From IMG/VR virus record IMGVR_UViG_3300032323_001392, positions 1-40,048 of that record: a DNA stretch of 40,048 bases; one strand, written 5' to 3'. The DNA is from a virus. The position numbers and the translations under genes were made by a program. Below are positions 1 through 40,048 of the stretch, one piece after another. Each line of letters begins with the position of its first letter. Position 1 is the stretch's first letter. Below the pieces are notes generated by a model, which ran no database searches, had not been told where the DNA came from, and worked only from the letters and a program-made list of their open reading frames with translations.

Positions 1-1
1 A

Positions 2-253
2 AACATCTTTGCTATCTTGGGACTACGAGCACTGTATTTTGCTCTAGCTGCCATGATACATAGATTCCACTATCTCAAATATGCTCTAGCATTAATCTTA
101 GTATTGATTGGTGTCAAGATCGTGTTAATGATGATCGGTATTAAATTACCTGCACTGCTAACCCTAGGGTTAACCTTTGGATTACTAGCAGGTGGAGTTG
201 GTTATAGCTTATGGAAAACCAAGGAGGACAATCATGAGAAAGCCGCTTTATAA
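2..253 (+). CDS. TerC-family membrane protein, C-terminal end (5' truncated by window)
   Basis: The reading frame is open from base 2, so the gene begins upstream of the window. The visible 83 residues start NIFAILGLRALYF and continue to FHYLKYALALILVLIGVKIVL, the characteristic last helices of TerC (Alx/YgjT/tellurium-resistance) integral membrane proteins. At least two hydrophobic helices are visible. TerC proteins have been linked to tellurite resistance and to metal (Mn2+) homeostasis; the role in a phage is unknown. The stop overlaps the next small gene by 20 bases. An internal TTG at 17 could be read as a start, but homology clearly extends before it. Confidence 0.85.
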   Translation, partial: NIFAILGLRALYFALAAMIHRFHYLKYALALILVLIGVKIVLMMIGIKLPALLTLGLTFGLLAGGVGYSLWKTKEDNHEKAAL

Positions 254-329
254 TATTACAAAAACTGATCTTTGGGTCAGAGGTGTGTTTGTAGCAATAG
301 CCGTAGCATTAGTTATTGCACACGAATAA
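234..329 (+). CDS. 31-residue single-pass membrane peptide
   Basis: A short gene starting with ATG and ending with TAA, preceded by a very strong Shine-Dalgarno (AAGGAGG, 221-227). It overlaps the 3' end of the TerC-like gene by 20 bases, which suggests translational coupling. The product begins MRKPLYNITKTDLWVRG, a basic polar N-terminus, followed by one hydrophobic stretch (VFVAIAVALVIA) ending HE. It looks like a tiny inner-membrane peptide with the N-terminus inside. It is directly followed by an intrinsic terminator. No family is recognised; the strong ribosome site is the main evidence. Confidence 0.65.
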   Translation: MRKPLYNITKTDLWVRGVFVAIAVALVIAHE

Positions 330-332
330 CAG

Positions 333-353
333 AGCCCCGAAAGGGGCTTTTTT
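333..353 (+). terminator. Intrinsic terminator after the TerC-like/small peptide operon
   Basis: Perfect stem AGCCCC/GGGGCT with a GAAA tetraloop, followed by a T run on the plus strand. It separates the plus-strand operon from the convergent minus-strand genes. Confidence 0.9.
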
Positions 354-363
354 ATTATATAAG

Positions 364-528
364 TTAAGCGCAGTCGCTAAGACTTTCAATCCAACGTCTA
401 TTACAGTTTACATCTTTAGTTGCACAAGGTGTAGACTCATCTTCTTTTTTAGTTTCTGGAGTTGGTATCGCTGCAATAGCTGCTTCGTGAGCTAGGTCTG
501 TTAGAGTTTCTGTATTATAGTTTGCCAT
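364..528 (-). CDS. 54-residue hypothetical protein with three cysteines
   Basis: The frame begins ATG GCA AAC TAT and ends TAA. It has a good ribosome site (AAAAGGA, about 8 bases upstream). The product starts MANYNTETLTDLAHEAAIAA, has a charged middle (PETKKEDE) and a Cys-containing C-terminus (CATKDVNC, ending SDCA). There is no signal peptide or membrane segment. It lies between two terminators, so it is an isolated short transcription unit or is expressed by read-through from the curli region. No family is recognised. Confidence 0.6.
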   Translation of the reverse strand: MANYNTETLTDLAHEAAIAAIPTPETKKEDESTPCATKDVNCNRRWIESLSDCA

Positions 529-551
529 TTTTAATCCTTTTGAGATTTGTT

Positions 552-585
552 AAAAAAAGTGTTCGACTTTTAATCGAACACTTTT
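552..585 (-). terminator. Intrinsic terminator of the autotransporter/curli operon
   Basis: A 12-bp perfect stem (555-566 with 574-585, AAAAGTGTTCGA on the minus strand) with a 7-base loop, followed by seven T on the minus strand. It ends the long minus-strand late operon that starts at csgF. Confidence 0.9.
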
Positions 586-628
586 ATATTATAGCACCAA
601 TTGTTATTGGTGTCAAATCTATTTATGA

Positions 629-2677
629 TTAAAACCTAATAATACCACGTAAACTTATAGTATTTGTATTGATATTATTGCCATGTTGTGTTGCGGCAGT
701 TAACGCAATAGATCCTGTTTTGGTTGGTGAATAAGCAACTGTGGCAGCACCTGTTGTTATAGAGTCTGTTGTAGTTCCAACATCGCCGATTAAACGGAAT
801 TTATTGATTTCTTTTTCGTAACGCACACCAGCTTCACCAAATGTGTAGTTGTCTGTATTTTTGTTTACAGTTCTAGCACTTTGAATACTACCACCTTCTT
901 CATATCCGCCAACTGTTGACTTGCCAACAGTAACACCAGCGTAAGGACGGAATCCTTTTGTATCAGGAGCATACACTCTATTGTTTAACCAAATATTATC
1001 GCCACTAGTAGAATGGCTGTTATTAAACACATTCTCTACAGTACGATTACCTTTAACTGTGTTATCAGCGTAGCCTAAGTTATTAACAATTTTGATATCT
1101 TTTTCTGTTGTGTACACAGAGAACAAACCAAAGTGATTTTTATCTTGTGCTGTTTTAGAATCTGTACCATCCATTGTTGTGTTGACACGATTGTATTGAG
1201 CACCTAATCTCCAAGCTGGATTGATTTCTTTTTCAATACCTAGCCCGTAGATTTGACTTTTAGCATTGTAGCCATCGCCCATGTTTGATCTAGCACCACT
1301 GGCATTTACATACATGGTTATTTTTTTCTGTTCGTCGGTATACCCATCTGTACGGAAAGCATCCATGTTCAACCCGCGATCTAACTGTTTGTTTAGATTG
1401 TTCAAGTATGTCATTTGATCAATACGACCACTAAAGCTATCGTTGGCTACTGATGTATCTACCTGGTTAGTAACTGATACTGCTGTAGAGTTAGCACTGT
1501 CAGTGTATGTTGTAGTGCCATCGCTCCATGTAGAAGTCGTTCTTACTTTAGTTACTAATGTGCGTTCCATTGGAGTCGTTACGTTAGTAGTAGTTTCGCG
1601 AGCAATAGTCTGCTTACCGCTTGCTTCGCTGGCATTATGGTGTGCTAGGCTTGCTGTAATAACAGGCAATGTGGAACTCGCTGCTGTTACATCGCTAACT
1701 GTAATAGTTGATGTGCTTGTGCCTGTCACAGTCGGTGTTGACGGTGCTGATGCTGCTGATGTAGCACTGCCTACGTCAGTCAATGTTCCGCTGAACGGAC
1801 TTGTTCCTGCTGTGCCTCCGCCTGCGCCACCAGAAATAGCTGTACTTGCTGAACCAAACGCACTCGGGCCAAAGATGTAAGCATAACGATAATTTACAAT
1901 GTCGCCAACTGCTAGTCCAGAACTATAAAATGCCATACCAATAGTGTAGTCGCCGCGTTGAACATCCTGGGCATTCACATTATCATAGTAGTCTGTTGGA
2001 TTGCTGGACCATCCGGGACTGATACTTGCATTCACACCTGTTGATGCTGTTGAATATAATCCCAAAGCATAACGACTTGAAAGTGCTTCAGAGAACACGA
2101 CGTTGGTCTTAGGAATGACGCCGTAGCCACGAACGTTGTCCGTTGATGAACTGTCACCTGCGGCTGCACGAGCATCGGGATCAATGAATCTAGCAAAATA
2201 TAAATTAGGAATAGCTACCTTGGCTTCAATTTGTGTATTGATATCTAGATATTGTTTGCCTGACGGTAGACTATAACTGTGTTGCAGATTAAAATTTGCA
2301 TTAGAAGTAGATGCCCAGATAGCACTGGCTGCAGACGGTGTTCCTATCCATGCACCAGTAATTGGGCTACTTGCCATGTAATCTGCATTATTATTATGTG
2401 TATAGAATAATAAAGAATTGGCGCTACTGAATCCCTTGACACTGAATCCTTCATAAGGAGTTCCTGGTGTTAGGTAATCGTAGCCGGTGTTAAATGTTCC
2501 TGTGCCTGTGGAATCATATAACAGTCCAGGACTTGTTCCACCACCAGATCCTAATGTACCTGTGGTTTCGTTAACTCCTGCTTTTACATATTCATTTACT
2601 AATATAACATTAGCCGCCTGTGCTGTGAAACACATAGAGGCAATTATAATAGCCAAAAGGCTTTTCTTTAATTTCAT
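629..2677 (-). CDS. Secreted autotransporter-like surface protein
   Basis: 682 residues. A clear Sec signal peptide (MKLKKSLLAIIIASMCFTAQA) leads into a Gly/Ser/Thr-rich passenger. The last roughly 260 residues show alternating amphipathic strands with Gly/aromatic turns and finish with the terminal Phe (SLRGIIRF) typical of outer-membrane beta-barrels. This matches an autotransporter (type V secretion) layout: passenger first, barrel last. It is downstream of the curli-like genes, with its own late promoter (2706-2713) and a leader nearly identical to that of csgF. The passenger (residues about 22-400) is rich in Thr/Ser/Ala and not recognised. An adhesin or surface-modifying protein is plausible; function is inferred. 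Confidence 0.75.
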   Translation of the reverse strand: MKLKKSLLAIIIASMCFTAQAANVILVNEYVKAGVNETTGTLGSGGGTSPGLLYDSTGTGTFNTGYDYLTPGTPYEGFSVKGFSSANSLLFYTHNNNADYMASSPITGAWIGTPSAASAIWASTSNANFNLQHSYSLPSGKQYLDINTQIEAKVAIPNLYFARFIDPDARAAAGDSSSTDNVRGYGVIPKTNVVFSEALSSRYALGLYSTASTGVNASISPGWSSNPTDYYDNVNAQDVQRGDYTIGMAFYSSGLAVGDIVNYRYAYIFGPSAFGSASTAISGGAGGGTAGTSPFSGTLTDVGSATSAASAPSTPTVTGTSTSTITVSDVTAASSTLPVITASLAHHNASEASGKQTIARETTTNVTTPMERTLVTKVRTTSTWSDGTTTYTDSANSTAVSVTNQVDTSVANDSFSGRIDQMTYLNNLNKQLDRGLNMDAFRTDGYTDEQKKITMYVNASGARSNMGDGYNAKSQIYGLGIEKEINPAWRLGAQYNRVNTTMDGTDSKTAQDKNHFGLFSVYTTEKDIKIVNNLGYADNTVKGNRTVENVFNNSHSTSGDNIWLNNRVYAPDTKGFRPYAGVTVGKSTVGGYEEGGSIQSARTVNKNTDNYTFGEAGVRYEKEINKFRLIGDVGTTTDSITTGAATVAYSPTKTGSIALTAATQHGNNINTNTISLRGIIRF

Positions 2678-2705
2678 TCCGATTTCGCTCCCGGTTATGT
2701 ATTAT

Positions 2706-2713
2706 TATTTAGA
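2706..2713 (-). promoter_or_regulatory. T4-type late promoter (TCTAAATA) for the autotransporter-like gene
   Basis: One-base variant of TATAAATA about 30 bases before the start at 2677. The leader contains ATAACCGGGAGCG, which supplies the ribosome site and is shared with the csgF leader. Confidence 0.6.
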
Positions 2714-2744
2714 GTCGTATTGTCAAAAGATAAAACAACAGTTT

Positions 2745-4058
2745 TTATTGATTCTGTGTGACAGTTGCAGAGCAGCCTGCTGGATTGGCGCAACTCTGCT
2801 GTATGCTATATACCTGCGGGGTAGTGTTAGAATTTTGATTGAGAATGATTGAACTGGCGCCCCCCGCATTGGTCAGATCTATTGTGGCTCGATGACTGGC
2901 AGAGCCCTCTTGGACGATGTTGGCACTGTGTCCATTGCCTGTAAGTTTCAAATCAAGATAATGTTGTCCTGTGTCTTTTTGATTTGCAGTCACAGTGTTG
3001 TTGTTTCCCGTTATGTTAGTGAACATTATTTTATTACCGTTGCCTGTCTGTAATTTTGTAACGTTGTTTGAGTTTCCAGAAATCGTAGTTTCTGCAAAGT
3101 GTCCTCCAACTCCGCCTGTGTTTGATTGTTGTGTGGTAAGGGTATTTAGACTTCCAAATATGTCTGTGTATAGATAGTGTCCGTTTCCACCTATGGCGGT
3201 TCCCTGTGTAGTGTTCGCTTGATTAAGATTCAGTGTGTTTGTGTTCCCTACCACACGTAATTTGATTTCGTTGTTGCCTGTGGCACTAACTCCTTGACGT
3301 ATAGTGATATTGTTGCTGTCGCCGTCTATCAGCGCCTTGTCCTGACCTATGCCCATGATACTGCCGCGACCTTTTTGAACTATAGTGATAGTATTGTTGT
3401 CACCTATCTGCTCAATGTGTATACCAGCTTCTGATGATGTTCTTGCTCTAAATGCATCTACACGACTCTGTTGAGCTGTTGTGATAGAACTTGAATATTG
3501 TGGAGCCGCAGGTACCCAGTATGTAATATCAGTGGCTAACGAAGCTGAAGGAACAATCTGCCATGCACCGTTTACGAACCATTGGAAGTTGACCATCTGT
3601 CCGCCACTGTTTTCATAATACATTACTTCCACAGGCACAACGCCTGCTGACAAATTAATGCTGCCTGATCTAAAATCTCCACCACTTTCTATCCAACTAT
3701 TAACCACAAATACATTATTAACTTTAATGCGGATACCGTCGTCGGCCTGTCCGCCAAAGTAGTATGTGCCGGCTGTTGTGATGTTGATAAAACCATAGAA
3801 GCGAACAATAAATCCATCACTACGGGTAGGGAGTCCGGTTCCGCTGCTAGTAGTCAATCCCACGATATTTACGGTTCCAGTAGATAATAGTGTGCGATTG
3901 GTAATGTTTCCATTAACATCTTGTGTATAGCTGGGCATTGCACCACCGGCAGCATAATTCTGATAGTTAAGCCCTGTGGTACCTGCAGCTTCTACTTCCT
4001 GAGCTGTGGATATTAGACTAAACAGCGAGATTAGCAATAAAATGATGTTGTTCTTCAT
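2745..4058 (-). CDS. PA14-domain protein with C-terminal curlin repeats
   Basis: 437 residues. A signal peptide (MKNNIILLLISLFSLISTAQEVEA) is followed by a PA14-like domain at about residues 28-165. Its hallmarks are FYGFINITTAGTYYFGG and DDGIRIKVNN with a following W. From about residue 205 there are tandem curlin-type repeats with spaced N, I, Q and G (IEQIGDNNTITIVQKG, then similar units), and the protein ends in a Cys-containing tail. PA14 is usually a carbohydrate-binding beta-barrel; curlin repeats form cross-beta amyloid. So this may be a fibre subunit or cap that binds glycans. It overlaps the FecR-domain gene by 4 bases (ATGA). Confidence 0.8.
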   Translation of the reverse strand: MKNNIILLLISLFSLISTAQEVEAAGTTGLNYQNYAAGGAMPSYTQDVNGNITNRTLLSTGTVNIVGLTTSSGTGLPTRSDGFIVRFYGFINITTAGTYYFGGQADDGIRIKVNNVFVVNSWIESGGDFRSGSINLSAGVVPVEVMYYENSGGQMVNFQWFVNGAWQIVPSASLATDITYWVPAAPQYSSSITTAQQSRVDAFRARTSSEAGIHIEQIGDNNTITIVQKGRGSIMGIGQDKALIDGDSNNITIRQGVSATGNNEIKLRVVGNTNTLNLNQANTTQGTAIGGNGHYLYTDIFGSLNTLTTQQSNTGGVGGHFAETTISGNSNNVTKLQTGNGNKIMFTNITGNNNTVTANQKDTGQHYLDLKLTGNGHSANIVQEGSASHRATIDLTNAGGASSIILNQNSNTTPQVYSIQQSCANPAGCSATVTQNQ

Positions 4059-5164
4059 CTTTGTATTAAATTAATAATTGTACTACCACCACTGTTAACA
4101 CGATTACGAATTTCTACAGATCCCTGTATCTGTGTTATAGTGCTGTTTTGTTTTGTTGGAGTTGTAACACACTGCACATCGCTGCCTGAATCACGACACA
4201 GTGTGAGTTTAGGCTCATCTAGTTCTACAGTGACTCCGGATGTAGCTACCCAGTCTGGTAACAATTTATTGTTGTTGTTCTTGTTCAGCATGTCGATCTG
4301 TGAGGCCAGCTGTGCATTTACAATATCAAGTATATTAGCTAGGAAGTCTGAGTCAAGAAAATTACGACTTAGTTTGTCCTGATACATTTCTTTTTGTTGA
4401 GCTTCCAGCGCATTAACTAAACCCTGCTCTCTAAGAAAATCTACGTCGAGCACTCCTTTCATCTGAGCCCGTACTTGTGATTTGTCTTCTTTGAATTCCT
4501 TAGGTGGTGACAGTATCAACATGTTATTAATAGCGTCTAGACTTAGACTTAGGATCACAGGTTTCATTGGCATCACCCCACGTGATTCTACTTTTGTGGC
4601 TTGGAACGGTTGATCCATGACTACACGACCTTCGTCAGTTTCGACCCATATCTTTCCAGTCTTGCAGTCACGTTCTATGTTAGTCCATACGGCAGGACAA
4701 CTAGGCAACAGGATGATCGTGGAGCGACCCAATTCATCTACTGTTGCTGTGAAGTCTGTACCTCTAACAGATATTGTAGCACTTGGTGTGTTTACTGCTA
4801 CATTTTGTGGTGAATTTTTTGCAATTTGTCCTGATGCATAACGCACAGTTCCCATGGCTACTTTTACAGCCAACTTTCCACCCTTACTCTTACCTTCATA
4901 GACAAATTCGTCTATGACTAGTTTAGAGTTTTCGTTGACCTGTACTTTTGTGTCATCGTCAAATGTAATCCCAACTTTCCCTTGCGAGGTTTTTATCTGA
5001 TCCGACATCTCCACTCCAGTTCCCTTGGCTCCTGTAAGAGTTTGGCTCTGGCGTTGTATCGCCGGAGGATTGTTGGTCAGTTCTGTAACCTTGCCAATAG
5101 CTGCATTGGCGTTGGGTATAATATTCAGACAAAGAACAAAAAATATTGTCGTCCATAGTTTCAT
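4055..5164 (-). CDS. FecR-domain periplasmic protein of the curli-like operon
   Basis: 369 residues. The signal peptide MKLWTTIFFVLCLNIIPNANA is followed by a FecR domain (about residues 25-150): GVEMSDQIKTSQGKVGITFDDDT, then VRYASGQIAKNSP and the typical TPSATISVRGTDFTATV. FecR domains in exported proteins are usually protein-interaction or cell-surface domains rather than transmembrane sigma regulators; no anti-sigma segment is seen here. The C-terminal half (about 200-369) is unrecognised and has two Cys (LCRDSGSDVQC). It lies 8 bases after the curlin gene and overlaps the PA14-curlin gene, so it is co-translated with fibre components. Confidence 0.8.
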   Translation of the reverse strand: MKLWTTIFFVLCLNIIPNANAAIGKVTELTNNPPAIQRQSQTLTGAKGTGVEMSDQIKTSQGKVGITFDDDTKVQVNENSKLVIDEFVYEGKSKGGKLAVKVAMGTVRYASGQIAKNSPQNVAVNTPSATISVRGTDFTATVDELGRSTIILLPSCPAVWTNIERDCKTGKIWVETDEGRVVMDQPFQATKVESRGVMPMKPVILSLSLDAINNMLILSPPKEFKEDKSQVRAQMKGVLDVDFLREQGLVNALEAQQKEMYQDKLSRNFLDSDFLANILDIVNAQLASQIDMLNKNNNNKLLPDWVATSGVTVELDEPKLTLCRDSGSDVQCVTTPTKQNSTITQIQGSVEIRNRVNSGGSTIINLIQR

Positions 5165-5172
5165 TGCGGGCC

Positions 5173-5979
5173 TTAGTTGCCGGTAGTAATACCAATCGTA
5201 TTGCCACTACCTACACTTTTTAAATTAATAGTAGTATCAATAGTACCACTTTGTGCTGTGGTTACACTATTGCTCGACCCATTAAAATCAAAAGTAGCAC
5301 TATGACCATTAGTACCGCCACCACTTTGTGTAATACCGAAAGTGTTACTAGCACCAACTAACACAATACCTACAGTACCTTTGTTACCTGTTAGATTAGT
5401 AGTTATACTGTTAGCAGTACCACCACTGGTTGTGATAGTCTGTGTAGTATTATCAGCATTAACTGTAGATGTCAATGAAGCAGAACCGCCACTCTGGTTA
5501 GCAGTTAAACTGTTTTTGCTGCCCAGTATGTTGATACCAGCTGTGTTGTTACCACCAGTTTGTGTGATAGCTAATGTAGTGCTGGCATTTGTACCTGTGC
5601 CTGCATTGTTAAGGTTAATAGTACCTGTGTTTCCACCACCTGTTACAGTGTAGTTGATACTTGTAGGTGAAGCACTTGCTGCGGTAGTTGTATCAACCCC
5701 AAAGTTTAACACGTTGGCTGCTCCTGTTTGGCTGATGTTAATACCAATGCCGTCACCTTTCATCTTTGCAGGGGTTGTATTACTACTACCAACTCCTTGT
5801 ATGCCTCGAACAACGTTACCAGCACCATCCTGTGTAACATTGATTATGGCATTGTCACCAGCTTGATCAATATAGATGCTATTGTCAACAGCATGGCCCA
5901 GTGTTGGCATCGCAGCTAACACCAGAATTGTGAGTAATTTTCTCGACAACCCACCAGCGCCTTTGATTCTTGTTTTCAT
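5173..5979 (-). CDS. Curlin-repeat (CsgA/CsgB-like) amyloid fibre protein
   Basis: 268 residues. A signal peptide (long basic n-region, then LLTILVLAAMPTLGHA) is followed by repeated units of curlin type: IYIDQAGDNAIINVTQDGAGN, IGINISQTGAANVLNF, LAITQTGGNNTAGINILG, FGITQSGGGTNGHSATF. The spaced Q-G-N pattern and low charge are those of bacterial curlin subunits, exported unfolded through CsgG. It sits directly downstream of csgG. Whether it is a nucleator (CsgB) or a major subunit (CsgA) cannot be told. Upstream, in the 90-base gap to csgG, there is a perfect inverted repeat GGACAGTGTCC (6022-6032). The start ATG follows nine A and has no close Shine-Dalgarno, so the start is slightly uncertain. 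Confidence 0.82.
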   Translation of the reverse strand: MKTRIKGAGGLSRKLLTILVLAAMPTLGHAVDNSIYIDQAGDNAIINVTQDGAGNVVRGIQGVGSSNTTPAKMKGDGIGINISQTGAANVLNFGVDTTTAASASPTSINYTVTGGGNTGTINLNNAGTGTNASTTLAITQTGGNNTAGINILGSKNSLTANQSGGSASLTSTVNADNTTQTITTSGGTANSITTNLTGNKGTVGIVLVGASNTFGITQSGGGTNGHSATFDFNGSSNSVTTAQSGTIDTTINLKSVGSGNTIGITTGN

Positions 5980-6069
5980 TTTTTTTTCATATTAGGCTAC
6001 ATTATCACCTAATCGCTCCTTGGACAGTGTCCTGTTATAGTTAGTTCCTTCCTTTCGTGCTTACTTGCC

Positions 6070-7215
6070 TCAAGGTTTGTCAGATGTAAGCACATCTTTC
6101 TTAACAAACCCTTGCTTGCCGTCTCTGGCCTTAATCTTTACCCAATCCTTGTGATGTTCTACAACTTCAACTTCTAGTCCTGGTCCGAAAAACCACACAC
6201 GAGTGCTTTTTTCATCGTGTGTTTTATTCACATAAAGTCCGTGTTTCAAATACATTACTGCGGACTGTTTAACTTCTGCCTTTGGTTCTGGCTTCTTTTG
6301 ATCTGCTGTTGGACTCGCTTCTCCATTATCCTTTTGCGGAACAGTTGTGCTAATAGGTTTGACATCATCTTTTTTCTCCTCTACTTTAGGCAATTCTACA
6401 GGCTGTATAGGAACTGGTGGTGCGTCTTGTTTGTAGTCCCAGATGCCTTTGGCCTTGCCTTCTTTGATTAACTCTACTACTCCCATCTCTACGGCTGCTT
6501 TCACAGCATAAGTTCCTGGTTCATTTATAGTTAATCCTGCTTCAGCTTCGAACGCTTTAGTACCCATATCAAAGAATTTCAGAGCAGATATAGAATCTGC
6601 ACTGCTTAAAATAGTTTTCTGTACAGTGACACTGATCAACACTTTACCAGTGTTTACTGATATCGCACGTAAACTTACTGTTACAGTATCTTGAGTCCAT
6701 TGTGTCTGTTTACCGATGCCTAAAAATCTATGTCCCATCCCGCCACTGTTTACACTAGAATCGTAGCCGATGATTCCACCTTCTACAATTATTCCTGCAA
6801 ACTGCATAGGCATCAGCGGTTTGGCATTGTTGCCTTCGTAGGCTTCACGCATCTGACGTATGATCAATCGTTCTTTAGTTAGATTGTCTATGCCCACACG
6901 TTCAACCACTTCAAACCATTGTCCACGACCTACATCCTGTAGAGCTTTGATCAAGAATGTTTCTGCGCCCTGTGTAACAGCCATTGACAAACTGGCTACG
7001 TTGGCCTGTGGACGGCGCTGTCCTGTTTTGTCTTGAAAACTATATACTGCCACACTCAAAGGTTTGCCTGCTGCGGGTGGCGGCACAGCATCAAATTCTT
7101 TTTTCATCATTGTGCCAGTCACAGTGGGTTTAGTTTCTGTGACACCTGTGCTTTGGAGTATAGCACATCCACTGGTTAATGACATCAAGAGGGTGATCAA
7201 TAACAGTTTTTTCAT
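6070..7215 (-). CDS. csgG: CsgG curli secretion pore lipoprotein with C-terminal SH3 domain
   Basis: 381 residues. A lipoprotein signal (MKKLLLITLLMSLTSGC, lipobox Cys17) precedes a full CsgG domain (about 45-265) with family hallmarks: VAVYSFQDKTGQRRP, FEVVERVGIDNLTKERLIIRQ, IIVEGGIIGYDSSVNSGG, then VTVSLRAISVNTGKVL. Known CsgG forms a nonameric outer-membrane channel for unfolded curli subunits. After a Pro/Lys-rich linker (about 270-315) there is an added SH3b-like domain (MYLKHGLYVNKTHDEKS through DWVKIKARDGKQGFV), absent from E. coli CsgG and possibly peptidoglycan- or protein-binding. It starts 1 base after csgF and leads the fibre genes. No csgE is seen nearby. Confidence 0.93.
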   Translation of the reverse strand: MKKLLLITLLMSLTSGCAILQSTGVTETKPTVTGTMMKKEFDAVPPPAAGKPLSVAVYSFQDKTGQRRPQANVASLSMAVTQGAETFLIKALQDVGRGQWFEVVERVGIDNLTKERLIIRQMREAYEGNNAKPLMPMQFAGIIVEGGIIGYDSSVNSGGMGHRFLGIGKQTQWTQDTVTVSLRAISVNTGKVLISVTVQKTILSSADSISALKFFDMGTKAFEAEAGLTINEPGTYAVKAAVEMGVVELIKEGKAKGIWDYKQDAPPVPIQPVELPKVEEKKDDVKPISTTVPQKDNGEASPTADQKKPEPKAEVKQSAVMYLKHGLYVNKTHDEKSTRVWFFGPGLEVEVVEHHKDWVKIKARDGKQGFVKKDVLTSDKP

Positions 7216-7216
7216 T

Positions 7217-7657
7217 TTAGAATATAAATTGTCCTAACGGTACCGTGATTGTGGTCTGCGTACCAACTGTGTCTGTAACTGTTAGATAAATGTTTGAACT
7301 ATCTTTGGTCCAAAATATAGTATTGCCTTCAAAATTCAATGTGCCGCTGGTCGCTCCGCCATTGGCAAACATAGCTGTGGCTAGATTCTGACTGATCTGT
7401 GCATAGATACGTGATTCCAAGTTGTTCATGAACTTGGAGATATTAGAGTTCTTTTTTTCTGCGGCTTCTTTTTCAAGAGCTGATTGAATCTTGTCTTCAG
7501 CTGCTTTTCTACGTGTTTGTTCTTGGTTTTCAATGGTCAACACGTGAGAAGAATAGCCCTGTCCGTTAAAGGCTGGGCTTTTGAATGTAAAATCTGGTAA
7601 AGGTGCCGCAACAGTTGCCAAAGGCAATAACGCTAATAATACTAATACAAATTTCAT
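7217..7657 (-). CDS. csgF: CsgF curli assembly factor
   Basis: 146 residues with a signal peptide (MKFVLVLLALLPLATVAA). The mature N-terminus LPDFTFKSPAFNGQG is the segment that in E. coli CsgF inserts into the CsgG channel and forms the second constriction. It is followed by HVLTIENQEQTRR, a central charged helix, and a C-terminal beta-rich region ending VPLGQFIF. Known CsgF couples secretion to nucleation at the outer membrane. It is the first gene of the late curli operon, with a late promoter at 7685-7692 and a GGGAGCG ribosome site. Confidence 0.92.
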   Translation of the reverse strand: MKFVLVLLALLPLATVAAPLPDFTFKSPAFNGQGYSSHVLTIENQEQTRRKAAEDKIQSALEKEAAEKKNSNISKFMNNLESRIYAQISQNLATAMFANGGATSGTLNFEGNTIFWTKDSSNIYLTVTDTVGTQTTITVPLGQFIF

Positions 7658-7684
7658 AGATCCGCTCCCGGTTATCCGTATTAG

Positions 7685-7692
7685 TATTTACG
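7685..7692 (-). promoter_or_regulatory. T4-type late promoter (CGTAAATA) for the curli operon
   Basis: Late-promoter octamer variant 27 bases before the csgF start. The leader (TAATACGGATAACCGGGAGCG) is almost the same as the leader of the autotransporter-like gene, so the two are probably co-regulated. Confidence 0.6.
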
Positions 7693-7747
7693 TGAATTTA
7701 TGTGAAAATTAAGTTATGAGTTTAATCTAGATTAAAAGGGTAGTTAA

Positions 7748-9277
7748 TTAACCGAGTGTGATTCTAGGGGTAGCTTTGCTTTGTTTATCAACTAGGCTAA
7801 ATGCTATGCCAGATATGAGTTTAAGATCAGATAAAGGATTATTTAACTCTTTATCCAGTTGTTGTCCTCTATAAACCCTATACTCTCTAGTTGTTTTATT
7901 TAAAAATAAAAAGTTGTCTTTTGATGATCCTTCTTCTCGATAAGTCTGCAGTGATAATGTATTGAGATATCTTAACAACATATTATTATTTTGTAACTGA
8001 TTTGATTCCCCCGGTGGCACAGTTGCTGGTGTTAGCTTTCCGTTCGTTTGCATAAGAATGGCCTGAATTGATTTTTTAACAAGTTTTATATCAAACGTTG
8101 ATGCAGGGAATATTTTTTCAGATATTTTTGTTAATAGTTCTGCTCTTGCAGATAAATTCATACCTAGTCTATCAAATTCTTGATTATAGTTTTCAAAATT
8201 ATTTGCCTGTAGATTATATCTTGTGTAGTTTTTTATATTTCCTTCTGCATCTTTTTTGCGTTCAGTCATATTTTTAAAGCCGTAGCTTACTAAAATTTTC
8301 TCTATCTCTGGCCAAACAGCCTTTCCTGAAACTCCAGTATCGAATATTGCCCCAGTTCTTTTTGGTGTACCTAATTTACCAGTCTTTAATTCTGCTCGAC
8401 TTGTATTTCCAGCTTTTACTTCAAACATTTCATCACCTATCTTAAGATCTCCTTTTTTCTCTTTGCCTGTAGGATTTCCTAACATAACCAATGCGAATTC
8501 ACCCGGCCCGACATTCCCTGCAGTTTTACCAGGAATCCAATTAATAAAATCAGCAATTACTTTAGCATACACTCTTTTTACCACAGGATCATTTACTACG
8601 AACTGATCTAATTTTCCTTTTGATTTTTTAACCATAGGGATCATATCAATTACCCCTGTTTGAGCCACTTCAAGGAATCGCTTGGCCTCTTCTATCGGTA
8701 TTTCATCGTTTAAGAATATCGATCTAGCTCTAGCAATACTTTGTTCATTATTTTCATTAACTTTTGATAACATATTACTAATATACGGGTCTAAAGATTT
8801 GTAAGAGTCGGTTGCTTCTTTTAATGCATTCTTTATTTCTTCTTCAAATTCATTTATTTGTGCTTCTAATTGTTTTACAATTAGTATTGCCTGCTTTCCT
8901 AATTTTAATGTTTTTAATAATTTGATATTGCTTTCAATACCGTCAATCTTTGATTTTAGAGAAGGTATATCTTGTATGGTTGTTTCTTCTAAACTTTCTG
9001 TTTTAACAATTTGATTCGTATTAGGAATAGCTGGACTTGCAGGGGCAGTAGATGGTGGCAGTGGAGTGTTTGGCACGGGCTTTGGCACGGGCTTTGGCTC
9101 TTGCACAACATTTTTTTCAGTAGCTTTGACTTTAGATAATAATTTATTTGTTGCTATTAAAATAGCATCAATGCCTGTCGCAAGCATATTCAGTGCCTTA
9201 GGCTTGTCTTTTGCTTTATCTAAAAGATCTGCTAATTCTGTAGTTGATTGTGGGTTTTTAAATTCAAATGCTCTCAT
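7748..9277 (-). CDS. 509-residue phage protein with possible PD-(D/E)XK motif
   Basis: It begins MRAFEFKNPQS, a start style common to virion-associated proteins of marine T4-like phages. A Pro-rich linker (about 60-95, KPVPKPVPNTPLPP) is followed by a long helical/coiled-coil region (about 105-200). A central segment contains GEFALVMLG, then KKGDLKIGDEMFEVKAG, which fits the E...D...ExK order of PD-(D/E)XK nuclease folds. The rest is unrecognised. The start lies 5 bases after the late promoter at 9283-9290, so the message should be leaderless. It could be a structural protein with a nuclease-like domain; function is not established. Confidence 0.75.
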   Translation of the reverse strand: MRAFEFKNPQSTTELADLLDKAKDKPKALNMLATGIDAILIATNKLLSKVKATEKNVVQEPKPVPKPVPNTPLPPSTAPASPAIPNTNQIVKTESLEETTIQDIPSLKSKIDGIESNIKLLKTLKLGKQAILIVKQLEAQINEFEEEIKNALKEATDSYKSLDPYISNMLSKVNENNEQSIARARSIFLNDEIPIEEAKRFLEVAQTGVIDMIPMVKKSKGKLDQFVVNDPVVKRVYAKVIADFINWIPGKTAGNVGPGEFALVMLGNPTGKEKKGDLKIGDEMFEVKAGNTSRAELKTGKLGTPKRTGAIFDTGVSGKAVWPEIEKILVSYGFKNMTERKKDAEGNIKNYTRYNLQANNFENYNQEFDRLGMNLSARAELLTKISEKIFPASTFDIKLVKKSIQAILMQTNGKLTPATVPPGESNQLQNNNMLLRYLNTLSLQTYREEGSSKDNFLFLNKTTREYRVYRGQQLDKELNNPLSDLKLISGIAFSLVDKQSKATPRITLG

Positions 9278-9282
9278 ACGAT

Positions 9283-9290
9283 TATTTATC
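9283..9290 (-). promoter_or_regulatory. T4-type late promoter (GATAAATA), leaderless
   Basis: GATAAATA set in a palindrome (ATACGAT-AAATA-ATCGTAT). The start codon (9275-9277) is only 5 bases downstream, at about the expected transcription start. Confidence 0.7.
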
Positions 9291-9972
9291 GTATCTCAGG
9301 GAACAGGCATTCTTGTATAAAATGCTGTACATCGTCCTCAGATAGCCCTAAACTAACCATTACACGTGGTGTATGGGGGTTACATTTCTGATTCTGAGCA
9401 TAGTAATTCTGCTCAAATGTGGTATCGGGAACTGTGTTATTGGTTTCTGCTACTGTACTGAGATAGTGCGAGATTGTAGTTTTAGCAAGATTTATGATCT
9501 GCTCTAGTTCTGCTTCATCGCTGACATTACCCGCAGCTACCATGCTCTTGCTGAATATGTTAGTGGCCCATTCTGGAAGAGCACGTTCTTTGCGCCATTC
9601 TAGTTTAGCAACTTCGTCAGCAAACCAATCCATCATAGGATGCTCTGGGTCACCTGCTTTTGAATAATCGTGGAAACAGCCAGTGATCTTGTTCTTGCCA
9701 GCAATAACATCAAAACCGTAAATTGGAGCAGGATTATGCGTGTGTGGGAAGATGCAACAATGCATCATCCAAAGACCTTTTGTTAGCCTAGCATCAACGA
9801 CATCAACGTGGGCCCTGCGATACTTGTCACTAGTCCATACACGATTAACCCAACCAGGCTGATTAAAACGATCCATTCCAGGTTCGAAGACTTCGACCCC
9901 AGTTTGCTCAAACGATTCTTCGAGTAGTTGTTGTATTTCAATTAGGGTATCCCAAACTTTACTGTCCGTCAT
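9286..9972 (-). CDS. pcyX: Ferredoxin-dependent bilin reductase (PcyA/PcyX-like)
   Basis: 228 residues from the ATG at 9972. The family core is clear: HVDVVDAR, WMMHCCIFPHTHNPAPIYGFDVIAG, then PEWATNIFSKSM, QNYYAQNQKCN and a C-terminal HFIQECLFPEI. By hand alignment to cyanobacterial PcyA, His88 (in MHC) and Asp105 (in GFD) are kept and Glu76 is replaced by Asp (HVD). These enzymes reduce biliverdin to phycobilins with electrons from ferredoxin. Similarity to PcyA with an altered Glu76 fits the phage-type PcyX, reported to make phycoerythrobilin; the product here is inferred. The start overlaps the heme oxygenase stop by 14 bases, so the two are co-translated. No ferredoxin gene is seen in the window. 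Confidence 0.85.
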   Translation of the reverse strand: MTDSKVWDTLIEIQQLLEESFEQTGVEVFEPGMDRFNQPGWVNRVWTSDKYRRAHVDVVDARLTKGLWMMHCCIFPHTHNPAPIYGFDVIAGKNKITGCFHDYSKAGDPEHPMMDWFADEVAKLEWRKERALPEWATNIFSKSMVAAGNVSDEAELEQIINLAKTTISHYLSTVAETNNTVPDTTFEQNYYAQNQKCNPHTPRVMVSLGLSEDDVQHFIQECLFPEIR

Positions 9973-10504
9973 ATAGATCACGCATCATCCTAATAGCATA
10001 TTCAAATGCTACACGAGCTTCGTCGCCTAAATCATCTGTAAGTATAGTACGAATAGAGGCTTTCATAGCATCTGCATTTTCAAAGTCGTAGAACTTGCCA
10101 CTTGAAATATGTGCTACCTGCTTCTTAATGATTTGGCCACCGAATAAGTCGCCCATATGACGGCAATATAAATGCGCCTTGATAAGATGTTTACGTTCTG
10201 GATCATTGCCTAATTTGTGTAGGTATATTTGGTATTCTAATGTTGCAGGAGTTAGATAGAGATATCTACCATCATCTAATTCTATAAAGTCTGCGTAGAT
10301 TGCTTTTAGTCTTGGCAGGTCTGGCATCGTATCAAGGAATCCTTGACGTTTACAATACCATTCGATTGGGTCGTAAATTGCCAGCATATTGTAAAGATAG
10401 TTTACATATTTCTTGCCGCCAATTTTGCCGCTAAGTAACATCTTAGCGAATTCTGTTTTTTCTGCTTCGTGATGCAGGTCTTGGGTGATCTCTTTTAAAC
10501 TCAT
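9959..10504 (-). CDS. ho1: Heme oxygenase
   Basis: 181 residues, a compact form of the family (cyanobacterial HO1 is about 240). The proximal heme ligand is His11 in QDLHHEAEKTEFA. The distal helix is HLYCRHMGDLFGGQIIKK, matching the R-x-x-G-D-L-x-G-G-Q signature. It opens heme to biliverdin, CO and iron using ferredoxin-type electrons, making the substrate for the reductase that follows. The start overlaps the clpS stop as TAATG. The operon order is clpS, heme oxygenase, bilin reductase. Cyanophages carry a comparable ho1-pebS pair; a heterotroph phage using it is less obvious. Confidence 0.93.
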   Translation of the reverse strand: MSLKEITQDLHHEAEKTEFAKMLLSGKIGGKKYVNYLYNMLAIYDPIEWYCKRQGFLDTMPDLPRLKAIYADFIELDDGRYLYLTPATLEYQIYLHKLGNDPERKHLIKAHLYCRHMGDLFGGQIIKKQVAHISSGKFYDFENADAMKASIRTILTDDLGDEARVAFEYAIRMMRDLYDGQ

Positions 10505-10803
10505 TATTCTTCTTCCACTTGTATACGTAAAGGTGAACCGTTGGCTCTGGCAAGATTAGTTGCTTCAATGCCTCGCTGTTCGGCTATCTCATATGTATAC
10601 ACACCGGCAATGCCGCTGCCCGTATTGTGGATTTCTAAAGTAATTTCTTTAGCACGAGTTTCTGTGTGTTTGAAAATTTTAGTGAGTAATTCAATGACCA
10701 ATTCCATAGGAGTAGCATCGTCGTTGAGGAATATCACCTTCCACAATTTAGGTGGTTGCAATGATACTACGATCTTCTCTTCAATTTTAATATCTGCGGT
10801 CAT
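10504..10803 (-). CDS. clpS: ClpS adaptor of ClpAP protease
   Basis: 99 residues from the ATG at 10803, chosen because GGAG lies a few bases upstream; a longer in-frame start at 10845 falls inside the leader hairpin. The core KLWKVIFLNDDATPMELVIELLTKIF contains the N-degron pocket signature (NDD.TPM..V). ITLEIHNTGSGIAGVYTYEIAE is the ClpA-contact face, and the C-terminus is GSPLRIQVEEE. Known ClpS delivers N-degron substrates to ClpAP and blocks other substrates, so a phage copy could redirect host proteolysis. It is transcribed from a perfect consensus sigma-70 promoter located in the end of hsp20. Confidence 0.93.
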   Translation of the reverse strand: MTADIKIEEKIVVSLQPPKLWKVIFLNDDATPMELVIELLTKIFKHTETRAKEITLEIHNTGSGIAGVYTYEIAEQRGIEATNLARANGSPLRIQVEEE

Positions 10804-10821
10804 TTTTTCTCCATTTAAGTT

Positions 10822-10841
10822 ATGGGGGATTTCTCCCCCAT
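10822..10841 (-). promoter_or_regulatory. 5'-end hairpin in the clpS leader
   Basis: ATGGGGGA-GAAA-TCCCCCAT on the minus strand: an 8-bp perfect stem with a GAAA tetraloop. It would form right at the expected transcription start (about 10842). It probably protects the 5' end of the clpS/ho1/pcyX message; there is no following T run, so it is not a terminator. Confidence 0.6.
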
Positions 10842-10848
10842 ACACTAC

Positions 10849-10877
10849 ATTATACTACTTAACATCAACAATGTCAA
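10849..10877 (-). promoter_or_regulatory. Consensus sigma-70 promoter for clpS-ho1-pcyX
   Basis: TTGACA (10872-10877), 17-base spacer, TATAAT (10849-10854) on the minus strand. Both boxes are perfect matches. It lies across the end of hsp20. Confidence 0.9.
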
Positions 10878-11286
10878 TGATTTTTGGCTTAGCAGATTCT
10901 GGAATGTTGCGTACCAATTTAACAATCAACATGCCGTTTTTAATTTCTGCACCCTCAACTTCAATGTGCTCGGCAAGCGGAAACTCACGAGCAAAGTCTC
11001 TAGTGGCAAGACCACGGTGTAGATATTGAATATCATCGTAGTCAGTGATATTGCTTTCGCCTTTGATTACCAGCACATTGCTTTCCACTGTTACTGAAAT
11101 TTCTGATTTATCAAATCCTGTCACTGCTAACTGTATCTCATACTGATTTTCACCAGTCTTAATAATGTTGTGTGGAGGATAGTTGTTAGACACTTGGTTA
11201 GCGAAACGGCGCTCCATTGTGTCAAACATTGTGTCAAAGCCAATTAGGGCTCGATTTAGTGCGTCTAGTCTTGATAGTTGATTCAT
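10855..11286 (-). CDS. Small heat-shock protein (Hsp20/IbpA-like)
   Basis: 143 residues. N-terminal region RALIGFDTMFDTMERRF as in IbpA-type proteins. The alpha-crystallin domain covers about 38-130: YPPHNIIKTGENQYEIQLAVTGF, VLVIKGE, LHRGLATRDFAREFPLAEHIEV (with the A-x-x-x-F-x-R-x-F-x-L pattern), then GMLIVKLVRNIP. The C-terminal PKIIDI carries the I-x-I motif used in oligomer assembly. It holds unfolding proteins for DnaK refolding. It follows dnaK and shares an 18-base leader identical to dnaK's, so the two are probably regulated together. Confidence 0.93.
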   Translation of the reverse strand: MNQLSRLDALNRALIGFDTMFDTMERRFANQVSNNYPPHNIIKTGENQYEIQLAVTGFDKSEISVTVESNVLVIKGESNITDYDDIQYLHRGLATRDFAREFPLAEHIEVEGAEIKNGMLIVKLVRNIPESAKPKIIDIVDVK

Positions 11287-11317
11287 AATAGTTTCTCCTT
11301 ATAAAGTAAGAATCAAT

Positions 11318-11337
11318 GGGGCCCTTGAAGGTGCCCC
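11318..11337 (-). terminator. Hairpin between dnaK and hsp20
   Basis: GGGGC...GCCCC stem with an internal CC/GG on the minus strand. There is no T run, so it may be a weak terminator or a processing/stability hairpin in a dnaK-hsp20 transcript. Confidence 0.45.
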
Positions 11338-11347
11338 GTGTTTGATG

Positions 11348-13249
11348 TTAGTCTTTCTTCTCTTCAAAAGTAGCGTCGACTACATCTTCCTGTGCAGGTT
11401 GTGGTTGAGCTTCAGCTTGTGCTGCCGCCTGTTCCTTGGCCTGCTTTTTCTCTAACAATGTTTTCATTGCAGGGAAAACCTTATTGAGCTCTTCTGTGAT
11501 CTTTTCAGCATCATCACCTTTAGCTGCTGTTTCAACTGCGGTGATAACTGATTCTATCTCAGAGATCTCTGTTTCTGTAAGTTCTGATCTAAATTCTTCT
11601 AGATCCTTTTTAACTTCGTGTACCTGTGCTTCTGCTGAATTTCGTGTTTCGATCAGTGTACGAGCTTTCTTATCTGATTCAGCATTAGCTTCTGCTTCGT
11701 CTATCATCTTTTTAATTTCGTCTTCAGTTAAGCCTGAATTAGATTTGATAGTGATTTTATTTTCTTTTCCTGTGCTTTTGTCTTTAGCTGAGATATGCAT
11801 GATACCGTTGGCATCAATGTCGAAGGTAACTTCAATTTGTGGCATACCACGACGTGCTGGAGCGATACCATCTAGCTTGAATTCGCCAAGCATCTTGTTA
11901 TATTGTACAAGTTCACGTTCACCTTGGAATACCTTGATATCCACTGCTGGTTGATTGTCGTCAGCTGTAGAGAATGTTTGGCTAGCCTTGGTCGGAATCG
12001 TTGTGTTCTTTTGAATCAACTTGCTCATTACACCGCCAAGTGTTTCAATACCTAGGCTTAGAGGAGTAACGTCTAGCAATAGAACGTCTTTGCGATCGCC
12101 ACCTAGCACAGCACCTTGAATTGCCGCACCTACAGCAACAGCTTCATCTGGGTTAACGTCTTTGCGTGGTGCTTTACCGAATAGTTTTTCAACTTCTTCT
12201 TGTACCTTAGGCATACGTGTTTGACCACCAACTAAGATGACTTCGTCGATGTCATCTTTAGTTACACCTGCATCTTTAAGAGCAGTACGGCAAGGGTCTA
12301 AGGAACGTTGGATTAAGTCATCTACTAGGCTTTCAAATTTTGCCTTGGTTAACTTAACATTTAAATGTTTAGGACCACTTGCATCTGCAGTGATATATGG
12401 TAGGTTAACATCTGTTTGTGCAGAGCTAGACAATTCAATCTTTGCTTTTTCAGCAGATTCTTTTAAGCGTTGTAGAGCCAGTGTGTCATTCTTTAGATCG
12501 ACGCCATTTTCTTTCTTAAATTCTTCAACCAAGTAATCCATAATACGTTGGTCAAAGTCTTCACCACCTAAGAATGTGTCGCCGTTTGTTGATAATACTT
12601 CAATCTGTTTCTCGCCGTCGACGTTGGCGATTTCAATGATGGATACGTCAAACGTACCACCTCCTAAGTCATACACAGCAATCTTGCGATCTACTTTATC
12701 TTGCTTATCAACACCATAAGCAAGAGCAGCAGCAGTAGGCTCATTAATAATACGCAATACTTCCAAGCCTGCGATTTTTCCAGCATCCTTAGTTGCTTGT
12801 CTTTGGCTGTCGTTGAAGTACGCTGGGACTGTGATAACTGCTTGAGTAACTTCCTCACCTAAATAGTCCTCTGCTGTCTTTTTCATTTTACGCAAGACTT
12901 CAGCTGACACCTGCGGTGGTGCTAATTCTTTACCTTGTGCTTCAATCCAGGCATCACCATTTGATGCTTCTGTGATCTTATACGGCATAAGGTCAATATC
13001 TTTTTGTACTGCTTGTTCTTTGAATTTACGACCAATTAATCGCTTGCTTGCGTAAATGGTGTTTTTAGCGTTAGTAACAGCCTGACGTTTAGCAGGAGCA
13101 CCAACAAGGATTTCATCTGAAGTGTAAGCAACGATACTAGGTGTAGTACGAGCGCCTTCTGAGTTTTCAATAACTTTGGATTTGCCGCCTTCAATAACAG
13201 CGACACATGAGTTTGTTGTACCTAAATCGATACCGATGATCTTAGACAT
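11348..13249 (-). CDS. dnaK: Full-length DnaK (Hsp70) chaperone
   Basis: 633 residues, the usual bacterial length. ATPase domain: [13 protein letters not shown] at the N-terminus, [60 protein letters not shown]. The interdomain linker [15 protein letters not shown] is intact. The substrate-binding domain follows ([19 protein letters not shown]), then a helical lid and a charged tail ending [12 protein letters not shown], as in proteobacterial DnaK. All key parts are present, so it should be an active ATP-driven chaperone. No dnaJ or grpE is in the window, so it must use host co-chaperones or ones encoded elsewhere. A late promoter (13331-13338) and a hairpin-rich leader precede it. Confidence 0.97.
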
Positions 13250-13256
13250 ATTTTTA

Positions 13257-13338
13257 TCTCCTTATAAAGTAAGATCTAATTTTTGAGCATTATGCTCTAT
13301 AATCTGCCCTATTGGTGCAGATTACGATTTTATTTATA
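13257..13338 (-). promoter_or_regulatory. dnaK late promoter and structured leader
   Basis: A consensus TATAAATA at 13331-13338 drives a leader of about 80 bases. The leader has an inverted repeat AATCTGC/GCAGATT (13301-13323) and a palindrome GAGCATTATGCTC. It ends in an 18-base block TCTTACTTTATAAGGAGA (13257-13274) that carries the ribosome site and is repeated exactly before hsp20. Confidence 0.6.
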
Positions 13339-13623
13339 TCAAATATTCTCTAAATTTTGAATATTTGACCATTTTTGTAGTTTTTTGTATTTGGCCTGTT
13401 TCGCTAGTTCTACAGCCGCAGGATCTACAATTCCTGCATTTTGAGCAATTTCTATCATACATAACAAATCGCCTAGTTCTTCAGACAAGTGCTCAACATT
13501 AGTGACGCCTACTCCGTGTTTAGCATTGGTAAGCCCAAATCTAAAACACTTGCTGACTGCTTGTGTAACTTCTGCACATTCTTCTTGCAGGATACACATA
13601 ATCTCTTTAATTTCTTTTTCCAT
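13339..13623 (-). CDS. MazG-like nucleotide pyrophosphohydrolase
   Basis: 94 residues, one all-alpha NTP-PPase domain. Metal-binding motif pairs are visible: LQEECAEVTQAVSKCFRFG (E-E-x-x-E) and HLSEELGDLLCMIEIA (E-x-x-D). MazG-like enzymes hydrolyse NTPs or dNTPs to monophosphates. Phage versions are thought to alter nucleotide pools or alarmone responses; the substrate here is unknown. It has a good ribosome site (AAAGG) and follows the exonuclease gene with a 3-base gap, so they form one operon. Confidence 0.8.
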   Translation of the reverse strand: MEKEIKEIMCILQEECAEVTQAVSKCFRFGLTNAKHGVGVTNVEHLSEELGDLLCMIEIAQNAGIVDPAAVELAKQAKYKKLQKWSNIQNLENI

Positions 13624-13626
13624 GAT

Positions 13627-14202
13627 TTACCTTTGTAATGGCGAAAATAACTTACCGTCCATGCTACTAGCAGAACGTAATTTTTTATAAACATTTTGTA
13701 CACCAACTGCTTGATTCCAAGCATCTTCTAATGCATGATGAGCTAATACCGGAGGACGTTCAGGATTGATACCTATGTCAAATAATGTACGAGTATCACG
13801 AACTTCCCAAAATTGCCACGGAATCGCTTTGCCTACTTTGCGGAATATATTCTCAAGAATGATAATATCAAATCCTGCGCCATGACTCCATACACGTTTA
13901 GCGCCCCAACAAAATTTATACAGTTGTTGAACAGCGTCTTCAATACTTACACGATCGTTGGGGTCAAATGCAGCGTCCTGTGCGGCTTTGCTTTGATTTG
14001 CCCACCATTCAACAGTTGATTGGCTAACTGTACATCCAATGCGATCACAGCTATCTACATCAACTTTAATGTACAATTTTTCGCAGGATGGTTCCTCAAC
14101 ATCCATACCAAAGGGATCAAATTTAACGGCACCTATTGTGAGGATGGTGGCTGAGGGGAGAACGTCTAGCGTCTCTAAGTCGATCATAATATCCGTATTC
14201 AT
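13627..14202 (-). CDS. DEDDh-family 3'-5' exonuclease
   Basis: 191 residues, an RNase T/DnaQ-like fold. Exo I is MIDLETLDVLPSATILTIGAVKFDP (Asp8 and Glu10). Exo II lies around VWSHGAGFDIIILENIF. Exo III is AHHALEDAWNQAVGVQNVY (H-x4-D). Phage proteins of this type are annotated as exoribonucleases or DNA exonucleases; which one cannot be said. The start is at the expected transcription start of the promoter at 14209-14237, so the message should be leaderless. Confidence 0.85.
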   Translation of the reverse strand: MNTDIMIDLETLDVLPSATILTIGAVKFDPFGMDVEEPSCEKLYIKVDVDSCDRIGCTVSQSTVEWWANQSKAAQDAAFDPNDRVSIEDAVQQLYKFCWGAKRVWSHGAGFDIIILENIFRKVGKAIPWQFWEVRDTRTLFDIGINPERPPVLAHHALEDAWNQAVGVQNVYKKLRSASSMDGKLFSPLQR

Positions 14203-14208
14203 ACAGTT

Positions 14209-14237
14209 ATTATACTACCTTTCTGCCCGTTGGGCAA
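14209..14237 (-). promoter_or_regulatory. Sigma-70 promoter giving a leaderless exonuclease mRNA
   Basis: TTGCCC (14232-14237), 17-base spacer, TATAAT (14209-14214). The ATG begins 7 bases after the -10 box, at about +1. There is no Shine-Dalgarno. Confidence 0.75.
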
Positions 14238-14241
14238 TGGT

Positions 14242-14487
14242 TTAGAACAGTTTTGGTGGGAGTTGTTGTGAACGTAATTGTTTGCGCCAACGTGCTTTGG
14301 CAGCACCTTTCTTGCGTTTGCGTTCAGTTGTGGGTTTTTCGTAGAATTCTTTAGCACGTATATCTTCTAATGTTCCTGCTGCTTCGACTTTTTTCTTAAA
14401 TCTTCTTAGAGCCTGATTGATGTTCTCGTTGTCACGAACATATACTGAACTGCCTTTAGGAATTTTATTGTTTGAGTTATCTTGCAT
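14242..14487 (-). CDS. rpsU: Ribosomal protein bS21 homologue
   Basis: 81 residues. It matches bS21: [26 protein letters not shown], then [24 protein letters not shown], with the basic tail typical of the protein. bS21 sits at the mRNA exit/anti-Shine-Dalgarno region of the 30S subunit. Phage copies are known and may replace the host protein to bias initiation. That is notable here because the window also has leaderless genes. It overlaps the upstream unknown gene by 11 bases. Confidence 0.93.
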
Positions 14488-14878
14488 TTTTATTCGTATG
14501 GTTCTCCAAAATGTTAATGATTTGATCAGAATTATATATGACCGAACTATTTACTAAATTCAAAGCTCTAAGGTTGCCAAAATAATAAGAATTAGGCTGT
14601 GCAGCTATATACCCCATAATTAGATCAGTGGCACCATTATTTGGGCTATCAGCGTTGAACAAAATAAAATCTGATTTCAATACTTTGTCTAGCAGCCATT
14701 CTACAGGATCACCCATTTTCCATACATAATTTACAACAGTATGTTGAGTATTTGAATTCATTAAAGCAGATGATACGATCACTGATTGTTCTTCATTTAG
14801 CTCAACGTGCAATATTCTAACACCGTTGATTAATGTGTCGTCTGGTGGAGTAACTACTAATATTTTATCCGACATCAA
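14477..14878 (-). CDS. 133-residue hypothetical phage protein
   Basis: No certain family. It has a mixed alpha/beta pattern: [21 protein letters not shown] at the start, [25 protein letters not shown] in the middle and [14 protein letters not shown] near the end. The arrangement resembles small Rossmann-like proteins of the nucleoside deoxyribosyltransferase type, but no catalytic signature is certain. It is translationally linked on both sides (4-base ATGA overlap with the upstream membrane protein, 11-base overlap with bS21). Confidence 0.7.
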
Positions 14879-16410
14879 CTACCTTTCTTAATTCGCTGCC
14901 ACAATGTTTGATCGCCTTGCTCTGCATTTTGCACATAGCCTTCTAATCTTCGTTGGTTCTCTTGATCTGATGTCCGTCCACGTTCTCCATCCAGCTCACT
15001 GTCTTTTTTTTTATTCTCGACTTGTTCGAGTGCCCACTTAGCTGCTTCTTCGGCAGCTTCGTCTTCGGAAAAGTCCGGTTGGGCTTTTAGATAATCTTCC
15101 CACGGCAGGTTAGATATTATTCCTTTTTCAAATAATTTTCTTTGAAATTTCAAGGAACTATCTGGATTATCATGTTTCCATGCCTGCATAGCCTGTTTTT
15201 CTGTATCGGCTGCTGCTTCAATGATTTCGTGATCTTCTAGGTCTTTTTCTTCTTCGACTGCCTTTTCAGCTTCAGCAATCATTTGATTCCAATCTTCGAG
15301 AGCGTTCTTGTCGTCTATATTTTCGAACAACTGCTCTTGAGTAATGATTTCGCCTTTGGGTAAATCTTTATTGGCTTCTTCTTGTATCTGTTGGATCTGT
15401 TCATCAGTTAATGGACCATCATCCTGTTCGTATTTTGGCTCTTCGGTGTGTATCGGTGTCGTACCCCAGCTCGGTGTTGGATTAAATGTTGTTGAAGGAA
15501 ACGGCCAAAATGCGCTGGCCTGTGGCCACGATGATGCTGAGTTATCTAATTCTTCTGCTTCTTTGTCTAGTTCACGAGCACGGTCTTTTCTATCGTCAAA
15601 CCAGTTGTTTACATCTTGATCGTCATCCTCTGCTTTGCGTAACCACTGGAATGAATATTGGCTGGCTAATAACAGTATAACTGCCAACGGATCAAACACT
15701 ATAACGATGATTATGATTACCCAGCGAACAGCCTTTTCTAGGAGGTTTTGATCGGGGGCATCTCCGTAAAGAAGTGCGGCAATGTACTTGATGGGTCCGA
15801 CTTCAGCTTCAATCTTACGGAGATCCTTGGCGATTGGAGCACGTTCTTCATTGAGCTTTGTAATCGCAGTCTGGGCCTTTGCGATATCATTTTGTAATTG
15901 GTTCCTTTCCCTTTGCTGACTTCTGCGTAGATTTGCGGCTTTGTCTGCGCCTTTTTCGTCTGTGGATCTTGCCATAACTTGATCAACAGCTTCATCCATT
16001 TGTTTAAGAGCTTTTCTAGAAGCATCGATATTCTCCCTTTGTGTTTTTATTTTTTCGTCTAACAGTGATACCTGATCAACAACATCGCCTGTAGGCACTG
16101 CTTGATCTAAGTGGGCTTTAGACAAGAAACCAAAAATACCCATTGATGTGATCAACATCAATATAGTGATTGCTACGATGAGATAGGTTCGGATTAATCT
16201 AGGAGCGATGCTCCAATTCATTTTGAGCCATACGGTGGCTACGAGTTTGCTGACTTCCAGGGTCACTCCCATAATTATAATAGGAATGGCTGCAGCGGCA
16301 AATATAGCTACGAGACCTGCCACTGAATACCAAACAGCCACAGCTGAAATACTGAGACCGCTGGCCAATGCTAACCAGGCAATTAATTTATCACTTGTAT
16401 GTATTTTCAT
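14875..16410 (-). CDS. Membrane-anchored coiled-coil protein of unknown function
   Basis: 511 residues. Three hydrophobic segments near the N-terminus (about 10-30, 33-50, 73-95) are followed by a long coiled coil (about 105-200, rich in R, K, E and Q) and a fourth membrane segment (WVIIIIVIVFDPLAVILLLA, about 230-250). The C-terminal half is acidic and low in order (PLTDEQIQQIQEEANKDLP and many E/D). Large proteins of this layout occur in marine T4-like phages without known function. The late promoter 7 bases upstream of the start suggests late expression with almost no leader. Confidence 0.8.
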   Translation of the reverse strand: MKIHTSDKLIAWLALASGLSISAVAVWYSVAGLVAIFAAAAIPIIIMGVTLEVSKLVATVWLKMNWSIAPRLIRTYLIVAITILMLITSMGIFGFLSKAHLDQAVPTGDVVDQVSLLDEKIKTQRENIDASRKALKQMDEAVDQVMARSTDEKGADKAANLRRSQQRERNQLQNDIAKAQTAITKLNEERAPIAKDLRKIEAEVGPIKYIAALLYGDAPDQNLLEKAVRWVIIIIVIVFDPLAVILLLASQYSFQWLRKAEDDDQDVNNWFDDRKDRARELDKEAEELDNSASSWPQASAFWPFPSTTFNPTPSWGTTPIHTEEPKYEQDDGPLTDEQIQQIQEEANKDLPKGEIITQEQLFENIDDKNALEDWNQMIAEAEKAVEEEKDLEDHEIIEAAADTEKQAMQAWKHDNPDSSLKFQRKLFEKGIISNLPWEDYLKAQPDFSEDEAAEEAAKWALEQVENKKKDSELDGERGRTSDQENQRRLEGYVQNAEQGDQTLWQRIKKGS

Positions 16411-16413
16411 GAA

Positions 16414-16857
16414 CTAGTATTTATCGCTTTGCCATTGCCATCTGGTGTTAATGTCATCAAAACAAGCAGTTGCAGCCATGGTCTTTTCCACGCCATAGGC
16501 TATGACCTGTATATGCATGCGTCGGCAGTAGCCGGAACCAATAGGCCATGTCATTACTGGCACCGCATAACCAGATGCATCGCTCTGATACCAAGAGACT
16601 TTTTGACCATTGTCTGAATACATTACCGCATGATTCACCGATGAATGATACACCTCTTTTTGTTCGTCATTGAGAGTCTTGAACCAACCAAAGGTAAAGT
16701 CTACTAATCTATTTGTAAAGCCGCCTGATCGATATTCAAAAAATCTGGGATTATCTGCTTCTACTGCACCAGCGCCTAGACTAACGGCCAGCAGTATTAA
16801 CGATTTCCCAACTACCGTCCGGCTTTTGGCAACTAATGCCTTTGCGCTCGACATCAT
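16414..16857 (-). CDS. Exported surface-antigen-like protein
   Basis: 147 residues. A basic n-region then SLILLAVSLGAGAVEA form a signal peptide. The C-terminal half has SSVNHAVMYSDNGQKVSWYQ, VPVMTWPIGSGYCRRMHIQV and TAACFDDINTRWQW, which resembles the RT0821/Lpp0805 surface-protein/17-kDa antigen pattern (W, G-x-C-R, A-C, W). The start lies inside the end of the preceding lipoprotein gene (77-base overlap in another frame); no better start is seen. The periplasmic or envelope role is unknown. Confidence 0.65.
   Translation of the reverse strand: MMSSAKALVAKSRTVVGKSLILLAVSLGAGAVEADNPRFFEYRSGGFTNRLVDFTFGWFKTLNDEQKEVYHSSVNHAVMYSDNGQKVSWYQSDASGYAVPVMTWPIGSGYCRRMHIQVIAYGVEKTMAATACFDDINTRWQWQSDKY
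16418..16425 (-). promoter_or_regulatory. T4-type late promoter (GATAAATA) for the coiled-coil membrane protein
   Basis: Octamer 7 bases upstream of the ATG at 16408-16410, leaving at most a few bases of leader. It lies within the last codons of the upstream surface-antigen-like gene. Confidence 0.7.
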
Positions 16858-17143
16858 AATTTCCTTGTCTCATATAGTAAATGAATTCACCGCAATTGGC
16901 AGCCATACCTAATCTAACTTCAGCTAATCGTTTGATTTGATCGTCAGTGCATTCTAATGTAGTCTTGCTATTGACCACTGATCGATTCTCAGTTTGAATC
17001 GTCTGACTGGTATAACAGTACTGTGGCTTCTGTGCTTTAACAAGAGGCGCAGAACTGCAACCAGATAATGCCAAGACACAGGCTAATGTAAGCGCAGGTA
17101 CTACTGCAAGGGATACTCCCCAGAGTTCGTCCTTGACTTTCAT
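16781..17143 (-). CDS. Lipoprotein with surface-antigen-like C-terminus
   Basis: 120 residues. The signal peptide ends in lipobox ALSGC, so Cys29 or nearby should be lipid-modified. The mature part has Cys pairs (YCYTSQ, LECTDDQIKRLAEVRLGMAANCG) and ends GISCQKPDGSWEIVN, a tail seen in small outer-membrane antigens. It starts directly after the LPP20-like lipoprotein (1-base overlap) and overlaps the next exported protein by 77 bases. The three form one envelope-protein operon from the promoter at 17661-17689. Confidence 0.75.
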   Translation of the reverse strand: MKVKDELWGVSLAVVPALTLACVLALSGCSSAPLVKAQKPQYCYTSQTIQTENRSVVNSKTTLECTDDQIKRLAEVRLGMAANCGEFIYYMRQGNYDVERKGISCQKPDGSWEIVNTAGR

Positions 17144-17622
17144 TATTGTGCTTTCTGTGCTTTAGCTTCTGCGATCAATTGATCAAATACTGCTTTAGGC
17201 ATTTTCAAACGCACGAACGTATAGTGACGTCCAGACATTGTGAACTGGCCTACTTCACGATTTAGATGTTCACGAATCACAGTATTTTTAACTTGATATG
17301 AAATCACTGTGTGGGTAGATTTTTTATCATCTACAAATTTGATTTCAGTTGACGAATTAACTTCACTGTTAATACGTTTAGCAAAGTTGTTCATAGCGAT
17401 AGCATACATCTGTTCTTCTGCGGCTTGTGCGTGAATTGATTCACCTGCACCGCAAGCGTATGCATATTCTTTAGTCCACCAGAACCAACCTTCTGTTCCA
17501 GCTTGGGCGCAATCTTGATACCAGCTAGGCTGTGCATAAGTCTTGCGATCCGGAATGTCTTTCATACCAGCACAACCTACAAGTGCTGCGATTAATGGTG
17601 CTAAAATAATTGCCTTTTTCAT
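17143..17622 (-). CDS. LPP20-like lipoprotein
   Basis: 159 residues. Lipobox ALVGC (Cys17) after a short basic n-region. Mature hallmarks are PSWYQD, then GWFWWTKEYAYACGAGES, AMNNFAKRINSEVNSSTEIKFVDD and NREVGQFTMSGRHYTFVRLKMPK, the SHS2-like domain of LPP20-type lipoproteins. It is expected to be in the periplasm, anchored to the outer membrane. Expression is from a strong sigma-70 promoter with a CACACAGAAAGG leader. A role in remodelling the host envelope or excluding other phages is speculative. Confidence 0.8.
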   Translation of the reverse strand: MKKAIILAPLIAALVGCAGMKDIPDRKTYAQPSWYQDCAQAGTEGWFWWTKEYAYACGAGESIHAQAAEEQMYAIAMNNFAKRINSEVNSSTEIKFVDDKKSTHTVISYQVKNTVIREHLNREVGQFTMSGRHYTFVRLKMPKAVFDQLIAEAKAQKAQ

Positions 17623-17660
17623 AACGTGCCTTTCTGTGTGTGAATATTAACAACAACTAC

Positions 17661-17689
17661 AGTATAGCACCTATTGACTCGAAGGTCAA
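17661..17689 (-). promoter_or_regulatory. Sigma-70 promoter for the lipoprotein operon
   Basis: TTGACC (17684-17689), 17-base spacer, TATACT (17661-17666). The -35 region lies in an inverted repeat CTATTGAC/GTCAATAG that could be an operator. Confidence 0.85.
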
Positions 17690-17708
17690 TAGATACTTTA
17701 CCAAAATG

Positions 17709-18026
17709 CTATTTGAAGTAGATCAGTGCTAACATGCTGGCCTGTACGATGAATCCGAGACCAATGGTGATTAGATTGAGCATGTCCTTTTGGACAGCAG
17801 CTTTGAAGAACAACAATGTCAATGCTGACCAAATCAACAGTACCAAATCAATCGATGGTGCTCGATCTGTGAGCCCGCTCATGATGGCCAAGAATGACGG
17901 CACTGTAGCCGCATGCAGTAGGATGATAGAAAGCCATCCTAGTGTCTCTGCAGATGTTTGTCCAAATTTTTCTGTAACGAATGTTTTGAACTTTTCTAGA
18001 TCGAAATTAAATTTTTCAATGATCAT
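17709..18026 (-). CDS. Small three-helix membrane protein
   Basis: 105 residues. A soluble N-terminus (MIIEKFNFDLEKFKTFVTEKFG) is followed by three hydrophobic helices at about 29-50, 59-75 and 84-104. It overlaps the SleB-type hydrolase gene by 4 bases, so they are co-translated. Pairing of a wall hydrolase with a small multi-helix membrane protein recalls lysis cassettes, so a holin is possible. No holin family is recognised. Confidence 0.65.
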   Translation of the reverse strand: MIIEKFNFDLEKFKTFVTEKFGQTSAETLGWLSIILLHAATVPSFLAIMSGLTDRAPSIDLVLLIWSALTLLFFKAAVQKDMLNLITIGLGFIVQASMLALIYFK

Positions 18027-18574
18027 ATATTAGCCTTTCCTCTGTAGAATATATGGTTACCAATCTTACCAATCTTTTCAAATCCCCAACGAGGATTTAC
18101 ATAGTCGGCATGATAGAATAATGCATCTTTTAGAACATCTAATTTAAATCCTTCCAATATAACTTTTTTAGCCACTTCATAACTTTCGTTATATGCCTGT
18201 TGGTTAACTGGTCGAGCTTTGGTAGCAGAGTCACAGAACCATGAGAATTGGCAAACGACTCTTTCCATAACAACATTTTTTTGATAAATGACTCCACAGA
18301 CGTCTGGAGCAAACTTGCCCGAATTAACACGGTTCATAACTACCTGTGCTACTGCTACTTTACCTTCGAACGATTCATGACCTGCTTCTCGGTAAATGTT
18401 CATGGCCATACAGTCTAATTGTTTTTCACGAACCTTGATTGATACAACGTCTTGAGAGTAAGCACCGTTTCTCTCTTTCAACAATGCAAATTTGGTTGTG
18501 GTAACATTTTCGACCAAAAAGAATACTGCTAACAGTCCCAGAACACAGGACGATAATTTAAATGACTTTTCCAT
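18023..18574 (-). CDS. SleB-type cell wall hydrolase
   Basis: 183 residues from the ATG at 18574, chosen because AAAGGAGGA lies just upstream; a GTG 15 bases earlier would put the ribosome site inside the gene. An N-terminal signal or anchor helix (LSSCVLGLLAVFFLVENV) is followed by the Hydrolase_2/SleB domain (about 55-183): LDCMAMNIYREAGHESFEGKVAVAQVVMNRV, VVCQFSWFCD, and ALFYHADYVNPRWGFEKIGKIGNHIFYRG. Family members cleave peptidoglycan glycan strands. In the phage it could serve host lysis or local wall opening. Confidence 0.87.
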   Translation of the reverse strand: MEKSFKLSSCVLGLLAVFFLVENVTTTKFALLKERNGAYSQDVVSIKVREKQLDCMAMNIYREAGHESFEGKVAVAQVVMNRVNSGKFAPDVCGVIYQKNVVMERVVCQFSWFCDSATKARPVNQQAYNESYEVAKKVILEGFKLDVLKDALFYHADYVNPRWGFEKIGKIGNHIFYRGKANI

Positions 18575-18842
18575 AAGTCCTCCTTTCACTTGGTGTTACG
18601 ATTTTCTGTAACATTACATTAAGGGAGTTAACTTCACGAGGCTCACGAAAGAACCCTGACATACGTGTAGTTGTCTCCATTGGACGCACTGTCTCATAAT
18701 CAGTGTGCCTTTGGAGCCTTGACCGCCCGAATCTCACGGGTTTCTCATTGGCCAAGACTCGCGGATCAATATCAATAAAACTTCGCTCTCGATACTGATC
18801 TACTATCTTGTTTCTTTGCGAAACGTATAATATATAGTTCAT
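18558..18842 (-). CDS. 94-residue hypothetical protein
   Basis: It starts MNYILYVSQRNKIVDQYRERSF and is basic, with ARG-rich stretches (RFGRSRLQRH, FFREPREVN). No signal peptide and no known motif. No clear ribosome site lies before the ATG. It overlaps the SleB-type hydrolase start by 17 bases and fills the space between two real genes, which supports coding. The weak initiation signals keep confidence moderate. Confidence 0.5.
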   Translation of the reverse strand: MNYILYVSQRNKIVDQYRERSFIDIDPRVLANEKPVRFGRSRLQRHTDYETVRPMETTTRMSGFFREPREVNSLNVMLQKIVTPSERRTYGKVI

Positions 18843-18871
18843 ATTTTGGATATGAGGGCTAAAATGTGGTA

Positions 18872-19261
18872 TTATCGACGCATTTTGGCAATATCTTCAG
18901 CTTCTTTATCGCTAAAGATAGGAACCGCATTACTTTTATGCATTGTACCTATGCCTTTTATCGCAGTTCCGGTATAGACCTGGTCCGGTTTTTTCAAACA
19001 CGGGCCGCCTGTAAATGGTAAACTGTCAATTTTGGCTGTTTCACGAACATAGGGTTTTGTGACCACAGGGTTCATTGCAGGTGCAGCCAACCCACGCTGT
19101 CGTTTACGTTCCTCTGCTTCAACTCCCCAACGTTTCATAAACTCTTTCCAAGATTGTTCTCGTTCGCGGGCTTTGCGGGCATGTTCTGCCGAAGCAAATT
19201 TCTTTTTACCTTTTTTCTTGCCGGTGGTAGTAAGCCACGGACCTTCTAAATGCATACTCAA
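18872..19261 (-). CDS. Conserved phage hypothetical protein, basic
   Basis: 129 residues. N-terminus MSMHLEGPWLTTTGKKKGKKKF is followed by a charged helix (ARKAREREQSWKEFMKRWG), and the C-terminus is AIKGIGTMHKSNAVPIFSDKEAEDIAKMRR. The overall layout (TTTGKKKGK start and THMKSNAVP-like end) resembles a small protein of marine T4-like phages of unknown role, from memory. The basic N-terminus suggests nucleic acid or virion contact. Driven by a sigma-70 promoter at 19293-19321. Confidence 0.75.
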   Translation of the reverse strand: MSMHLEGPWLTTTGKKKGKKKFASAEHARKAREREQSWKEFMKRWGVEAEERKRQRGLAAPAMNPVVTKPYVRETAKIDSLPFTGGPCLKKPDQVYTGTAIKGIGTMHKSNAVPIFSDKEAEDIAKMRR

Positions 19262-19292
19262 AATAGACTCCTAACTTGTTTACTATACTAAT

Positions 19293-19321
19293 ATTATACA
19301 CTCATTTGGTCTGATTTGCAA
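19293..19321 (-). promoter_or_regulatory. Sigma-70 promoter inside the end of the SGNH hydrolase gene
   Basis: TTGCAA (19316-19321), 17-base spacer, TATAAT (19293-19298). The -35 box is part of the 22-base direct repeat described separately. Confidence 0.7.
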
Positions 19322-19712
19322 GCTCTTTATATCCAGCCCAACTCGGATGGATATTATCTTTTTGCAATCTGTCCGTTTTAATGATTGTGTCTCCACGTGA
19401 ACGAGCAATGATTTCAACAATTTCATTGACATCGGATTTACAGAATTTATCGTTACAGGGGGGCATTATCCAAAATACACGCTCTGCTGTGACACGACTT
19501 CGCATTTTGGACAATTCTTTAAATGTGTGTACACCTTTGTGATCGTTGGTGCCCAAACTGATAATCATAGATTTGGCAGTGAGATCTGTGTCGGCAAATT
19601 TTTTATTCCATTGCCATGTATTGTATCCGCCGACACTGTGACTTACGCATTCAGTTCTGACGTGTGCGGTTCCTACCGCAATACTATCACCTATAATCAT
19701 GCACTCGAACAT
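19302..19712 (-). CDS. SGNH/GDSL-type hydrolase
   Basis: 136 residues. Block I IIGDSIAVGTA (Ser10), block III LGTNDHKG (Asn) and block V DNIHPSWAGY (Asp and His) are all present, so the catalytic triad and oxyanion residues are intact. SGNH enzymes are esterases acting on acyl or acetyl groups of glycans or lipids; a phage enzyme might deacetylate surface polysaccharide. No signal peptide is visible. The start has GGAG upstream. The 3' end is duplicated just upstream of the gene (see repeat). Confidence 0.83.
   Translation of the reverse strand: MFECMIIGDSIAVGTAHVRTECVSHSVGGYNTWQWNKKFADTDLTAKSMIISLGTNDHKGVHTFKELSKMRSRVTAERVFWIMPPCNDKFCKSDVNEIVEIIARSRGDTIIKTDRLQKDNIHPSWAGYKELANQTK
19314..19335. 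repeat. 22-base direct repeat, copy 1 (end of SGNH hydrolase gene)
   Basis: Identical over 22 bases to 19731-19752 (ATTTGCAAGCTCTTTATATC then CA). Here it encodes GYKELAN near the C-terminus of the SGNH hydrolase. Confidence 0.9.
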
Positions 19713-19730
19713 AAGATCTCCAATTGTTTA

Positions 19731-19752
19731 ATTTGCAAGCTCTTTATATCCA
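19731..19752. repeat. 22-base direct repeat, copy 2 (remnant of an SGNH gene end)
   Basis: Exact copy of 19314-19335. In the SGNH frame it reads GYKELAN then a stop. It overlaps the last codons of the 2OG oxygenase gene in another frame, like the scar of a lost tandem copy. Confidence 0.85.
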
Positions 19753-20301
19753 TCCAAATTTAATACCTTGGGTCGAAGGGTTGGTCATATGATTTTGAAT
19801 ATAATTTAAATTAATAATAATTCTTCTTTTTGCATCTGTGGCACTTATCATTTTATGAGAAATATCAGTATCAAAAATTAATATCCTGTTTTCAACAGAA
19901 TCAATCTCGATTATTTCTTTTTCAACATCTATTAACGTTTTAGCATTACATGTTGTTAGATATAATATGGCTGTTTTAGAAGGTCCATCAGGAAAATCAA
20001 CATGCCACGAAGATTCGTATGTGTCTTTTTTGCTGATAGTCATATTTGCTCTAACTTGTAGTAATGAAGAGATTTTTAATTTATCTAATAATGGTTCTAG
20101 TAAATTAAAGTAAGGACTCGAAATAATGTTTTTCGAAAAAAAATTATGTGTAAAATAACACATACCATTCTCATCGTCTGATGTCAAATTATCTCTATAA
20201 AACCAATTCATATCATCTGATGTTAATGCGGTTTTTATTGTATCAAAATATTCTTTATCTAAAAAATTATCTATTACTTCGTACTTTGATTGTTCAGTCA
20301 T
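19744..20301 (-). CDS. 2OG-Fe(II) oxygenase-like protein (prolyl-hydroxylase type)
   Basis: 185 residues. Fe-binding pattern H-x-D then H: SSWHVDFPDG and later DTDISHKMISA, followed by the 2OG-binding Arg (AKRRIIINLNY). Between them lies TAILYLTT and an acidic, Glu-rich segment. N-terminus YEVIDNFLDKEYFDTIKTAL is typical of phage prolyl-4-hydroxylase-like proteins. The substrate is unknown; in marine phages these enzymes are common and may act on proteins or nucleic acids. The sequence is more AT-rich than its neighbours. Its last codons run into a repeat derived from the SGNH gene. Confidence 0.78.
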   Translation of the reverse strand: MTEQSKYEVIDNFLDKEYFDTIKTALTSDDMNWFYRDNLTSDDENGMCYFTHNFFSKNIISSPYFNLLEPLLDKLKISSLLQVRANMTISKKDTYESSWHVDFPDGPSKTAILYLTTCNAKTLIDVEKEIIEIDSVENRILIFDTDISHKMISATDAKRRIIINLNYIQNHMTNPSTQGIKFGWI

Positions 20302-20319
20302 AATAAAAATTCTACTCCC

Positions 20320-20880
20320 TTAACCGTAGATTCCTGCAGCATCATTATCTTGCACTGATACGTCCATGTTCCACGAAATAATTGTTTTAGTTTCTACTGA
20401 ATTATTAATCGGAGCCCTGTGAATTACCCAGCTAGGAAATGTAATGATATCGCCCTCATGTACATCAAACGTATGTATATCTTTTGTTATAGGATCTATC
20501 CATTCTGTTTGTGCGCTGCCTTCGGGCAAATGCACATAGTATACGTTTGTAAAGTTGTTGCTATGGGTATGCCAGGCATGTTTACCGCCAGTGGCATATT
20601 GTTGGAACCAAATCTCAGTGATGCCAAATGTTTGATATCCCATATTGTTACACCAATCTCGTAGATGAACTGCAAGAGGATAATTTATAATTTTAAGCCA
20701 TTCTCTTTCGCCGTCATATCTAGATGTACTCCAATCACATTTAATGATATCACTATTAAATGCCATCATATGTTCAGCTTTCTCTTGTCTTGAAATAGCA
20801 GCCAACACCTGTTGTTTTAGTTGGGTGTGTTCCTTAAAAGGTTTTATGCTTATCGGAAACTGTATAACAGCATTTGACAT
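20320..20880 (-). CDS. 2OG-Fe(II) oxygenase
   Basis: 186 residues. The fold-defining stretch is HAWHTHSNNFTNVYYVHLPEG. The metal site appears as H-x-H/D there, with a distal His in DIITFPSWVIHRAPIN and a basic residue in TKTIISWNMDV. It resembles the phage putative 2OG-Fe(II) oxygenase group (PF13759-like). The substrate is unknown. It is first in a run of two oxygenase genes and the SGNH hydrolase, expressed from the sigma-70 promoter at 20917-20945. Confidence 0.83.
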   Translation of the reverse strand: MSNAVIQFPISIKPFKEHTQLKQQVLAAISRQEKAEHMMAFNSDIIKCDWSTSRYDGEREWLKIINYPLAVHLRDWCNNMGYQTFGITEIWFQQYATGGKHAWHTHSNNFTNVYYVHLPEGSAQTEWIDPITKDIHTFDVHEGDIITFPSWVIHRAPINNSVETKTIISWNMDVSVQDNDAAGIYG

Positions 20881-20916
20881 TTAAAACTCCATGTTAGCGA
20901 CAGTCGTAATATATAT

Positions 20917-20945
20917 ATTGTAACATCGTTTGAAATCGTAGTCAA
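20917..20945 (-). promoter_or_regulatory. Sigma-70 promoter for the oxygenase/SGNH genes
   Basis: TTGACT (20940-20945), 17-base spacer, TACAAT (20917-20922). The -35 box follows directly on the upstream terminator hairpin. Confidence 0.85.
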
Positions 20946-20948
20946 GAG

Positions 20949-20970
20949 AATGCCCACCGAAGTGGGCATT
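20949..20970 (-). terminator. TTCG-loop terminator after the small secreted protein
   Basis: AATGCCCAC-TTCG-GTGGGCATT on the minus strand. The T run is poor (ATTCTCTTG), and it abuts the next promoter. Confidence 0.75.
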
Positions 20971-20975
20971 TTGGA

Positions 20976-21290
20976 TTAACCTAAGAAACGATATGCATTC
21001 ATGGCAGATACCTGTGCTTTTTGGCATAGGTCATTTTTCTGAGTCACTGCTGAACCAACTAGATCCTCACCTTTAGTGTGGACTTTACTCAAAGCTTCAA
21101 CCACTTGTGATTGTGCTTTACAAGCTAGATCGTAATCGCCTTTTTTCACTGCTGTGACACTTAGGTCTGACAAGCGTGTAGCACGTTCGAGTTCTACTTG
21201 TTTAGAATTAGATGTTAGGTATGTTGCTGATGCTACTGTGATTGAGGCAAATGCGATCGCCAGGGATGCTAAAACTACTGATTTCTTCAT
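20976..21290 (-). CDS. Small secreted protein
   Basis: 104 residues. Signal peptide MKKSVVLASLAIAFASITVASA, then a helical mature domain with two Cys (DLACKAQSQ and NDLCQKAQ) that could form a disulfide in the periplasm. No family is recognised. It is a single-gene unit with its own sigma-70 promoter, a consensus late promoter and its own terminator, which suggests high expression throughout infection. It lies between pqqA and the oxygenases. Confidence 0.75.
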   Translation of the reverse strand: MKKSVVLASLAIAFASITVASATYLTSNSKQVELERATRLSDLSVTAVKKGDYDLACKAQSQVVEALSKVHTKGEDLVGSAVTQKNDLCQKAQVSAMNAYRFLG

Positions 21291-21347
21291 TGTTATTTTC
21301 CTTTTGGGTTAATGTTTATAGATTTGTCAACTCGTGATTGACATGAC

Positions 21348-21355
21348 TATTTATA
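21348..21355 (-). promoter_or_regulatory. T4-type late promoter (TATAAATA) for the small secreted protein
   Basis: Perfect octamer just downstream of a sigma-70 promoter, so the gene seems to have both an early and a late start. Confidence 0.7.
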
Positions 21356-21357
21356 TT

Positions 21358-21386
21358 AGCATATATTACATTTTGACTTTTGTCAA
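21358..21386 (-). promoter_or_regulatory. Sigma-70 promoter for the small secreted protein
   Basis: Perfect TTGACA (21381-21386), 17-base spacer, TATGCT (21358-21363). It follows directly on the pqqA terminator. Confidence 0.75.
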
Positions 21387-21390
21387 GAGA

Positions 21391-21412
21391 AAGCCCCACC
21401 GAAGTAGGGCTT
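21391..21412 (-). terminator. TTCG-loop terminator after pqqA
   Basis: AAGCCCTAC-TTCG-GTGGGGCTT on the minus strand (with one G-T pair). It is the same type as at 20949-20970 and the tmRNA terminator. Confidence 0.75.
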
Positions 21413-21466
21413 CTTTTTTCATTTTGAACTTTATGAGTTCAGTTTGAAGTTATGTAGAACGAACAA

Positions 21467-21538
21467 TTACTTGTTCATTACATACATAGTTACTTCAAAA
21501 CCGAAACGCATTTCAGTTGCTGCTGGTTTTGTCCACAT
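21467..21538 (-). CDS. pqqA: PqqA, precursor peptide of the cofactor PQQ
   Basis: 23 residues, too short for usual gene finders. It begins MWTKPAATEMRFGF and continues EVTMYVMNK. The family pattern MWTKP...R.GFEVTMY is complete, with the two residues that become PQQ, Glu15 and Tyr19, in the E-x-x-x-Y spacing. PqqA is made on ribosomes, bound by PqqD and cross-linked by PqqE; no other pqq gene is seen here, so the host pathway would process it. PQQ serves methanol and other quinoprotein dehydrogenases in the periplasm. The ATG has an excellent ribosome site (GAGGAG, 8-base spacing), a leader of about 130 bases and its own terminator. This points to a methylotrophic host. Confidence 0.93.
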   Translation of the reverse strand: MWTKPAATEMRFGFEVTMYVMNK

Positions 21539-21670
21539 AGTATTTCTCCTCGTTTATAAAAATGTTACCATTTACAAACTCATGTCAGTGGAGATATCGA
21601 TCTTTTGATAAAGGTCCACCTTGAGGCCTATTAGTACTACGGCAACGATTGTCTGTTGTCCTTAATACTT
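21539..21670 (-). promoter_or_regulatory. Structured 5' leader of pqqA
   Basis: About 130 bases between the inferred transcription start and the ATG. Next to the ribosome site is a hairpin GTTTGTAAATG/CATTTTTATAAAC (21556-21583 region, GTAA loop). Further upstream GTGGA/TCCAC encloses TATC/GATA. No known riboswitch is recognised. Confidence 0.4.
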
Positions 21671-21677
21671 ATATAAT

Positions 21678-21706
21678 ATTATATGACAAAACCACCTAAA
21701 AGTCAT
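21678..21706 (-). promoter_or_regulatory. Probable sigma-70 promoter of pqqA (weak -35)
   Basis: Perfect TATAAT at 21678-21683; the -35 box at 17 bases is ATGACT (21701-21706), a poor match. Confidence 0.5.
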
Positions 21707-21736
21707 ACGTAAAATCATTAATGACCGCTAGTGATC

Positions 21737-22252
21737 TCAGCCGTTCAATACCTTAGCAAGACTGTTGATCACAGATGCAATACGACCAATATCACGAAGT
21801 TGTTCTACAGAGTATCCCATCTTCTTTAATCCATCGTAGTGCGCCTTGACACAGAAATGACATTTGCCAACGATACTGGCAGCTAATGAGTACGATTCAA
21901 ATCGTTCGGCAGTAGTACCACCGTGTGTTGAAATCGCATTCATACGCAACTGTGCTGGTAGTCCACTTAGTGCCGGATCGCCAGCCATCTCAACGTAAGG
22001 ATACCATACATTGTTCTGTGCCATTAAGCTCGCGGCAGTCATTGCGGCATCACGTTCTTGTTCATCAACAATGTTGCTCATGATGAACGAAATCAATTTG
22101 CCGTTGCCTGTGGACATTGCGGCTGCTAGTGCGCAACCTTCTGCTTCTTCTACAGGTAATGTGCTACGCTTAATAACAGCATCAAGATTTAACTTAGTGT
22201 CCTTTGCGTATTCTGGCAACGATTCTTTAAGTTGATCCACCCATGCAGTCAT
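21737..22252 (-). CDS. ahpD: AhpD alkylhydroperoxidase
   Basis: 171 residues. The AhpD signature is complete: VGKCHFCVKAHYDGLKKMG, with the redox pair Cys131 and Cys134 and His138 of the proton relay; Glu119 lies in RFESYSLAAS. In actinobacteria and others AhpD reduces AhpC, coupled to a lipoamide/NADH system. It follows ahpC with a 1-base overlap (TAATG), so this is a two-gene peroxidase system. It could protect against peroxide stress during infection. Confidence 0.93.
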   Translation of the reverse strand: MTAWVDQLKESLPEYAKDTKLNLDAVIKRSTLPVEEAEGCALAAAMSTGNGKLISFIMSNIVDEQERDAAMTAASLMAQNNVWYPYVEMAGDPALSGLPAQLRMNAISTHGGTTAERFESYSLAASIVGKCHFCVKAHYDGLKKMGYSVEQLRDIGRIASVINSLAKVLNG

Positions 22253-22791
22253 TATAGTGTCTCTCCGCCAACTGTTCGGTTACATGCACATAGTTCGCCA
22301 GTTTGAAGAGCATCAAGAACACGAAGTGTTTCTTCTGGGCTACGACCAACGTTCAAGTTGTTGACAGTAACGTGTTGGATTTCGTTGCTTGGATCAACAA
22401 TGAATGTAGCACGTAGAGCTGCGCCAGCTGGTGCGTAAAATATACCAAGCTGTTCAATCAATGACTTCTCACCGCGTTGTGTATCTGCAAATTGATTGTG
22501 TGTGATCTTTTGTAGATCACTGTGTGCTTTCTGCCAACTGACTTTACAGAACTCATTGTCTGTGCTGCCTGTGAGCAACACTGCATCACGGTCAGCAAAG
22601 TCACCTGTCAACTTGTCGTAGGCTACAATTTCTGTAGGACATACAAATGTAAAGTCCTTTGGATAGTAAACGATTACTTTCCATTTTCCCGGAAAGGATT
22701 CCTCAGTGATGTCAAAAAACGCATCATCAGGCTGTCCTGGTCGAACTCCCGTTACCACAAACGGTTCTAATTTATCGCCAACTGTTTTCAT
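22252..22791 (-). CDS. ahpC: AhpC peroxiredoxin
   Basis: 179 residues. Peroxidatic Cys51 in DFTFVCPTE, the catalytic Thr within the same motif, and Arg in GAALRATFIVDP. The C-terminal LCACNRT gives Cys168 and Cys170 as resolving thiols, as in the AhpD-dependent AhpC type. It reduces hydrogen peroxide and organic peroxides in the cytoplasm. First gene of an ahpC-ahpD operon behind a sigma-70 promoter and a CACACACAAGGAG leader. A phage copy of this pair is uncommon. Confidence 0.95.
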   Translation of the reverse strand: MKTVGDKLEPFVVTGVRPGQPDDAFFDITEESFPGKWKVIVYYPKDFTFVCPTEIVAYDKLTGDFADRDAVLLTGSTDNEFCKVSWQKAHSDLQKITHNQFADTQRGEKSLIEQLGIFYAPAGAALRATFIVDPSNEIQHVTVNNLNVGRSPEETLRVLDALQTGELCACNRTVGGETL

Positions 22792-22844
22792 AATATCTCC
22801 TTGTGTGTGTTGAAAACTTCATTCAGTGTTTATACTGATATCTT

Positions 22845-22873
22845 ATTGTACATTTATATATCCTATTAATCAA
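22845..22873 (-). promoter_or_regulatory. Sigma-70 promoter of ahpC with inverted repeat
   Basis: TTGATT (22868-22873), 17-base spacer, TACAAT (22845-22850). The -35 box lies in an inverted repeat CTATTAA/TTAATAG, a possible operator. It does not fit an OxyR site spacing. Confidence 0.8.
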
Positions 22874-22941
22874 GCGATTTTAATAGGTTTTCCAACAAAT
22901 ATTTTAATGACGCTTATTAAAAAAATTAATAACGTAAAATG

Positions 22942-22962
22942 AAAAACCCGCCGGAGCGGGTT
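22942..22962 (-). terminator. Intrinsic terminator of the outer-membrane barrel gene
   Basis: AACCCGC-TCCG-GCGGGTTTTTC on the minus strand. Confidence 0.9.
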
Positions 22963-22982
22963 CTATTTTGGAACAATTTAAA

Positions 22983-23564
22983 TTAAAATTTAACTACATA
23001 CCCTGCGTTGGCTCCAAGGAATTCTGAATCTTTCCAAGAACGATCCAATCCTGCTGTTACCATAGTGTTTTCTGATAGTGTATATTCTGCACCTAGGCGT
23101 AGAGTATTGGTTTGATCAAAATAGCTGTCGCTGAATGAATCACGGAAACGGTATCCAACTTTTACAGACAACGGGCTTGTTAATTGTACCTTAACTCCTG
23201 GTTCAACAGAATAGTATGAATAATCAGCGCCATTTGTGTATTTGTAACCAACTGCACCTCTTGTGTAAAGTGCTACATCTTTTAACACACCATATTGATA
23301 TGAAAGGCCTGTTTCTAAGCGAGTTGCTTCGTTGCCATTTCGTCCGTTCTCTGAACGAAACTGATTGTTAACGTCCCAGGTAAGATTTTCTAAAACTTTA
23401 GTTCCAAATGTAAAATTCACACCTTGACGATTTGGATCTGCTTTGTCACTAGCAACAGTATCACGATATGCATATTGCAAATGGATAAAGTTTTTTGCTG
23501 ATTTATCCTCTGCGAATGCTAGAGTTGAGAATACTGCTAATGCTACTAATAATGCTTTCTTCAT
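22983..23564 (-). CDS. Outer-membrane beta-barrel (porin-like)
   Basis: 193 residues from the ATG at 23564, which has AAGGAG upstream and begins the signal peptide MKKALLVALAVFSTLAFA; a longer in-frame start at 23621 lacks both. The mature protein shows regular amphipathic strands and ends with a terminal Phe (LGANAGYVVKF), the outer-membrane assembly signal. About eight to ten strands would fit, like small porins such as KdgM or OmpW-type barrels; the exact family is not clear. It may alter host permeability or mask phage receptors. Confidence 0.85.
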   Translation of the reverse strand: MKKALLVALAVFSTLAFAEDKSAKNFIHLQYAYRDTVASDKADPNRQGVNFTFGTKVLENLTWDVNNQFRSENGRNGNEATRLETGLSYQYGVLKDVALYTRGAVGYKYTNGADYSYYSVEPGVKVQLTSPLSVKVGYRFRDSFSDSYFDQTNTLRLGAEYTLSENTMVTAGLDRSWKDSEFLGANAGYVVKF

Positions 23565-23626
23565 ATACTTCTCCTTATGTACACTGTTTGGCATGTGGTT
23601 CCGTAGTTCAAATATCACCAAACAAT

Positions 23627-23646
23627 AAAAAAGGGCCTCGCAGCCC
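23627..23646 (-). terminator. Terminator-like hairpin in the barrel gene leader (possible attenuator)
   Basis: GGGC-TGCGAG-GCCC followed by six T on the minus strand, 62 bases before the start codon. The stem is short. It lies downstream of a TATAAT box. Confidence 0.55.
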
Positions 23647-23663
23647 AGTCAAATATTTACAAC

Positions 23664-23669
23664 ATTATA
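23664..23669 (-). promoter_or_regulatory. Possible -10 box for the outer-membrane barrel gene
   Basis: TATAAT in the 45-base gap after the tmRNA terminator. No clear -35 box at 17 bases; TTGCCC lies at about 20 bases. Confidence 0.4.
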
Positions 23670-23702
23670 CGATAACCGTAGGTAAATGTGGGCAAATCCA
23701 AT

Positions 23703-23728
23703 AAAAAAGGCCACCGAAGTGACCTTTT
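23703..23728 (-). terminator. Intrinsic terminator of the tmRNA gene
   Basis: AAAAGGTCAC-TTCG-GTGGCCTTTTTT on the minus strand, a strong hairpin with a T run. Confidence 0.92.
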
Positions 23729-23729
23729 G

Positions 23730-24048
23730 CTATTTTGGGTTACAAGGTATAACTACCCCGGACCTGCTGTTTTTTAGGCAGCTAGAGCAACTTTGCTTTT
23801 ACCAGAAACTGTGTTTCCAGTGAAGCTCATTGCTGTGAAGTCAAATGTATCTGCGTTTGCATTTACGTTTTTTGCTTGGATTACGTCCATCGCCTCTCGT
23901 GTTGCCGTCTCTACTATCTCACGCTGTCGAAACCTGGTCACCCCCACCCAAATATACTTTTCAATACACTTGGGTGGAGGTGGGCGGAATCGAACCGCCG
24001 TCCAACATGCCTTCGCTTTGAAGGGATTACAACAATTCTATTATTTAC
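23730..24048 (-). ncRNA. ssrA: Circularly permuted (two-piece) tmRNA
   Basis: Read on the minus strand, the acceptor piece comes first: an arm CCTTC/GAAGG, then CATGTTG, then the T arm GGCGGTTCGATTCCGCC and acceptor strand CACCTCC (23976-23982), discriminator A and CCC. After an intervening loop comes the coding piece, starting GGGGGTG (23939-23945) and continuing ACCAGGTTTCGACAGCGTG. The acceptor strands pair 7 of 7, CAGCGTG pairs with CATGTTG as P2, and the linker extends the acceptor helix to about 18 bp. The tag frame is at 23774-23860. tmRNA with SmpB rescues stalled ribosomes. The outer ends are approximate; the terminal A of CCA is not encoded. It is downstream of cspA. Confidence 0.92.
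23774..23860 (-). other. tmRNA tag-encoding frame (28 residues)
   Basis: From resume codon GCA the tag begins ANADTFDFTAMSF and ends GKSKVALAA before TAA. The end VALAA is the usual protease-recognition end. The resume site is chosen by the run AAAAAACGTAAATGCAAAC, like other tmRNAs. Most tags are about 8-15 residues, so this one is long. Confidence 0.8.
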
Positions 24049-24053
24049 CCAAC

Positions 24054-24257
24054 TTACGCTGGATAAATGTTTGCTGCCTGCTTGCCTTTTTGTCCTTGCA
24101 CTACATCAAACGTTACTGCTTGATTTTCCTGTAGAACTTTGAAGCCTGAGCTTTGTATTGCTGAGTAATGAGCAAATAAATCCTCACCACCGTTGTCTGG
24201 AGTAATAAATCCAAAACCTTTGGTTTCATTAAACCATTTTACTTTTCCTGTTGCCAT
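24054..24257 (-). CDS. cspA: Cold-shock protein (CspA family)
   Basis: 67 residues, the standard size. RNP1 [11 protein letters not shown] and RNP2 LFAHYSAIQ (a change from the usual VFVHFSAI) lie in the single OB-fold, with [14 protein letters not shown] at the N-terminus and [18 protein letters not shown] at the end. It binds single-stranded RNA or DNA and melts mRNA structure, and could aid translation of structured or leaderless messages. It is just upstream of the tmRNA on the same strand and may be co-transcribed. Confidence 0.95.
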
Positions 24258-24278
24258 TTTAATAACTTTCCTTTAATA

Positions 24279-24542
24279 TTAAATTTTACTTTCTTTTTGA
24301 CTTAGTGTCAAGAGTTTAGAATGTAAAATCATGTTTTCTGTTACTAATTTGGTTAAAGTTGCTAATATAACCAAACGTTCGTTATCTGTGTAAACATCTT
24401 TGTCAAATTGATCAAGTATGCTTGTTCCAATCATTTTCATTGCTTCTGTCTTGCCTTGCTTAAATGACCCCCAGTCAAATGGGTCACCCTCTTCTACCGC
24501 AAATGCGATATCAATTAGTTCTTCTAATGTTACTTTAGCCAT
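24279..24542 (-). CDS. 87-residue hypothetical phage protein
   Basis: All-helical prediction. It begins MAKVTLEELIDIAFAVEEGDPFDWGSF and ends LLTLSQKESKI. No signal peptide and no known motif. It overlaps the DUF454 gene by 13 bases, so the two are co-translated, and a ribosome site (GGAGAAAAGGTAGG) lies before it. The function is unknown. Confidence 0.7.
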   Translation of the reverse strand: MAKVTLEELIDIAFAVEEGDPFDWGSFKQGKTEAMKMIGTSILDQFDKDVYTDNERLVILATLTKLVTENMILHSKLLTLSQKESKI

Positions 24543-24940
24543 CCTACCTTTTCTCCACTATTGATTCTTCTTTGGTGTTCTTCAACACTCCCAGGAAAAC
24601 GCCAAGCCCAAATGGCAACAATGGCCATAAAGCCAGCAGTACTGATAACCCCAATTAGTTTTACTCCTGTAAAAAACATTATGAGTAAACTGGTACCCAT
24701 CATGGCTAACATAAAATATTTCATCTTAGTCGGAAACACACGCTTAGTATTCCAATTGGTTAAGAATGGTCCAAACAGTTTGTGATTATAGATCCAACGA
24801 TGCATACGTTCACTGCCTTTACTGAAACAGTAAGCGGCAAATACTACGAATATGCTGTAAGGTATTCCGGGAGTAATAATTCCAATGTAGGCCATTCCTA
24901 AACTTAGGAAGCCAAGACAGTTCCAAAATAATTTTTTCAT
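24530..24940 (-). CDS. DUF454 (YbaN-like) membrane protein
   Basis: 136 residues. The DUF454 pattern is clear: LGFLSLGMAYIGIITPGIPYSIFVVFAAYCFSKGSERMHRWI, then HKLFGPFLTNW. Four hydrophobic helices are visible (about 8-40 as two, 75-90, 92-112). This family is widespread in proteobacterial inner membranes with no settled function. It starts at the stop of the cysteine-peptidase gene (1-base overlap). A phage copy may be host-derived. Confidence 0.8.
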   Translation of the reverse strand: MKKLFWNCLGFLSLGMAYIGIITPGIPYSIFVVFAAYCFSKGSERMHRWIYNHKLFGPFLTNWNTKRVFPTKMKYFMLAMMGTSLLIMFFTGVKLIGVISTAGFMAIVAIWAWRFPGSVEEHQRRINSGEKVGWLK

Positions 24941-25800
24941 TAAACTACCTTGACACTAGATCCTGCACTGCCTGAGTAGGTCACTGCTCTATCATATTCT
25001 GCAGGCACGTTCCATGCTCTAGATACTGATATGATTGGCATTCCGCCTGCTTTAAATCCTACTTCTGTAAGGTTATCTGATTGGTTTCCACCTGCGATCA
25101 GCACAGTACCGTTTGATGGATTGTATCCTCTAAAGAATCCAATATGTCCTCCACCAGCACGACTGAAAACCACGATATCATTTAAGCGCCACTTGCTTCG
25201 GTCATCTAATGGTATTCTTGTACCGAATCCATTATAAGCCAAACTGCTCAAAGTTTTAAGACTCTGCACTCCGGATACTTTTAACACTGATCCAGCAAAG
25301 GCAGCACACCACGGTGTTGAATCTGAGTTAAGATTAAATCCTACTGCTTTATAACTGCTGACGATATATTGATTGCTACCAGTTTCTTTCCAGCGACCTG
25401 CTCTAGCATCAGATAATGCAGTATCAATATTTTTAGAAAGTACAGCAAATATAGCATTGGGATCTGCATTGGGATCTAGTTTAGCAGGAAATCCTCCAGC
25501 TGTACTATACGCACCCGGATTGGCTTCTTTAGTAACTTTTTCTAAAGGACCTTCGTGTGGTACTTCACCCCTGCCAGTTAATCCTACCTCAGCTTCTGCA
25601 GTAGTAGTGGCTAATGCACCGCTGGTTGCTACGGCTGTAGATTGTGTAAGTGATATCGAAACCTGTACAGCCTCTGGGGAACCAATAGCTGGACTAGGAC
25701 TTGCTTCTTCCCATAATGCTATGAGCTTTTTATTTGCGTAGACATCATTGGCACGCCATACATCAAGTATTGGTGGTCCCAGTCCGGTTCTGTATGGCAT
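24940..25800 (-). CDS. NlpC/P60- or CHAP-like cysteine peptidase, virion or lysis enzyme
   Basis: 286 residues. N-terminus MPYRTGLGPPILDVWRAND looks like a structural segment. A low-complexity linker (about 40-90) precedes the C-terminal domain (about 120-275). That domain has the catalytic Cys in STPWCAAFAGSVLK and His in GGGHIGFFRGYN, with VLIAGGNQSDNL downstream, the pattern of TIGR02594-type peptidoglycan hydrolases. Because it lacks a signal peptide and has a long N-terminal part, it may be a tail-associated lysin rather than the endolysin. Confidence 0.75.
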   Translation of the reverse strand: MPYRTGLGPPILDVWRANDVYANKKLIALWEEASPSPAIGSPEAVQVSISLTQSTAVATSGALATTTAEAEVGLTGRGEVPHEGPLEKVTKEANPGAYSTAGGFPAKLDPNADPNAIFAVLSKNIDTALSDARAGRWKETGSNQYIVSSYKAVGFNLNSDSTPWCAAFAGSVLKVSGVQSLKTLSSLAYNGFGTRIPLDDRSKWRLNDIVVFSRAGGGHIGFFRGYNPSNGTVLIAGGNQSDNLTEVGFKAGGMPIISVSRAWNVPAEYDRAVTYSGSAGSSVKVV

Positions 25801-25809
25801 CTCTTATTC

Positions 25810-26100
25810 CTAGACTAATTTAATACCAGTAGTACTTTGTACAAACTGATCGGCGAATGCCTTGTCTGTGGCTTCTGCTACTGTGATTGTGGTTTTTAAC
25901 AGTTTAATTTCCTTTTCTGGATTCACTGTGAATAGATACGGCATTAATCCTGGACCTCTTTCACCCATAGCTATAACCATTGGGCGTGATAGTTTATAAA
26001 AACTATCAGTTTCTGCTGATAATCTAGCTACTATCTCTTCTCCTGAAGTGAGTTTTAAAGTAATCACTTCACCTACTGTTACACCTTTATCAATTAACAT
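25810..26100 (-). CDS. LSm-like small phage protein
   Basis: 96 residues. The region GEVITLKLTSGEEIVARLSAETDSFYKLSRPMVI fits an Sm-like beta-barrel (strands with G-x-x-V and a G-E-E turn), as in small LSm-type proteins of marine T4-like phages. Bacterial Sm-like proteins bind RNA; no direct evidence for that here. It overlaps glutaredoxin by 11 bases and is 9 bases from the peptidase gene, all in the nrd cluster. Confidence 0.65.
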   Translation of the reverse strand: MLIDKGVTVGEVITLKLTSGEEIVARLSAETDSFYKLSRPMVIAMGERGPGLMPYLFTVNPEKEIKLLKTTITVAEATDKAFADQFVQSTTGIKLV

Positions 26101-26320
26101 TTTCTAACCTTTTCTTTAATTCTTGAAATCCACCTACCAGTTCTCCATCGAGAACAATCTGTGGTACTGATCTCGCTCCGGGTACTGCTTCTAACAAATC
26201 TTCTTTAAGATAACCATCACCGATAATTTTTTCTTCGTACTCGATGCCTTTCATCTTTAATAATGCTTTAGCCTGATCGCAATAAGGACAGGCAGGTTTG
26301 CTCCAAACTACAGCTTTCAT
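26090..26320 (-). CDS. Glutaredoxin
   Basis: 76 residues, a single-domain glutaredoxin. Redox motif CPYC at residues 11-14 (WSKPACPYCDQAKALL), cis-Pro in RSVPQIVLDG, and glutathione-binding GGFQEL. In T4-like phages it supplies electrons to ribonucleotide reductase, and it follows nrdA and nrdB here. The start has AGGAT upstream. Confidence 0.93.
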   Translation of the reverse strand: MKAVVWSKPACPYCDQAKALLKMKGIEYEEKIIGDGYLKEDLLEAVPGARSVPQIVLDGELVGGFQELKKRLENVN

Positions 26321-26328
26321 ATTCTATA

Positions 26329-26496
26329 TTATCCTGAATAAACGATTCCACCTTTTTTGTCTGTGACACGCACTAGCAATGCTCCAGCATTCTTTTTAGC
26401 CAAAGCTGCAGAAATCGCTGCCTGCTCTGTACCGTAGCTGCCAAGTGTAGACCAAGATTCGTAAGGTGAGTTTCTTTTAAATTGTGCTTTATACAT
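26329..26496 (-). CDS. 55-residue hypothetical protein between nrdB and glutaredoxin
   Basis: Begins MYKAQFKRNSPYESWSTLGSYG and ends VTDKKGGIVYSG. It starts 5 bases after the nrdB stop and ends 8 bases before glutaredoxin. The pattern Y-x-S-W-S-x-x-G-x-x-G-T-E-x-x-A and a C-terminal beta-strand (GALLVRVTDKKGGIVY) suggest a small compact fold. No family recognised. Coding is supported by its exact fit in the operon. Confidence 0.7.
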   Translation of the reverse strand: MYKAQFKRNSPYESWSTLGSYGTEQAAISAALAKKNAGALLVRVTDKKGGIVYSG

Positions 26497-26501
26497 GTTT
26501 A

Positions 26502-27602
26502 TTATATAGCCGGAAGAGCATCATAGTCAATATTTTCGCTCATAACACCAATAACATAATTAGTGCTTTCGTTTTCTTGTAGAGCAGTTTGTTTTTTGCT
26601 GGTGTCCGAATGTTTGTTGAACCAAGGAATCGGTGTTACCTTAGGTGCAGGATTAGTATATTTAATGCCAATATCTTTCAAAGCACCAACTGCTGTGTAG
26701 TCTACGAATTCTTTAAGAATGTTAGCATTCAGTCCGATTACAGGCCCTTTGTTAAACAAGTAGTCTGCCCATTGTTTTTCTTCACGTATTACATCCATAT
26801 ACAATGCGTATACTTCAGCTTCACACTCTGCTTTAATGTCAGCAAAGCGACTATCTTCTTTAATCACTTGATTGATCAAATAAGCGGTCCAGCCTTTGTG
26901 TAACAGTTCGTCTTGGAGAATCAAACTGATAATGTTTCCATTACCCATAAAGATTTTATTCTCCACCATGGCTAAACTTGTAGCAAATGATACCATAAAG
27001 CGGAACGCTTCTAATGCATACGATGCGTGTAGTGCCATCCAAATTGCCTTGATATATTCTTTTTCTGGAATCGTTTCGCCTAGTTGTTTACGACAGTTGA
27101 CCACATGCAATGCTTCATAGTAATTACCTACACTACTTGCCATGTCTATAATTTCTTTAGTGTCGTGGATTGTATTGAATACATCTTTTGGCACATTATA
27201 GATATTACGAATGATGTGGCTGTATGACTTGCTGTGAATGTTAGTTTCAAAGAATGTCCAGTTGTATATCAATGCTTCAAGTTCTGGCAATGAAACAACA
27301 GGCATAAAGATTTGGCTAGGGCCACGACCTTGTAAACTATCCAATGCTGTTTGTCTTAATAGGTTACTAGTAAAGATATGTTTTACAGCATCACTAGCAT
27401 CTTTAAAGTCATTTGAATCTTTAGTAAGACTAATCTCTTCTGGTTGCCAAAAGAAGCCACGTGCTGTTGCTTCAAAGTCTGCAATCTTTTTATACTTAAC
27501 TTCTTCAAATCGTTGAATGGTTACGGGCCCTGCTGGGTCAAGAAACATCTTACGATTGAGATAGTCTGTCTTTGTGTTTAAATTATATTGAGCTTGACTC
27601 AT
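26502..27602 (-). CDS. nrdB: Ribonucleotide reductase class I beta subunit
   Basis: 366 residues. The radical region is NIHSKSYSHIIRNIY, with the Tyr that corresponds to E. coli Tyr122. The second metal-ligand helix is ENKIFMGNGNIISLILQDELLHKGW (Glu and His). The C-terminus ENIDYDALPAI is the tail that binds the alpha subunit. It makes the tyrosyl radical needed for ribonucleotide reduction. It overlaps the alpha gene by 4 bases (ATGA). Confidence 0.95.
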   Translation of the reverse strand: MSQAQYNLNTKTDYLNRKMFLDPAGPVTIQRFEEVKYKKIADFEATARGFFWQPEEISLTKDSNDFKDASDAVKHIFTSNLLRQTALDSLQGRGPSQIFMPVVSLPELEALIYNWTFFETNIHSKSYSHIIRNIYNVPKDVFNTIHDTKEIIDMASSVGNYYEALHVVNCRKQLGETIPEKEYIKAIWMALHASYALEAFRFMVSFATSLAMVENKIFMGNGNIISLILQDELLHKGWTAYLINQVIKEDSRFADIKAECEAEVYALYMDVIREEKQWADYLFNKGPVIGLNANILKEFVDYTAVGALKDIGIKYTNPAPKVTPIPWFNKHSDTSKKQTALQENESTNYVIGVMSENIDYDALPAI

Positions 27603-29665
27603 AGTTTACATGCCTCGCAATCTTCGTCAATCGATGTTTCCACTTCACGCTCATTATGGAAACCGTTGTAGTGTACTTCAGGAGTTGGTTCTGCCATTGC
27701 CTTACTACCTGCTTTATTAATTAGGCTATAGTAGAATGTCTTCAATCCCCACATGTGTGCCTGCATGAGATTTTTAATAATCAATGTAGTTGGCACTTTA
27801 CGATCTGCCCAGTGTGCTGGATTATAAAATGTGTTTGTTGAAATACTTTGATCAACATAAGCTGCTAATACTGCTGAGGTTTTAAGGTACCCATCACAAT
27901 CTTTCTGTTCCCACATCAATTGATATTTGTTTTTAAGTTTATGATATTCTGGCACCACCTGTATGAATGACCCTGCTTTAGATTCTTTAACAGTAATCAA
28001 GCTCATAGGCATTTCGATACCATTGGTAGAATCGATTACTACTGAACTGGATTCTACTGGGGCAATCGCCATCAGCGTGGCATTTCTAACACCATACTGT
28101 TTCATATCAAGTCGTAATGTTTCCCAATCTAGTTCCGGTTTAAAGTCAGCCAATTGATTTACACCTTTAGCACGTAACTCCCATGGAAACGTACCTTGAC
28201 CGTATCTAGTCTTAGCACTATCTACACAAGGACCTCTTTCTTTGGCTAACTCAACTGTGGCTTCAGTTAGGTAGAACGCTTGATGTTCCATCCATGATTT
28301 AACTTCTTGTAGTGCATCTTTCTCACCATACTTAAGACCACGCTTGGCATGCCAGTAAGCAAGATTGGTAACTCCAATACCTAGTGGTTGGATTTCATCG
28401 TTGCTAAGTTTGCTTTGTATACTCAAGAAGTCTTGATAGTCTAGAATATTGCATAGACTACGTTGTAATATGCGACATGCACGGCGCATGTCTTCTGGAT
28501 TACGGAACGATCCCCAGTTGATAGATCCTAGGGTACATAACGCTATGCGTCCAGCCTCGTCGTCTAATCTCTTAAATGGACGGGTTGGTAATAGGATCTC
28601 ACAGCACAAGTTACTTTGATAGATAGTATGATATTCAGGATCAAATGGTCCTTGATTCATAACATTATCAATAAACACCAAATAGATGCGACCCGTGTCT
28701 GTGCGTTCTTTTAGAATGCCTGATTTGAATACTTCCTCAGCACTCATAGTTTTCTTACGTAAGTCTTTACGCTTTTCGTATTTTACATATAGTTCTTCAA
28801 ATCGTTCTGTATTCTTATAAAATGCTTCGTACAAGTCAGGTACTTCGTTAGGATCAAAGAATGTAATATCTTCTTTGTTTTTAAATCTTCTCCAGAAGAA
28901 GGCGGATAAGACCACACCGTAGTCCATGTGTCTAACTCTTGTTTCTTCTGTGCCTTGGTTGTTCTTAAGCACGATAAGATCATCAAACTGTAAATGCCAA
29001 ATAGGATAGAATACAGTTGCGGAAGCATTACGAATGCCACCTTGTGAGCAACTGCGTAAGTCGCCAAACCATTTCTTAAGGAAGGGGATCATGCCAGTGT
29101 GCATGATTTCCCCGCCTCGTATAGGACTCCCTAATGGGCGCAAACGACCTATCTCTAGACCAATGCCAGCACGTTTACTGGCATACTTGGCCATCATTTC
29201 TCCGGATGCAAATATGCTATCCAAATCATCATCAGCACGAATAAGAACACACGAACTAAACTGCTTGGTCGGAGTACCTAGTCCAGCCAGCACTGGAGTA
29301 GCCAGTGTGAACAGGCCGTCCGAAGCACAGTTGTAATACTCTTTGATATATCTCATACGAGTACTATTGGGTTCTTCTTTGTGGAACACTGTGGCCGCTG
29401 CCACCATGTATCTTATCTGCGGTGTTTCATAAATTTCTTTAGTAGCGCGATTCTTAACAAGATATTTTTCAATCAACTGTTCAATCGCTGCATAAGAATA
29501 TTGTTCATCCTTGTCATGATCGATCATGTCGTTCATACGATTCCAATCGTCTTCTGTGTACCATTCTAATAGTTCTGAAGAATATAAACCGGTAGCAACA
29601 TTTTTCTTTACGATTTCATACAGATGGGGAGGAGTATAACTACCATAGACATCCTTGCGTAGCAT
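27599..29665 (-). CDS. nrdA: Ribonucleotide reductase alpha subunit, catalytic core (after an in-frame stop)
   Basis: 688 residues as read from the first ATG after the stop. The core is intact: TPTKQFSSCVLI with the first catalytic Cys, KYASKRAGIGLEIGRLRPLGSPIRGG, SCSQGGIRNASATVFYP, NLCCEILLP (loop Cys region), ALCTLGSINWG, and a C-terminal Cys pair EDCEACKL. It is similar to E. coli NrdA from about residue 88. The frame continues upstream through TAA at 29696-29698 into the ATP-cone, so the normal gene would span 27599-29938 (779 residues). No strong ribosome site precedes this ATG, so reinitiation is uncertain. Confidence 0.9.
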   Translation of the reverse strand: MLRKDVYGSYTPPHLYEIVKKNVATGLYSSELLEWYTEDDWNRMNDMIDHDKDEQYSYAAIEQLIEKYLVKNRATKEIYETPQIRYMVAAATVFHKEEPNSTRMRYIKEYYNCASDGLFTLATPVLAGLGTPTKQFSSCVLIRADDDLDSIFASGEMMAKYASKRAGIGLEIGRLRPLGSPIRGGEIMHTGMIPFLKKWFGDLRSCSQGGIRNASATVFYPIWHLQFDDLIVLKNNQGTEETRVRHMDYGVVLSAFFWRRFKNKEDITFFDPNEVPDLYEAFYKNTERFEELYVKYEKRKDLRKKTMSAEEVFKSGILKERTDTGRIYLVFIDNVMNQGPFDPEYHTIYQSNLCCEILLPTRPFKRLDDEAGRIALCTLGSINWGSFRNPEDMRRACRILQRSLCNILDYQDFLSIQSKLSNDEIQPLGIGVTNLAYWHAKRGLKYGEKDALQEVKSWMEHQAFYLTEATVELAKERGPCVDSAKTRYGQGTFPWELRAKGVNQLADFKPELDWETLRLDMKQYGVRNATLMAIAPVESSSVVIDSTNGIEMPMSLITVKESKAGSFIQVVPEYHKLKNKYQLMWEQKDCDGYLKTSAVLAAYVDQSISTNTFYNPAHWADRKVPTTLIIKNLMQAHMWGLKTFYYSLINKAGSKAMAEPTPEVHYNGFHNEREVETSIDEDCEACKL

Positions 29666-29695
29666 GCTTAGGCGTTGTTTGCCTGCTACGTATTG

Positions 29696-29938
29696 TTAGT
29701 TGGTGTGCCCAACATCTGGATTGTGTTCTACGTCAATTAGGTCAACAATGGCACGTAGAGTAACTTCATCTATCTCTTCAGTGGTGATGCCATCATAAAA
29801 ACTCAACTGTGCTTTGATTTCGATCATTGACTGACTGACGTCAGCTGTACCTTGGCATACCTTCGCTACCTGTGCCTGCCACTTTTCGATCATCAGTGGC
29901 TCTTTCACTCCGCTTCTTTTAATTACTGTAATTGTCAT
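29696..29938 (-). pseudogene. nrdA: NrdA N-terminal ATP-cone fragment, cut by TAA
   Basis: 80 residues. TVIKRSGVKEPLMIEKWQ and IEIKAQLSFYDGITTEEIDEVTLRAIVDLI match the ATP-cone of E. coli NrdA (KRDGSTERINLDK ... IQFYDGIKTSDIHE). It ends PDVGHTN then TAA, then CAATAC in the same frame (QYVAGKQRL). E. coli has PDYQYLAARL here, so TAA stands where Tyr77 (TAT/TAC) is expected: a single-base change would make it. The ATP-cone binds dATP and shuts the enzyme off. A ribosome site (GAGG) precedes the start. Confidence 0.88.
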
Positions 29939-29988
29939 CTACGCCTCAACATTCTATATTATTTTTCTTAGTTTGATATTTACCACAT

Positions 29989-30411
29989 TTAGTATTTTGC
30001 CCATATCAGGCTGGTTTCAGTTTGATCTAAACTGTTGAAATCAACTACGTCGCCGTACTGCAGATTTAATACGTGCTGTTGGTTAACCACTAACATATAT
30101 CGATTTTCTTTAGTAGACTTAGACGTATGTATCTCACATTTGGTATCCATAAACCGACGTGTTAATTTAATAGTATACAGCATTCCTAGAGCGATTGCAA
30201 GATCATCTAGGTGACTATCTAACACCAAATGCCAGGGATCTGGCCACTCGTTAGGATTTTGGGGATTGAGATACGGACTAACAAACGGAGCTCGGCTCCA
30301 AAATTTAGCGACATCTTCAAAAGGAGTATCGCTGACTTCTAAACTATCTCTAAATTCTTTCCAATCTGTTAATCTATCTGTGCCGTACTTGTTAAACACC
30401 GTAGGTAACAT
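29989..30411 (-). CDS. Conserved hypothetical phage protein
   Basis: 140 residues from the ATG at 30411; a GTG at 30447 is also possible and would be closer to GGAGAGG. Sequence features: TVFNKYGTDRLTDWKEFRDSLE, WSRAPFVSPYLNPQNPNEWPDPWHLVLDSHLDDLAIALGMLYTIKL, then a beta-rich end. No catalytic motif or known family. It overlaps the tailspike gene end. It may be virion-related by position. Confidence 0.7.
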   Translation of the reverse strand: MLPTVFNKYGTDRLTDWKEFRDSLEVSDTPFEDVAKFWSRAPFVSPYLNPQNPNEWPDPWHLVLDSHLDDLAIALGMLYTIKLTRRFMDTKCEIHTSKSTKENRYMLVVNQQHVLNLQYGDVVDFNSLDQTETSLIWAKY

Positions 30412-31987
30412 CAAAAGATATTGACCCGGCCTCTCCGATTGACCCACTGACTAATAGAGGATTCTTATACGACAATACCACAGTGTCAATACTCAAAGTC
30501 GAATCACCCGTGGTGTCATCGTTGTCTCTGAGCTCAGCAGCGAATTCAAAATTTGTCATAAGTGTTCCTCCGAAAGATGTTGTTAATGGTGTTGAATATT
30601 GGAAATTATCTGTGATGGCTACCTGTGAAAGTCCGTCGCCTACTGTGAGGTACAGCTGACCCGAACGACTAAATTCTCCTAGGGTTAATAGATAATCTAC
30701 TACGATATATTTGTTAAATGCTGAAAACACAGCCAACGGTACAAAGCTATCTGATCGGAATATGGTTGCAAAATTTCTATCTATGAAACTTACTTTGTCA
30801 CCATTGTAAACTTCAATCACGCTAGCAGTGCTGGATGATGCTGTTAGTGCAGCAGCCTGGAATCTATCACTGGTGCAATCAATCACAATGTTATTAGTCT
30901 TCTCGCCGAAATAAACAATTGATTCTAATGGGCTAGCGGCAGTACCTGTGTTGTTACCACAGTTCTTAAATTTAGATTGCTTGATCTGTGTGCCACGGCC
31001 GTTAGTTGATCTAAATGCCTGTTTGGCAATTTCTTCAAAGTCGCAGTCGACTATTCTCCAGTTGTTGCCTTGTGTAGCCACGCCGGAGATGTAAATGCCT
31101 GTGTTATTTTCAAAGAATTCGCAGGTATCAAATTTTATCGCAGTATCAAAAACCACTGTCTGCACACACTTAACACTGATACTGTTAGCTTCAAATCTGC
31201 AACCTTTGAAATTGATATTATCAACTTTGATACCAGCTAGATCATTGTTCCAAAAAACTGCTGCAGGTTCTGTAACAAATGAACCTACTGTATTGCCAAG
31301 ATTATATTCACCTAAAAATTTCACAGTATCAAAGGTGCTGTTGGCAACACCGGATAATACTATTTGCCCTGTGACTCTTTTGATAGTGAGATTTGAAATT
31401 TCTATGTTCTGAGGTCTATTGGTACTATCAAAACTAGCAATTTCTAATCCTGTAGCGGTTACAAAACGTATAGAATTAGAACCAATATTTAACACAGCAC
31501 CGTCCTGTGTTTCCCCTTTGAGGATCACGCCGCTAGGGATAGCCAACCCGCTGGTGAGTAGATATTCACCATTAGGTACTATCAGTACCTTTTTATAATT
31601 TTCGTTGACATTTTTAAATAATTCGTTGAATGCTGTGGTAAAGGCTGCTACACAGTCTGTGGAACCATCACCTACAGCACCAAAGTCTGTGATCGACACA
31701 TATTCATCTAACTTACCCTGTAGTGTTCTTGGCACACTTAAAGATATAGAAGTATCGTCTGAAGCAAATTGGTAACTGGATGCTAGAGCTAGAAGATCAT
31801 CATGCTCTGTGAGTATTTTGGTATTGCCTACGTATGGTGCACCTTCTGCAACCGCACCGTTACCTATGAATAATTCTTGTGAGTCAACTGCCCAAGCAAA
31901 TTCTGCTGAACTTAGTTGTGGTACTCCACTATTTGAATTCTTCTGTCCTCTACGGACTTGTATTTTTGAGATTTGGACGACGGCCAC
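30392..31987 (-). CDS. Tailspike/tail fibre-like protein with beta-helix
   Basis: 531 residues, GTG start with GAGGAT upstream. The N-terminus has the phage fibre entry pattern VQISKIQVRRGQ, GVPQLSSAEFAWAVDSQELFIGNG. About residue 98 begins ITDFGAVGDGSTDCVAAFTTAFNELF, the pectate-lyase-type beta-helix opening of tailspikes. It is followed by repeating short-strand coils (ISNLTIKRVTG, VDNINFKGCRFEANSISV). A receptor-binding or polysaccharide-degrading tailspike is likely; no active-site pair can be pointed to. It is expressed from a late promoter. Confidence 0.85.
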   Translation of the reverse strand: MAVVQISKIQVRRGQKNSNSGVPQLSSAEFAWAVDSQELFIGNGAVAEGAPYVGNTKILTEHDDLLALASSYQFASDDTSISLSVPRTLQGKLDEYVSITDFGAVGDGSTDCVAAFTTAFNELFKNVNENYKKVLIVPNGEYLLTSGLAIPSGVILKGETQDGAVLNIGSNSIRFVTATGLEIASFDSTNRPQNIEISNLTIKRVTGQIVLSGVANSTFDTVKFLGEYNLGNTVGSFVTEPAAVFWNNDLAGIKVDNINFKGCRFEANSISVKCVQTVVFDTAIKFDTCEFFENNTGIYISGVATQGNNWRIVDCDFEEIAKQAFRSTNGRGTQIKQSKFKNCGNNTGTAASPLESIVYFGEKTNNIVIDCTSDRFQAAALTASSSTASVIEVYNGDKVSFIDRNFATIFRSDSFVPLAVFSAFNKYIVVDYLLTLGEFSRSGQLYLTVGDGLSQVAITDNFQYSTPLTTSFGGTLMTNFEFAAELRDNDDTTGDSTLSIDTVVLSYKNPLLVSGSIGEAGSISFDVTYGV

Positions 31988-32013
31988 TTTAATATCCTCT
32001 ATGCTTGATAGAG

Positions 32014-32021
32014 TATTTATC
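32014..32021 (-). promoter_or_regulatory. T4-type late promoter (GATAAATA) of the tailspike gene
   Basis: Octamer inside an inverted repeat GAGTA/TACTC. A small hairpin CTCTAT/ATAGAG follows in the 26-base leader. Confidence 0.7.
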
Positions 32022-32721
32022 TACTCAGGGCGTAGTATTCTTCTACCTTGTTAAGCCAAGCATCCTGCCACTTGTTAAAGTCTTTGGGTTCTAGGGTAAA
32101 CTGCTGATATTGGAAATCACGGCTACACATAAAAATAACACCTTTACGGATGTCTGTGCCATATACTTCATTATGTGCTAATATATAGGCCATAAGCTGT
32201 AGATAGTAATCTTCCACCCATTCTGCTTTCTTAGGCTTGTTAGTCTGCTTATAATCCATTACCGCTGGTTCATCTTCGTGTACACCAACTAAGTCAGTGG
32301 TTCCTGAAAATAATCCTGGAAAGTATAAACTCTGTTCCATAGCCCATACTTCGGACACTTTGCTTAGTCCTTGTGCGATGATGACATCTGCCATTGAATT
32401 AGCCTGTATGTGAACAGGATTGTTTCCGGGCTGCCTTTGCATGCCTGCTATAAATCTTTCCAAATTACCATGCATAGCAGTACCTACACCTGATGCTTCT
32501 TTGGTTATCTGTGCAGCTTTGTCATGTCCAATTCTATCACGCCATTCATTTAAATGGGTCATGTCTTTGGTTGCGGAAAGTATAGTAGTTACGGATGGTA
32601 AACTTTCTCCATCGGGTGTAAGATATACACGTTTGCGTGTAACAGGATCATTAACCTGTTCACAGTTCTTGTATTGGATCCGTTCAACGAACGGTGGTGG
32701 ATTGATTATATTTTCAGTCAT
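32017..32721 (-). CDS. PD-(D/E)XK exonuclease (RecB/MGME1-like)
   Basis: 234 residues. Motifs in order: VTTILSATKDMTHL, GTAMHGNLERF, FSGTTDLVGV (Asp), AVMDYKQTNKPK (D-x-K as the ExK-like pair), and QLMAYILAHNEVYG (the Q-x-x-x-Y motif of this nuclease group). Family members are DNA exonucleases related to RecB and mitochondrial MGME1. The start codon sits at +1 of the sigma-70 promoter at 32729-32757, so the mRNA should be leaderless and early. Confidence 0.85.
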   Translation of the reverse strand: MTENIINPPPFVERIQYKNCEQVNDPVTRKRVYLTPDGESLPSVTTILSATKDMTHLNEWRDRIGHDKAAQITKEASGVGTAMHGNLERFIAGMQRQPGNNPVHIQANSMADVIIAQGLSKVSEVWAMEQSLYFPGLFSGTTDLVGVHEDEPAVMDYKQTNKPKKAEWVEDYYLQLMAYILAHNEVYGTDIRKGVIFMCSRDFQYQQFTLEPKDFNKWQDAWLNKVEEYYALSR

Positions 32722-32728
32722 AGTGTAT

Positions 32729-32757
32729 ATTATACACTAAATCGTTTTTAAAGTCAA
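32729..32757 (-). promoter_or_regulatory. Sigma-70 promoter giving leaderless nuclease mRNA
   Basis: TTGACT (32752-32757), 17-base spacer, TATAAT (32729-32734), in a palindrome GTGTATAATATACAC. ATG follows 7 bases later. Confidence 0.8.
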
Positions 32758-33140
32758 ATCTTGGGAGTTGCTGTTTGTTGAGCCAACTGTTGAGGAGCAG
32801 CAGAAGCTGCCATTTTATCCACAGCAGCTTGACTATCTGCTGGAGTTTGTGTACCGTCACCGCTGGGTTCTTCGTCTGGTGCTCCGGGAACATTAAGTTC
32901 TATCCCCTGATCGTTGAAATTCTTAACCATAGCTTGTACAGCAGGACTGCCGTCGTATATGGCTTTGAATGTTTCGTAATCTGCAGCCATTTCGAATCCA
33001 TTGGTTTTTAGTACCTGTTGTAGTCCATTCCAATTTAATTTAGATGGTGCTTTTTTTGAAGCCGCACGTCCGATATAGTTCCTGAGAACTATAACCAATT
33101 TGTCTCCGGTGTCATCGCCTTGGAATTCAAAAAATCTCAT
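32754..33140 (-). CDS. 128-residue hypothetical (virion-associated style)
   Basis: Begins MRFFEFQGDD. A basic helix region (NYIGRAASKKAPSKLNWNGLQQVLKTNGFE, then DYETFKAIYDGSPAVQ) gives way to a low-complexity tail rich in A, P, Q, D. No known family. It overlaps the upstream gene by 4 bases. The MR(F/L/A)xEF start is typical of a set of proteins in marine T4-like phages. Confidence 0.7.
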   Translation of the reverse strand: MRFFEFQGDDTGDKLVIVLRNYIGRAASKKAPSKLNWNGLQQVLKTNGFEMAADYETFKAIYDGSPAVQAMVKNFNDQGIELNVPGAPDEEPSGDGTQTPADSQAAVDKMAASAAPQQLAQQTATPKI

Positions 33141-33403
33141 CCTAGTTCAGCCAATTGTTTACGTAGAGTTACTAACTGTTGTTCAGTCTGTTTAATTTGA
33201 TCTTGTACCTGTTTCTTTTGATCTGCACGTTGCTTGATCATCATAGCAGCCTGTTTAGGATCTACCATTCCAGGAGGTTGACCCGGTGCTGAACCTGGTG
33301 CAGTTTGTGCTGCACCTGCTGGTGGGGTTGCTCCTAGCATAGGAGCATCGAGCTCTGACAGTCTAGCAAATTCGTTTTCAGAAACAATGTTCGATAGTCT
33401 CAT
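33137..33403 (-). CDS. 88-residue hypothetical with C-terminal coiled coil
   Basis: Begins MRLSNIVSENEF. A Pro/Ala/Gly-rich middle (TPPAGAAQTAPGSAPGQPPG) is followed by a helix rich in K and Q (IKQRADQKKQVQDQIKQTEQQLVTLRKQL) that should form a coiled coil. It overlaps the next gene by 1 base (TAATG) and the previous by 4. Possibly an assembly or scaffold accessory; unknown. Confidence 0.7.
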   Translation of the reverse strand: MRLSNIVSENEFARLSELDAPMLGATPPAGAAQTAPGSAPGQPPGMVDPKQAAMMIKQRADQKKQVQDQIKQTEQQLVTLRKQLAELG

Positions 33404-34695
33404 TAGCCTGCCAATACTTTTAATAGGCTGTTTTGATAGTTAATGCTTTCACGCTTTTCACGACCCGCTGTTTCAGCGCCACCAACTGCTGCATCTGCTG
33501 CTGCAAATTCGTCATCGGCCATTTCTGGTTCTGCGTTTAATGCATCTGGTTCTGCTGGACCTGCAAGGTCATCAATACCACCTGCTTCTGGAGCTGGTTC
33601 AGCACCTAACAGTTCAGCACCTTGTTCTTCACCTGTGAGCATGCGCACACCTGTAGCCAATGTTTCGCGTGTAGATTTTAAATTTTCTAGAGCTTGTTGA
33701 ACAGCTGGTGCTACTGCACTAATATATGCTTTAGCCTGTTCTTGACCCATTTCATCACGGATTGAATCACCTAATTGGATCAGCTGATCGTTCTCCATGC
33801 CGCTTAGTTCTTCAATCCAACGGCCAACTCTGTCAACCATTGTTTTTGCTGTGACCACAGCAGTGGCCTGCTGTACTTCACCTTCTTGTAGTTTTGTCAT
33901 GTCTTCTCCTGGATTATCGACTGATTCATTTTTATCTTTGTTGTGTTGCTTCCATGCTGTTGCATAAGCAATCGAACGTTCTTTGTCTGTGATTTTGCCA
34001 TCATTGGCATATCCTTTTTTGATATGCTTGACCATACGCTCGCCTTTGGCTGTCGGCGGTGCACTTTCGGGAAAGTCACCGTAGTCTTCATCTGAACCGT
34101 GTCCAGCAGAAGCTAGTGCTGCACCATCATCTGTGTTGTCATCTGGTTCATCACCACCTTGAGCAAGCTCTTCAAACTCTGCCTGGAGGTCATCTATCAA
34201 CGGCTCTTTTTGTGGAAATTCTCCACCGTCTTGATCACTGTATGCGTACCATACTACTTCTGCAGCTGATTCAGCATCACCGTTTTCTAGATGCTTGATA
34301 ATTTCTTTGATATCTGGATCACCATACCCGCCAATTTCCATAGCGTCTTGTTCAAATCTTTGTAAAAGCTCTTGGACTTTTTCTTCTAAAGAACCAAACC
34401 CTTCCTCGACTGCTGCGACCCCTGGATCTGAAATGAATTCTTGACGTTCTGCAATCTCGCTGTTGATAGCATCCAGCATCCATTGTGCTTGTGTAAATGC
34501 ATCGTTTTCTAGATTTTCGTTGAATCCAGATTCGCTGCGCACTGTATGGATTTGTGTGCGTAATTTGTTACGAGCATCTTCTAATTGAGCTAGATCAAAT
34601 GATTCGAGATTTAATTTTTTCCCGAATACTTTTTCTATAGATTCAGTGATCTTATCTGCTGCTCTGTTGCTTTTAAAAAGGTCTGTTGTTCTCAT
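33403..34695 (-). CDS. 430-residue acidic phage protein, unknown
   Basis: Begins MRTTDLFKSNRAADKITESIEKVFG. Blocks include LNLESFDLAQLEDARNKLRTQIHTVRSESGFNENLENDAFTQAQWMLDAINSEIAE, an acidic linker (EELAQGGDEPDDNTDDG), a Lys-rich segment (KGERMVKHIKKGYANDGKITDKERSIAYATAWKQHNK) and an Ala/Glu-rich end. It is strongly acidic with long helices, a scaffold- or core-like composition. No family known to me. A late promoter (34724-34731) precedes it. Confidence 0.75.
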   Translation of the reverse strand: MRTTDLFKSNRAADKITESIEKVFGKKLNLESFDLAQLEDARNKLRTQIHTVRSESGFNENLENDAFTQAQWMLDAINSEIAERQEFISDPGVAAVEEGFGSLEEKVQELLQRFEQDAMEIGGYGDPDIKEIIKHLENGDAESAAEVVWYAYSDQDGGEFPQKEPLIDDLQAEFEELAQGGDEPDDNTDDGAALASAGHGSDEDYGDFPESAPPTAKGERMVKHIKKGYANDGKITDKERSIAYATAWKQHNKDKNESVDNPGEDMTKLQEGEVQQATAVVTAKTMVDRVGRWIEELSGMENDQLIQLGDSIRDEMGQEQAKAYISAVAPAVQQALENLKSTRETLATGVRMLTGEEQGAELLGAEPAPEAGGIDDLAGPAEPDALNAEPEMADDEFAAADAAVGGAETAGREKRESINYQNSLLKVLAG

Positions 34696-34723
34696 AGTTT
34701 TAAGGGGTCCAGAATGTATCGTA

Positions 34724-34731
34724 TATTTATT
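34724..34731 (-). promoter_or_regulatory. T4-type late promoter (AATAAATA) for the 430-residue protein
   Basis: Octamer variant about 28 bases upstream of the ATG at 34695; it touches the stop codon of the preceding gene. Confidence 0.6.
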
Positions 34732-35159
34732 CAGATTGTTGCTAAACTTTGTGCATGGTTTTTAGCTAAGATTGCACGATCTCTGCTTTCACAGTATCTA
34801 GCCCACATGATATCTGCACGATCGTGATCCTGGCTGTTTACTGCCTGTTGATATCGTGCCCTAAGCATTTGGCTGTCTTGATACCACTTTCCGTATTCTT
34901 GATCTGCGCGATAAACTGCATCAGCTTTTATGTCAATCTTCCTTCTAGCTAAAATATTGGCCAAACAAATAGCCACAGCATTTAGATAGATGTTTGAGTA
35001 TATAGTTTCATTGGCACGGATTAAATGCTTTATAGTCCCATCACTTACTATCTTTATATCGCCAACAAGAATTCCATCAGCTGTTTTAACAGGCAGTATT
35101 GGATTGTTTTTAATTGCAGACTGTAGTGTCTGCTCTAAACGTTGAGATAATGAAGCCAT
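34731..35159 (-). CDS. 142-residue hypothetical phage protein
   Basis: Begins MASLSQRLEQTLQSAIKNNPILPVK. A beta-strand segment (GDIKIVSDGTIKHLIRAN) is followed by a helical Arg/Asp-rich end (RADQEYGKWYQDSQMLRARYQQAV). No known family. Its ATG follows directly on the T run of a terminator-like hairpin (35160-35179) and has no ribosome site, which is unusual and may lower expression. Confidence 0.65.
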   Translation of the reverse strand: MASLSQRLEQTLQSAIKNNPILPVKTADGILVGDIKIVSDGTIKHLIRANETIYSNIYLNAVAICLANILARRKIDIKADAVYRADQEYGKWYQDSQMLRARYQQAVNSQDHDRADIMWARYCESRDRAILAKNHAQSLATI

Positions 35160-35179
35160 AAAAAAAGGACCTATGGCCC
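35160..35179 (-). terminator. Terminator-like hairpin abutting a start codon
   Basis: GGGCC-ATA-GGTCC followed by seven T on the minus strand. The next bases are the ATG of the downstream gene. Confidence 0.7.
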
Positions 35180-35201
35180 TTATTTAAGTATGTATATTTG
35201 T

Positions 35202-35510
35202 TTAACCTAATAACTTGGTTAGTGCTGAAACATGTCCTGATGCAAAGCCAACTACAGCGATAGCACCTGCTATCATATATGTCCATTTGGTTTTGAATTT
35301 TTCTAATTCGCCAATCTTACCAGCTAATTCGTTGTGCTGTCTGCATGATTCGTTATGCATTTCTTTGAGAGTGGCTTTGAGATCGGTGCCTGTGCGATCC
35401 AAGCAGTCGTGCATTTCTTTCACGTCTACTTTGATTTCATCTAATTTTTCGTCCAGGTTAACGACCTGTACTTCAACCACACTAATACGTTCTGCTAATC
35501 CTGTAGGCAT
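35202..35510 (-). CDS. Coiled-coil protein with C-terminal membrane helix (XhlA-like)
   Basis: 102 residues. A heptad-rich helix from about 6 to 70 (ERISVVEVQVVNLDEKLDEIKVDVKEM, LKATLKEMHN) with two Cys precedes one hydrophobic helix (YMIAGAIAVVGFASGHVSALTKLL). This layout resembles XhlA-type haemolysin/holin partner proteins. A role in lysis or membrane attachment is possible. A late promoter with a 90-base leader precedes it; AAGGAG lies before the ATG. Confidence 0.7.
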   Translation of the reverse strand: MPTGLAERISVVEVQVVNLDEKLDEIKVDVKEMHDCLDRTGTDLKATLKEMHNESCRQHNELAGKIGELEKFKTKWTYMIAGAIAVVGFASGHVSALTKLLG

Positions 35511-35598
35511 TTAGCCATCTCCTTGGTTAAGTCAAGTGCTCGCTCTGAGCCATGTGCCTAATGATGAAATGCCTAGTTGTGTTTGCCTTTGTAATATG

Positions 35599-35606
35599 TA
35601 TTTATC
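35599..35606 (-). promoter_or_regulatory. T4-type late promoter (GATAAATA) for the coiled-coil membrane protein
   Basis: Octamer overlapping the stop region of the upstream gene; about 88 bases of leader to the ATG at 35510, in which I see no gene. Confidence 0.65.
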
Positions 35607-36009
35607 CAACTTCGCGTAATTCGTATATCCAGGTGTTTGTGTGTTCACCTCTGGTTGCGAAGATTGACGGATGTATGTCTATACTATTATTTAGCTGGTC
35701 TATGATAGGAACACCGTGCAGGTCGTCGACCAACAGTCCTACTGGATTCAACTCGTCTTTGTAGAATAACAAATCTCGTTCAGTATCAAACTCCCATGTC
35801 CAATGATTAGCTTTGCCTGTTCTTGGATGTGGTAATCTACCATCTTTCATTTCGGGATCCTGTTCCCAGGTTACGTTAGCTCTTAGACCTATAGCCTGCA
35901 GCAGACTGTTAAAATTAGCCTGTTGACCTAATTTTGTGTTGTCTGATTCAGATCTATTAGGGTTAGCCCTAGTGATGTCTACCAGTGTTATTATTTGATA
36001 TCGTGCCAT
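35602..36009 (-). CDS. Conserved hypothetical phage protein
   Basis: 135 residues. It begins MARYQIITLVDITRANPNRSESDNTKLGQQANFNSLLQAIGLRANVTW and ends HPSIFATRGEHTNTWIYELREVG. Many Trp/His and a compact beta-rich look; no family known to me. It is led by a late promoter only 5 bases upstream, so it should be leaderless. Likely late and virion- or packaging-related by position. Confidence 0.75.
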   Translation of the reverse strand: MARYQIITLVDITRANPNRSESDNTKLGQQANFNSLLQAIGLRANVTWEQDPEMKDGRLPHPRTGKANHWTWEFDTERDLLFYKDELNPVGLLVDDLHGVPIIDQLNNSIDIHPSIFATRGEHTNTWIYELREVG

Positions 36010-36014
36010 GCAGT

Positions 36015-36022
36015 TATTTACG
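36015..36022 (-). promoter_or_regulatory. T4-type late promoter (CGTAAATA), leaderless
   Basis: Same octamer as at csgF. Only 5 bases separate it from the ATG at 36007-36009. Confidence 0.65.
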
Positions 36023-36027
36023 CAGAT

Positions 36028-36055
36028 AAAAAAAGAGCGGAAATAAATTCCGCCC
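36028..36055 (-). terminator. Intrinsic terminator after the 130-residue late protein
   Basis: GGGCGGAA/TTCCGCTC stem followed by seven T on the minus strand. Confidence 0.9.
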
Positions 36056-36081
36056 TTTTCTCTAGTTTGATAAAACTAAAC

Positions 36082-36474
36082 TTATGCCTGTAAACCAGCA
36101 AAGTCAGCAAGCAATGAAGATGTTACGCCAGTAACACCGCCAAAGTCAGAAGCAGCAGTAAATGCGCCTGTACCTTGGATTGCAACTTGAATTGCATCAG
36201 TTGTTCCTGGTGTGAATACACCTGATTCTGTTAGGCAAGAAACACCCACAACTGTGTGTGCATCGTTAGTACCAGCTACACCGCCGCGGGTTAGAAACAG
36301 AATTACTGAATCTACTTCTGCTTGTGTTAGGTTTGTTTTTGCAAGATTGATAATACGTGTTTCTCCAGCAATACCTTGTCCTGATACTGTTTTTTTATTA
36401 AAAGCTGGACGAGATGCTACGATTGCTGAGCCAGCGTTGTCATACGTTTGTGCTACTGTTGAAATGTCTGCCAT
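36082..36474 (-). CDS. 130-residue late protein, probable virion component
   Basis: Begins MADISTVAQTYDNAGSAIVASRPAFNKKTVSGQG. The composition is rich in G, A, T, S, with few charges, as in phage decoration or structural proteins. Two Cys-free halves and a repeated G-V/T-G pattern near the end (DFGGVTGVTSSLLADF). No family recognised. A perfect late promoter, a folded leader and its own strong terminator mark it as a separately controlled, probably very abundant late protein. Confidence 0.75.
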   Translation of the reverse strand: MADISTVAQTYDNAGSAIVASRPAFNKKTVSGQGIAGETRIINLAKTNLTQAEVDSVILFLTRGGVAGTNDAHTVVGVSCLTESGVFTPGTTDAIQVAIQGTGAFTAASDFGGVTGVTSSLLADFAGLQA

Positions 36475-36555
36475 GATATGTTCTCCTAATCAATAAGTCC
36501 CGCTCAGGGACCGGCTATATTAAGAATCACCTTGATTCTTATGTAAGTATTTATA
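36475..36555 (-). promoter_or_regulatory. Consensus late promoter and double-hairpin leader
   Basis: TATAAATA at 36548-36555. The leader has AAGAATCA/TGATTCTT and GTCCC/GGGAC hairpins and then AGGAG before the ATG at 36474. Confidence 0.75.
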
Positions 36556-36585
36556 TCTTTTGGAAAAACCCGTGGGTTTGAGACG

Positions 36586-37683
36586 CTAATCAGCTCTAAA
36601 TGGAGTCCAACGATCTCTAGGAACTAGTTTTGAACCACCTGCTACATAGCCTTCACCGCCAGGTTTGCCGCCTGTGGTTGCTGTGATGTCGCCCTCGGCA
36701 CTATCTAGTTCGCGAATTACTTCATCTTTAGCCGCCATGATTTCTTTGACCAAGGCAAACATAGAGTCCATTACTCCTGGATGGTTTTTGCTGTGTGCAG
36801 CTATCTTAGCAGCTTTGACGGGAGTCTTGCCTACGAATGCCATGAACGCATCAGTGTTGATCTTGTCTAGTTGTTTGGCCTTGCTTTGTGTGTTGACAAA
36901 AGTATAGATTTCACTTTGTAAGTAGCCCATGCCTGCAACAGGTGCCAACAAGTTATTAATAGCCTGTTGATTTTTAGCCAAGGCCTGTATTCTATCAAGG
37001 TTATCTGCACTCACAGCAGAACGAGTGCTGACTGTGGTTAGCCCAAATACTTTTAATTCCGGATTGCTGGCAAATATTTCTGGGTTGTCAAAATCTTCTC
37101 CAGTTTTGTCGCCAAAGTATCCAAACTGTTTGTGGGCAGCCACGGCAATTTTAGCCTTGATCAAACTGCGTCCTACATCGCTGTTGCCCAACACTGCATA
37201 AGTGGTTTGATTGGGAGTGAATGAGATTCTACCATCAGCCCCTTGATAAGGTTTGCCTGGATGGAACAGTATGTCTCCATAGACATAACCGCGGAAATCT
37301 TTGGGAGTTGCCTTCTCAAACACGGGCCACAATGCTGCCATATCTGAGGCAAACTTATCGCGCCAGTCTTCGCCCTTGCCACGGCTCATGATAAACTGTT
37401 TGAGATCTTCTGGAGAGCTGCTCTTGCCTTCTTCACGTCCCCAATTGTTCTTGCCTACCATACGGAATGTGCCATCTTCGTCTCTGCCCCAATACACAGT
37501 GGGATTGCCGTCCCACTTAATAGTGATACTGGTTTCTGGTTTAGCAAGGCTTTTTAATATTTCTATTGCTTTGACAGCGCCATTGGGTTCTGTGAACACT
37601 AGATCTTCTAGGTGATTGAACTCGCGACCTACTTTCTTAGGTGCTGGTGTTTCTGCTTCAACTAATAGTTCCCAAGCTCTCAT
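36586..37683 (-). CDS. Ligase-like (KxDG) nucleotidyltransferase, DUF6267-type
   Basis: 365 residues beginning MRAWELLVEAE. A lysine motif SITIKWDGNPTVYWGRDEDG fits the K-x-D-G nucleotide-binding motif of DNA/RNA ligases, followed by GYVYGDILF (motif III-like) and a possible EGYV...K late motif (GGEGYVAGGSKLVPRDRW). HLEDLVF near the N-terminus is typical of the marine-phage family I know as DUF6267. Whether it ligates, caps or adenylylates is unknown. It overlaps the upstream nucleotidyltransferase-like gene by 4 bases. Confidence 0.7.
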   Translation of the reverse strand: MRAWELLVEAETPAPKKVGREFNHLEDLVFTEPNGAVKAIEILKSLAKPETSITIKWDGNPTVYWGRDEDGTFRMVGKNNWGREEGKSSSPEDLKQFIMSRGKGEDWRDKFASDMAALWPVFEKATPKDFRGYVYGDILFHPGKPYQGADGRISFTPNQTTYAVLGNSDVGRSLIKAKIAVAAHKQFGYFGDKTGEDFDNPEIFASNPELKVFGLTTVSTRSAVSADNLDRIQALAKNQQAINNLLAPVAGMGYLQSEIYTFVNTQSKAKQLDKINTDAFMAFVGKTPVKAAKIAAHSKNHPGVMDSMFALVKEIMAAKDEVIRELDSAEGDITATTGGKPGGEGYVAGGSKLVPRDRWTPFRAD

Positions 37684-38450
37684 TTTACCACTTCAATCAT
37701 TTTACGAAACCAAGCACCTGAGCCTGGAGTGAAACTTTCTACTTTGCCTGCTTCTGGTAATTTAACACCTTCACGGCCTAGTGTTTCTCTAGCATCTGCT
37801 ACTAGTTCTTCGTAGTTAGGCAGTTTAATAACATAGTCAATGATAGTTTCTGGATCTTGTAGATCTTTGATTGAAGCAGTTTGACCTAGTAATTTTTTAG
37901 CGATTTCGTTACCGTCTTTGCTGACTAACTCTTTGCCATCGCTGCTCATTAATCCGTTGTTCGCACTCCACTTCATTCCTCTTACTCTAGCTATGCTGGC
38001 TAGGATGATGTGTCTGTGAGCACCCTTTAGCTCGCTGCCTTCACGGCCGCCCTGTAGGGAAAACTTCATCCAGTTAGGTTCACCAAACATAAAGTCTGAT
38101 TGAACATATCCGTTCTTCTCATCACCTCGGATAGGAGTTTTGAAGTGTACTGAAATACCGCTCTTACGAATCCATTCTTTAGGATCGCCACCCTTCTTAG
38201 CAATATAGTCTGCTAGTTTAGCAGCGAATTCATTTTTGTTAACAGCGTTAGCATCGATAGCAAGATCTAAGTCACCTGAGGTTTCTTTCTTGCCTGTGGT
38301 ACCTAGCATGTTATCTGTAAGCTCTAAACCTGTAACTGTTTCAAGCCATTGTACTGTGGGCAGTACGTCTGCTTTGTTTATTCTAACTGTTAGGATTGAG
38401 CCAGCATCGTCTTTGAATACGTTGCCGCCTTCTAGTAATACATCATTCAT
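37680..38450 (-). CDS. Nucleotidyltransferase-like protein (pol-beta type motif)
   Basis: 256 residues. TTGKKETSGDLDLAIDAN gives the SGDxD(L) pattern of pol-beta-type nucleotidyltransferases (the normal GS...DxD motif, slightly degenerate). HFKTPIRGDEKNGYVQSDFMFG may supply a third acidic residue (SDF). The C-terminal half is helical. It is co-translated with the ligase-like gene and overlaps the 95-residue gene, forming a three-gene operon. A role in RNA repair or end modification is an inference. Confidence 0.7.
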   Translation of the reverse strand: MNDVLLEGGNVFKDDAGSILTVRINKADVLPTVQWLETVTGLELTDNMLGTTGKKETSGDLDLAIDANAVNKNEFAAKLADYIAKKGGDPKEWIRKSGISVHFKTPIRGDEKNGYVQSDFMFGEPNWMKFSLQGGREGSELKGAHRHIILASIARVRGMKWSANNGLMSSDGKELVSKDGNEIAKKLLGQTASIKDLQDPETIIDYVIKLPNYEELVADARETLGREGVKLPEAGKVESFTPGSGAWFRKMIEVVK

Positions 38451-38730
38451 CTTTTTTAGATTCCAATAGCTTTTTGTTAGCTTTGCGAGTTTCTACGATC
38501 TTTTTAATACCGCGAGTAAATTTAGCAGTATCCTGACCACGTATGGCATTGAGAAATCTACGCTCTAACTCATCTGCTGATTCAGCATCGTAGTGTTTGT
38601 GTAGAGTTTCTAGTAGATTGATAGCGGAATTAATGATGTTGACCGCCCGGCTTTCAAAGAGGTCGTCTTTGTTGCGGACTTCTGCCAGCTCATTTAATTC
38701 CTGTAGTATTGATCTTGTTCTAAGTTTCAT
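38443..38730 (-). CDS. 95-residue helical hypothetical protein
   Basis: Begins MKLRTRSILQELNELAEVRNKDD. Entirely helical and highly charged, ending IKKIVETRKANKKLLESKKDE. It overlaps the nucleotidyltransferase-like gene by 8 bases and has a good ribosome site (AGGAAAGG). The operon starts here, from a late-promoter variant at 38748-38755. Possibly a partner of the two enzymes that follow; no family known. Confidence 0.75.
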   Translation of the reverse strand: MKLRTRSILQELNELAEVRNKDDLFESRAVNIINSAINLLETLHKHYDAESADELERRFLNAIRGQDTAKFTRGIKKIVETRKANKKLLESKKDE

Positions 38731-38747
38731 ATACCTTTCCTATCATG

Positions 38748-38755
38748 TATTTAAT
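38748..38755 (-). promoter_or_regulatory. T4-type late promoter variant (ATTAAATA) of the nucleotidyltransferase operon
   Basis: About 17 bases upstream of the ATG at 38730. Two mismatches from TATAAATA. It faces away from the plus-strand genes. Confidence 0.45.
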
Positions 38756-38861
38756 CCAATCGCAATCATACCAGAAATACTAATATTATGGTATTCACTG
38801 CTAACTTAACTGAAAAATGCTGCAAAATACTGCCATTTGCTCTCTTATATTATACATTCAT

Positions 38862-38869
38862 TCTAAATA
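38862..38869 (+). promoter_or_regulatory. T4-type late promoter (TCTAAATA), plus strand
   Basis: Identical octamer to the autotransporter promoter (2706-2713), 43 bases upstream of the start at 38913. A TATTATACA sequence just upstream could be a sigma-70 -10 box. Confidence 0.5.
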
Positions 38870-38912
38870 AATCACTAACGTTAAATTTGTTAGGAATCAG
38901 GGAGGTCTTACA

Positions 38913-39146
38913 ATGGAAGTATTAGCTTTAATTAAAAAATGGGCATCAGCTCTTGCAGACACAGGTGTTAGCGTGTTGGCATTGTTAATCGTACTAGAGG
39001 TATTATTCAAAGGAGCAGCAGTCCCGTTTTTACCAGTTGTTGATGTGATTGGTTCTGTGACAGGTATTGTCAAAGCACTAGGCGCAGAAGGTGTAGTTGG
39101 ACTGGTAGCAGTATGGGTGTTATACTCAATCTGGAAAAACAAATAA
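38913..39146 (+). CDS. Small two-helix membrane protein (holin-like)
   Basis: 77 residues. Basic N-terminus (MEVLALIKKWA), two hydrophobic helices (about 18-32 and 56-74, with a Gly/Val/Ala-rich middle VDVIGSVTGIVKALG) and a basic end (SIWKNK). Strong ribosome site GGGAGG. Size and layout fit small class II holins, but no family is recognised. Followed by a clear terminator, so a one-gene unit. Confidence 0.75.
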   Translation: MEVLALIKKWASALADTGVSVLALLIVLEVLFKGAAVPFLPVVDVIGSVTGIVKALGAEGVVGLVAVWVLYSIWKNK

Positions 39147-39175
39147 TACAGTAATTCTAGGTTGTACCTTCTAAG

Positions 39176-39199
39176 AGAGCCACTAACAGTGGCTCTTTT
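39176..39199 (+). terminator. Intrinsic terminator
   Basis: AGAGCCACT-AAC-AGTGGCTCT followed by TTTT. Confidence 0.9.
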
Positions 39200-39204
39200 A
39201 CTGA

Positions 39205-39222
39205 CTCAGTATAAATACTGAG
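39205..39222 (+). promoter_or_regulatory. Consensus T4-type late promoter within a perfect palindrome
   Basis: TATAAATA (39210-39217) in CTCAGTATAAATACTGAG. It drives the DUF3563-like gene at 39258. Confidence 0.75.
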
Positions 39223-39257
39223 TAGATAGCTCTACACACACTTACAGAGGAAAGACC

Positions 39258-39434
39258 ATGAACGCAATATCAAAAAAGATGTTAGCCATCTTAGAACGTT
39301 TGGCGGAAATGTTTCCAAACAGTTCTTATCAAACCCGCTTAGATCATTATCTAAGCACCAAAGGCATTACCAATGCCGCACAGTTGGAAAACTATATCCA
39401 ACAATTCAATTCTCAAAAGGAAACTTATCTATGA
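39258..39434 (+). CDS. DUF3563-like small protein
   Basis: 58 residues. MNAISKKMLAILERLAEMFPNSSYQTRLDHYLSTKGITNAAQLENYI... shows the P-N-S-x-Y-x-x-x-L-x-x-Y-(L/I) and N-A-A-x-(L/V)-E pattern of DUF3563-type small proteobacterial proteins. Helical, cytoplasmic, function unknown. Ribosome site AGAGGAAAG. It overlaps the next gene by 4 bases. Likely taken from a proteobacterial host. Confidence 0.7.
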   Translation: MNAISKKMLAILERLAEMFPNSSYQTRLDHYLSTKGITNAAQLENYIQQFNSQKETYL

Positions 39435-39550
39435 AAGCAATATTAAACACAATCTGGTCAGTGATGGTAGCATTTGGCGAAGCTAATTATGCTGCTCACT
39501 TAGCTCGTAACGGCAAATGGCGTGAAGCTCAAGAAATTGCTAGAAAGTAA
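39431..39550 (+). CDS. 39-residue small protein
   Basis: It begins MKAILNTIWSVMVAFGEANYA and ends NGKWREAQEIARK. Amphipathic helix and basic end; this resembles small proteobacterial proteins that accompany DUF3563-like ones. The ATGA overlap with the upstream gene supports coding. The function is unknown. Confidence 0.65.
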   Translation: MKAILNTIWSVMVAFGEANYAAHLARNGKWREAQEIARK

Positions 39551-39577
39551 CTTCGGTTAAATTTGCCATAAAAAGCA

Positions 39578-39606
39578 TTGCATTTTTAATAAAAAAGATA
39601 TATAAT
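39578..39606 (+). promoter_or_regulatory. Sigma-70 promoter of the phasin-like gene
   Basis: TTGCAT (39578-39583), 17-base spacer, TATAAT (39601-39606). Confidence 0.85.
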
Positions 39607-39610
39607 AATA

Positions 39611-39636
39611 CTTAGACAGCAAGGTTGTTGTCTAAG
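39611..39636 (+). promoter_or_regulatory. 5'-end hairpin of the phasin-like gene leader
   Basis: CTTAGACA/TGTCTAAG, an 8-bp perfect stem at the expected transcription start, like the clpS leader. CACACACAAAGGA follows as ribosome site. Confidence 0.6.
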
Positions 39637-39662
39637 AAACATACACACACAAAGGAAAAATT

Positions 39663-39869
39663 ATGTTTAATCAAACTATCGACGCCATTCAAACTGGCAA
39701 GAAAACAATCGTTAACACATTCGTTACCGACAAAGAAATCCAATCAAAATTGGTAACACTAATTGAAGCACAGACCAAGTTTTATCAAGGTTGGGTTGAC
39801 ACAACTCTAACACTTGCACAAACACTGGTTTCTAATGCTAAAACTACAGTTTACAAAGGAGCAAAATAA
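39663..39869 (+). CDS. Phasin-like small protein
   Basis: 68 residues, all helical: MFNQTIDAIQTGKKTIVNTFV, then LVTLIEAQTKFYQGWVDTTLTLAQTL and VSNAKTTVYKGAK. The pattern (F-Q.. start, E-A-Q-x-x-F-x-x-x-W/T near the middle, no Cys) resembles short phasins that coat polyhydroxyalkanoate granules, about half the length of usual ones. A phasin fold in a phage is unusual. Alternatively a small amphipathic scaffold protein. Sigma-70 promoter and hairpin leader. Confidence 0.6.
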   Translation: MFNQTIDAIQTGKKTIVNTFVTDKEIQSKLVTLIEAQTKFYQGWVDTTLTLAQTLVSNAKTTVYKGAK

Positions 39870-40048
39870 TGTCCTTCGAAACTCCAAAATTACCAGAAGT
39901 TAAATTCAACAAGAACGGATATGAAATCCGCACAGACATCCTAGACATGGCCAAAGGCCTAGTAAGCGATGAGTTCCACTCAAAGTTTCAAGGATGGGAA
40001 ATGACAGCTAAACGTGATGACAAAACTGGTCAGATCGTTACCACAGTT
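39869..40048 (+). CDS. Hypothetical protein, continues past window end
   Basis: It begins ATG overlapping the phasin-like stop by 1 base (TAATG). Visible residues: MSFETPKLPEVKFNKNGYEIRT, ILDMAKGLVSDEFHSKFQGWEM, then charged. Open to the end of the window, so truncated here. The GWEM and K-x-N-GYEIR-T pattern resembles small marine-phage proteins, without known function. Likely co-expressed with the phasin-like gene. Confidence 0.7.
   Translation, partial: MSFETPKLPEVKFNKNGYEIRTDILDMAKGLVSDEFHSKFQGWEMTAKRDDKTGQIVTTV

What the first reader, a model, noticed from the sequence alone, without database searches (positions are those of the whole stretch)
21467..21538. A 23-codon pqqA gene in a phage genome
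The product keeps the full PqqA pattern (MWTKP at the start, GFEVTMY with Glu15 and Tyr19), an ideal ribosome site, a leader and its own terminator, but no pqqBCDE is nearby. PqqA is the peptide substrate for PQQ synthesis, so extra copies could raise PQQ output by host enzymes. That would feed methanol dehydrogenase and energy supply during infection. It would be an auxiliary metabolic gene too short for usual annotation. I do not know whether phage pqqA has been described.
Basis: partly seen in the sequence, partly recalled or inferred. Interest (0 to 1): 0.9.

Follow-up and report, generated by a model that had tools for sequence, protein, structure and literature searches.

The report
Phage pqqA with a structured RNA leader
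Viruses of methanol-eating bacteria widely carry a 23-codon gene for the peptide from which the cofactor PQQ is made, and in this virus and many others the gene sits behind a previously uncatalogued folded RNA, also found in the hosts, that looks like a switch controlling its translation.

Summary
Window 21538..21467, minus strand, encodes MWTKPAATEMRFGFEVTMYVMNK, which scores 42.4 bits to Pfam PqqA (cut-off 21.1) and 40.4 to TIGR02107 (cut-off 20). The record is a T4-like phage fragment. Phage pqqA as such is not new: one sentence reported it for a Lake Baikal virus in 2020. But it is far commoner than recorded: present and unannotated in Venkman, P19250A, MEP301, MEP401/402 and Melnitz, and a capped IMG/VR scan returned 120 contigs, all true PqqA. 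With positions 15 and 19 left free in the search, Glu15 and Tyr19 were 132/132; dN/dS is about 0.07. None of 47 viral records has pqqE or a PQQ dehydrogenase. Hosts keep many solitary pqqA copies, some identical to the phage peptide. So phages most likely supply extra substrate to host enzymes.

The larger finding is the leader: an RNA element of two covarying helices around a conserved CUCAA/GANNUG internal loop. Three IMG/VR scans that did not include pqqA found it almost only upstream of pqqA. It also precedes one pqqA copy in all 10 host loci read (23 of 187 host genomes have it). No Rfam family matches it: a candidate riboswitch, ligand unknown.

The parts
21467..21538 (-). pqqA, 23 codons plus stop, MWTKPAATEMRFGFEVTMYVMNK
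   Evidence: 100% identical to peptides of Methylophilaceae genomes G287, G371, G316, G345
21546..21551 (-). Shine-Dalgarno GAGGAG
   Evidence: sequence; pairs with CCUC 21626-21623 in the predicted fold
21536..21630 (-). structured RNA element of the pqqA leader, up to the start codon
   Evidence: covariance models R1/R2: 62.6 and 65.1 bits; covariation; blind scans. In the window itself only 3 of the 5 P1 pairs are standard; P2 is intact
21615..21620 (-). helix P2, 5' strand (partner 21592-21587)
   Evidence: alignment A1/A2, columns 11-16 with 44-49
21621..21625 (-). conserved CUCAA of the internal loop; its CUC is complementary to the Shine-Dalgarno site
   Evidence: invariant in A1; fold
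21552..21579 (-). hairpin P3 (GUUUGUAAA/UUUAUAAAC, 9 pairs) abutting the Shine-Dalgarno site; its 5' strand overlaps the 3' strand of P1
   Evidence: p 0.02 against shuffles; a like hairpin is in all 10 host leaders read
21678..21706 (-). predicted promoter ATGACT-17-TATAAT
   Evidence: 10 of 12 matches; promoter hits in the region are not above chance
21704..21721 (-). upstream element TTAATGATTTTACGTATG, associated with pqqA in T4-like phages
   Evidence: 26 viral pqqA genes have the core within 260 nt upstream, against 30 core sites in all viral sequence read; none in the host sequence read
21390..21413 (-). intrinsic terminator-like stem-loop of pqqA
21737..22252 (-). AhpD-like (CMD family) gene directly upstream of pqqA
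   Evidence: the pair AhpD-pqqA recurs in other T4-like contigs
22252..22791 (-). AhpC-like peroxiredoxin gene upstream of the AhpD-like gene

Best explanation
The phage carries a genuine pqqA as a stand-alone, separately transcribed auxiliary metabolic gene. Shown here: the peptide is a full PqqA under purifying selection, identical to a host peptide; viruses that carry it lack PqqE and PQQ dehydrogenases; the hosts themselves keep extra solitary pqqA copies. Inferred: because each PQQ consumes one PqqA peptide (established pathway knowledge), extra PqqA made from a 23-codon gene is fed to the host's PqqD/PqqE/PqqB/PqqC and keeps PQQ, and so methanol dehydrogenase, supplied during infection. 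In this phage, in many others and in one group of small-genome hosts, pqqA translation is probably controlled by a cis-acting RNA. One state has helix P1 plus P2 around a conserved internal loop. The competing state pairs the P1 3' strand into P3 (hosts, window clade) or with the start-codon region (short-leader phages), and in the first type CUC pairs with the Shine-Dalgarno site. Formation of P1 should free the ribosome site, so a ligand or protein that stabilises P1 would switch translation on. The covarying structure is shown; switching, its direction and the ligand are inferred.
For: Family scores. 121 of 121 pattern hits are true PqqA frames with ribosome sites. A scan with residues 15 and 19 free gave 132/132 Glu15 and Tyr19, all 23 aa, 114 DNA sequences for 45 peptides; dN/dS 0.07, or 0.13 at codons not fixed by the pattern. 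47/47 viral records have exactly one pqqA; 0/47 PqqE over cut-off; 0/47 PQQ dehydrogenase, including complete isolate genomes. 185/187 Methylophilaceae have pqqA, up to 12 copies, with peptides identical to the window's; in five small genomes pqqA lies over 100 kb from pqqE; hosts have PQQ dehydrogenases. RNA: covariation 0.509 against 0.226 +/- 0.022 shuffled and at most 0.108 slid; with hosts 0.636 against 0.247, 10 of 11 pairs with double changes. Blind scans: 42/42, 19/22 and 62/63 hits precede pqqA or are cut at its expected place. R1 is in 23 of 187 hosts at E below 1e-6; all 10 loci read have pqqA right behind it. Among 399 genomes of the order only G287 and G371 match R2. Opening the ribosome site and start codon costs 4.4 kcal/mol on average free and 2.5 with P1/P2 formed; lower in 50 of 54.
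Against: No expression, processing or ligand data. Only a minority of viral pqqA genes carry the RNA (about 13 of the first 120 contigs at good scores). In the window clade two of the five P1 pairs are not standard. Forcing any helix ties up sequence, which biases the opening-cost comparison. The sequences are related, so cell counts are not independent events, and A2 was fitted to the model structure. Part of the score of R1/R2 comes from the shared ribosome site and start codon.
Confidence: 0.74

Rival explanations
1. The leader RNA is a binding site for a regulatory protein, or a temperature- or translation-sensing structure, not a small-molecule riboswitch.
For: The element is small, with one main conserved internal loop; the ligand is unknown; two different alternative pairings near the ribosome site would also suit a protein-controlled leader.
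Against: The conserved asymmetric loop with mutually exclusive helices is typical of riboswitches; the element is shared by phages and by hosts, so any protein would have to be a host protein kept across them.
Confidence: 0.4
2. Phage PqqA is not a productive substrate but a decoy that occupies PqqD/PqqE and lowers PQQ synthesis during infection.
For: PqqA can be bound by PqqD without being processed (pathway knowledge); some phage copies change Lys4 to Thr.
Against: Glu15 and Tyr19 are invariant in 132/132, many phage peptides equal host ones, and the host copy behind the RNA also changes Lys4, to Gln.
Confidence: 0.06
3. The pqqA stretch is assembly or host contamination in viral contigs.
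For: A record labelled Acinetobacter phage MD-2021a looks like chromosomal DNA with pqqBCD.
Against: pqqA lies among phage genes in complete genomes of isolates, next to AhpD in independent T4-like contigs, and in window-clade contigs with the same leader.
Confidence: 0.02
4. The gene is a neutral passenger from recombination with hosts, without benefit to the phage.
For: High nucleotide identity with host copies (67 of 72 bases with G287) and signs of movement between unrelated phages.
Against: dN/dS about 0.07, recurrence in different phage types, a structured leader, and retention even when interrupted by a group I intron whose removal gives the intact peptide.
Confidence: 0.05

Closest known systems
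PqqA of Methylophilaceae (Pfam PF08042, TIGR02107)
   Same: Same length, motif and, for the window, identical sequence; solitary copies are usual in hosts too
   Different: Encoded by a phage in what looks like its own transcription unit, without pqqBCDE
Lake Baikal virus population VP_266 (Coutinho et al. 2020, PMC7678222)
   Same: Viral PqqA precursor peptide in a presumed methylotroph phage, proposed as auxiliary metabolic gene
   Different: Reported there together with a viral methanol dehydrogenase; here no PQQ dehydrogenase in 47 records; no RNA leader described
OM43 phages Venkman, MEP301, MEP401/402, Melnitz, and the Methylophilaceae phage P19250A
   Same: All carry pqqA
   Different: Not annotated; the Melnitz, MEP301 and MEP401/402 papers do not mention a phage pqqA; of the isolates tested only MEP402 has the RNA element
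c-di-GMP riboswitch listed upstream of a PqqA gene in strain GP59 (PMC12530212, Table 4)
   Same: Riboswitch upstream of pqqA
   Different: A known Rfam class; the present element gave no credible Rfam match
Riboswitches in streamlined marine bacteria and their phages, such as the glutamine riboswitch of Melnitz (PMC9004378)
   Same: Cis-regulatory RNA used by a phage of the same host group
   Different: Different structure, gene and presumably ligand

Membership tests
PqqA (PF08042 / TIGR02107) | Profile score over curated cut-off | tested here: met
   42.4 against 21.1 bits and 40.4 against 20 bits
PqqA (PF08042 / TIGR02107) | Glu and Tyr (E-x3-Y) that become PQQ | tested here: met
   Glu15, Tyr19; 132/132 in a scan that left both free
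PqqA (PF08042 / TIGR02107) | Cross-linked by PqqE with PqqD | not testable with these tools
   needs biochemistry
PqqA (PF08042 / TIGR02107) | Next to pqqBCDE (usual, not required) | tested here: not met
   none in the window; the same is true of pqqA in five small-genome hosts
Phage auxiliary metabolic gene | Lies in a phage genome among phage genes | tested here: met
Phage auxiliary metabolic gene | Has a host homologue | tested here: met
Phage auxiliary metabolic gene | Changes host metabolism or phage yield | not testable with these tools
   needs infection experiments
Riboswitch | Conserved secondary structure supported by covariation | tested here: met
Riboswitch | In the 5' leader of one functional class of genes | tested here: met
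Riboswitch | Alternative structures coupled to expression | tested here: inconclusive
   mutually exclusive helices and lower opening cost are predicted only
Riboswitch | Binds a small molecule | not testable with these tools
   no ligand data
Known Rfam 15 RNA families | Match at gathering score | tested here: not met
   no family at gathering score over the element

The most novel reading that the evidence does not exclude
The leader is a new riboswitch class dedicated to pqqA that senses PQQ, a PQQ intermediate or another signal of methanol oxidation. It is used by streamlined methylotrophs and shared with their phages, which thereby tie viral PqqA output to the cofactor state of the infected cell.
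Probability: 0.4. Interest if true: 0.92.

Novelty: new variant of a known kind. Interest (0 to 1): 0.8.

Why it matters
It shows that a cofactor precursor peptide is one of the common, overlooked genes of methylotroph phages, with a simple logic: one 23-codon gene supplies the consumed substrate of a multi-enzyme pathway. It also offers an uncatalogued regulatory RNA with strong covariation and a single associated gene, in hosts and phages, whose ligand and effect can be tested at once. That would bear on how PQQ supply is controlled in abundant aquatic methylotrophs.

Tried and rejected
Chance ORF: rejected by profile score, breadth and selection. Host DNA or misassembly: rejected. Acinetobacter phage pqqA: the one record inspected looks like a chromosomal contig with pqqBCD, not phage. 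Known riboswitch in the leader: no credible Rfam match at relaxed thresholds. Megablast of the window against named phages gave nothing. Anti-Shine-Dalgarno role of UCUCC: possible, but not kept in several members. A paper on MEP431-434 was not found, so whether every methylophage isolate has pqqA was not tested. Structure prediction was not used: a 23-residue peptide would tell little.

Full report
The gene. Window 21538 to 21467 on the minus strand encodes MWTKPAATEMRFGFEVTMYVMNK. It passes the curated cut-offs of both PqqA models by a factor of two and is the only PqqA in the record. The record is a 40-kb IMG/VR virus record without end repeats. It holds T4-like and other phage families, a tmRNA gene, DnaK, Hsp20, CsgG and heme oxygenase. 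The gene has its own predicted promoter, a leader, a GAGGAG ribosome site and a terminator-like stem-loop.

How common it is. A tblastn search of 50,697 phage records hit 12: nine records of isolated Methylophilales phages (Venkman, P19250A, MEP301, MEP401, MEP402 and four Melnitz strains), an uncultured podovirus with an identical peptide, and two records labelled Acinetobacter phage, of which the one inspected looks like chromosomal DNA with pqqBCD. In the isolates read pqqA is unannotated; in Melnitz and the podovirus the antisense frame was annotated instead. Between Venkman and the podovirus, pqqA is the only stretch alike over the 8 kb compared, so it may move as a small cassette.

Function kept. 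A second scan left positions 6-9, 15 and 19 free. In 132 frames all are 23 residues, and Glu15 and Tyr19 are invariant, while position 6 takes eight residues. dN/dS over 114 distinct sequences is 0.07, or 0.13 over codons not fixed by the pattern.

No pathway, but the host has it. Of 47 longer viral records each has one pqqA, none has PqqE over cut-off and none a PQQ dehydrogenase. In hosts, 185 of 187 Methylophilaceae genomes have pqqA, many with several and up to 12 copies, and several copies encode exactly the window peptide. In five genomes of about 1.3 Mb no pqqA is within 100 kb of pqqE; in four others one copy is about 2 kb upstream of pqqE. Solitary pqqA acting in trans is therefore normal in these bacteria, and its dosage seems to be selected. 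The best reading is that the phage adds substrate for host enzymes. This is an inference from sequence; no peptide processing or PQQ level was measured.

Prior work. Coutinho et al. (PMC7678222) reported a viral PqqA in one Baikal population, and PMC13188868 lists viral pqqA, pqqD and pqqE. The papers on Melnitz, MEP301 and MEP401/402 do not mention a phage pqqA. No paper describing a pqqA RNA motif was found in the held library; one lists a c-di-GMP riboswitch near a PqqA gene.

The RNA leader. The leaders of several phages in hand (L017, L019, L036, L078 and the window) shared CUCAA...GGAYYU...UCUCC...GA. Three scans of IMG/VR with patterns that contain no part of pqqA gave 42, 22 and 63 contigs. 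In the first, 40 lie directly upstream of pqqA, one runs into a pqqA cut by the contig end, and one is cut before the gene. In the second, 18 precede pqqA, one is cut and three are unrelated. In the third, 50 precede intact pqqA (one a longer-headed variant), eight precede a pqqA split by an intron, two run into a cut pqqA, two are cut earlier and one is unrelated.

Structure. RNAalifold on 29 distinct leaders finds two helices, P1 and P2, around a conserved internal loop. 94% of cells are paired; the covariation score is 0.509 against 0.226 shuffled and at most 0.108 for slid versions. A covariance model finds the element in 23 of 187 Methylophilaceae genomes, all of 0.7-1.4 Mb, at 50-62 bits. 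In the ten host loci read it ends at the start codon of a pqqA, MWTQP(T/Q)ATEMRFGFEVTMYVCN(K/R), followed about 200 nt later by a second pqqA identical to the window's. With host and further phage members (54 sequences), 10 of 11 pairs have double changes and the score is 0.636 against 0.247. In 399 genomes of the order only two, both of that host group, match. MEP402, an isolate, has it at 48.6 bits. No Rfam family at gathering score covers it.

How it may switch. In hosts and the window clade the 3' strand of P1 is also the 5' strand of an 8-11 pair hairpin P3 that abuts the ribosome site, and in the minimum-energy fold CUC pairs with the Shine-Dalgarno site. In short-leader phages such as L438 the same strand pairs with the start-codon region instead. 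P1 excludes both. Opening the ribosome site and start codon is predicted to cost 4.4 kcal/mol on average without constraint and 2.5 with P1/P2 formed. This points to an on-switch, but the comparison is biased by the constraint, and in the window clade P1 has two non-standard pairs. Ligand or protein partner: unknown.

Genomic setting. In several T4-like contigs pqqA lies about 100 nt behind an AhpD gene, and in the window 198 nt behind one. A motif TTAATGATT(T/A)TNNGTATG sits upstream: 26 viral pqqA genes have its core within 260 nt, against 30 core sites in the viral sequence read.

Verdict. A phage pqqA is a known kind of thing with one earlier clear mention; its breadth and its solitary, conserved, regulated form are new here. 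The structured leader is the part that deserves follow-up.

Noticed in passing
L494, L503, L506, L518, L519, L521 (also L515, L524): The 23-codon pqqA of these phages is split within codon Phe14 by a 231-278 nt group I intron (RF00028, 62-65 bits in L503 and L515), too short to encode a typical homing endonuclease; joining the exons gives an intact PqqA.
   Followed up: partly
window 21704-21721 and L003, L017, L243, L254, L271, L274 and others: An upstream element TTTAATGATTNTNNGTATG found almost only before pqqA in T4-like phages, followed by a -10-like box and, in several, a 5' hairpin whose sequence varies.
   Followed up: partly
hosts L479-L488; phages L467, L468, L474, L293: PqqA variants with Lys4 changed to Gln (host copies behind the RNA) or Thr (phages).
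   Followed up: no
G503, G573 and other Methylophilaceae: Up to 12 pqqA copies per genome, mostly dispersed.
   Followed up: partly
MZ577097 76100-76195 and MW202481 2067-2195: The frame antisense to pqqA was annotated as a hypothetical protein in deposited phage genomes.
   Followed up: yes
CAKLQF020000010: A record labelled Acinetobacter phage carries ppk, pqqB, pqqC, pqqD and a radical SAM gene and looks like bacterial chromosome.
   Followed up: partly
window 11348-13249, 10855-11286, 9959-10504: The phage encodes a full-length DnaK, an Hsp20 and a heme oxygenase.
   Followed up: no
window 6070-7215: CsgG with a C-terminal SH3-like domain.
   Followed up: no
window 23683-24064: A tmRNA gene that matches both the betaproteobacterial and the permuted Rfam models.
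   Followed up: no
window 20940-20985 and 21358-21413: Successive terminator-like stem-loops with ACTTCGGT, each followed closely by a promoter-like site, so neighbouring genes look like separate transcription units.
   Followed up: no

Follow-up and report, generated by a model that had tools for sequence, protein, structure and literature searches.

A circularly permuted tmRNA gene of a phage with a long peptide tag that carries a conserved core, possibly a second recognition signal

The window, that is the whole stretch of DNA that was analysed, is a 40,048-base IMG/VR fragment with a GC content of 40.1%. It carries a circularly permuted (two-piece) tmRNA gene on the minus strand at 24034-23774, on which Rfam and ARAGORN agree. 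The permuted model RF04321 (tmRNA_permuted) is matched at 24034-23774 over its full length (model positions 1-213 of 213) with 146.2 bits against a cut-off of 47. RF01850 (beta_tmRNA) has the top score among the clade-specific models, with 157.3 bits against a cut-off of 84, and extends over 24081-23702 including a 3′ hairpin; four weaker overlapping matches of the same clan were omitted by the tool. The independent call by ARAGORN is a permuted tmRNA at 24064-23683. A permuted two-piece tmRNA in a phage had already been proposed by the first-pass annotation and is borne out by these three results, the permuted and the beta form both lying above cut-off. The feature it placed at 23730-24048 is real, but it is located on the minus strand and its limits differ slightly in all three calls. 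Moreover, the most striking trait had been overlooked: the length of the tag and the conserved core within it, which are described below.

Along the RNA, the order of the elements is P2 5′ strand, T arm, acceptor 3′ strand, intervening sequence, acceptor 5′ strand, GGUUUCGAC loop, PK1 and tag. The acceptor piece begins with the 5′ strands of the P2 helices (24003-24034; RF04321 alignment and sequence), the pairs of which covary. It is followed by the T arm GGCGG-UUCGAUU-CCGCC (23983-23999; RF04321 and sequence), with a T stem that is paired to 100% in 23 relatives and shows compensatory changes, and by the acceptor stem 3′ strand CACCUCC (23976-23982). Position 23978 within this strand is U70 of the G3:U70 wobble, which is the pair used by alanyl-tRNA synthetase. 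A73-C74-C75 are encoded at 23973-23975 and the next base is a C, so A76 is unencoded. The intervening sequence of 27 nt (23946-23972) is presumably cut out during maturation. The coding piece starts with the acceptor stem 5′ strand GGGGGUG (23939-23945), which is supported by sequence and covariation. Further downstream, the D-loop-like element GGUUUCGAC (23926-23934) was assigned by the RF04321 alignment and the sequence, the P2 3′ strands (23900-23926) by the alignment and covariation. They are followed by pseudoknot PK1 (23874-23899) and by the tag reading frame ANADTFDFTAMSFTGNTVSGKSKVALAA with 28 codons and a UAA stop (23774-23860), called by ARAGORN, whose resume context UAAAUGCAAACG agrees with the Rfam consensus. 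The tag contains a conserved core, TFDFTAMSFTGNTV (23807-23848), and ends in frame with VALAA-UAA, a hydrophobic-Ala-Ala degron (23777-23791) plus stop. A terminator-like hairpin followed by a T run is found at 23702-23728; it corresponds to the last helix of RF01850 and was read by eye, as the signal scanner did not list it.

The acceptor piece with its T arm is thus placed upstream of the coding piece, as the Rfam alignment, the fold and the sequence confirm, and the two acceptor strands pair with each other in the permuted layout, in all 7 of 7 positions (CACCUCC/GGGGGUG) as stated before. The linker prolongs this helix, as had also been suggested, to 20 contiguous base pairs by the fold and not to about 18. 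The precursor hairpin is exceptionally stable (z -6.95), with none of 200 shuffles reaching its stability, and the fold of the 262-nt RNA has a z-score of -5.05. By every feature tested, this gene is a permuted tmRNA; a two-piece mature RNA, its charging and the binding of SmpB are predicted.

Conservation of the structure was analysed with an alignment of 23 of the 36 reference tmRNAs, all of them phage relatives; seven tmRNAs were excluded for lack of an exact T-loop match. In this alignment, 92.9% of the pair cells are standard and two-sided changes occur in 22 of 35 pairs, compared to a shuffle mean of 9.3 (0 of 500 shuffles). The covariation score is 0.302 versus 0.096, and the pairing signal is lost when the structure is slid by one base. 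Several compensated versions of the acceptor stem exist among the relatives, and U-G at G3:U70 is found without exception, in the window as well as in the 23 phage tmRNAs of the alignment. The pseudoknot, the lack of which would have counted against the first-pass annotation, is present: stem 1 of PK1 is paired to 93.9%, stem 2 to 94.7%, and both covary among the phage relatives. In the window itself, one P2 pair is weakened by an A-A mismatch, and so is stem 1 of PK1 at its third pair, which leaves two of the three tested pairs of this stem. A relic or a false positive is ruled out by covariation. As a variation of this architecture, L214 and L243 have a P2-to-tag stretch of 377-378 nt versus 183 in the window, so their intervening sequence is probably much longer.

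The tmRNA lies directly behind a cold-shock protein gene (csp) on the minus strand (24054-24257; PF00313, 3.4e-30), with 19 nt between the end of csp and the tmRNA core. Upstream of csp, a promoter-like TTGACA-17-TAAAAT is present at 24283-24311 (minus strand), with 11 of 12 consensus positions in a scan that returned no higher count than for shuffled sequences; at most, it might serve as a promoter of csp and tmRNA. A porin-like gene is located downstream of the tmRNA and nrdA and nrdB farther upstream. This gene order is kept, with a Csp family gene just upstream of the tmRNA in 76 and nrdB in 75 of 155 relative loci. The row of genes 3′ of the tmRNA (21737-23621, minus strand) encodes the porin-like protein, an AhpC/TSA peroxiredoxin and a CMD-family protein, and a glutaredoxin is encoded at 26090-26320; together they form an oxidative-stress set.

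The tag of 28 amino acids is composed of a 14-residue conserved core (consensus TFDF-AMSFTGNTV), a drifting linker and a standard degron. In 20 distinct core-bearing tags, which were chosen by motif, pN/pS amounts to 0.20 for the 14 codons of the core (95% interval 0.08-0.41), 0.79 for the linker (0.48-1.26) and 0.22 for the degron (0.00-0.79). Synonymous exceed amino acid differences per site in the core by about 5:1, and dN/dS was 0.158 in an earlier set with 16 distinct cores. Restricted to the only four codons outside the search pattern, the value is 0.45 (0.14-0.80; first 25 of 46 sequences of the motif-scan set). When tags were selected by length instead (26-33 amino acids, among 46 dnaK-linked tmRNAs called by ARAGORN), 23 tags were obtained and the motif was found in 22. 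The tag region has a weak consensus RNA fold (-4.6 kcal/mol, covariation -0.38), and since it shows little conserved RNA structure, the constraint appears to act on the peptide. Taken with the low pN/pS of core and degron and the value of 0.79 between them, this points to two conserved peptides separated by a free linker. DNA identity as such does not argue for the tag, because the 60 nt past the stop codon are about as conserved between the same loci (84% identical) as the core DNA (86%).

The core followed by an -AA end is present in 24 of the 53 permuted tmRNAs linked to dnaK and is therefore dispensable within this clade. Among the 46 of them called by ARAGORN, the core is printed in 22, other tags of at least 20 amino acids in ten and short tags in 14. 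Several of the other long tags open with a related stretch, e.g. ANASTFEYF or AKTSTFKF. One of the 14 short-tag calls (L245, contig 3300008117_006924) has an intact core that is not read in frame from the resume codon, owing to either a frameshift in this copy or an error in sequencing. In addition, L007, L020 and L077 have tmRNA bodies nearly alike to those of L023, L049, L089 and L119, and ARAGORN reports tags of 23 amino acids for the former and 8 for the latter; the 8-residue calls may result from a wrong resume codon.

The occurrence of the core was searched with the pattern F-[DE]-F-x-[AG]-x-x-F-x-G-N-x-V, written as degenerate DNA and run over all IMG/VR contigs. At least 119 stretches were found, and among the matches listed 118 of 119 are tmRNA tags, the sole exception being an ordinary protein (L275). 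In 99 of 116 new loci, GGNTTCGAC lies upstream at a distance of no more than 420 nt, and a further 16 were assigned by the tag reading alone; the other three of the 119 listed (L067, L069 and L078) had already been called as tmRNAs. The same pattern in 84,980 prokaryote genomes (species) gave 21 matches, none of them a tmRNA tag, and ARAGORN finds no tmRNA at these sites. One of them, L377, has GGNTTCGAC upstream, yet it does not read as a tag. A comparison of the core peptide with 50,697 phage records returned no tag-like match and 18 primase matches with E-values of 4 or worse. Five tags had no match in Pfam, NCBIfam and PHROG at E≤10, and the best PDB matches reached only E-values of 0.51-0.53; the second of these, a secreted protease in which the stretch DTFDFSG looks similar, was treated as a chance match. 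The core may bear some resemblance to RTX repeats. The Csp protein was considered as a source of the tag and is dissimilar by eye. The accessible part of the literature on phage tmRNA and on phage Clp and DnaK, with its incomplete journal coverage, does not report the core. Among the matches listed for the genomes and contigs searched, the core has been found as a tag only in phage tmRNA copies, for which it would be specific.

The closest ssrA genes of Burkholderiales, the one order sampled with 399 genomes, are 72-76% identical over about 150-185 nt, and their tags include ANDERFALAA and ANDENFAMAA. A quick tree of 132 rows and 152 columns, in which many branches are weak, places the window in a set of 62 rows, most of them viral (SH-aLRT 98). 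Eight of ten short-tag host rows lie outside this set and two lie inside on a branch of 0.27. Rows in which no T loop or D loop could be recognised, duplicates and every locus of the motif scan had been omitted from the tree, so that no row was picked by motif. From the low identity to host ssrA and the position in a mostly viral set, the tmRNA gene looks like a long-term resident of phages; the acquisition from a host that the first-pass annotation suggested is possible. A single origin of the core is unsupported: the tree needs nine changes of the core, at least two of them forced by the starred branches, and the tag therefore appears to be modular or recombining.

The window further encodes, on the minus strand, a DnaK (11348-13249; PF00012, 1.3e-259; NCBIfam DnaK above cut-off) and ClpS, the N-degron adaptor of ClpAP (10504-10845; PF02617, 2.2e-26), and clpS is present in 75 of 80 dnaK loci. 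A DnaK search returned 80 viral records with a permuted tmRNA in 53 (29 of 40 and 24 of 40). Within 33 relative records, a ClpP-family protein was found in 26 and a Clp-ATPase domain in 11; both named examples of the former match ClpP best and both of the latter ClpA. G044 and G041, which have short tags, carry Clp-ATPase and ClpP genes, as do G027 and G028, in which no tmRNA was found. The presence of Clp genes in short-tag and tmRNA-less relatives is evidence against a strict pairing of Clp and core. SmpB was found in 0 of 47 viral records, Lon and SspB in 0 of 33 relative records each; an excerpt of PMC7162821 reports that huge phages encoding SmpB exist. The largest relative records span 200-383 kb and a T4-type major capsid protein is present in 7 of 15 tested records, including G001 and G036, the two largest with the tag type of the window, which is why we regard these viruses as large T4-like phages. 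ClpA is described as highly conserved across most Rak2-like phages (excerpt of PMC6102473), and these may be related to the group of the window. A bilin reductase-like gene (PF05996, 3.3e-12) adjoins a heme oxygenase gene (PF01126, 6.4e-20) at 9286-10504 on the minus strand, possibly forming a phage bilin pathway.

The gene architecture, the conserved RNA structure and the selection on core and degron are direct observations. The best explanation, which we consider fairly probable as a whole, is a functional permuted phage tmRNA, its function being predicted, with a tag that includes a second, phage-specific peptide signal. The carrier would be a large T4-like aquatic phage, with the tmRNA probably transcribed in common with csp. 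The transcript is expected to fold into the long acceptor hairpin, from which, going by known tmRNA biology, host tRNA-processing enzymes would excise the intervening piece to yield a two-piece tmRNA, and host enzymes would add the missing A76 and charge the RNA with alanine via G3:U70. Host SmpB, assumed here in view of its lack in the 47 viral records, would bring the tmRNA to stalled ribosomes. There a two-part tag would be added, consisting of the phage-specific 14-residue core, the free linker and the ALAA-type degron, and tagging would be followed by proteolysis as in known systems. Since it is the peptide that is conserved in the core, the most likely role of the core is that of a second signal recognised by a protease, an adaptor or a chaperone, and the phage would thereby decide on the fate of proteins that are tagged in the course of infection; the phage Clp/DnaK set would be the first candidate partner and host Lon the second. 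The restriction of the core to phages suggests that the phage steers the fate of the proteins it tags. We put forward only tentatively, and with some doubt, that a phage lineage rewrote the rescue tag into a two-signal address, in which a phage-only peptide leads to phage-chosen machinery (e.g. ClpS/ClpA/ClpP and DnaK) and the universal degron is kept.

Alternatively, the gene could be an ordinary phage tmRNA whose extra residues are a spacer that exposes the degron and has no partner of its own. Spacers can help proteases to engage, the ALAA degron is retained and other phages carry long tags of different sequence. However, a spacer should drift, which the linker does (0.79) and the 14-residue core does not (0.20), and the same core sequence is seen again in 118 of the 119 matches listed for its motif, which makes a mere spacer rather unlikely. 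If instead the conservation acted at the RNA level, with the coding stretch folding or pairing inside the tmRNA, the 9-bp hairpin that the tag stretch of the window can form in its minimum-energy fold and the hardly varying codons TTC and AGC would be explained. The weak consensus fold of the tag stretch lends this little support, and the excess of synonymous over amino acid differences in the core opposes it, so we judge it to be highly improbable. Nor do we give much credit to a decoy, an RNA whose main role is to titrate SmpB of the host or to stand in for the host's own tag: it has been proposed for the tRNA-domain-only RNA of phage DS6A (excerpts of PMC4131195 and PMC11915505) and would suit the lack of phage SmpB in 47 records, but a decoy needs no tag, and here selection acts on the core as well as on the degron.

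A further reading, in which the core is a second degron for a protease other than ClpXP, either host Lon or phage ClpA-ClpP, is one route by which the best explanation could be realised, and we hold it to be possible though short of probable. In Mesoplasma florum, a tag that differs in length and sequence is degraded by Lon, which recognises exposed aromatic regions without small polar residues (excerpt of PMC8138137); the core is rich in Phe, and ClpP and ClpA are encoded by phage relatives. On the other hand, phage Lon is missing from all 33 records, the occurrence of Clp genes is not tied to that of the core, and the small polar residues of the core (S, T, N) fit the description of a Lon-type site badly.

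Permuted tmRNA in phages is already known (excerpt of PMC9004378), and what is new here is the tag, which is long and contains a conserved core. According to the same excerpt, phage Melnitz has a permuted two-piece tmRNA and two-piece forms account for 53 of 133 unique phage tmRNAs; a pattern scan made here yielded at least 119 viral stretches. Like the phage of the window, Melnitz and related marine phages are large phages of aquatic bacteria with a permuted tmRNA, and a curli module occurs in the window and in Melnitz. However, the tmRNA of Melnitz is described as being of an alphaproteobacteria-like type, with a glutamine riboswitch linked to it (excerpt of PMC9004378), whereas the best model of the window is of the beta type, and no riboswitch was found beside the tmRNA or anywhere in the window at Rfam gathering cut-offs. 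The extended tag core of the window also sets it apart from Melnitz-type phages, as it is absent from the 50,697 phage records searched. With betaproteobacterial RF01850 the window shares the permutation, the acceptor strand CACCUCC, the unencoded A76, PK1 and the resume context; in contrast, tags of betaproteobacterial hosts mostly have 10 amino acids, e.g. ANDERFALAA, and the window tag has 28 with a conserved core. M. florum is similar in that a tmRNA tag was changed in length and sequence, suited to another protease, but it is a bacterium without ClpXP (excerpt of PMC8138137), and the phage gene retains an ALAA-type end. The Rak2-like jumbo phage Atu_ph07 likewise encodes ClpS, ClpA and a Clp proteolytic subunit; PMC6102473 does not contain the word tmRNA and so proposes no link of Clp to a phage tag.

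The tmRNA database holds 79 phage sequences, and its commonest tag length is 10 (excerpt of PMC11915505). Tags are usually seen as one short degron, mostly of 10 amino acids (same excerpt), and a second conserved peptide in a widespread phage tag departs from that. What phages want from tmRNA thereby becomes testable, with the core as a 14-residue bait for pull-downs and in reporter fusions. The core would also supply an orthogonal tag for degradation or sorting and would serve as a metagenome sequence marker for this phage group. If the reading as a two-signal address were true, it would represent a virus-run route of tagging and sorting for proteins interrupted during infection.

Unusual tmRNAs were also observed beyond this group. 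The cultured Stenotrophomonas phage vB_SmaS-DLP_6 (KU682439.2; L426, 1940-2283) contains an unannotated permuted tmRNA with the tag ANDDSFAPMAIAA, and a bacterial locus (L412, genome G347) has a permuted tmRNA with an odd 28-residue tag, GNQPSNLQVMQQFDVPTPANGDQYLNVA. The curli-like module of the window (4055-7215, minus strand) comprises a FecR domain, a curlin repeat and CsgG, and its FecR protein matches those of Melnitz and HTVC008M with 39-43%.
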